Made by a program: the position numbers and the translations under genes. Source: Bacillota bacterium (GTDB taxonomy: Bacteria > Bacillota > UBA4882 > UBA10575). Taken from it: a stretch of DNA of 32,434 nt. This document shows positions 1 through 32,434 of this stretch, in pieces. Each line of letters begins with the position of its first letter. Position 1 is the first letter of the stretch. The notes under the pieces are model-generated. The model made no database searches and was not told the origin of the DNA. It was given only the letters and a program-made list of their open reading frames with translations. The stretch covers positions 1-32,434 of the forward strand of contig JAAYHY010000070.1 in assembly GCA_012735135.1 (NCBI GenBank), written 5' to 3'.

Positions 1-430
1 CACCGGCAGCGGTGGTGAACTTAGGGGCTTCCTTTTCCAAGACGGATTTTAACTCCAGGATTATTCTTTGCGCGGTTTTTTGGCCAATCCCCGGCACTTT
101 CGCCAACAACTTGGTATTCTCGCTAAGCACCGCGGTATAAAACTGGTCCGCCGAGAAAACCGAGAGGACGGCCAAAGCGGTCTTCGGTCCCACGCCGGAA
201 ACATTGATTAGTTTAATAAATAAGGCCTTATCGGCCGGGTTAAGAAAACCGTAGAGGAGCATCGCATCTTCCTTATGGGCCAAGTAAGTATGGATTAAAA
301 CTCGCTCCCCGGTTTTCAGTTGCCGCAAAGCCGGAGCGGCCATTAAAATCCGAAAGCCAATCCCGTCCACTTCGAGCAAGAGCGCTTCGTCGGAACAGTC
401 GAAGACCGTTCCCCGCAAAAAGGCGATCAT
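1..430 (-). CDS. ruvA: Holliday junction branch migration protein RuvA (3' part outside the window)
   Basis: RuvA is the DNA-binding subunit of the RuvAB branch-migration complex; tetramers hold the four-way junction while RuvB hexamers pump DNA. The translation from the ATG at 428-430 begins MIAFLRGTVFDC, a typical RuvA OB-fold start. It continues through two helix-hairpin-helix motifs, one around NVSGVGPKTALAV and one around VPGIGQKTAQRI, which contact the DNA backbone. About 143 codons are present; the family is usually near 200 residues, so the acidic linker and the RuvB-binding C-terminal domain lie beyond base 1. The start codon overlaps the ruvC stop by four bases (ATGA), which implies translational coupling in a ruvC-ruvA operon; ruvB would be expected further left. 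Identification is secure. Confidence 0.95.
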   Translation of the reverse strand, partial: MIAFLRGTVFDCSDEALLLEVDGIGFRILMAAPALRQLKTGERVLIHTYLAHKEDAMLLYGFLNPADKALFIKLINVSGVGPKTALAVLSVFSADQFYTAVLSENTKLLAKVPGIGQKTAQRIILELKSVLEKEAPKFTTAAG

Positions 431-927
431 TCTTCTCCTCCTATCGCCAAACCGGTCCGCCGCCACGAATGGGCGTAACAAATGGCAATCGCCAGGGCAT
501 CGGCGGCATCATCCGGTTTGGGAACGGTTTTTAATTTTAAAATAACCCGGACCATCTCCTGAACCTGATTTTTTTCCGCCCGTCCGTAACCCACCACCGC
601 CATTTTCACTTGCAAAGGGGTAAATTCGGCAATCCTGAGGCCCTGGTTGGCCGCGGCCAAAAGAATCACGCCCCGCGCTTGCCCCACCGCCAAAGCGGTC
701 CGGGTATTTTTATTGAAGAAAAGTTCTTCCACAACCATGACTGCGGGCTGGTACTCCCGGATCAAGACGTTCATCGCGTCGTAGATGTTCTTCAGCCGTT
801 CCGCCGGCGGACAACCGGCGTTGGTCCGGATAACGCCGTAGCTTCGCGGCAAGAGCCGCTGTCCTTGCTGTTCAATTAAGCCATAACCGGTAATGGCCGT
901 CCCCGGATCCACTCCTAAAATTAGCAT
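427..927 (-). CDS. ruvC: Holliday junction resolvase RuvC
   Basis: RuvC is the dimeric, Mg2+-dependent endonuclease that nicks Holliday junctions symmetrically after RuvAB branch migration. The 166-residue protein is of normal family length and has an RNase H-like fold. It carries the four expected acidic residues: D7 in GVDPGTAITGYG, E67 in VVEELFF, and D140 and D143 in KPDDAADALAIA. The start is the ATG at 925-927, which gives the canonical MLILGVDPG N-terminus. It is the first gene of the pair and overlaps ruvA by four bases. The 185 bases to its right are a divergent intergenic region shared with the peptidase gene on the plus strand, so promoters for both should lie there. No yebC-like gene is adjacent. 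Confidence 0.96.
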   Translation of the reverse strand: MLILGVDPGTAITGYGLIEQQGQRLLPRSYGVIRTNAGCPPAERLKNIYDAMNVLIREYQPAVMVVEELFFNKNTRTALAVGQARGVILLAAANQGLRIAEFTPLQVKMAVVGYGRAEKNQVQEMVRVILKLKTVPKPDDAADALAIAICYAHSWRRTGLAIGGEE

Positions 928-1112
928 CGGTCCACCCCTGTTTTCTCCAGACTAATCTCTTCTACTTCTGCAATCATCCGGTTTAATCCTTCACTCTTCC
1001 GTCTTTCCTTTATTAATTTTCCTTAACACAAATTAAAGCAGGATCCCCTCCCCCCTCGTCGTATTTTAGATTGTAAACTAAAAATTTTTTGGAAAAGAAC
1101 GGGGGTTTTGCG

Positions 1113-2255
1113 ATGTCCCAAGCCTATCGTTATGTACGGTCTTTAGCGGAAGAAATAGGTCCCCGCGGTTCTTGCACCGAAAAAGAGAAGAAAACCGCCG
1201 CCTATCTCAAGGAAGAGATATCCCGGTCCGGACTGGAAACAAGAGAAGAATCGTTTATGGCGGTAACTTCTTTTTCGTGGGTTTTTGGTTTGATCGATCT
1301 CCTGTTTATCGTTGCCGTTTTGATCTTTCCTACCTCTCCCAACTGGGGATTGGCCTTAGCCCTCTTTGCTTTCCTCGCCTTTACCCTGGAATCCAGCACC
1401 TTTCCTTTCCTCTCGGTCCTGTTGCCAAAGAAAAAAAGCCAGAACCTGGTCGCACTGATTCCGGCCCGCAGTAAACCGATTAGAAAAGTGATCATCACCG
1501 CCCACTATGACAGTTCAAAATCGGCATTGAACTTCTCTCCGAAAATGGTCAAAGGGTTTCGCCGCAATTATCTTTTGATGGTCGGCGCCATGGGTCTGGA
1601 AGTGCTCCTCTTTGCCTTGGGCGCCCTGACCACCCTGCCCAAGATGCTCCTCTGGTTTCTCTCCCTCCCCGGCGCCCTCTATCTCCTCTTTACTCTCCTC
1701 ACCCTGATCCACCGGGAGATTGCCGGCCAGTACACCCCGGGCGCTAACGATAACGCCTCCGGCGTAGCGGTCTTGCTGGAAGTGGGCAAGGTCCTAACCC
1801 GTATCCCCTTACTCACCACCGAAGTGACCCTGGTGGCGACCGGCGCCGAAGAATCGGGCACCAATGGGGCTTTAGCCTTTCTGCGCCAGCATCGTCCCCC
1901 TGCGGATACATACGTTATAAATTTGGATAATTTAGGCATCGGCCGTTTAACCGCTGTCACCCAAGAAGGGATCCTCGGTGCGAAGGCTTCTTCCCCGGAA
2001 TTACTCTCCTTTGCAAAAACCGTTGCCGCCGAAAAAAATATTCCGCTCCAAACCGCTCCTTACAAACTTTTGACCACCGACGGCACGGTCTTTTTAATGC
2101 GGGGGTATCCCACGGTAACCCTGATGGCCTTTGACGATAAAGGCCTCTTGCCCAATTGGCACTGGCCAACCGACCGGGCGGAATTTGTTAACCCCCAAAA
2201 TCTAAATGACGCCAAAGAATTGGTCCTTGGCATCTTGCGGAAACTGGAGAGTTAG
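1113..2255 (+). CDS. Membrane-associated M28-family zinc peptidase
   Basis: This is a 380-residue M28 (aminopeptidase Y/S-type) metallopeptidase homologue. The di-zinc ligand pattern can be traced: H131 in ITAHYDSS, D213 in GANDNASG, the E246-E247 pair in TGAEESG, D272 in NLDNLG and H350 in NWHWPTD. The domain is unusual in carrying hydrophobic stretches. One pair of likely membrane helices is at about residues 55-92, before the catalytic core; another is at about 152-200, between the first two zinc-ligand motifs. The enzyme is therefore probably membrane-embedded, with its active site on one face. I chose the ATG at 1113 because a G-rich Shine-Dalgarno element (GGGGG) sits seven bases upstream. 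An in-frame TTG at 1089 would add eight residues. The stop overlaps the stop of the convergent kinase gene by four bases. The natural substrate is unknown. Confidence 0.85.
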   Translation: MSQAYRYVRSLAEEIGPRGSCTEKEKKTAAYLKEEISRSGLETREESFMAVTSFSWVFGLIDLLFIVAVLIFPTSPNWGLALALFAFLAFTLESSTFPFLSVLLPKKKSQNLVALIPARSKPIRKVIITAHYDSSKSALNFSPKMVKGFRRNYLLMVGAMGLEVLLFALGALTTLPKMLLWFLSLPGALYLLFTLLTLIHREIAGQYTPGANDNASGVAVLLEVGKVLTRIPLLTTEVTLVATGAEESGTNGALAFLRQHRPPADTYVINLDNLGIGRLTAVTQEGILGAKASSPELLSFAKTVAAEKNIPLQTAPYKLLTTDGTVFLMRGYPTVTLMAFDDKGLLPNWHWPTDRAEFVNPQNLNDAKELVLGILRKLES

Positions 2256-4435
2256 TTACCAGATAAGGGCTCGAGCAGCCCTTTTATTTTTGCGTATAAT
2301 TCCTCCATTTTAAAGGGTTTTGTCACGACACCGCAGAAACCGAATTTTCGGTAATCAGTCATGACCGGATCTTCCGAATATCCACTGGAGGCAACGACTT
2401 TTGCATCCGGATCCAAGGCTAAAATATGGCGTACCGCTTCTTTCCCTCCCATGCCCCCGGGCACGGTCAGATCGAGAATCACCACGTCAAAGGGGGTTTG
2501 GTTCTTTTGTCCTTGGGTGTAAAGGTGAACTGCTTCGGAACCGTCTTTGGCAATAACCACCTCATAACCGCAGCGTTCCAAATTTTCCCGGAGAGAAGCC
2601 CGGATCAGCGGTTCATCATCCATCAGCAGAATTTTCCCCTTTCCCTGCAGGCATTGGGGTTTTATTCCTTTTTCTTCCTCCACCGGTTGGGCGGTGGTGG
2701 CCGGTAAGTAGAAATAAAAAGTGGAACCTTCACCCACCCGGGACTTGACCCCCAGATAGCCATCGTGGTTTTGGATAATATAGTAACTGGAGGAAAGGCC
2801 CAGACCATGACCATCCTTTTTCGTCGTAAAGTAGGGATCGAAGATCTTGGTCAGCAGCTCCGGAGGAATTCCCGTTCCCTGATCTTCGATCTCCACCCGG
2901 ACATAAGGGCCGGGGCGTAACCACATCCGGTTCCCGGGGGAAACCACCTCATTACGGGCGGAAACTTTGATCACGCCCCCGTCGGGCATCGCCTGGTAGG
3001 CGTTGAGGATTAAATTTTGGATCAACTGACTGATCTGGTCGCCGTCAACCTCAACCGGCCAAAGATCGGCGGGTAAAAGATAACGGCATTTTACCGTCGC
3101 CCCTCTTAACGTAAATTCGGCTGTCTCTTTGATGATCTCGGCCAGCTTCGCCGGCTGTTTGACCGGAGTGTCGCCTTTCGCAAAGGCCATTAATTGTTTA
3201 GTAAGTTTGGCCGCTTTTGAGGTGGCCTTCTCAATCGCTTGTATTTCCTTTCTTCCATCCAACCCTTTTTCCAGTTTCACGGCGGCCAACTGGACGTTGG
3301 CAAGGACCGCCGCCAGCAGGTTGTTAAAGTCATGGGCAATCCCGCTGGCCAACATCCCAAGGGATTCCAGCTTTTGCATCTTAAGAAGCGTGGTCAGTTC
3401 CTTTTCGGCCGCCAATTGCTGATTAAGCCTTTCCAAACCCTCTCTATGCCTTGTACTCTCCAAGGACAAAGCTAGGAGATTCAAATAGTTTGAAAGGAGT
3501 AACCGCAAGCGGGGCTTGGCCTTTCCCCACTTTGCCGACAGGGAAAGATAACCAAAGACCGTATCGGTCGTCCGGATCTCAATCCGGACTTCCTCAAAAC
3601 TGAGAGGAACGGCTTCTTCCGCCCAAACTCCTCTTTTGGCCGTATAACCCTCCAAAGAAAGATAATAATCCTGCAAACGCAAGACCGTTTGTAAAAAACC
3701 CTCCGTAAATTCGGCCTTTTTTTGTACGGTGGAGATAATCCCTAATAAAGCAGTTACCATCAACAGAACGGCAGAAGTCTGACCAAGCCAACGTTTTGTT
3801 TCCTTTTTTCCCCCGACAAGAGGAAACAGCCAACACTTTTCCTTCGATGAAAGAAGGAAGGGGTTGTGCATAATTTGTCCGTTGGCAATGATCATCGGGT
3901 GGGCATATAAAAGTTGCATCAGGATCGTACCCGGCATCCGGTTCGGGTCATACTGGCAAAGCAGGAGGACAGGCAGATCTTTTAGCCGGGTGTTAAGCAT
4001 CAGGTCATACTCAACAAAGCGTTCCGCGCCGGAAATACCCGCTGTTAACCAATGGATCTCCCCGGTCACCCGGAGGAGGCGAAAACCTTCGGCGATAGCC
4101 TCTTCGGTATACGTCCGCAAACGCGCAATCGTTTCCTCCGGATCAAAATAACCCTGCGGATAGTAAGCCGCCTTGGTCTCTTCCACAATTAAACCCCGTT
4201 CCGGATCATAACCGCCCGTCTCCACCTTTTCCTGCCGGAACCAGTCCAGGATCGCCTCTTTGGTCATGGAATCGGATATACAGGCCACCTTCTCACCGTT
4301 GCGGATGCCGGCGGCTATATATTTCAGGATTATATTGTTTTTTAAGGCTTCATCCCGGTAAAAAAAACAGGTATGGGTTCCCGCCGGAACACCTTCCGAG
4401 GTAAATCCTAAATCCAAAAGACCGTGCTTATCCAT
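2252..4435 (-). CDS. Hybrid sensor histidine kinase with N-terminal MEDS domain and C-terminal receiver domain
   Basis: This is a 727-residue two-component hybrid kinase. Residues about 15-180 resemble the MEDS (DcmR-type) sensory domain, with an FFYRDEALKNN-like start and a P-loop-like topology. A hydrophobic stretch at about 218-236 may be a single membrane or buried helix. A divergent sensory segment then runs to about 330, followed by a short coiled-coil linker. The HisKA dimerisation helix has the phospho-acceptor H368 (GIAHDFNN). The HATPase domain shows N478 (LILNAYQAM), the G1 box at D518 (EDQGTGIP) and GHGLGLSSS near 542-550. A receiver domain follows a linker: acidic D606-D607, phospho-acceptor D655 in VILDLTVPGG, and K706. 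The architecture suggests signalling through a downstream phosphotransfer partner not present here. It is monocistronic and convergent with the M28 gene, overlapping it by four bases. The signal is unknown. Confidence 0.9.
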   Translation of the reverse strand: MDKHGLLDLGFTSEGVPAGTHTCFFYRDEALKNNIILKYIAAGIRNGEKVACISDSMTKEAILDWFRQEKVETGGYDPERGLIVEETKAAYYPQGYFDPEETIARLRTYTEEAIAEGFRLLRVTGEIHWLTAGISGAERFVEYDLMLNTRLKDLPVLLLCQYDPNRMPGTILMQLLYAHPMIIANGQIMHNPFLLSSKEKCWLFPLVGGKKETKRWLGQTSAVLLMVTALLGIISTVQKKAEFTEGFLQTVLRLQDYYLSLEGYTAKRGVWAEEAVPLSFEEVRIEIRTTDTVFGYLSLSAKWGKAKPRLRLLLSNYLNLLALSLESTRHREGLERLNQQLAAEKELTTLLKMQKLESLGMLASGIAHDFNNLLAAVLANVQLAAVKLEKGLDGRKEIQAIEKATSKAAKLTKQLMAFAKGDTPVKQPAKLAEIIKETAEFTLRGATVKCRYLLPADLWPVEVDGDQISQLIQNLILNAYQAMPDGGVIKVSARNEVVSPGNRMWLRPGPYVRVEIEDQGTGIPPELLTKIFDPYFTTKKDGHGLGLSSSYYIIQNHDGYLGVKSRVGEGSTFYFYLPATTAQPVEEEKGIKPQCLQGKGKILLMDDEPLIRASLRENLERCGYEVVIAKDGSEAVHLYTQGQKNQTPFDVVILDLTVPGGMGGKEAVRHILALDPDAKVVASSGYSEDPVMTDYRKFGFCGVVTKPFKMEELYAKIKGLLEPLSGN

Positions 4436-4659
4436 CCTACTTCCCCTTGAAAAGATGTTTGAAAATTAAAAATGAGTAATACAAATAATTATGTTAATGA
4501 TGACATTATTCGCTTCTCTTTTTAACTACCCTGCCTAATTTAGGATAATTTTATATTTTTTAGTTATATCTTTACAAAATAAAAGGCACCGCCAGCCGGT
4601 TTTCTCCCATCATAGCAGTGCTTTAGCTTGGACTACCCCAGGAAAGGGAGTTAAATAAA

Positions 4660-4698
4660 TATAAAACGGAGCCGGAGCGGTTATTCCCCCGGCTCCGT
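4660..4698 (-). terminator. Rho-independent terminator of the yteA-like gene
   Basis: A perfect 10-bp inverted repeat (ACGGAGCCGG at 4666-4675, paired with CCGGCTCCGT at 4689-4698) is followed on the minus strand by TTTTATATTTATT. The upstream arm overlaps the last codons and the stop region of the gene. Confidence 0.85.
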
Positions 4699-5343
4699 CA
4701 GATCCGCCAGGACCTGTTCGTCCAAACCCTCCTCCTGGACCTGTTCCCCTTCAACCGGGGAAACGAGGCCCCGGGGTTCATCGGAATACATTTCTTCGTA
4801 AATCACATTTCCCCCCAAATCCTGTGGCGACTCGGCGGTACCGAACTGGGCCACCGCCTGCCAGGCGTCTTCGCCGTCAAAGGCGGCCTGTTCCTCTTCG
4901 TCATCGGTAAAGGTCCGGGCGAAGGGGTTGGCCAGCACTTCCTCCTCAACCGGCCGCTCCCGGCGGTATTCGGTGGCCTCACTCTCCCGCTGGCAATTGA
5001 TACAAGTGGCCGCGTAGGGTAAAGCCTCCAGCCTTTCCTCGCCAATCGGCCGGCCGCATTTTTGGCAGACCCCGTAGGTTCCCGCTTTGATCCGGTCGAG
5101 GGCTTCCTCAATGGCCGCCTGCCGGACGCGGAAGGCATTGGCCAAGCCCAAATCCTTTTCCTGTTCGAAGGCTTCCGAACCCAGATCGGCCGGATGATTA
5201 TCATAGGCCGACAATTCTTTCACCGAATCCCGTAAGCTCCGTTCCTCACCCAAATCATGGGTTTGGTCCAAATCCTCACTTAATTCCATCAGTTCCGCCC
5301 GGAGTCGCTTTTCCAATTGACGGATCTTCTTTTTACTCAGCAT
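4681..5343 (-). CDS. YteA-like DksA/TraR-family zinc-finger protein
   Basis: This is a 220-residue protein of the DksA/TraR C4 zinc-finger family. It matches the layout of the sporulation-associated YteA group (TIGR02890 type): an N-terminal helical coiled segment (residues 1-88, DRIKAGTYG at the junction), a C4 finger with C93, C96, C114 and C117, and then an acidic C-terminal tail. Family members bind near the RNA polymerase secondary channel or are spore-associated; the exact role in this organism is inferred. The start is ambiguous. The ATG at 5341-5343 has AAGGA nine bases upstream, while a TTG two codons earlier has AAGGAG at eight bases. The stop overlaps a strong terminator. It lies downstream of the DUF5665 gene on the same strand, within a spore-related block. 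Confidence 0.8.
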   Translation of the reverse strand: MLSKKKIRQLEKRLRAELMELSEDLDQTHDLGEERSLRDSVKELSAYDNHPADLGSEAFEQEKDLGLANAFRVRQAAIEEALDRIKAGTYGVCQKCGRPIGEERLEALPYAATCINCQRESEATEYRRERPVEEEVLANPFARTFTDDEEEQAAFDGEDAWQAVAQFGTAESPQDLGGNVIYEEMYSDEPRGLVSPVEGEQVQEEGLDEQVLADLTEPGE

Positions 5344-5411
5344 GTACAACCATCCTTCTCCTTGAACACGATAAAATTGTCAAAGGTTTTTGTTTTTTAT
5401 TAGTTTTTAAT

Positions 5412-5720
5412 TTAATAAGGAAGCTGTTGATTGACCAAATGAACGATACGGGCAATAAAACCACTGATAATCGGCAGATTCAGACTGGCAATCTTGGCGA
5501 GAATGGCTAAAAAAGCCGCGCTGACGATGGTGAGCCCGACGGCAATCCCGAAGCCCCGGGCGATTCCGGCCAAAAAATTCAGGTAAACCAAGCGTCCCGG
5601 ACGGGAAAGCAGATCGAAGATCCCTTCCAGGTTATATTTGGCCATTAAGCGATTTAAAACCAGGACTTGGTTGAGCAGGCCATTCTTTTTCCGCCGGTTC
5701 CTCGTTGAAACATCCCGCAC
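5412..5720 (-). CDS. DUF5665-like small membrane protein
   Basis: This is a protein of about 102 residues with a basic N-terminus (residues 1-15, rich in R and K). It has a conserved-looking middle (LSRPGRLVYLNFLAGIARGFG) and one or two hydrophobic segments, GIAVGLTIVSAAFLAILAKI and the tail toward the end. This pattern fits the DUF5665 family of Bacillota membrane proteins, whose function is unknown. I prefer the GTG at 5718-5720, because GGGGTG lies six bases upstream. A GTG three codons further up is possible but has no separate Shine-Dalgarno element. It sits 72 bases after the glycosyltransferase stop and probably belongs to the same transcript. The next gene downstream is the yteA-like gene. 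Confidence 0.7.
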   Translation of the reverse strand: MRDVSTRNRRKKNGLLNQVLVLNRLMAKYNLEGIFDLLSRPGRLVYLNFLAGIARGFGIAVGLTIVSAAFLAILAKIASLNLPIISGFIARIVHLVNQQLPY

Positions 5721-5792
5721 CAAGTTCACCCCATTTAATGTGCCTGTATTCGCCCAACTTTAAAACGGAAAAGGCTGGTTATACCCTTCCTT

Positions 5793-6794
5793 TTACCGGA
5801 GGACTTCCTGATAGGCCCGGAGGGTAAGCCGGGCCACCTGGTCCCAGGTAAAATTGGCTAAAATATGTTCTCTCAACCCCGACGGCGGCGGGGAATAGAT
5901 TGCGCTCCGCAACGCCTCTTTGACCGAAAGGGGATCCGGGGAGCAATACCAAGCCATCTCCCCCAGGTATTCCCGGGCCGTCCCCCGGTCCGTCGTCACC
6001 AGTTTGCTCCCGGCTAAACCCGCTTCGAGATTGACCAGGCCGGGGGTCTCATACCAGCTGGGTAAGGCATGGAGACTGCAGGCTGCATAAGCCGAAGCAA
6101 TCCAGCTTTGATTCAGTGCCCCCAAAAAACGGACGCGTCCTTCCCCTTCTTGCCGGCACTCTTGGTAATACTGGTAGTCATTGATGGGGCCGATTAAGAC
6201 CACCGGTTGATCAAGAGCCCGGGCGGCTTTGATTAAGGCCTTCTGGTTTTTCCGCCGGCAGATCCGGCCGACACAAAGGATAAATCCCTTCAGCCCATAA
6301 CGTTTGATGAATTTGTCCGGATTCGCATAGTAAAAAACCGGATCCACCCCATTGGGGATGAGACGGTAGGGGGTGACCAACTTATATTCTTCCCGTAATA
6401 ATTCCTGTTCAACCAGGCCGTTGGGGAGTAAAAGGTCAACCCCGTCCAAGACTTCCTGCCGTAAATGATTGGTCTTCGCCCACCAGGAGAGAAAATGCTC
6501 TTTCCGGTCGGAATCGATGTTAATTAAAAACTCCTTCGGGTCCCAGTAGATCGGCGAGAGGACAATGGGGATCCCGTACTTCTTGGCCCTTTGGTAGAAT
6601 TGGTAAGTTTCTTCGATGGGAATGATGTTAAAAAGATGGACGAGGTCATACCGGGAAAAGTCGGTCGTGGGCTGGGTCTTGATCTCCACCTCCACCCCCA
6701 ACTGGAGCAAAGCCTCGCGGGTTTTGTTCATCTGTACACTATCCCCGGCCAGCATTTTAAAGATGGAGGAACGGTTTTGCATTAAAACTTTCAT
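5793..6794 (-). CDS. GT4-type glycosyltransferase
   Basis: This is a 333-residue retaining glycosyltransferase of the GT4 / group 1 type with a GT-B fold. The C-terminal donor-binding half is clear: FILCVGRICRRKNQKALIKA at about 171-190 begins the second Rossmann domain, and the EX7E motif is E249-E257 in ETPGLVNLEAGLAG. The N-terminal half lacks a signal peptide, so the enzyme is probably cytosolic or peripheral. The start ATG at 6792-6794 has a strong AAGGAGGTG site. It begins only 17 bases after the stop of the 673-residue SPOCS-like gene, so the two are very likely co-transcribed. This suggests, as inference only, a role in glycosylating a spore-surface component. The acceptor and donor sugar cannot be read from sequence. 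Confidence 0.85.
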   Translation of the reverse strand: MKVLMQNRSSIFKMLAGDSVQMNKTREALLQLGVEVEIKTQPTTDFSRYDLVHLFNIIPIEETYQFYQRAKKYGIPIVLSPIYWDPKEFLINIDSDRKEHFLSWWAKTNHLRQEVLDGVDLLLPNGLVEQELLREEYKLVTPYRLIPNGVDPVFYYANPDKFIKRYGLKGFILCVGRICRRKNQKALIKAARALDQPVVLIGPINDYQYYQECRQEGEGRVRFLGALNQSWIASAYAACSLHALPSWYETPGLVNLEAGLAGSKLVTTDRGTAREYLGEMAWYCSPDPLSVKEALRSAIYSPPPSGLREHILANFTWDQVARLTLRAYQEVLR

Positions 6795-6811
6795 TTTTTC
6801 ACCTCCTTACC

Positions 6812-8833
6812 CTATTTTTCTTTGGAAGAAAAAGCCAGTAAGTCGAGGGCAATCTCACACCAGACTCCGCCCCTTTCCCAATTCCATCCTGGTAAAGGTA
6901 AGCAGCGCCACCCGGTCAGCACCGGAACAAGCACCGGGATCCGGCTGTACGCCGGCGGTAAACTGGCCCAAAGCGCTTTTTTTAAACGGTAATGGTGGTC
7001 GCGGCCATCCTTTCCCAAATAGATGATTTCGCCCTTGACCTCTCCTTCCAACAAAAAAAGCTCATCCGTCTTGATCCGGTGGAAGGGCCCCAAAAAAAAA
7101 TGAGCCGATCGAACCTGCCGCACCGCATGGGGTAATTTTTCTTCCCATTTCAAAACCGCTTTTTTGGGGGGCGGCAGGACCAGCCCTTCCGCCGGTTCCG
7201 GCTGACCACCCAATTCAACGGTGCGGATTTCCGGGGCGGTCACCGTCAACCGGCCACTCAATAAAAGTTGGATCCGGAAAGCGCCCCGGTTGTCCTTTTG
7301 GAGCTCTAAAGCGATGGCTTCAATCTTTACCTCGGCCTGCTGTCCGGGGCGGACCAACGGCGAGGGGTGGAACCAGTCGAGGACCGGTTTTACCTCGACC
7401 ACTTTCATTTGGTGGTCCTTATTCCGGTACTGCCAGATAATTGTTGGTTGCGCCCGAATCAGGACGCCGCCCCTTACCGTTTCTCCCCTTTCCACCCCTT
7501 TGCGCCACCATAAATGGTGGCTTTCCCCAAAATCGGCGGGGGTCGTGACCGGGATCTCTACATAATACTCGATCGCCGCTTCGGAAATGAGTTTTTCCGC
7601 CAAAAGAGTGGTAGTCTTCCCCGTCCCCGCGGGAATAGGGAGGACGGCTTTTTCTTTTTGCGCGGCCGTCACCCCATAGGCCAGTTGGAGAAAGAGGGTT
7701 AACACTTGCCCGTGGGCAAAACCGACCGCCTCTGCTTTTGCCTTTTTTACCTCGAGGCGGTACACCCGATCCTCCGGTTTGGCCTTCACTGTCGGCAGCG
7801 GCAAGGCTGCGGTTAACCATTGGGACCACGGGATCCGTAGCCGGTAACACTTTTCCTGATCCTGATGGTCGATATAAAAGAGTTCGAGAAGGATTTGTCC
7901 CATACACAACAAGCCCTTTTCTTCCTGCACGGTCCACCCCCTGGCCCCGGCCACGGTCACTTCTTCGAGGAGCTTGGCCTGCTCGGGGAGGTTAACCTGG
8001 AAGGTCCCAGCCCATTCCCGGTTCTTCCGTTCGCGCAAACGCCAGAGAAAAAAAGGGTCCCCTTCCTCCCCCGACGCCGCCACCTTAACCGGAAGAGGTT
8101 TTTCCTGCAGGAGACAGCAATTAATTGTTACAGCAAGGAGCGCCTTATTCCCGTCCACTATTTTCAGGTCGGTCAGTTCCGCTTCCCCGGCCAATTCGGC
8201 GCCGGCCGGGATCTGATAAGGGATAAGGACGGAAAACCGTTGGGTTTTTTGTGGTCCTTGGGCGAAAGAGAGCTGCAATTCCCCTTGGCAATGGATCCCT
8301 TCCCGAGTGAGGGAAAACTCCACGTTATTCAGGGCTTTCTCAACAAGCGGCTCTTTCCTGTTCAGTTCCGGCCAGTAAAGAGTTTCCGTATGCAGGAAGC
8401 GTTCCCGGGCGACCAGTTGTTTACCAAGGATGAGCCAACTTTGCTCCGCCGGTTGAAAGACTTCGGCCGGGGGGTGTTCTTCCCACCCCGCAAAGGACAA
8501 CCCGATTCCTTGTTCCAAAGCAGTGGCCGTTCCCTGACCCTGGACGGTCAGATAGAGGCTGGTCGCTTCCACCTCCAGCGGTTGCCCCCGGATGAGGCCG
8601 GGAGGAGGCATGAGCTCCTTCTGGTAAGTGATCCGGTCGCTGAGCGTCCGGAGGGTTCCGGTGGCCGACAGGTACCGGATCTTCCGTTCAAATTCTACCG
8701 TCAGATGAACCCGGCGGGGTTCCCATTTAACCACTAAATCATTAATGGTCAGATCAATCCGGTGGACCTTTGCCCCTAAAGGCCAAGGGACCCTGACGAT
8801 CACTTTCTCATCGGCCCGCCACCGCTTGACCAT
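6812..8833 (-). CDS. Large uncharacterised protein with SPOCS-like segments
   Basis: This is a 673-residue protein without a confident family match. It has no signal peptide or membrane helix. Its beta-rich, proline-containing sequence has segments resembling the SPOCS signature of the two neighbouring proteins. At residues about 26-70, LTINDLVVKWEPRRVHLTV is followed by a FERKIRYLSATG-like element, mirroring the 'I..I.A.I..L..EVI.DK.IIQG.LHKQIFY' pattern next door. Later segments of beta-strand character (about 180-250, 350-460 and 590-640, the last with FHRIKTDELFLLEGEVKGEIIYLG) look like diverged repeats. The start ATG has GGAGGG ten bases upstream. It has its own transcription start region, because a strong terminator separates it from the 644-residue SPOCS gene, and it leads the glycosyltransferase gene. 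A spore coat or exosporium role is inferred from context. Confidence 0.75.
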   Translation of the reverse strand: MVKRWRADEKVIVRVPWPLGAKVHRIDLTINDLVVKWEPRRVHLTVEFERKIRYLSATGTLRTLSDRITYQKELMPPPGLIRGQPLEVEATSLYLTVQGQGTATALEQGIGLSFAGWEEHPPAEVFQPAEQSWLILGKQLVARERFLHTETLYWPELNRKEPLVEKALNNVEFSLTREGIHCQGELQLSFAQGPQKTQRFSVLIPYQIPAGAELAGEAELTDLKIVDGNKALLAVTINCCLLQEKPLPVKVAASGEEGDPFFLWRLRERKNREWAGTFQVNLPEQAKLLEEVTVAGARGWTVQEEKGLLCMGQILLELFYIDHQDQEKCYRLRIPWSQWLTAALPLPTVKAKPEDRVYRLEVKKAKAEAVGFAHGQVLTLFLQLAYGVTAAQKEKAVLPIPAGTGKTTTLLAEKLISEAAIEYYVEIPVTTPADFGESHHLWWRKGVERGETVRGGVLIRAQPTIIWQYRNKDHQMKVVEVKPVLDWFHPSPLVRPGQQAEVKIEAIALELQKDNRGAFRIQLLLSGRLTVTAPEIRTVELGGQPEPAEGLVLPPPKKAVLKWEEKLPHAVRQVRSAHFFLGPFHRIKTDELFLLEGEVKGEIIYLGKDGRDHHYRLKKALWASLPPAYSRIPVLVPVLTGWRCLPLPGWNWERGGVWCEIALDLLAFSSKEK

Positions 8834-8887
8834 TAATTTTGTCCCTCCGGTAAGCTCTTTACTTTATAATGTATATGTTAAGGAAGG

Positions 8888-8926
8888 AGCAAAAAAATAC
8901 AGGCCTTTGAAATTCGAGGCCTGTAT
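8888..8926 (-). terminator. Rho-independent terminator of the three-repeat SPOCS gene
   Basis: A perfect 10-bp stem (ATACAGGCCT at 8897-8906 with AGGCCTGTAT at 8917-8926) is followed on the minus strand by a run of seven T. It lies 18 bases beyond the stop. Confidence 0.92.
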
Positions 8927-8943
8927 TCCGGGGGAAAAGCGGT

Positions 8944-10878
8944 TTAGAAATAGTAAGGACCATAGGGCGCCGCAACCTGTACCTGTAATTGCTGGGATTC
9001 GGTTACTTTGATAAACAGCTCGACAACGACCTTTTGCCGGAGTGTGCTGCTGTCCAGTAACTCGAAGAGCACTGTCTCGATGACCGGTTTAATCCGGACA
9101 TCCATCCCCGGCACAGCGCCGGGAATATCCACAAAGGTACTGAAGGGCACGTTTTCACTTTGGTGAATTTCGAGGTTATCTTCGTTAATAAAGAAGATCT
9201 GTTTGTGCACAACCCCTTGGATAATTACTTTATCTTCAATTACTTCCGCCATCAACCGTTCGACTTTGGCGACAATCTCCCGGATCTTAATCGCCGGCTG
9301 CGAAAGGGTGATCGTATTCTCCACCAATAGCTGCTTGGTATCTTCCCCGACCACGGTATCCAGTTTCAGGAGGGCGCCGGGGCCAAGGGCCACATTGATT
9401 TGGATACTCTCCGTTACCTTAACGAAAAATTCGACGACTACTTTTTGGAGTAAAGTCTCCTCATCCAGCAATTCGAAGTGAATAAACTCGATCGTTGGTT
9501 CGACAACCACGTCCATGCCGGTAGTGGCGCCAGGGATATCCAGGAAGGTGCTGAACTCCAAATCTTCCGCTTGATGGTATTCGATATTGTCCAAACCAAT
9601 GAAGAAGATTTGCTTGTGGATGATGCCTTGGATAATGACCTTATCATCGATGACTTCAATTGTTAAGTCGCGGATTTCCGCTGTAATATCGTCAATTTTA
9701 AGGGCCGGAGCGTTAAGCGTGATTGTGTTCTCAATCAATTCCTGCTTCGTCCCTTCGCCAATCACTTGGTCTAAACGGACCAGCGGACCGGCGCCTTCCA
9801 CCAGATTAAGCTGGTTGGACTCGGTAACCTTGACGAAAAACTCAACCACAACTTTTTGATGGAGTAAGGTCGGCCTGATTAAAGAGAAAAGTATAGTTTC
9901 GATCACCGGATGGACCTGCACATTCATCCCCGGTTCCGTCCCGAAGATATCAATAAAGGTGCTGAAGGGGACGTTCTCCGCTTGATGATGAACGATGTTA
10001 TCCTCACCAACGTAGAAAATCTGTTTGTGGAGCACTCCCTGGATGATGATCTTATCCTGGATCAATTCGGTGGTCAAATTACGAATCTCCGCCGTGATAT
10101 TCCGGATTTTAATCGCCGGCCGGTCTAAAGTGACATTGGTTTCGATCAGTAACTGCTTCGTCCCTTCACCGATGACCACCTCTGCCCGCACCAAAGGATC
10201 CATTAACCTATCTCCTCCTTCCGAAGTTTCTACAGGAGCCGCTTCCACGGGATTAGGTTGAGAGCACACAGTTTCCGGTTTTTCCACCGCGCTCGTTTTT
10301 TTTTTCTCTTCTTCAACCTTTACTTCAATCTCCGCCTGAACAGCCGGCGCTAGCCGAAGCTTTATTTCGCCGGAACGAATATCCGGCGCTTCTTTCTCCG
10401 CTCCAAGCCGGCTCCTCCCCATCGTAACCACCAATTTTCCTGCGTTGTCTTCCTCTTCATCCGTATGGTTCTGGAGTTTTTCAGCCATGAACGGGCTTTC
10501 CTGTTGGCTTCCCCTATTTGTTTCCGGCAAGACCCTTTCTTCGTTTTCTGTTTGATCCGTTCTTCCGTTGGCCGTTTTGTTCCGGGTGATCCTTAGGAGC
10601 CCATTTTTACCATTTTCAGTTGTGTTACTGGGTAACAATCCTTTCCTTTTCCGATCTATAGTAGACAAAAGAAGCTTTTTCCCCCGGTCTTCCTCGGCCT
10701 CCTTCCCTTTTGGCCCGGCCGGCGCCGAAGAAGAATAATCATCTTCTGCTGTCATTGGAACCAGATCATTTTCTTCCAGAACCAGATAGTGACAGTGAAG
10801 GTTGAAAAACCAGAATGTACAGAGGGCAATTAAAGCTGTAATCATCGCAAAAGCGCCGATGATCAATACTAACTCCAT
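8944..10878 (-). CDS. Membrane-anchored protein with three SPOCS (DUF3794) repeats
   Basis: This is a 644-residue protein. Residues 5-27 form one hydrophobic helix (LIIGAFAMITALIALCTFWFF) with no cleavage site apparent, so it is probably an N-terminal anchor. Residues 35-225 are a low-complexity, charged, glutamate- and lysine-rich linker. Then come three tandem repeats of about 135 residues (about 232-366, 367-502 and 505-632). Each contains GEGTKQxLxE, a P-A-[LI]-K-I segment, the core DKVIIQGxxHKQIFFI, an H-Q-[AS]-E element, PFSTFxDIPG, and a strand ending in LxQKVVVEFFVKVTES. This is the SPOCS domain (Pfam PF12673, formerly DUF3794) found in spore morphogenetic proteins such as SipL. The tail ends in aromatics (YGPYYF). 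A clear GGGGG Shine-Dalgarno element precedes the ATG. The anchor suggests attachment to a forespore or mother-cell membrane (inference). Confidence 0.88.
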   Translation of the reverse strand: MELVLIIGAFAMITALIALCTFWFFNLHCHYLVLEENDLVPMTAEDDYSSSAPAGPKGKEAEEDRGKKLLLSTIDRKRKGLLPSNTTENGKNGLLRITRNKTANGRTDQTENEERVLPETNRGSQQESPFMAEKLQNHTDEEEDNAGKLVVTMGRSRLGAEKEAPDIRSGEIKLRLAPAVQAEIEVKVEEEKKKTSAVEKPETVCSQPNPVEAAPVETSEGGDRLMDPLVRAEVVIGEGTKQLLIETNVTLDRPAIKIRNITAEIRNLTTELIQDKIIIQGVLHKQIFYVGEDNIVHHQAENVPFSTFIDIFGTEPGMNVQVHPVIETILFSLIRPTLLHQKVVVEFFVKVTESNQLNLVEGAGPLVRLDQVIGEGTKQELIENTITLNAPALKIDDITAEIRDLTIEVIDDKVIIQGIIHKQIFFIGLDNIEYHQAEDLEFSTFLDIPGATTGMDVVVEPTIEFIHFELLDEETLLQKVVVEFFVKVTESIQINVALGPGALLKLDTVVGEDTKQLLVENTITLSQPAIKIREIVAKVERLMAEVIEDKVIIQGVVHKQIFFINEDNLEIHQSENVPFSTFVDIPGAVPGMDVRIKPVIETVLFELLDSSTLRQKVVVELFIKVTESQQLQVQVAAPYGPYYF

Positions 10879-10918
10879 GCTAGTGCCCCCTTTTACCTAC
10901 CCCCTCGGTTGGCTAATA

Positions 10919-10946
10919 TAATATATGAAACACTCATGAATTGTGC
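10919..10946 (-). promoter_or_regulatory. Candidate SigK-type promoter of the three-repeat SPOCS gene
   Basis: On the minus strand, GCAC (10943-10946) is separated by 15 bases from CATATATTA (10919-10927). This matches the mother-cell SigK pattern of an AC-containing -35 and a CATAnnnTA -10 as known from Bacillus. It lies 40 bases upstream of the start codon, and the same arrangement occurs before the four-repeat gene. The rest of the 299-base gap (10879-11177) holds the upstream gene's terminator and no convincing gene. Confidence 0.45.
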
Positions 10947-11118
10947 TCATTTCTTAAAGAAAGGAATTGCCTCCTTGCCGAACCTTTTATCCTCCTCCAC
11001 CCGGGCAGAATGGTGTTTTCTTGCTCCGGGAAATTTCTTCAAGGATTCTCCAGCCTCGCTCCGGCTATATGCCGGGCAACCGCATTTGGGGATGGGTGAA
11101 GTGAGAAGTGAGATCCCG

Positions 11119-11162
11119 GCAAAAATAAAATTGAAAGAAGGGCTTAACCAAGCCCTTCTTTC
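11119..11162 (-). terminator. Rho-independent terminator of the four-repeat SPOCS gene
   Basis: A perfect 13-bp stem (11133-11145 with 11150-11162, loop AACC) is followed on the minus strand by AATTTTATTTTTG. It begins 15 bases past the stop codon. Confidence 0.92.
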
Positions 11163-11177
11163 ATCGCTTGCCTTTAT

Positions 11178-13724
11178 TTAAACCCTTATGGTCTGGAGCG
11201 GTGTCACGGTAAAGATGACATCGGTGACGACTTCAATTGGCACCGGATTGGGGTTTCCGTCATTGACCACATCAAGGAGGACAACCGCCCGTTCCACACT
11301 TTCGATTCCGGGGCCGGTGACGTTGGTCACCACCGGAAATTCCCGTACTTCAACCCCGGTCGGCGTCTGGATTGGGGCCCGGACTAATACAGTCTCGGTG
11401 ACGATCCCCGGCCCGGTCACCGATGTTACGACCTGGAAAGGCTCGGGCGCCGGAGTTTCACCGGTGACTTCCGCGTTGAGAACGATGATCTGACGGAGAA
11501 AACGGCCATCCGGTGATAAGGTGAAGGAGATGTTTTCGATCTCAACAGAGACCGTAAAGGGGGTCTCGGGCGTGATACCGGGCACATTCACCAGAATGGA
11601 GAAGGGAATCCGCTCGCTGACTGACCGGACCACCCCGTCTTCGCCGACAAAGAAGACCTGCTTATTAATGATCCCATCAATCAACACCGCACCGTCAAAG
11701 ATCACCCGCGCCCGTAGATCACCGATTTCACCCTGGACTTCCTTGATTTTAACAGCCGGTTGCGGTAACTCGACCACATTCTCGACGATGATCTGCTGCC
11801 GGCCAGTGACGATCCCGGCCGGCGGGACCACAATTTCGACGACGACATTGCGGACCGGGACCACCGGGATCCGTTCCCGCCGCTCCACCAGGATTTGGCG
11901 AAGGCCTTCCCCGATCACCTGCTCCAGTTTGAAGAGGGAGAAATCGCCGGTGACCAGCGGAACTTGGATCGTCTCCGTGACAATCGCATTGATGAACACG
12001 ATCACCTTCTGCCGGAGAACCGTCTCTGCCTCCAGGTTAAACAGGATGGTTTCGATCCGGGGCCGGACGGTAACATTTAACCCCGGAGCGGCGCCCGGCA
12101 CATCAATAAAGAGGCTAAAGCGGCGATCCTCAGCTTGGTGGTACTCGATATTATCCTCACCGATGTAGAAGATCTGCTTATGGATCACCCCTTGAATAAT
12201 TACCTTATCCGGGATTACTTCGGCCACCACGTTACGGATCTCGCCAAAAATCTCCCGGACCTTGATCGCCGGACGTTCCAAGGTTAGCACCGTCTCGTTC
12301 AAAACCTGCTGTTCACCTTCGCCAATTACCTGTTGGACTTTGAACAAAGGTCCGGTGCCGATTGCCACTCTTTCTTGAATATTTTCAGTGGCTTTCACGA
12401 AGACTTCAACGACCACTTTTTGCCGCAATTCGGTGGGCGAGAGCAATTCGAAGAAGATCCCTTCAATTCTGGGGTGCACTTGGAGATCGACTCCCGGTGT
12501 CACTCCCGGCAGATCCAGGAATAAGCTGAAAGGCACCTCTTCTGCCTGGTGGCGGGCGTTATTATCCAGATCCACAAAGAAAATTTGTTTATGGATAATC
12601 CCCTGGACCACGACTTTATCGGGGATGACCTCTGTTTCGATGTTCCGGATTTCACCTCTGATTTCATCCACTTTCAACGCGGGAACCGCTAAAGTCAAGA
12701 TATTTTCCACCAGTTCCTGTTTGGTTCCTTCGCCCACGACCCGGGGCAGAAGCAGGAGGGGGCCGGTCCCCAACTCCAACCCGACTTGCGTAAACTGAGT
12801 GACTTTAACGAAGATCTCCAGGATAATCTTTTGCCGGACAAACAAACCATCATCCGTCAAGTGGAAGAGGATCTTTTCAATCCTCGGATGAACCTGGGCG
12901 TTCATCCCCGGTTCCGCGCCGGGGATCTCAATGAAGGTGCTAAAGGGGACATCTTCAGCAAAATGCCGGACAATATTATCAAAAGTGACAAAGAAGATTT
13001 GTTTATGGACAATCCCTTGGACAATTACCTTATCTTTAATCACTTCTGCGGTGACGTTGCGGACTTCGCCGGTGATGTTCCGCACTTTCAGCGCCGGCGC
13101 CGGCAGTTGGGTAGGACGGACGACCGGAGCGACCCGGGCGGCCCGCTCCCCAACGGTTACTTCCGCCCCTTGCAACCGTTGAACGATCCTAGGATCGCGT
13201 TGGACTTCCGGATCAAACCCGCTTTGGCGGTTATTGACCCGTATCCGGGTCACCTGTGGGTTAAAATCATCCGTCCAGAGGGGTGGGGTCTCCTTTGCCT
13301 TGACCTGAACTTGAACCCGGTCGGGCTTCACCCAGGTTGGCCCCTCTTCCTCCGGCACGAAGGGGAAGGAACCGGATAAGCCGTCCCCGGCTTCTCCCTG
13401 AGGAATATCCGTCGACTCCGGCAGCAAGACGTTGTTTGTCTCCCCTTCGTTCGCTGTCTGCTCGTCCTTTGACTCGCCAAACCAGGCTTGATTGCTCTCC
13501 TCCTTTTCCAACTGTTCTTGGGTATGCTCAAGTTGGACTTTTTTCTCTATTTTACTTTCTTCTCCAGACGCCGGTTTACTCCCATCCCCACCGGTTGCTT
13601 TCTTCTTTCTACGCGCTGTCTTCTTCTTGTTTGGTGTCGCCGCCGGCTCGGTCACGGTTAACTTGTCTTCTTCTTGATCCGCAAGCGCCTGTTTCTCTTT
13701 CTCCAGGTTGTCATCAAACTCCAT
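11178..13724 (-). CDS. Giant protein with four SPOCS (DUF3794) repeats
   Basis: This is an 848-residue protein without signal peptide or membrane helix. Residues 1-205 are highly charged and repetitive (a lysine/arginine cluster near 33-43, then acidic stretches), probably disordered. SPOCS-type cores follow at about 210-325, 345-455, 485-590 and 656-756. They carry the core [DK][KV]V.[IV]QG.[IV]HKQIFF, the FS.F..[IV]PG element and RQK[IV].[VL]E strands. The fourth is the most diverged (IDGIINKQVFFVGEDG) and follows an inserted spacer at about 610-655. Residues 763-848 hold a short secondary repeat of VVT.VTGPGI units. The family is linked to spore envelope morphogenesis (SipL, SpoVID type). 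The start ATG has AAAGGAGG ten bases upstream. It is transcribed alone, with a SigK-like promoter and a strong terminator, adjacent to the paralogous three-repeat gene. Confidence 0.88.
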   Translation of the reverse strand: MEFDDNLEKEKQALADQEEDKLTVTEPAATPNKKKTARRKKKATGGDGSKPASGEESKIEKKVQLEHTQEQLEKEESNQAWFGESKDEQTANEGETNNVLLPESTDIPQGEAGDGLSGSFPFVPEEEGPTWVKPDRVQVQVKAKETPPLWTDDFNPQVTRIRVNNRQSGFDPEVQRDPRIVQRLQGAEVTVGERAARVAPVVRPTQLPAPALKVRNITGEVRNVTAEVIKDKVIVQGIVHKQIFFVTFDNIVRHFAEDVPFSTFIEIPGAEPGMNAQVHPRIEKILFHLTDDGLFVRQKIILEIFVKVTQFTQVGLELGTGPLLLLPRVVGEGTKQELVENILTLAVPALKVDEIRGEIRNIETEVIPDKVVVQGIIHKQIFFVDLDNNARHQAEEVPFSLFLDLPGVTPGVDLQVHPRIEGIFFELLSPTELRQKVVVEVFVKATENIQERVAIGTGPLFKVQQVIGEGEQQVLNETVLTLERPAIKVREIFGEIRNVVAEVIPDKVIIQGVIHKQIFYIGEDNIEYHQAEDRRFSLFIDVPGAAPGLNVTVRPRIETILFNLEAETVLRQKVIVFINAIVTETIQVPLVTGDFSLFKLEQVIGEGLRQILVERRERIPVVPVRNVVVEIVVPPAGIVTGRQQIIVENVVELPQPAVKIKEVQGEIGDLRARVIFDGAVLIDGIINKQVFFVGEDGVVRSVSERIPFSILVNVPGITPETPFTVSVEIENISFTLSPDGRFLRQIIVLNAEVTGETPAPEPFQVVTSVTGPGIVTETVLVRAPIQTPTGVEVREFPVVTNVTGPGIESVERAVVLLDVVNDGNPNPVPIEVVTDVIFTVTPLQTIRV

Positions 13725-13806
13725 TAATCTATAGCCTCCTTTCTCCGACCAACTCCCTTACACGAGGGAAAACCGCACCATTCCTAAATACGAATTAGGA
13801 CTAGTA

Positions 13807-13834
13807 CAGTATATGCTGGTCCGCAGAAAGGTGC
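13807..13834 (-). promoter_or_regulatory. Candidate SigK-type promoter of the four-repeat SPOCS gene
   Basis: On the minus strand, GCAC (13831-13834) is followed after exactly 15 bases by CATATACTG (13807-13815). This is close to CATAnnnTA and identical in spacing to the element before the paralogous gene. It lies 82 bases before the start codon. Confidence 0.4.
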
Positions 13835-13860
13835 TTATCGCTAAAAAATAATATAAGCAA

Positions 13861-13896
13861 GGGGAAAAATGAAAGACCGCCGCAAACGGCGGTCTT
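13861..13896 (-). terminator. Hairpin terminator after the small-gene operon
   Basis: A perfect 10-bp stem AAGACCGCCG / CGGCGGTCTT (13873-13882 and 13887-13896, loop CAAA) is followed on the minus strand by TCATTTTTCCCC. The T-tract is moderate. Confidence 0.75.
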
Positions 13897-13914
13897 ACTA
13901 AAAATTTGGCTGCT

Positions 13915-14325
13915 TTAAATCTGTTCTTGGGCTAAGGGCACTTCTCCATCGCCCATCGGCTCCAGGGCCTTCGTCAACCCTGCTTTCCGTTCCTGAAGCC
14001 ATTTCCCCAGGCTCCCCGGGGTAACGCCAATGACCCTGAAGAACAACTCCAGGGCTTGCCTGGAACCGGCCTGCTCCGGACTGGGGTCCGCTCCAGCGGA
14101 CAAACCGGATTCCTGATAGCGTTTCAATGCATAAACGCACGCCTGTTCAACTCCGGAACCCTCGATTAATTTAAGCAAGCGAGAGTATTCGTTCCGACGA
14201 GCTTCGGCGTGCGTTCTCCAAAAATGCGGGTTATTCGTCAATTCACTGGCGAGAAGATCTTGCTTCGCCAAGCTTTTAAAGCGCTTCAAAGCCCGGACCA
14301 GATCTTCCCCCACTACTTGGCACAT
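13915..14325 (-). CDS. Uncharacterised protein, 136 residues
   Basis: I do not recognise this protein. It is predicted to be largely helical and soluble, with no membrane segment, beginning MCQVVGEDLVRALKRF and ending with an acidic tail (GDGEVPLAQEQI). I favour the ATG at 14323-14325, because a G-rich GGGGGAG element lies six bases upstream. An ATG at 14380-14382 would extend it by 19 residues and overlap the preceding stop codon. However, the best Shine-Dalgarno match in that stretch (AAGGAGGT) lies inside the extension. It follows the 72-residue gene closely and is closed by a hairpin terminator, so the two probably share a transcript. Composition resembles its neighbours. Confidence 0.6.
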   Translation of the reverse strand: MCQVVGEDLVRALKRFKSLAKQDLLASELTNNPHFWRTHAEARRNEYSRLLKLIEGSGVEQACVYALKRYQESGLSAGADPSPEQAGSRQALELFFRVIGVTPGSLGKWLQERKAGLTKALEPMGDGEVPLAQEQI

Positions 14326-14381
14326 GGCGGTCTCCCCCCCTATTTTTTGATGGCAATAGCCCCTAATTACCTCCTTTCTCA

Positions 14382-14600
14382 TTAATCTTTACCGTCCCGT
14401 GTGGTAAGGTCAAAAACATAATAGGCTTGGTTATCAAATTCCATCCGGTAACAGGAGCATGGTAAACCGTTCTGGTTAAAAACACCAATCAGTTCCGCCT
14501 CCCCGGCCAGGATTTTATCCCGAATTAAGCGATCCGTTAACTCAGGGGGCTCCGTAGCAAGCGCCCGTTTTGGCCCGGGAAAGGGTATAATTTTCCCCAT
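14382..14600 (-). CDS. Uncharacterised small protein, 72 residues
   Basis: This is a small soluble protein that I do not recognise. It starts MGKIIPFPGPKRAL, a short basic lead of a kind often seen in small Bacillota proteins. It then has a helical segment (TDRLIRDKILAGEAELIG) and a beta-rich end with two nearby cysteines (LPCSCYRMEF). The Shine-Dalgarno element GGGAGGAAGGG is good. The gene starts 36 bases after the end of the decayed mgtC, so it was probably once in its operon, and it is followed directly by the 136-residue gene. Confidence 0.6.
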   Translation of the reverse strand: MGKIIPFPGPKRALATEPPELTDRLIRDKILAGEAELIGVFNQNGLPCSCYRMEFDNQAYYVFDLTTRDGKD

Positions 14601-14636
14601 TGTCTTCCCTTCCTCCCTTAATGCCTTCCGGAAAAA

Positions 14637-15282
14637 TTAGTTCCATTCGACACTAAAGAGTCCCGGCAGCAGATACAGTTCTTCCAGGATTTTTTCTTTA
14701 TCGATATTATGTCCCCGCACTTCTAAAGAAATTAATGCTTTTTTGTTCTCTTCATCAATGGACATGGAGATTTTTTTGATACTGACCCCCTGATTGGCAA
14801 AGACCTGACTAAAACTGGCCAAAGCACCCGGTCGATCCGATAATTCCGCCCGAATCCGCACCGTCGAACCGCCGATAAATTTTCTTTCCAAGTCATCTAA
14901 AAGGACTAAGACAAGCACCGCCAGGAAGGTAGTGAACGACGCCGCCCAATAAAAACCACTCCCCGCCGCCAAGCCGATCCCGGCCACCACCCAAAGACTG
15001 GCGGCTGTAGTTAAACCCCGGATACTGGTTCCATCCCGTTAGATCGTGCCGGCCCCCAAAAAACCAATCCCACTAACCACCTGGGCGGCCAGCCGTGCCG
15101 GGTCCCACTGGCTGCCACCGGGAAAACCATAAATCGAGATCAACATGATTAAACAGGAACCTAAAGCAACTAAGATGTGGGTGCGTAAACCGGCCGGTCG
15201 ACCGTGTTTTTCCCGTTCCAAGCCTATCACGGCGCCAAGAAAAGTTGCTACCGCTAACCGGATTAAAATGACGATCTGTATT
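14637..15282 (-). pseudogene. Decayed MgtC/SapB-family membrane protein with ACT-like tail
   Basis: MgtC-family sequence runs the length of this region but cannot be read as one frame. The N-terminal part (RLAVATF) is in one frame, and GAVIGLEREKHGRPAGLRTH follows in another. The shift maps to a run of five A on the plus strand at 15240-15244. The frame then reaches an in-frame TAA at 15039-15041, between GFLGAGTI and RDGTSIRGLTTAASLW, in the middle of the most conserved MgtC segment. The C-terminal half goes on in the same frame with a helix and an ACT-like domain (VRIRAELSDRPGALASF). The Shine-Dalgarno element AGGGAGGG is followed six bases later by ATA where a start codon is expected. Three independent lesions argue for true decay rather than one sequencing error. 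Intact homologues are inner-membrane proteins linked to Mg2+ stress and virulence. Confidence 0.8.
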
Positions 15283-15297
15283 CTAATCCCTCCCTGC

Positions 15298-15509
15298 CTA
15301 CGAAAATGCCTCCGACGTTTGTCGGCTCACCCGGTTGTAAGTTTTAATCCCTACGCTTAAGCTGCCGGAAGCCGTGTGAGCTACTACCATATATCTTACG
15401 CGGGGGTCAGCGATAAATGATCCTTTATCGGAAGATTTTTCGCCTTCCGTTTTTTTCATGATCCATATACACGAACAGCCGCCAGGATGGCAGCTGTCGG
15501 CAAGATCGG
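15298..15509 (-). other. Leader-like stretch between the zinc-ribbon gene and decayed mgtC
   Basis: This roughly 210-base stretch has an open minus-strand frame of up to 83 codons, which begins inside the zinc-ribbon gene and has no convincing Shine-Dalgarno element. It contains two visible hairpins: ACAGCTGCC with GGCGGCTGT (9 bp including one wobble pair) and CGGAAG with CTTCCG. I could not match it to a known riboswitch class, including the M-box magnesium element. It may be the old mgtC leader, or simply non-coding. Confidence 0.3.
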
Positions 15510-15887
15510 CTAGAATTTGGTCAGATTCATCGAACCACAGTGGGGACAACGTTCCGCATCCCAGTCAACAGTATCATGGCAACGTAAACATTCCCGTTTA
15601 ATTGACTGTCGGCAATGGGGGCAAAAAGCCAGAATATAATGGACTTTCTTCCCGCAATGGGGACAAGAGATCAGTGCCCCTTTTGGTCTGGTCATCAAAT
15701 ACATCCCTAAAATTAGGAGGAAAGTAAGAATTGTCGTCACCAGCTCGGGGGTGAAGATCGTAATCACCGGAATAAAAGTCCACATAAACCAGGAATAGTC
15801 CCGGGCCCGGGCATCTTTATACAAGAAGAACATTAATCCGCCGGCCAAAGCCAGTTTAACAACGATCATAATCAGGTTCGAACCCAA
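15510..15887 (-). CDS. Membrane protein with two C-terminal zinc ribbons
   Basis: This is a 125-residue protein. Two hydrophobic helices lie at about 5-23 and 33-65, followed by a cytosolic-looking tail with two complete zinc-ribbon motifs: C75-x2-C78 with C89-x2-C92, and C100-x2-C103 with C114-x2-C117. Proteins of this shape are common in Bacillota, but their function is not established; I infer only metal binding and membrane location. The start is a TTG at 15885-15887, preceded by GGGAG at eight bases. The first in-frame ATG (codon 7) lacks a ribosome-binding site. It is upstream of the decayed mgtC on the same strand. Confidence 0.75.
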   Translation of the reverse strand: MGSNLIMIVVKLALAGGLMFFLYKDARARDYSWFMWTFIPVITIFTPELVTTILTFLLILGMYLMTRPKGALISCPHCGKKVHYILAFCPHCRQSIKRECLRCHDTVDWDAERCPHCGSMNLTKF

Positions 15888-16032
15888 CTAAATCACTCCC
15901 ATCCGCAATCAACTCTTTTTATATTCCCGTTTTTTTTACTGTTTCCTGCCTCATCCTCTTCTTTTTTCTTCTTCCGGGAATTGCTTGGCGTATTCCAGAG
16001 CTCAGCTCCGCTTAAAATGGACAACCGCTGCT

Positions 16033-17280
16033 TTATAGCGATTCCTTCAGCTCTCTTAAAATGTTAATTAAGCCAAGCTTGGCATGGAGGTAGGAGAGGC
16101 AACCTTGAAAATAGAGACTATATGGCGGCCGAAAAGGAGCATCCGCCGTCAATTCACTGGTCGATCCATTAATAAATGTTCCTGCCGCCATAATAACCCG
16201 CTCCTGGTAACCGGGCATCTCCGCCGGTTCGGGGGTCAAATAACTATCCACCGGTGAAATCTGCTGTAAGCTCCGGCAGACGACCAGCAACCGCTCGGGT
16301 GTTTGCAGATCAATCCTTTGGATAACGTCGGTCCGGGGTTCGGTCGCCGCCGGCATGACGGTAAAGCCCAACTCCGCAAAGACTTGCGCAAACAAGGCGG
16401 CCGCCTTCAACATTTCGTGGACCCGGTGGGGAGCGTCAAAAAAACCTTGAAAGAAAAGGCGTAAATTCAGCAGAGAAGGTCCCACTTCTCCGCCAAGCCC
16501 GGGGGCGTAACGCCTGGATGCCACCTGGTCGATAAGCTCTTTTTTCCCCGCGATGTAACCGCCGGATGGAATCCAGCCCCCACCCGGGTTTTTAATCAGC
16601 GAACCGGCGATCAGGTCGGCGCCTACCGCCAATGGTTCTTCCCGCTCGACAAATTCTCCATAACAATTATCCACAAAAATGACGGGGGGCTCCGGCCGCC
16701 GGCGCAGGGCGGCAAAAACCGGAGCCAACTGGTCAATCGTAATGGAGCGCCGGGTCGCGTAACCACAAGACCGCTGGAAAGCCACCATCTTGGTCCGGGG
16801 GCTCAAGGAGGCAAGGAGAAGGTCTTGATCAATCTCCCCCTCGGAACGAAGGGGAATCGTGGTGACTTTTACGCCGTAATCCCGGAGGTTTCCCGGAGCG
16901 TTTCCTTCCAGTCCACAGACGGTCCGTAACGTGTCATAGGGTAAACCGGTGGCGAAGATCAGTTCGTCACCGGGCCGGAGGAGTCCGGAAAGGCAAAGGT
17001 TGATCGCATGGGTACCGGAGACGATCTGTTGCCGGACCAAAGCAGCTTCGGCGCCGAAGGCCCGGGCAAAAACCCGCTCCAGGGTTTCGCGGCCCAAATC
17101 ATTATATCCGTAACCGGTGGAGGTCGTAAAATGGTGGCTGCCGACCTTTTCCTCCCGGAAAGCGGTTAAGACTTTATTCTGGTTATAAAGGGCATTCTCT
17201 TCAAATCCGGCAAAAACGGGGGCCAAAGCTTGTTCCGCTTTTCTTACTAAAGCTAATTCTGGATTTTCGGTGAACGACAA
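16033..17280 (-). CDS. ynbB: Methionine gamma-lyase-family PLP enzyme (YnbB / 'aluminium resistance protein' type)
   Basis: This is a 415-residue fold-type I PLP enzyme of the family PF06838, found beside hfq-miaA in many Bacillota. Key features are SGTHAINLCLSGLLRPGDE at about 88-106 (phosphate and PLP contact region), D204 in VDNCYGEF (pyridine nitrogen partner), and the Schiff-base lysine K230 in SLIKNPGGG. The active site therefore looks intact. The true substrate of this family is unsettled; the names 'aluminium resistance' and 'methionine gamma-lyase' are historical. The gene lies downstream of hfq, but a strong hairpin in between suggests it is transcribed separately. The ATG start gives a normal N-terminus and length for the family. 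Confidence 0.88.
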   Translation of the reverse strand: MSFTENPELALVRKAEQALAPVFAGFEENALYNQNKVLTAFREEKVGSHHFTTSTGYGYNDLGRETLERVFARAFGAEAALVRQQIVSGTHAINLCLSGLLRPGDELIFATGLPYDTLRTVCGLEGNAPGNLRDYGVKVTTIPLRSEGEIDQDLLLASLSPRTKMVAFQRSCGYATRRSITIDQLAPVFAALRRRPEPPVIFVDNCYGEFVEREEPLAVGADLIAGSLIKNPGGGWIPSGGYIAGKKELIDQVASRRYAPGLGGEVGPSLLNLRLFFQGFFDAPHRVHEMLKAAALFAQVFAELGFTVMPAATEPRTDVIQRIDLQTPERLLVVCRSLQQISPVDSYLTPEPAEMPGYQERVIMAAGTFINGSTSELTADAPFRPPYSLYFQGCLSYLHAKLGLINILRELKESL

Positions 17281-17441
17281 AAAATAGTCCCTCCTTCACT
17301 GGGCGGTATCCTCCGAATTTAGCAAAGGTCTACCTCATTTACTTAATTTTAACCACTGAAGCCAAAGTCATGGCGGACCATCCAACTGGATTATCCGGGC
17401 GGCTAAGACTTGGGTTCAGTCATCATGTTGCTTCGCAAATG

Positions 17442-17470
17442 AAAAAGGGCAGACTGATGCCGCCCTTTTT
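17442..17470 (-). terminator. Terminator after hfq
   Basis: AAAAAGGGC (17442-17450) pairs with GCCCTTTTT (17462-17470). Because the arms carry A and T runs it could work on either strand; on the minus strand it closes the miaB-to-hfq operon 35 bases past the hfq stop. Confidence 0.85.
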
Positions 17471-17504
17471 GCTTGTCAATGTTCAAACCGTCATCTGCTC
17501 TCGC

Positions 17505-17747
17505 TTACTCGATTTTGGGTTCTCCGCTGAACTCCCGTAATGGCCGGGAAGGAATAATCGTTGAAATCGCATGTTTATAAATGAGCTCAGGTTTTCCTTC
17601 ACAATCCAAAATTACGGTAAAATTATCAAACCCCTTGACCAACCCTCTGACCTGGAAACCATTGACCAAATAAACGGTGACCGGAACACTTTCTTTACGA
17701 ACTTGGTTTAAAAATCCATCCTGCAAATTAATGACGGGCTTACTCAT
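17505..17747 (-). CDS. hfq: RNA chaperone Hfq
   Basis: Hfq forms an Sm-like hexameric ring that binds small RNAs and mRNA. The 80-residue protein has the Sm1 segment ([23 protein letters not shown]) and the Sm2 signature YKHAISTI, where the K-H pair forms the proximal uridine-binding face. The N-terminus ([17 protein letters not shown]) includes the expected Q8-type residue for the proximal site. The C-terminus is short, as usual in Gram-positive Hfq. The ATG has a GGAGGT-like site just upstream. It is 61 bases after miaA, in the conserved miaA-hfq order, and is followed by a terminator. Confidence 0.96.
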
Positions 17748-17808
17748 AACATTCCACCTCCAAAATAAACAACAAACCCTTTTTTTTTGTAAACCTTATA
17801 TTACCATA

Positions 17809-18759
17809 TTACTTTATACTATTCGACACTTGGTCTATTCTCCCTTCTAAATATTGCAAGATCTTTTTATAACAAATATCCTCCTCCCCAGAGCTTAAAA
17901 GAAACCATTTCTCCACCGGTTCCCGGCGAAACCAGGTTTCTTGCCGTTTAGCGTAATGCCTGGTTCTCTTTTTAAGCAGCGTCACCGCTTCCGTCAGAGG
18001 CATCTCCCCCCGGACCACCGGGATCAGTTCTTTATAACCTAATCCTTGCATCGCCGGTAATTCCGGACCATACCCCTCTGCCAGAAGAGAAGCGACCTCT
18101 TCCTTCAAACCAGCGGCGATCATCCGGTCGACGCGCAAATTGATCCGTTCGTAGAGTTCGGCACGGGCTCTGGTCAACCCGATATAAATAATGTCCGGCG
18201 TCAATTCCCGGCGGGCTGCCTTTTGCTGCTCGGAGAAAGGACGCCCCGAGGCAATGGTCACTTCCAATGCCCGCAGCGTGCGTTTTAAGTCCTGGGGATG
18301 GATCTTCCGGGCAGCTACCGGATCAAGCTCGACTAAACGCTGATAAACAGCGGCCCGGCCTTTGATTTCCGCTTCTTTCCGTAAGGCCGCGCGCAACTCC
18401 GGATCGGGGGGCGGGTCGGGGAAAATAAAACCTTGGGTCACCGCCCGGATATAAAGGCCGGTCCCGCCGGTCAGGATTGGCATCACCCCCTGCCGGTCCA
18501 AACGGCTTTTTACTTGGTTATAGTGCTCCTGATAATCTACCACCGTGAAAGGTTGGTCGGGAGAGACCAGATCGATCAGATAATGGGGGACGCCCTTCCG
18601 TTCCGCCGCCGTTGGTTTAGCGGTTCCGATATCCATCCCCCGGTAAATTTGCATCGAGTCGGCAGAGATAATCGGGGCACCAAAATGTAAGGCCAGATTA
18701 ACGGCGAGTTCCGTTTTACCCACAGCGGTCGGACCGACCAGCACAATGAGGGGCACCAT
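17809..18759 (-). CDS. miaA: tRNA dimethylallyltransferase MiaA
   Basis: MiaA transfers a dimethylallyl group to N6 of A37 in tRNAs that read codons starting with U; MiaB, in the same operon, then methylthiolates it. The 316-residue protein has the P-loop GPTAVGKTEL at residues 9-18, the DSMQIYRGMDIGTAKP motif near 34-49, the GGTGLYIRA motif near 99-107, and DLKRTLRALEV. Length is normal for the family. The ATG at 18757-18759 lies three bases after the mutL stop, so translation is probably coupled. The C-terminal extension VSNSIK is within the normal range. Confidence 0.96.
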   Translation of the reverse strand: MVPLIVLVGPTAVGKTELAVNLALHFGAPIISADSMQIYRGMDIGTAKPTAAERKGVPHYLIDLVSPDQPFTVVDYQEHYNQVKSRLDRQGVMPILTGGTGLYIRAVTQGFIFPDPPPDPELRAALRKEAEIKGRAAVYQRLVELDPVAARKIHPQDLKRTLRALEVTIASGRPFSEQQKAARRELTPDIIYIGLTRARAELYERINLRVDRMIAAGLKEEVASLLAEGYGPELPAMQGLGYKELIPVVRGEMPLTEAVTLLKKRTRHYAKRQETWFRREPVEKWFLLSSGEEDICYKKILQYLEGRIDQVSNSIK

Positions 18760-18762
18760 GCG

Positions 18763-20631
18763 TTACCTCCGTTGAAACATCTTCTCAATCTCCGTCTTAG
18801 TGATGACGACCATGGTCGGCCGGCCATGAGGACAAGTTTGGGGGACCTTGGTTCGGCGGAGGTCCCGGATTAAAGCGGTTGCTTCTTGCGGGGAAAGGCG
18901 ATCCCCTGCCTTAATCGCCCGCCGGCAGGCCATAAGTTTGAAAAGACGGTCTTTCGGATCTTCTTCCCGCCCGCTACTGCTTCCCCCCAGTTCATCGAGG
19001 AGACTGAGGAATAACTCCTCCACCTCCGGGACAGGAAAATCCTGGGGGCCGCTACGTAAGATTAGCGTCTCGCCGCCAAAGGCCTCAAAGTCCCACCCCA
19101 ATTCCTGAAGCAACGCTTCCTCTGCCTTCACGGTTTCCCATTGGGTAGCCGTTAGTTCCAACATCAGCGGGGTAAGAAAATATTGCATCTTCAAACGAGG
19201 TCCGGACCGAAAACGGTCATAAAGGATCCGTTCATGGGCGGCGTGCTGATCCACAAGCACCAAAGCAGATGCATCTTCCCATAAAAGATAGGTGTCGAAG
19301 AGGCTAAACACCCGGTCACTCCCCTGCTCCTTCCCGACCTGGTTCCCGGAGGGCGCCGGACCGGTCTCCAAGTCGCCTCCTTGCTCCGGTTCTTCTTCCG
19401 CCGGAAGAGCGACCTCCTGGTAAACTTCCCCCGCCGGAACGGGTCCCTTCAGCGTCCCTGTTTCCGCAAAGGGCGGTGTATTTTCTTTCACAACCGTCAC
19501 GCCGGTACCGGATACCGTCTCCAAACTGCTGGCTTCTTCCCCGAAGGGCGCTGCCGGGAAAACCCCCATAGGCGTCTGCTCCGGACGGGGAACCCTCGAT
19601 AAGACGGTGGATTTATACTGCGGCCGCCACTGGGTGGCAATCACGTTTGATTCCAACGCCGCCCGGACAATTTGGAGTACCCCGCGGAAGATCTCCTTTT
19701 CTTCCCGGAACTTAACCTCCATCTTCGTCGGGTGGACATTAACATCGACCAGATCCAGCGGCAACTCCATATTCAAGAGCAGGAAAGGAAAACGGGCCAC
19801 CGGTAATAAGGTGTCATAAGCTCTTTCGGCGGCCGTCGCAACCAGCCGGGAGCGGAAGAAACGGCGGTTCAGGAAGAAATACTGGAGTCCACGGTTGCCC
19901 CGGGCGATATTGGGCCGGCCCAAAAAACCGGTAAGCCGTAAGGGACCATAGCTCCCCTCCACCGGAAACAACTCCTGGCAAATGGAACGGTTGAAGATCT
20001 GCTCCAGGGTTTGCTCATAATCACCGCTCCCCAGGGTATGGAGAAGCTCCATATCATGGTGGAAGAGGCGGAAGGAGATCTCGGGATAACCCAAGGCCAT
20101 ACTGGTGACAATCTCCTTGATATTGGTGACTTCCGCGGGAATACTGCGCATAAATTTTAAACGGGCCGGGGTATTATAGAAAAGATTCTCCACACTAATA
20201 TTGGTCCCCCGGGGAACGCCCACCGGTTCCACCGCGCGGACCACCCCGCCTTCCACCAGGATTTTCGTGCCGGGAACGGCCGGATCGGCGCAAGTTTGCA
20301 AGATGACCCGGGAGACGGCGGCGATACTGGAGAGGGCTTCCCCGCGAAAACCCAGGGTCTTGCTCTGTTGCAAATCGGCCAAAGTCCGGATTTTACTCGT
20401 GGCATGCCGTTCCACGGCGAGCAAAGCATCATCCCGTTCCATCCCGGATCCGTCATCCACCACCTGAATTTTCTGGCGTCCACCATTGGCCAGGTAAACC
20501 TCGATTTTTTTCGCACCGGCATCGATGGAGTTTTCGATTAATTCCTTCACCACGGAAGCCGGCCTTTCCACTACTTCTCCAGCAGCGATTTGGTTAATCG
20601 TCACTTCATCAAGGCGGATGATCTTCCCCAT
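18763..20631 (-). CDS. mutL: DNA mismatch repair protein MutL (endonuclease type)
   Basis: MutL links MutS mismatch recognition to strand removal. The 622-residue protein begins with a GHKL ATPase domain: E30, N34 (ELIENSIDAGA), the DDGSG box at 59-63, and GFRGEAL at 94-100. A linker of about 330-420 is rich in E, P and G. The C-terminal dimerisation domain has the metal-binding endonuclease motif DQHAAHE starting at D461; the usual final acidic residue is D instead of E. It also has the ACR motif at 568-570 and CPHGRPT at 600-606. This marks a nicking MutL, as expected where MutH is absent. It starts 19 bases after mutS and is followed within three bases by miaA. Confidence 0.96.
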   Translation of the reverse strand: MGKIIRLDEVTINQIAAGEVVERPASVVKELIENSIDAGAKKIEVYLANGGRQKIQVVDDGSGMERDDALLAVERHATSKIRTLADLQQSKTLGFRGEALSSIAAVSRVILQTCADPAVPGTKILVEGGVVRAVEPVGVPRGTNISVENLFYNTPARLKFMRSIPAEVTNIKEIVTSMALGYPEISFRLFHHDMELLHTLGSGDYEQTLEQIFNRSICQELFPVEGSYGPLRLTGFLGRPNIARGNRGLQYFFLNRRFFRSRLVATAAERAYDTLLPVARFPFLLLNMELPLDLVDVNVHPTKMEVKFREEKEIFRGVLQIVRAALESNVIATQWRPQYKSTVLSRVPRPEQTPMGVFPAAPFGEEASSLETVSGTGVTVVKENTPPFAETGTLKGPVPAGEVYQEVALPAEEEPEQGGDLETGPAPSGNQVGKEQGSDRVFSLFDTYLLWEDASALVLVDQHAAHERILYDRFRSGPRLKMQYFLTPLMLELTATQWETVKAEEALLQELGWDFEAFGGETLILRSGPQDFPVPEVEELFLSLLDELGGSSSGREEDPKDRLFKLMACRRAIKAGDRLSPQEATALIRDLRRTKVPQTCPHGRPTMVVITKTEIEKMFQRR

Positions 20632-20650
20632 TTCTATCCCTTCTTCCGGT

Positions 20651-23254
20651 TCAAGCTTCTTTCTTTTTCAGGCGGTTCTGCCACTGAAAGAGAAGTTTTA
20701 ACGCCGCAAAGGGCGTCAGTTCGTTCAGGTTCAACTTCCGCAGTTCCTTGACCAAAGGATCTTCTTCCCCGGTAAAGAGCGGCAGCTGTTGTACGGGGTT
20801 GGCCGTAAGGGCCACTTTTTCGGAACGTTCCTTCAACCCCTTCGCTTCAAGCTGAGACAGGATCTCCCGGGCCCGGGTCAACACCGTGCCGGGGATCCCG
20901 GCCAATTTGGCCACTTCAATCCCATAACTGCGGTCACTGGCCCCGGGTAAGATTTTCCGGAGGAAAACAATATCCTCCCCTTCTTTCGCCACCGCCACAT
21001 TCAGGTTCTCCACGCCCGGCAGCCGCTTAGCCAGGGTGGTCAGTTCATGGTAATGGGTGGCAAAGAGCGTCCGTGCCCCGATGGTTTGCGGATTCCAGAG
21101 GTATTCCAAGACCGCCCAGGCAATACTTAACCCGTCATAGGTACTGGTCCCCCGGCCGATTTCATCCAGGATCAGCAAACTGTCGGCGGTGGCATGGTGA
21201 AGGATATTAGCCAGTTCACTCATCTCCACCATAAAGGTGCTTTGCCCGCCGGCTAAATTATCAGCCGCCCCCACCCGGGTAAAGATCCGGTCAACCAAAC
21301 CAATCCGGGCAAAGCCGGCGGGCACAAAGGAACCGATCTGCGACATCAGAACAATCAAAGCCACCTGCCGCATATAGGTGGATTTACCCGCCATATTGGG
21401 GCCGGTAATAATCTGCAGGCGGTGGGTCTCCTGGTCCAGCAGGGTATCATTGGGGACGAAGCGACCCGGCGGCAAAACCTGTTCCACCACGGGATGGCGG
21501 CCGTCCCGGATCAGAATGGTCTTCCCCTCATCCACCTCCGGCCGGATATAATGGTTTTGCACCGCCGTCTCGGCCAGCGCGGCATAGACGTCAAGCATGG
21601 CCAGGAGCTCGGCCAGGCGTTTCAAGACCGGTAATTTCGCCAGGACCTGTTGGCGCAGGTCCAAAAAGAGCTCATATTCCAAAGCCGCCCTTTTTTCCTC
21701 CGCCCCCAGGATTAATTCTTCATATTTCTTCAGTTCCGGGGTGATAAACCGTTCCGCATTGGCCAAAGTCTGTTTCCGGATAAAGTCCGCCGGAACCATA
21801 GCTAAATTCGCTTTAGTCACTTCCAGGTAATAACCGAAGACCTGGTTATACCCGACTTTTAAGGATTTAATCCCGGTCCGCTCCCGTTCCTGCTGCTCAA
21901 GGCCGGCGATCCACTGTTTCCCGTCCCGGGTGGCATGGATTAAAGTATCCAGTTCCTGATTATAGCCTTCCCGGAAAATATTGCCTTCAGTCATCGTTAC
22001 CGGCGGATCTTCCCGTAAGGCGTTGCCAAGGAGCGTCGCCAATTCGGGTAAAGGGTTTATCTCCCCGGCGAGCGCAGCGACGGGCCCCATTTCCTCCCGG
22101 AGGAGTTCCTTGCGGAGTTCCGGCAGGATCTGGAGGGTATTCCCCAAGGCTAACAAATCCCGGGGATTGGCCGTGCCGCAGGCCAGTTTGGCCAAGAGGC
22201 GCTGCAGATCGCAGGTTTTCTTTAACAAGCTCCGGGCCGCTTCCCGGATCCGGTGGTGGAGAAAAAAGCGCTCCACTTTATCCAGGCGTTCTTCCACCTC
22301 AGCCCGGCGGCGTAAAGGTTGCTCCAGCCACTTTTTGAGCAAGCGGCCGCCGGCCGCCGTCACTGTCCGGTCCAAAACCCAAAGCAGGGAACCCTGGGTC
22401 TTATGCTCCCTGATGGTCTCCACCAGTTCCAGATTGCGCCGGGTATACTGGTCCAGATGCATAAAATCGCCCAAATAATAAGTCCGGAGGGAAAGGATAT
22501 GTTGCAACTGGCTCTTTTGGGTCTCGCAGGCATAGGCCAGCACGGCGCCGGCCGCCGCCACCGCCGCCGGCAGTTCCTGACAGCCGAAGCCCTCTAAGGA
22601 AACCACCTGGAAATGGGCGAGTAAACGTTCCTGGGCAGTCTCATACTGAAAATCCGGGGCCGGCCGGGCCGTCAGCAAGACATCCAGGTGCTGTTTAAGC
22701 CAGGACCACAGGGCAATTTGTGGTTCGGGGATTAAAATTTCCCTGGGTTGCCAGTGACTGAGCTCATCAAGGATTAGGCCTTCCTCCGCCGGGATCTGGG
22801 TCACAAAAAAATCGCCGGTCGACAGATCGGCCACCGCCAAACCATATGTTTCTCCCATCTTCACCAGGGCGGTCAAATAGTTGTTGTTCTTCTCCTCCAA
22901 AAGCTGTTCGTCGATTAGGGTGCCGGGGGTAATCACCCGGATCACTTCCCGTTTGACCAAACCCTTGGCTTTTTTCGGATCTTCCATCTGTTCACAGATG
23001 GCCACTTTAAACCCTTTGGCGATCAATTTGGCGATATATCCGGTGGCGGCGTGGTAGGGAATCCCGCACATCGGAATCCGCCGGCCTTTCCCCGCCTCCC
23101 GGGAAGTAAGGACAATCTCCAATACCTCGGCGGCCTTCTCCGCGTCCTCCATAAACATCTCGTAAAAGTCGCCCAGCCGGAAGAGGAGGATGGTGTCGGG
23201 GTAGGCTTGTTTGATCTCTTTATACTGTTTCAGCATGGGAGTCTCCTGACTCAC
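20651..23254 (-). CDS. mutS: DNA mismatch recognition protein MutS
   Basis: MutS1 binds mispaired and small looped DNA as a dimer and recruits MutL. The 867-residue protein has the mismatch-wedge motif F30-x-E32 in GDFYEMF, connector, core and clamp domains, and a C-terminal ABC-type ATPase. The ATPase shows the Walker A motif GPNMAGKST at 618-626, Walker B LLILDEIGRG at about 693-702, and the conserved THYHEL segment near 733-738. A beta-clamp docking peptide QLPLF lies at 823-827. Length is typical for the family. It is 15 bases downstream of miaB and 19 upstream of mutL in one transcription unit. Confidence 0.97.
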   Translation of the reverse strand: MSQETPMLKQYKEIKQAYPDTILLFRLGDFYEMFMEDAEKAAEVLEIVLTSREAGKGRRIPMCGIPYHAATGYIAKLIAKGFKVAICEQMEDPKKAKGLVKREVIRVITPGTLIDEQLLEEKNNNYLTALVKMGETYGLAVADLSTGDFFVTQIPAEEGLILDELSHWQPREILIPEPQIALWSWLKQHLDVLLTARPAPDFQYETAQERLLAHFQVVSLEGFGCQELPAAVAAAGAVLAYACETQKSQLQHILSLRTYYLGDFMHLDQYTRRNLELVETIREHKTQGSLLWVLDRTVTAAGGRLLKKWLEQPLRRRAEVEERLDKVERFFLHHRIREAARSLLKKTCDLQRLLAKLACGTANPRDLLALGNTLQILPELRKELLREEMGPVAALAGEINPLPELATLLGNALREDPPVTMTEGNIFREGYNQELDTLIHATRDGKQWIAGLEQQERERTGIKSLKVGYNQVFGYYLEVTKANLAMVPADFIRKQTLANAERFITPELKKYEELILGAEEKRAALEYELFLDLRQQVLAKLPVLKRLAELLAMLDVYAALAETAVQNHYIRPEVDEGKTILIRDGRHPVVEQVLPPGRFVPNDTLLDQETHRLQIITGPNMAGKSTYMRQVALIVLMSQIGSFVPAGFARIGLVDRIFTRVGAADNLAGGQSTFMVEMSELANILHHATADSLLILDEIGRGTSTYDGLSIAWAVLEYLWNPQTIGARTLFATHYHELTTLAKRLPGVENLNVAVAKEGEDIVFLRKILPGASDRSYGIEVAKLAGIPGTVLTRAREILSQLEAKGLKERSEKVALTANPVQQLPLFTGEEDPLVKELRKLNLNELTPFAALKLLFQWQNRLKKKEA

Positions 23255-23269
23255 ATCAGAACACCTCCC

Positions 23270-24616
23270 TTATTCCACGACTTCGCCCTGGAGCGTGTAG
23301 GTCAAGCCCTTCCTGATTCTGACGTTAAGTTCTTTTCCGGTCAGACCGGCGGCGCCGGCCGGCGGGGCAAAAAGGACCAGTTTATTCCCGCGGGTCCGCC
23401 CGGCGTAGATCTCTTTCTTCTTGGGACTGGGTCCTTCCACCAAAATCGTCTGGACCGTCCCCTCCAGGCGCCGGTTGGCCGCCTTGGCCTGCTGGTTTAC
23501 CACTTCAATCAAGCGGTATAGGCGGTCCATCTTTTCCGCTTCGGGAACCTGGTTGGTCAATTTGGCCGCCTGGGTGCCGACCCGCGGCGAGTAGGCGAAA
23601 GTAAAGGCCGCATCAAAGCCGACTTTTTTCACCATGTCCAGGGTATCCTGGAAATCGGCCTCCTCTTCCCCGGGGAAGCCGACGATCAAATCGGTGGTCA
23701 AGGCGATCTCCGGGATACGGGACCGGAGTTTATCGACCAACCGCAGGTAATCATCGCGGGTATATTTCCGGTTCATCAGTTTCAAGATTTTATCACTGCC
23801 GGCCTGGAGCGGCAGGTGAAGATGCTCGCAGACCTTCTCCGCCTCCGCCATTTGCCGGATTAACTTGTCCGACAGATCCTTGGGGTGGGAGGTCTGGAAG
23901 CGAATCCGGGCGATCCCGTCAACGGTATTGACCGCCGCCAAAAGATCGGCAAAGTCCGTCCTTTCTTCCACCGGAAAATCCAGGCCGTAACTGTTCACGT
24001 TCTGCCCCAGCAGGGTGACTTCTTTCACCCCCGCCGCCGCCAACTCCCGGATCTCCATCAGAATCTTCTCCGGCCGGCGGCTTTTCTCCCGTCCCCGCAC
24101 ATAGGGGACGATACAATAGGTGCAAAAGTTGTTACACCCGTAAATCACCGTCACCCACGCCTGGAAAGGACTCTCCCGCTTGACCGGGAGATCCTCCTCC
24201 ATCTCGCCTTCACCGGGCACGTCCAGAATCCGGCTGCCCGTTTCCCGAATTTTCATGATCAACTCGGGGATTTGGTGAATGTTGAAGGCGCCGAAGAGCA
24301 GATCGATATAGGGGTAATCGGCCTCGATCGTCGCCCGCACCGTAGGCAGTTGGGTCATACAACCGCCCACCCCGATAATGAGCTCGGGGTTATTTATCTT
24401 CAACGGTTTTAAATTACCGAGATGGCCATATAAACGGTTTTCCGCATTCTCCCGCACGCAACAAGTATTTAAGAGAACGACATCGGCCTCCTCCGGCGTG
24501 TCCGCCCGGACGTAGCCCATCTTTTCGAGCACACCCGCGATCTTTTCCCCGTCGTGAAAGTTCATCTGACAACCGAAAACCTGGAGAAAATACTTCTGCT
24601 TCCGGCAATTTTCCAA
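23270..24616 (-). CDS. miaB: tRNA-2-methylthio-N6-dimethylallyladenosine synthase MiaB
   Basis: MiaB is a radical-SAM methylthiotransferase that converts i6A37 to ms2i6A37 in tRNA, acting after MiaA. With the start used here (448 residues), the N-terminal UPF0004 domain has cysteines C16, C52 and C86, which hold the auxiliary 4Fe-4S cluster. The radical-SAM cluster cysteines are C161, C165 and C168 (GCNNFCTYC). A C-terminal TRAM domain ends near ELNVRIRKGLTYTL. I chose the TTG at 24614-24616, because AAGGGTG is six bases upstream and the protein then begins with a normal family N-terminus. A longer reading of 23 more residues has no ribosome-binding site and an atypical sequence. It is the first gene of the miaB-mutS-mutL-miaA-hfq unit. 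Confidence 0.95.
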   Translation of the reverse strand: MENCRKQKYFLQVFGCQMNFHDGEKIAGVLEKMGYVRADTPEEADVVLLNTCCVRENAENRLYGHLGNLKPLKINNPELIIGVGGCMTQLPTVRATIEADYPYIDLLFGAFNIHQIPELIMKIRETGSRILDVPGEGEMEEDLPVKRESPFQAWVTVIYGCNNFCTYCIVPYVRGREKSRRPEKILMEIRELAAAGVKEVTLLGQNVNSYGLDFPVEERTDFADLLAAVNTVDGIARIRFQTSHPKDLSDKLIRQMAEAEKVCEHLHLPLQAGSDKILKLMNRKYTRDDYLRLVDKLRSRIPEIALTTDLIVGFPGEEEADFQDTLDMVKKVGFDAAFTFAYSPRVGTQAAKLTNQVPEAEKMDRLYRLIEVVNQQAKAANRRLEGTVQTILVEGPSPKKKEIYAGRTRGNKLVLFAPPAGAAGLTGKELNVRIRKGLTYTLQGEVVE

Positions 24617-24692
24617 GATAATCACCCTTATTATAGGATAACGCAAAAAGAAAGTTTTAGCAATTATGTTTCGGTGAAATTGCACTCAAAGC

Positions 24693-24716
24693 AAAAGAAA
24701 AACGCCCCGGCGGGGC
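24693..24716 (-). terminator. Terminator between the decayed lipoprotein copy and miaB
   Basis: On the minus strand, GCCCC-GCC-GGGGC is followed by GTTTTTCTTTTG. It stops leftward transcription just before the miaB operon. A degraded version occurs at 25415-25430, beside the second copy of the repeat. Confidence 0.7.
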
Positions 24717-25015
24717 ATGGGGATCAAGAACACAATCCACAGATAATCTTAAGTTATGAAACTAATTTTAGGATGTAACTAATTAATTGTATAGGATATT
24801 AATTCCAAGATATTAGCTCGGGTAACAACTCCCTCATCTGTCCTTCTGTTCTTTATACATACGGACCAAACCGATATAGGGAACAATCCAAATATCAACT
24901 TCTCCATCCGAATATCATTTTTTCTGCTATTTTATGGTATATGCGTGGTTATAAAGATACCAAATAATCAAACCAAAACAAAGACATAAAGAAAGGCCGC
25001 TGGGCGGCCTTTTTT
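24700..25015. repeat. Diverged repeat copy A (internally deleted)
   Basis: This stretch aligns by eye in two blocks with the region 25415-26315. Block 1 (24700-24790) starts AACGCCCCGGCGGGGCATGG and matches 25415-25490 (AACGCCCCGCCGGCGCGTGG). Block 2 (about 24918-25015), with GGTATATGCGTGGTTATAAA and the GGCCGC...GCGGCC hairpin, matches about 26210-26315. The middle of the gene present in copy B is missing here. I read it as an old duplication followed by deletion. It covers most of the gap 24617-25245; no intact gene is seen there. Confidence 0.65.
24755..24914 (-). pseudogene. Remnant of a second copy of the lipoprotein gene
   Basis: The minus strand encodes a fragment SDGEVDIWIVPYIGLVRMYKEQ, ending at a TGA (24834-24836). 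It resembles the C-terminal part RTIWVVPHFGIIKEVKAYNE of the neighbouring broken lipoprotein gene. Further left, about 24755-24780, the ending LVS-stop of that gene is also recognisable. Upstream coding sequence, including the signal peptide, is gone, and stops interrupt all frames. Confidence 0.6.
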
Positions 25016-25016
25016 C
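24992..25016 (+). terminator. Hairpin terminator in repeat copy A
   Basis: A perfect 9-bp stem AAAGGCCGC-TGG-GCGGCCTTT (24992-25000 with 25004-25012) is followed on the plus strand by a T run. It could act in both directions. It corresponds to the SASP-gene terminator of copy B. Confidence 0.7.
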
Positions 25017-25105
25017 GTGCCTTCTTTTGCCGGTAGATACCCTAGGTATATGAGGAGTTCATAAAAGTATACAGCGTCTTGAGGGCTATCATATAAAGCG
25101 AAGTA

Positions 25106-25134
25106 TTGACAGTGCAGGGAAAAAATGATATATT
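25106..25134 (+). promoter_or_regulatory. Near-consensus SigA promoter
   Basis: TTGACA (25106-25111), a 17-base spacer and TATATT (25129-25134) form a strong vegetative promoter. Just downstream of the expected start site, TTAAACAGA occurs twice (in about 25147-25170), which could be an operator or a coincidence. The only downstream coding candidate is the small membrane protein gene at 25246. Confidence 0.7.
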
Positions 25135-25245
25135 AAAACATATGATTTAAACAGATGTTTTAAACAGAAGACTTAACAATGGATAGCACAAGTAATTCCT
25201 ACCAAAATTAGTTTAATGCGGAAAATTGTTGGGGGGCGTAAGATA

Positions 25246-25371
25246 TTGGATGGTTTGATCAAAATACTTATCGTAATTGGCGCATTGGTCGTTCTGGCTT
25301 ATTTAAGGGTATTGACAGTAACTAAAGCATTGCAAAGGTTAAGCAGGAGACGGTGGAAAGGTGAGCCGTAA
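25246..25371 (+). CDS. Very small single-span membrane protein (41 or 51 residues)
   Basis: I do not recognise this protein. From the TTG at 25246 it has 41 residues: MDGLIKILIVIGALVVLAYL, then a basic tail ending in SRRRWKGEP. This fits one transmembrane helix with a positively charged cytosolic end. GGGGGG lies nine bases before the TTG. An in-frame ATG at 25216 would give 51 residues (MRKIVGGRKI...) but has no Shine-Dalgarno element. It sits about 110 bases downstream of a near-consensus SigA promoter, between the two copies of the diverged repeat. Good promoter, hydrophobic helix plus charged tail and a sensible stop favour a real gene; the small size keeps confidence moderate. Confidence 0.5.
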   Translation: MDGLIKILIVIGALVVLAYLRVLTVTKALQRLSRRRWKGEP

Positions 25372-25463
25372 TTAATCCGGTGACAAATATTTAGTTGGAT
25401 TAGGCTATTTTCCGAACGCCCCGCCGGCGCGTGGGAATCAAAGCAGAATGTACAGAATAATCT

Positions 25464-26115
25464 TTAGTCCGAAACCAATTCTTTATAAACTATCGGTCCA
25501 TTTTCGTTATATGCTTTAACTTCCTTAATTATACCAAAATGGGGAACCACCCAGATTGTTCTACCAAATATTTCCTCCTCATTAAGTTTAACTTTGTATG
25601 CTTTGTAACTTCCAGCCTTGACTTGAACATCTATATAATCTTCCACTTTACCAACGAGATTCTCTCCTATCTCAAGAGGGGCCACATAGATGAGATACGT
25701 GTCGTCATTAGCCCGGTCAGTATCATAACTGTCTTCCTTAGTAAGATCATAATAGTAATATCCGTTATTTACTTTTTTCTTTCCTAATATATTTAAATTC
25801 AACGGACGGGTCTTCTCCATCTCCGCAAAACCTATCAGTCTCTTTGATGACGGTAAGTTTACCGGGATCGTCGATGATTACTTCATAGGTCATTTCGGAT
25901 GTTCCCTGGAAGGTTTTCTCGTCTTCTCCTTTAACCTCAATAACTACATCATAAACCCGACGGGCCCCATGCGAATAACCATAATAATCGTCGGACTTCA
26001 CAATTTCCGTGGGTTTCTCCGGCTTTTCCCCGGGAGTTTTCTTTTTTTCACACCCGGACAGCACAACCAACAGAACCAACAGTAAAACCAGTATTATTAC
26101 TCTCTTTTTATCCAT
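25464..26115 (-). pseudogene. Lipoprotein of unknown function, broken by a frameshift
   Basis: The start is the ATG at 26113-26115, with GGAG eight bases upstream. The protein begins MDKKRVIILVLLLVLLVVLSGC, a type II signal peptide with lipobox LSGC (C22), so it is exported and lipid-anchored. The mature part starts with a lysine- and proline-rich linker, then beta-type sequence. The frame ends early after FKYIRKEKSK. Sequence continues sensibly in the +1 frame from VNNGYYYYDLTKEDSYD to the true end KELVSD. The shift maps to a run of six T on the plus strand at 25773-25778; removing one base restores about 216 residues. Family unknown. A second, much more damaged copy lies to its left. A sequencing error in the homopolymer is the main alternative to a real lesion. 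Confidence 0.7.
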
Positions 26116-26195
26116 TCTTAACTCTCCTTTCATAATTAGAATTAGTTCAATTTATAATTGTTTTCTTTCCGCCAATAACTCCATTTTCTATGAAT

Positions 26196-26204
26196 ATTAT
26201 ACCA
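26196..26204 (-). promoter_or_regulatory. Extended -10 promoter of the lipoprotein gene
   Basis: On the minus strand, TGGTATAAT reads as an extended -10 element (TGn plus perfect TATAAT), 80 bases before the start codon. No good -35 is visible at the normal spacing, which is common with extended -10 promoters. Confidence 0.45.
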
Positions 26205-26287
26205 TTATCCTTTTTTCCCCGCTATTTATAGAAAGTGTATGGTTATTAATATACTAAATTATCAACCCAAATTTTAGCCACTGAACA

Positions 26288-26314
26288 GACAAAAAAAGGC
26301 CGCTCCAGCGGCCT
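26288..26314 (-). terminator. Terminator of the SASP gene
   Basis: AGGCCGC-TCCA-GCGGCCT (26297-26303 with 26308-26314) is followed on the minus strand by seven T. It lies about 25 bases past the SASP stop. Confidence 0.88.
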
Positions 26315-26339
26315 GCCTTCGTCTTTTCCTTTACGCTTC

Positions 26340-26564
26340 TTATTCTGTCCCTTCAGAACCGGTCTCTTCCTGGCGCATGGCTTCTTTCCCCTTTTCGACC
26401 AGTTTCTTAACCATATTTCCTCCGATCTTCCCTGCTTCGCGGACGGTTAGTTCATCACCGCCTTTAGCTAGATCATCATCCAGATCCAAAGCATCTGCTA
26501 CTTCCCATTTCAAATGATCCAGCTCCGTTTTCTTTTTATTTTCAACCCGTTTTCGTTTGGCCAC
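26340..26564 (-). CDS. Alpha/beta-type small acid-soluble spore protein (SASP)
   Basis: SASPs coat the spore chromosome, put DNA into an A-like form that resists UV, and are degraded by the Gpr protease at germination. The 74-residue protein shows the family signature: TELDHLKWEVADALDL at about 13-28 (with the Gpr cleavage region around T-E-L-D-H-L), then the conserved VREAGKIGGNMVKKLVEKG at 41-59. The linker between them is longer and more acidic (DLDDDLAKGGDE) than in classical SspA or SspB. The start is the GTG at 26562-26564, with GGAGGTG five bases upstream; upstream in-frame codons are unrelated to the family and overlap cotJC on the same strand. Expression in the forespore under SigG is expected from the family, but I saw no clear SigG promoter. 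Confidence 0.9.
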   Translation of the reverse strand: MAKRKRVENKKKTELDHLKWEVADALDLDDDLAKGGDELTVREAGKIGGNMVKKLVEKGKEAMRQEETGSEGTE

Positions 26565-26659
26565 CTTGTCACCTCCAAGTTTCTCCGGAAAATTCGGCAG
26601 AATTCTTCGGTTATATATTACCCGAATCCGTCCGAAAAATAAGCAATCAGCCAAGGAAG

Positions 26660-26690
26660 CCAAGAAAAAAACCGGCCAAAGCCGGTTAGC
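26660..26690 (-). terminator. Terminator of the cotJABC operon
   Basis: AACCGGC-CAAA-GCCGGTT (26670-26676 with 26681-26687) is followed on the minus strand by TTTTTTC. It lies directly after the cotJC stop. Confidence 0.85.
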
Positions 26691-26691
26691 T

Positions 26692-27264
26692 TTAATAGTA
26701 TTTCTTGGAATCCAGGTACTCCTGGACAATTTGGAGGGTTTCCCCGAAGCGCTGGAAGTGGACAATCTCCCTCTCCCGGAGAAACTTGAGGGTATCATTG
26801 AGATCCGGATCATCAGAGAGGTTGATTAACCATTCATAAGTAGCCCGGGCTTTTTCTTCAGCGGCCATATCTTCATGGAGATCGGCCACCGGATCGCCCT
26901 TGGACTGAATATAAGCCGCCGTCCACGGAACGCCTTCGCCATTCACATAATAAAGGCCCTTATCATGATCGGCGTAGTATCCTCCTAAGTCAGCCGCTTT
27001 AATCTCTTCGATGGAAGCCCGGTCCATTAGTTTATAAACCAAAGTGGCGATAATCTCGAGGTGGGCCAGTTCTTCCGTGCCAATATCAGTCAGGATTCCT
27101 TTGGCCTGGGGGGTAGGCATATGATAACGTTGGGTCAGATAGCGCAGCGAAGCCGCCAATTCCCCATCGGGGCCTCCGTACTGGGTGATTAAATATTTGG
27201 CCATTTTCACATTGGCTCTACCGACCTTTGCCGGATACTGTAGTTTTTTTTCATAAATCCACAT
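26692..27264 (-). CDS. cotJC: Spore coat protein CotJC (manganese catalase family)
   Basis: CotJC belongs to the di-manganese catalase family and is a component of the spore coat in Bacillus and Clostridioides. The 190-residue protein keeps a full set of candidate Mn ligands: E35 (PDGELAASL), E65 and H68 (GTEELAHLE), E136 (AAEEKARA) and H169 (REIVHFQRFG). Catalase activity is therefore plausible. The start ATG has GGGGG nine bases upstream and lies 13 bases after cotJB. It is the last gene of cotJABC and is followed by a terminator and then the SASP gene. Mother-cell SigE control is known for the Bacillus operon; here it is inferred. Confidence 0.95.
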   Translation of the reverse strand: MWIYEKKLQYPAKVGRANVKMAKYLITQYGGPDGELAASLRYLTQRYHMPTPQAKGILTDIGTEELAHLEIIATLVYKLMDRASIEEIKAADLGGYYADHDKGLYYVNGEGVPWTAAYIQSKGDPVADLHEDMAAEEKARATYEWLINLSDDPDLNDTLKFLREREIVHFQRFGETLQIVQEYLDSKKYY

Positions 27265-27277
27265 TCAGACTAACCCC

Positions 27278-27532
27278 CTATTCATAACAGATTTCCCAGG
27301 GCCAAGGCTCATTAATCCACTGCCATGGATAGGAACTTGGTTCCTCGGCAGTTAAAGGCCCATAACGTTCCTGATATTTTTGTTTAACTGCCCTTAATTG
27401 TGGAATAACTGAATTAAATTCCATCAACGCGCGCTGGTCAGTGGGATGCGTATCTAAATAAAGATTGAACTCAAGCGCGGTGAATTCCAAAGCCATTAAT
27501 TCTTTAAGCAGCGCTAGCTGTTCCCGGTCCAT
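27278..27532 (-). CDS. cotJB: Spore coat protein CotJB
   Basis: This is an 84-residue protein of the CotJB family, needed with CotJA for coat localisation of CotJC in Bacillus. The typical features are ALLKELMALEFTALEFNLYLDTHP at the N-terminus, then the ending rich in proline and tryptophan (YPWQWINEPWPWE). The ATG at 27530-27532 has AAGGGGG upstream. It sits 14 bases after cotJA and 13 before cotJC, so the three are surely co-transcribed. Confidence 0.93.
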   Translation of the reverse strand: MDREQLALLKELMALEFTALEFNLYLDTHPTDQRALMEFNSVIPQLRAVKQKYQERYGPLTAEEPSSYPWQWINEPWPWEICYE

Positions 27533-27546
27533 ATGGTAAGCCCCCT

Positions 27547-27693
27547 TTACTTATGATGTCTCCGGTATGGAAAGTACAGTTCGGGAAAGATGGTTCCCTT
27601 CATCAGACCTTCCATCGGACTCAATCGTTGGGAGAAAATTTGAAATGGAACATAAGCTCTAGCTAAACGCATGCGGTCGGCAGGCGTGTACAT
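27547..27693 (-). CDS. cotJA: Spore coat-associated protein CotJA
   Basis: This is a 48-residue protein. It reads MYTPADRMRLARAYVPFQIF and continues with FSQRLSPMEGLMKG and TIFPELYFPYRRHHK. The 'AYVPFQ...SPMEGL..GTIFPELY.PY' pattern is diagnostic of CotJA. The ATG at 27691-27693 follows GAGGAGG ten bases upstream. It is the first gene of cotJABC and has the family's usual short N-terminal part. The roughly 145 bases upstream, to the hairpin at 27840, should hold the sporulation promoter; I could not fix a clean SigE box there. Confidence 0.93.
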   Translation of the reverse strand: MYTPADRMRLARAYVPFQIFSQRLSPMEGLMKGTIFPELYFPYRRHHK

Positions 27694-27839
27694 CAAAAGA
27701 ACCCCTCCTCTATTTAATCAGGAAAATAATACGACCGGAGGATTTCCCGGATTAATATATCGTATTCTGGACTATTTCCAAAGGCACCCCTTGTACCTGG
27801 AAAATGCTGTTGTCCCTTAAAAATCCCGATTAATACAGA

Positions 27840-27869
27840 AAAGCCTTTGCCGGAACAGGCAAAGGCTTT
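27840..27869 (-). terminator. Long hairpin between ccdA and cotJABC
   Basis: A perfect 12-bp stem AAAGCCTTTGCC / GGCAAAGGCTTT (27840-27851 with 27858-27869, loop GGAACA). On the minus strand it is followed by TCTGTATTAATC, so the T-tract is poor. It probably ends resA-ccdA transcripts that run antisense to the small gene at 27941. Confidence 0.65.
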
Positions 27870-27940
27870 CATAAGAACCTTAAGATAAACTTTTTTTTCG
27901 GGGGATTACTGTAAATTTATGGGAAGGAATTTCAGGTTAA

Positions 27941-28183
27941 ATGTATAATTTGGCTCTTTGTGAACAGTACAGGTTAGAGGTGATCTATGTGGCTCGCTCC
28001 CGCCGCAAACACCGGCATATCCAATACCCGTTAGCTTTAACGCCGACCACGCTTTTACAACTTAGTCAAGGGCTTAACGATCAGGAATTTGATGAGTTAT
28101 GGGTTAAAATCTTTCTTACCGGCAGAAACACCGGGGAAAGGGATCGTTTTTGGCTGACCATTTCCAACTGGGATTTTATTTAA
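27941..28183 (+). CDS. Uncharacterised small protein, 80 residues
   Basis: I do not recognise this protein. It is soluble and starts MYNLALCEQYRLEVIYVARS. A basic patch (RSRRKHRHIQYP) is followed by a helical segment (TPTTLLQLSQGLNDQEFDELWVKIFL) and a beta-like end (DRFWLTISNWDFI). The Shine-Dalgarno element is weak (AAGGA twelve bases, or AGG four bases, before the ATG). Its stop overlaps the stop of ccdA on the other strand by four bases. The frame is distinct from ccdA, is not antisense to any known gene except at that overlap, and has a sensible protein composition; I think it is real, but confidence is moderate. Confidence 0.5.
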   Translation: MYNLALCEQYRLEVIYVARSRRKHRHIQYPLALTPTTLLQLSQGLNDQEFDELWVKIFLTGRNTGERDRFWLTISNWDFI

Positions 28184-28911
28184 TCCCTCCGCAAAAGATG
28201 CTCCAAGGAGCGTCCACCCATAATCTTGTTTAGATAAATCGTTAGCATGGTAAAACGGTCGGTAAAAAGTAAAACCCCAACCACAATGAGGAGAAAACCG
28301 GAGAGCACCGTGATTAGCTTGGTATAGGGGAGAATTTTTTTTGACCAAAGATAGAAACGGCCGTAGGCTAGAGCCATGATGAAAAATGGTGTAGCCAATC
28401 CCAAGGAATAAACGGTCAACAGTAAGAGACCAAGCCCAACCTGGCCCGAACTCCCAGCTAGTGCCAGAATCATCCCTAAGATTGGGCCGACACAAGGGGT
28501 CCACCCAAAGGCAAAGGTTATTCCGGCCAACAACCGGCCCGCCGTCCCTGTCAGGGGTTTTTTTACCTGAAACCGGAACTCCTGTTGCAAAGGGAAGAAA
28601 CGGAAAATTCCCCATTGGGATAAGCCAAAGAGAATCAAGACCAAGCCCCCTACCTTCAAAAAGACAACCCGCAATCCGGTAAGGATCTGTCCCAAAGCTG
28701 AGAAAGCGGCGCCCAACAAAATAAAAACCAAAGAAAAGCCGGCGATAAAGACAAGCGCCGCTTTCACCATTTGGGACTGGTTCTTCTCCCCTTCACCCGG
28801 CAAACACCCGGTCAGCACCGCCAAATAACCGGGGGCCATGGCCAACACACATGGGGAAAAAAAGGAGAGTAAACCCGCGAGGTAAGAGAGGAAAACGCCC
28901 GGTGTTTCCAT
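28180..28911 (-). CDS. ccdA: CcdA-type thiol-disulfide transport protein (DsbD transmembrane family)
   Basis: CcdA carries reducing equivalents across the membrane from cytosolic thioredoxin to extracytoplasmic thiol proteins such as ResA, for cytochrome c maturation or, in sporulation, for StoA. The 243-residue protein has about six transmembrane helices. The two redox cysteines are C21 in SFFSPCVLAMAPG (helix 1) and C140 in FGWTPCVGPILG (helix 4). I use the ATG at 28909-28911, because AGGAGG lies seven bases upstream; a TTG two codons earlier is too close to it. The gene follows resA by 33 bases in the same operon. The Bacillota role may be cytochrome c biogenesis or spore cortex formation. 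Confidence 0.92.
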   Translation of the reverse strand: METPGVFLSYLAGLLSFFSPCVLAMAPGYLAVLTGCLPGEGEKNQSQMVKAALVFIAGFSLVFILLGAAFSALGQILTGLRVVFLKVGGLVLILFGLSQWGIFRFFPLQQEFRFQVKKPLTGTAGRLLAGITFAFGWTPCVGPILGMILALAGSSGQVGLGLLLLTVYSLGLATPFFIMALAYGRFYLWSKKILPYTKLITVLSGFLLIVVGVLLFTDRFTMLTIYLNKIMGGRSLEHLLRRD

Positions 28912-28944
28912 GGTCAATCCTCCTTTCGTTGATTGACACCCAAT

Positions 28945-29490
28945 CTATTGCGCAGCTTTGTAACGTTCAAACCGGGTTTGCAGTTGACTATAAGACAATG
29001 CCCCCATATAAACCTCTCTAATCCGGCCTGTTTGGTCAATAAATATGGTGGTCGGAACCGCTCTAATCTGGTATTGATTGGCGGTTTTATCCTCCACGTC
29101 CACCAAAACCGGAAACTTCATCTCCGCGGCGTCGGCAAAAGTTTGTAGTTGTCCCCGGCTAGTGTTGTCCCAGATGTTAACCGCCAGGATTTCCACGCCT
29201 TTTGCCTGGTATTCCTGGTAAAAACGGGTTAATTCAGGGATCTCAACCCGGCAGGGCGGACACCAGGTTGCCCAAAAGTTAACCAAAGTTAGTTGATTTT
29301 GGCGGTAAATCTTCTTTAATTCCACTTTTTCTCCGGTGAGATTTTCCAGCCGAAAATTGGGGGCGATGGCCCCAACCCTTGCCGCTTCTTCTTCTTGTTG
29401 ATCTCCCCCCATGAACCCAATTCCCACCAAGAGCAAGATGGAGATGAGCACACCTAAATAGAGCAATTTTTTTCGTCCTTCGCCGGCCAT
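28945..29490 (-). CDS. resA: ResA/TlpA-family membrane-anchored thioredoxin-like protein
   Basis: This is a 181-residue extracytoplasmic thiol-disulfide oxidoreductase. A signal anchor lies at residues about 8-28 (basic RKK before a hydrophobic helix). The thioredoxin fold follows, with the redox pair C77-P-P-C80 (NFWATWCPPCRVEIPEL) and the cis-proline loop RAVPTTIFID. CPPC favours the reducing proteins that receive electrons from CcdA, whose gene follows 33 bases later. It could serve cytochrome c maturation (ResA) or spore cortex synthesis (StoA); sequence alone does not decide. A near-consensus SigA promoter lies just upstream, with a direct repeat overlapping its -10. Confidence 0.88.
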   Translation of the reverse strand: MAGEGRKKLLYLGVLISILLLVGIGFMGGDQQEEEAARVGAIAPNFRLENLTGEKVELKKIYRQNQLTLVNFWATWCPPCRVEIPELTRFYQEYQAKGVEILAVNIWDNTSRGQLQTFADAAEMKFPVLVDVEDKTANQYQIRAVPTTIFIDQTGRIREVYMGALSYSQLQTRFERYKAAQ

Positions 29491-29506
29491 GACAGAACCT
29501 CCTTTA

Positions 29507-29552
29507 TATACTATACTGGGTATACTATACTAACGAATCCTCCTTTTGTCAA
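29507..29552 (-). promoter_or_regulatory. SigA promoter of resA-ccdA with repeat over the -10
   Basis: On the minus strand, TTGACA (29547-29552), a 17-base spacer and TATAGT (29524-29529) form a near-consensus promoter. TATACTATACT is repeated exactly on the plus strand (29507-29517 and 29521-29531, separated by GGG), covering the -10 and the likely start site. The middle reads as the inverted repeat TATAC-TGG-GTATA. This could be an operator; the start codon is only 17 bases from the repeat. Confidence 0.65.
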
Positions 29553-29612
29553 GATCCTTTCTGCGCACGCTATAAAGGCCAAAATCATACATATATCCGG
29601 GAGGGGATAAGA

Positions 29613-30707
29613 ATGAAGACAGGTCGCATCCGTCATTTTTTCGCCGGCGGCAATACCGGAGAAGGGTTCTATTCCTTTTACAATCAGGTAATTGACGTTC
29701 AGACCACCTATCTTTATATCCTGAAGGGGGGACCGGGAACAGGTAAATCCACTTTAATACGGACCATCGGCGAGGAACTGGGCGCTCAGGGTTATCATCT
29801 TGAGTATCTCCATTGTTCATCGGATAATAATTCCCTTGATGGCCTGGTGGTTCCTTCTTTAAAAACCGCTTTTCTTGATGGAACCGCTCCCCACACGCTT
29901 GATCCAAGCTATCCCGGGGTCGCCGATGAGATCATCAATCTAGGGTCTTTCTGGGACCAACAAGGTTTAAAAGCCAATAAGGAACGGATCATTACCATCA
30001 GCCAAAAGAAAAAAGCCTGTTATGAGCGGGCCTATGTCTACTTAAACGCCGCTTTAGGCGTTTACCGGAATTGGCGGAAAACCAATTTTTCTTGCTTAAA
30101 CCATGAAGCTTGGTTAAGAACCTGGGGTGAACTGAAAGAGGAAATCTTCAATGGTCGCCGGCCGACCGGTCAATTAGGCCGGCTTCGTCATCTTTTCGCC
30201 AGCGCGATTACGGCTGATGGGCCGGTGCATTTTCTGGAATCGATCTTTGGCGAAGCTACCCGCCTGTATATTCTGGATGGCCCCCCCGGGAGCGGGCGGG
30301 CAGAGATCATCCAACGTTTAGAGACCATGAGCATTGATTTCGGCCTGGATACCGAGGTTTTCCATTGTGCCCTTGAGCCCCAAAAGTACGAACATCTTTG
30401 GCTTCCCGCCTTAAAAATCGGGGTCCTCACTTCGACATGGCCCCATAAATACCCTTCCGATGACCGCTGCCGGCTCATTGAAACCGGGTGTTTTCTCCAA
30501 AACCAACAGCACTTATTCACTGAAACCTTAAAAGAATCCCGCCTGGTCTTTCTTGACCTCTGGGAAAGAGCCATCAATTGGCTCCATAAGGCCAAAAAAC
30601 TCCATGCGGAACTCGAAGAATATTACGGCGAAAATATGGATTTCACCCATATAACCCGTATCCGTAAGGAAATTTTAGGCAACCTATTATGTAGTCCTTC
30701 CTGTTGA
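29613..30707 (+). CDS. Internally duplicated P-loop ATPase (PRK06851-like)
   Basis: This is a 364-residue P-loop NTPase built from two similar halves. Half one has RIRHFFAGGNTGEGFYSFY (6-23), Walker A GGPGTGKST (39-47), then EYLHCSSDNNSLDGLVVPSLK. Half two has RLRHLFASAITADGPVHF (190-207), a P-loop-like DGPPGSGRA (222-230) in which the lysine is replaced by arginine, then EVFHCALEPQKYEHLWLPALK. The family (PRK06851 type) is common in spore-forming Bacillota, but its function is not established. A C-terminal helical part (about 310-350) may form a coiled coil. The start ATG at 29613 has GGAGGGG six bases upstream. It diverges from resA and may be transcribed from the shared intergenic region. 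Confidence 0.85.
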   Translation: MKTGRIRHFFAGGNTGEGFYSFYNQVIDVQTTYLYILKGGPGTGKSTLIRTIGEELGAQGYHLEYLHCSSDNNSLDGLVVPSLKTAFLDGTAPHTLDPSYPGVADEIINLGSFWDQQGLKANKERIITISQKKKACYERAYVYLNAALGVYRNWRKTNFSCLNHEAWLRTWGELKEEIFNGRRPTGQLGRLRHLFASAITADGPVHFLESIFGEATRLYILDGPPGSGRAEIIQRLETMSIDFGLDTEVFHCALEPQKYEHLWLPALKIGVLTSTWPHKYPSDDRCRLIETGCFLQNQQHLFTETLKESRLVFLDLWERAINWLHKAKKLHAELEEYYGENMDFTHITRIRKEILGNLLCSPSC

Positions 30708-30778
30708 GAGCGTTATACAAACAATCGGGCGGCATTGTTTTTCCAGTAAAAAGAAAGTTGGTAGCAGGAGAAAGCAAA

Positions 30779-30832
30779 ATGTCCAAGAATATAAAGCAAG
30801 ATATTATTTATCATTTAGAACGAGGTGCATAA
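30779..30832 (+). CDS. 17-codon upstream ORF before the oxoamine synthase
   Basis: A short frame with a good ribosome-binding site (AGGAG eight bases before the ATG) encodes MSKNIKQDIIYHLERGA and ends at a TAA six bases before the next gene's ATG. The Shine-Dalgarno element of the downstream gene (GAGGTG) lies inside its last codons, so translation could be coupled. It may be a leader peptide or the remnant of a longer gene such as an acyl carrier protein. Confidence 0.4.
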   Translation: MSKNIKQDIIYHLERGA

Positions 30833-30837
30833 AGCAG

Positions 30838-32028
30838 ATGGACTTATTTAAAAAATGTTATGATTATACCATGGCCAAGGAAGCGATGGCCGCCGGACTT
30901 TATCCTTATTTTCATGAGCTCCAATCGGGTCAGGATACGGAAGTAACCATGAGCAACCAAGAGAACGTCTTAATGATTGGTTCCAACAATTACTTAGGTC
31001 TCACCAGCGACCCCCGGGTCAAGCAAGCGGCGATCGAGGCGACGGAGAAATACGGCTCCGGGTGTTCGGGGTCCCGGTTTCTCAATGGTACTTTAGACCT
31101 CCATGTCGCCCTCGAAGAGAAACTGGCGAAATTCATGCGGAAAGAAAAAGCCCTCCTCTTTTCCGCCGGTTTTCTGGCTAATTTAGGGATCATCTCCGCC
31201 ATCGCCGGACGTGGTGATTATATCCTCTGTGACCGGGCAAACCACGCCAGTATTTACGATGGATGCCGGCTGTCCTTCGCCAAGATGTACAAGTACGAGC
31301 ATAACGACATGAATGATCTGGAAAAGCTCCTCCAGAAACTGGGCACCGACGCGCCCAAACTCATCATCACCGACGGGGTCTTCAGTATGGAGGGGGATCT
31401 GGCCAACCTGCCGGAGATCGTCCGTCTGGCCCGGAAGTACAATGCCCGTATCCTTGTGGATGACGCCCATGGCATTGGGGTATTGGGAGCGAACGGCCGT
31501 GGAACCGCCGAGTATTTCGGCTTGGAAGATGAAATTGACATGATCATGGGCACCTTCAGTAAGTCTTTTGCTTCCTTAGGTGGTTTTCTGGTTGCCTCCG
31601 AGCCGGTCTGCCATTATGTTCAGCATGTTTCCCGGCCGTTAATCTTCACCGCCAGCATGACGCCAGCCTCCACCGGCGCCGCCATGAAAGCATTAGAGAT
31701 TATCGAGACCGAACCGGAACGCCGCCGTCATCTCCTGGCCATCGCCGAACAATTCCGTACCGGGTTGAAAGAGCATGGTTTTACGGTCAGGGAAGGGGTT
31801 ACGCCCATCATTCCCATCCTTGTCGGTGATATGAGCAAAACCTTCCTCTTCTGTAAAGTCCTTTTCGAGAATGGTGTCTACGTCAACCCGGTAGTGGCGC
31901 CGGCGGTTCCGGCCGATGCCACGATGATCCGGACCAGTCTGACCGCCACCCACACCACCGCCCAGATCGACCGGGCCATCCAGGTTCTGGTCAAGGTCGG
32001 CAAAGAGTTGGGAATTATCGCGGCTTAA
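30838..32028 (+). CDS. Alpha-oxoamine synthase similar to bacterial serine palmitoyltransferase
   Basis: This is a 396-residue fold-type I PLP enzyme of the alpha-oxoamine synthase group (AONS, KBL, SPT, ALAS). Key residues are H136 (NHASIYDG, stacking on PLP), H211 in VDDAHGIGVLG with D208 before it, and the Schiff-base lysine K242 in GTFSKSFASLGGF. The N-terminus (MAAGLYPYFHELQSGQDTEV), the segment YGSGCSGSRFLNGTLDLH and the C-terminal ATHTTAQIDRAIQVL resemble, from memory, the serine palmitoyltransferase of Bacteroides more than KBL or BioF. If so it joins an acyl-CoA or acyl-ACP to an amino acid. KBL-type activity with glycine is the main alternative. A strong bidirectional hairpin follows. 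An SDR gene lies convergently to the right. Confidence 0.8.
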   Translation: MDLFKKCYDYTMAKEAMAAGLYPYFHELQSGQDTEVTMSNQENVLMIGSNNYLGLTSDPRVKQAAIEATEKYGSGCSGSRFLNGTLDLHVALEEKLAKFMRKEKALLFSAGFLANLGIISAIAGRGDYILCDRANHASIYDGCRLSFAKMYKYEHNDMNDLEKLLQKLGTDAPKLIITDGVFSMEGDLANLPEIVRLARKYNARILVDDAHGIGVLGANGRGTAEYFGLEDEIDMIMGTFSKSFASLGGFLVASEPVCHYVQHVSRPLIFTASMTPASTGAAMKALEIIETEPERRRHLLAIAEQFRTGLKEHGFTVREGVTPIIPILVGDMSKTFLFCKVLFENGVYVNPVVAPAVPADATMIRTSLTATHTTAQIDRAIQVLVKVGKELGIIAA

Positions 32029-32046
32029 CAACCTTTGAGGGGAACC

Positions 32047-32092
32047 AAAAAACACCTCCTTGGCTGAGCTTCGTCAGGGAGGTGTTTTTTTT
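32047..32092. terminator. Bidirectional terminator between the oxoamine synthase and SDR genes
   Basis: AAAAAACACCTCC (32047-32059) pairs with GGAGGTGTTTTTT (32078-32090) around a loop of about 18 bases. T runs follow on both strands, so it can end both convergent genes. Confidence 0.9.
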
Positions 32093-32109
32093 GGGGAGGT
32101 GTAAATCGC

Positions 32110-32433
32110 TTACTGAAAATCAATCCCGTAAAAAATCCGGATTAACTTCTCCTTTAACCGGGCGGAGACAAACCTGGCTAAGAACGGAAATTTCGTAGAA
32201 AGGAAATCTCCTGCCGCGTAACAAGGCCGGGGGTTTTTCTCCTTGGCGATCTGAAGCACCCGGTCGGCGATGACCTGTGGGGACGGTGCTTTTTCCATAT
32301 TAACGTCGATCACCCGCCAACAGGCGTCAGTCCATTTCCGGTAAGGCGATTCCTCCTTCATGCCGAATTGGGTAACATTATTAAAGTTAGTCTTGATATC
32401 ACCCGGTTCCACCGCCACCACTTTCACCCCAAA
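32110..32433 (-). CDS. Short-chain dehydrogenase/reductase, C-terminal part (5' end outside the window)
   Basis: About 107 C-terminal codons are present. The PG motif after the catalytic YxxxK region is visible as GVKVVAVEPGDIKTNF, typical of classical SDR enzymes at the end of strand beta-6. The remaining sequence (ADRVLQIAKEKNPRPCYAAGD, then FVSARLKEKLIRIFYGIDFQ) forms the C-terminal helices. Catalytic residues and the NAD(P)-binding GxxxGxG motif lie beyond base 32434. A sphingolipid-type ketoreductase role next to an SPT-like enzyme is possible but only a guess; the genes are convergent, not in one operon. Confidence 0.8.
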   Translation of the reverse strand, partial: FGVKVVAVEPGDIKTNFNNVTQFGMKEESPYRKWTDACWRVIDVNMEKAPSPQVIADRVLQIAKEKNPRPCYAAGDFLSTKFPFLARFVSARLKEKLIRIFYGIDFQ

Positions 32434-32434
32434 C

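Follow-up and report, generated by a model that had tools for sequence, protein, structure and literature searches.

The window analysed here, a 32,434-nucleotide stretch that is contig C30 of the 2.56-Mb draft genome of a Bacillota bacterium (UBA4882; UBA10575), carries a conserved gene cluster which combines proteins of 4, 3 and about 5 SPOCS (DUF3794) units with a GT4 glycosyltransferase. We consider it probable that this cluster specifies a coat or exosporium scaffold made late in sporulation by the mother cell, in which chains of SPOCS units are linked to a sugar-transfer step. The four genes are referred to below as SP1, SP2, P3 and GT (Table 1).

Table 1. Coordinates and properties of the cluster features in the window
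Feature	Position	Strand	Description
Promoter of SP1, sigK-like	13808..13834	-	GCACC-N14-CATATACT; one of two genome-wide matches; conserved in relatives
SP1	11178..13724	-	848 aa; tetra-SPOCS, charged N-terminal ~190 residues; PF12673 x4, E 5.5e-55; four-unit orthologs across family and order
SP1 SPOCS unit 1 (Pfam-matched part)	12864..13091	-	68.5 bits
SP1 SPOCS unit 2	12444..12674	-	52.2 bits
SP1 SPOCS unit 3	12036..12257	-	44.1 bits
SP1 SPOCS unit 4	11517..11750	-	43.5 bits
Promoter of SP2-P3-GT unit, sigK-like	10920..10946	-	GCACA-N14-CATATATT; conserved in relatives
SP2	8944..10878	-	644 aa; N-terminal membrane anchor, then charged linker and tri-SPOCS core; PF12673 x3, E 3e-44
SP2 transmembrane segment (predicted)	10804..10872	-	hydropathy 2.63; encoded by a separate small ORF ahead of SP2 in L110, L111, L113, L115
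A10 tract in SP2 linker	10296..10305	-	~102 nt before internal start; possible slippage site
Ribosome-binding site of SP2 core	10210..10220	-	AAGGAGGAGAT; conserved in family
SP2 core from internal Met226	8944..10203	-	MDPLVRAEVV...; tri-SPOCS; SP2 of sister family starts here
SP2 SPOCS unit 1	9880..10110	-	66.2 bits
SP2 SPOCS unit 2	9469..9702	-	55.6 bits
SP2 SPOCS unit 3	9064..9285	-	51 bits
P3	6812..8833	-	673 aa, diverged; ~five SPOCS-like units (hhalign, P3 profile, AlphaFold)
P3 units	residues, approx. 1-128, 126-256, 254-404, 400-552, 548-673	-	
GT	5793..6794	-	333 aa; GT4 glycosyltransferase, catalytic residues retained; PF00534 6.3e-15

SPOCS content of SP1 and SP2

A re-check of the open reading frames in the window placed all four where the sequence-only reading had put them, on the minus strand throughout. 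That reading overstated matters in calling the proteins 'giant' (848 aa for SP1, 644 aa for SP2, 673 aa for P3), whereas its count of seven SPOCS repeats, four in SP1 and three in SP2, was borne out by Pfam: against the absence of any profile match, which it had named as a ground for giving up the assignment, PF12673 is found in both proteins at 184 and 149.6 bits, respectively, far above the curated cut-off of 23.6. The units recur with a period of 137-138 residues, extended to ~170 ahead of SP1 unit 4. As had been noticed from the sequence, LysM is absent, no match being obtained with Pfam in SP1, SP2 or P3. Of the long charged linkers ascribed to both large proteins, the one in SP2 stands, and in SP1 the charged stretch is the N-terminal ~190 residues.

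The AlphaFold model of the SP2 core (pLDDT 80.8) consists of three six-strand units. Searches of the PDB with this model (Foldseek and VIA) and with the P3 model (Foldseek) returned no significantly similar solved structure, the best match, to small heat-shock proteins (Z 4.5), being not significant; a sequence search of the PDB yielded no SPOCS structure, and a search of plasmids gave no matches to the SPOCS core. Elsewhere in the window, a hybrid histidine kinase (2252-4435), which has a MEDS sensory domain at its N-terminus and a receiver at its C-terminus, is absent from several relatives, and an MgtC-ACT family gene (14637-14990) looks truncated, with 117 aa versus 206 aa in relatives (L094:1753-2373) and the C-terminal part alone remaining open.

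P3, a diverged SPOCS-like protein

P3 gives no Pfam match and so stays below the curated SPOCS cut-off. Its orthologs match PF12673 weakly (for example, L074 at 0.038), and third genes at the P3 position in distant loci give SPOCS matches of 0.0023 (L122) and 9.1e-9 (L118). A profile of P3 homologs from another family of the class matches SP1/SP2-type proteins with E-values down to 5e-14; among 4571 ORFs, its matches are P3 and proteins of SPOCS loci, and its alignment to the SPOCS profile steps through five consecutive registers spaced ~140 residues apart. When the alignment of the window P3 was cut at the boundaries seen in the AlphaFold model, units 1-5 aligned to the SPOCS profile with hhalign P-values of 5.6e-6, 0.014, 1.6e-6, 5.1e-6 and 9.2e-4, respectively; GT, used as the control, gave a 12-column match at 0.25. 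The model itself (pLDDT 84) shows five six-strand beta units with the same strand pattern as the SP2-core units. From profile comparison and predicted structure, we conclude that P3 is a fast-diverging protein of about five SPOCS-like units, of which units 2 and 5 have weak support when taken singly, unit 2 being placed mainly by the period and the model. The sequence-only reading, which had seen in P3 a beta-rich character similar to that of its neighbours, was right and can be taken further, P3 itself being SPOCS-like.

A T9 run in P3 (window 7092-7100, HFFL codons) is common to nine genomes. Considered as a second slippery site, it was dropped, codon identity at the run being unexceptional (14% of conserved columns are codon-identical, p ~0.01 each).

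Gene order and distribution

The order SP1-SP2-P3-GT, proposed earlier as something to be looked for in other genomes, is maintained in the same family, and another family of the class maintains SP2-P3-GT ahead of different downstream genes. In genera g3 and g4, P3 is missing and SP2 stands directly ahead of GT; hence P3 is not essential to the system. Given this gene order, and with SPOCS genes in the vicinity of 30 of GT's 32 closest relatives (at least 42% identity), the cluster is conserved and not local.

Among 61 relatives, SPOCS proteins occur in 43 of the 54 with SpoIVA versus 2 of the 7 without it, and the latter two are fragmented assemblies, one of which has SpoVAD. This distribution bears on occurrence in non-spore-forming relatives, which had been named beforehand as speaking against a spore role. 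The genome that contains the window has both SpoIVA and SpoVAD, and a SASP gene lies inside the window. It also encodes a separate SipL (538 aa, contig C53, LysM E 4.3e-13), so that SP1, SP2 and P3 are additions to SipL, not replacements, as well as two single-SPOCS proteins without LysM (176 and 188 aa; contigs C31 and C113, L082:10124-10654 and L083:1117-1683). In a distant relative, locus L075 (G029:C78:35000-53854) contains three consecutive three-unit SPOCS genes (530, 474 and 529 aa) in a genome with 17 SPOCS matches, and L117 has a similar gene run.

Repeated beta domains are generic scaffolds, and the cluster might accordingly serve vegetative cells, in a surface or other structure that has nothing to do with spores. 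We regard this as very improbable in view of the nesting of SPOCS genes in SpoIVA-bearing genomes, the sigK-like promoters described below and the fact that, to our knowledge, every characterised SPOCS protein is a spore protein.

sigK-like promoters and probable sporulation control

SP1 and SP2 are preceded by a common element, CAC(C/A)-N14-CATATA(C/T)T. Searches for the textbook patterns of sigE and sigK promoters at standard spacings had given zero matches, and the N14 form was adopted thereafter. In its strict form, GCACM-N14-CATATAHT, the motif has 2 matches in the 2.56-Mb genome, located exactly before SP1 and SP2, and the reversed-pattern control has 0. The element was found again at the same positions in nearly all family loci that cover those regions (in L103, at SP1 only); in the other family, CACA-N14-CATATATT or a close variant stands before the SP2 unit in most loci, and in a sister family a similar element precedes a separate membrane-protein ORF. 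No such element lies upstream of P3 or GT, as expected if both are read from the SP2 promoter. Relaxing the motif added three further genomic sites, one of which (L181, G000:C148, 23069-23094) precedes a 95-aa ORF that we take to resemble the YlmC/YmxH sporulation family. No CAC-N14-CATA was found upstream of the SpoIVA, SpoVA or SipL genes of this genome.

In Clostridioides difficile, sigK promoters have AC at -35 and a -10 element such as CATATAAT, and sigE promoters have ATA at -35, the -10 elements of the two being very alike (PMC3789822). Compared with the sigK pattern (-35 AC, CATANNNT-type -10; PMC3789822), SP1 and SP2 have a similar element upstream, and it is conserved. Because their -35 is CAC, as the AC of C. 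difficile sigK and not the ATA of sigE, sigK is a better guess than sigE for these predicted promoters; the -35/-10 spacing is slightly short for a textbook sigK promoter, and sigE may be involved.

The choice of sigma factor bears on whether SP1 and SP2 could instead be early, sigE-dependent proteins of the basement layer, that is, extra bridges of the SipL/SpoVID kind between SpoIVA and the later coat. SipL of C. difficile, the functional homolog of SpoVID, shares with them tandem SPOCS units and presumably the sporulating mother cell as the site of action, and its three units equal those of SP2 in number (PMC6436350). The resemblance of sigE and sigK -10 elements (PMC3789822) is compatible with such a role, and a membrane anchor would suit the base layer, as in SpoVQ, a membrane-anchored mother-cell protein of C. 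difficile that binds SpoIVA and SipL (PMC8265636), although for SpoVQ, which is confined to Peptostreptococcaceae, no SPOCS units are mentioned. However, SipL binds SpoIVA through a C-terminal LysM, the very part that SP1, SP2 and P3 lack, and is encoded separately in this genome; in C. difficile, sigE controls sipL (PMC3789822), whereas the SP1 and SP2 promoters are sigK-like, with CAC instead of ATA at -35, and a search of the regions ahead of spoIVA and sipL in this genome did not find their motif. A basement-layer role thus appears unlikely, and a late scaffold is the reading that we prefer.

Anchor, internal start and A tract of SP2

In the sister family, SP2 begins exactly at the equivalent of Met226, and the membrane piece is a small ORF just upstream, behind the same promoter type. 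Judged from this comparison, the SP2 membrane anchor is a separable module. In the SP2 ORFs of the family, the predicted transmembrane segment is followed by Arg/His/Lys residues, and by the positive-inside rule the C-terminus would lie in the cytosol. The sequence-only reading had envisaged one anchored and one soluble partner; the N-terminal hydrophobic segment of SP2 agrees with the former, but the scheme is too simple for a protein with a separable anchor, an internal restart site and a conserved A10 tract.

Each of the linkers (10 of 10) contains a tract of A9-A10, located at -97 to -108 relative to the internal start, and the linker upstream of it is hardly alignable. By dinucleotide shuffles, a tract of at least nine is expected in 0.115 of linkers, the ten genomes being related and not ten independent events. 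The tenth A stems from different codons (ACG, ATT, GTA, CGA and ATA) in different genomes. In L098, L099 and L101, the tract is where the anchor ORF overlaps a core ORF read in another frame. The ~34 residues from the tract to the core can still be recognised in the core frame, also in loci with a different frame upstream. In these comparisons among metagenome-assembled relatives, the tract shows signs of selection at the nucleotide level, which suggests that slippage at A9-A10 yields anchored and free forms of SP2. The chance that the tract and the split frames have no function is only a little short of even: a lysine-rich linker, AAA being the commoner Lys codon (208:154), together with homopolymer errors could produce both, since homopolymers are prone to mis-assembly and the relatives are metagenome-assembled, and the similar-looking T9 run of P3 proved unexceptional. 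What this explanation has to contend with is the constancy of the tract at one position despite upstream divergence and against the shuffled expectation, the varied codons that supply its last A, and the SP2 frame retained downstream of it regardless of the frame upstream.

Both parts of the arrangement that we favour, an internal start and slippage, have counterparts elsewhere. SafA/C30 of Bacillus subtilis is a coat morphogenetic protein whose N-terminus serves in targeting and whose internal start gives a short form (PMC6490927); no relation is claimed, the N-terminus of SP2 being a predicted membrane anchor, with an A10 tract. TssM1 of Citrobacter rodentium is a membrane protein in which transcriptional slippage on an A11 tract generates two length variants, and in-frame and out-of-frame versions both exist among species (PMC4256274); it belongs to a separate system, and for SP2 we infer slippage from the features described above.

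The linked glycosyltransferase

GT has a GT-B domain with the R/K pair and the E-x7-E motif of its family. In 19 orthologs from several families, R177, K182 and E257 are invariant and position 249 is E or D, the alignment leaving out the gene that follows the SPOCS genes in G017, which is epimerase-like and does not correspond to GT. With its catalytic residues conserved, the enzyme is apparently intact and probably active. The tight coupling to P3 that had been noted holds, with a gap of 17 nt in the window and a 4-nt overlap in several relatives. In family f2, the position of P3 between SP2 and GT is taken by a sugar-nucleotide-type nucleotidyltransferase (PF00483, 8e-30; L067:8763-9839).

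Since GT4 enzymes are common, the link to the SPOCS genes could be no more than inherited gene order, with GT making an unrelated polysaccharide of the cell surface or spore and sharing the transcript by chance. Several more distant, next-nearest relatives of GT that were examined sit amid polysaccharide, other glycosyltransferase or pyruvyl-transferase genes, and in L119, L122, L123 and L124 GT and the SPOCS genes stand apart. Yet SP2-P3-GT stays intact where the downstream genes have changed, and GT adjoins SP2 even after the loss of P3 (L103-L105). On balance, a chance association seems the weaker of the possibilities, though a real one, and we favour a spore-surface product, perhaps SP1, SP2 and P3 themselves, as the substrate of GT.

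A proposed late spore-layer scaffold

In the preferred model, a sigK-type RNA polymerase would, late in sporulation, start at two matching promoters, one for SP1 and the other for SP2-P3-GT. The products, chains of 4, 3 and about 5 SPOCS beta units joined by SPOCS-SPOCS contacts, would assemble at the outer forespore membrane, on its mother-cell face, into a structural scaffold of coat or exosporium over the separate SpoIVA-SipL base layer. SP2 would probably be present in two forms, one tethered (anchor, linker and core, with the C-terminus towards the mother-cell cytosol) and one free, from Met226, and in most of the family the A10 tract of the linker may set their ratio by slippage. GT would add sugar to the spore surface. 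The spore-layer system suggested from the sequence gains support from the sigK-like promoters and the distribution in SpoIVA-bearing genomes. The comparisons establish the SPOCS content of SP1 and SP2, the homology of P3, the gene order and the conservation of promoters and restart site; the sigma factor, the topology, the two forms of SP2, the part played in assembly and the substrate of GT are our inferences. Among known proteins of outer spore layers, CsxC of Clostridium sporogenes (family NF045794), found in the exosporium (PMC4942563), shows a weak profile match (E 1.7e-8 for SP1, 4.3e-8 for SP2); at 34.8 and 33.5 bits against the NCBIfam curated cut-off of 135, the two proteins fall outside that family, and CsxC is a 273-aa cysteine-rich protein.

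CotE-type outer-layer organisers are missing from Moorella (PMC8745062). A bolder and distinctly tentative proposal is that RNA polymerase slippage at A10 and the internal start set the tethered/free ratio of SP2, which, with two SPOCS chains, one of them of an unrecognised five-unit family, and a dedicated GT, would form the main late spore-layer scaffold of the class, replacing organisers of the CotE/CotY type.

That SPOCS proteins are a kind of spore protein is already known. The cluster was not met with in the SPOCS/DUF3794 literature searched, which is sparse and did not include subscription papers; new, as far as we found, are the conserved multi-SPOCS operon that lacks LysM and has a promoter of its own, the unannotated five-unit SPOCS-like family and the arrangement of anchor, restart site and A10 tract. 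Most of what is known about coat assembly comes from Bacillus and a small number of clostridia. The cluster offers a concrete candidate for a coat or exosporium scaffold in a large, little-studied group of spore-formers; P3 adds a protein family overlooked by annotation, and SP2 provides a testable case of one gene that may give rise to both an anchored and a free form.
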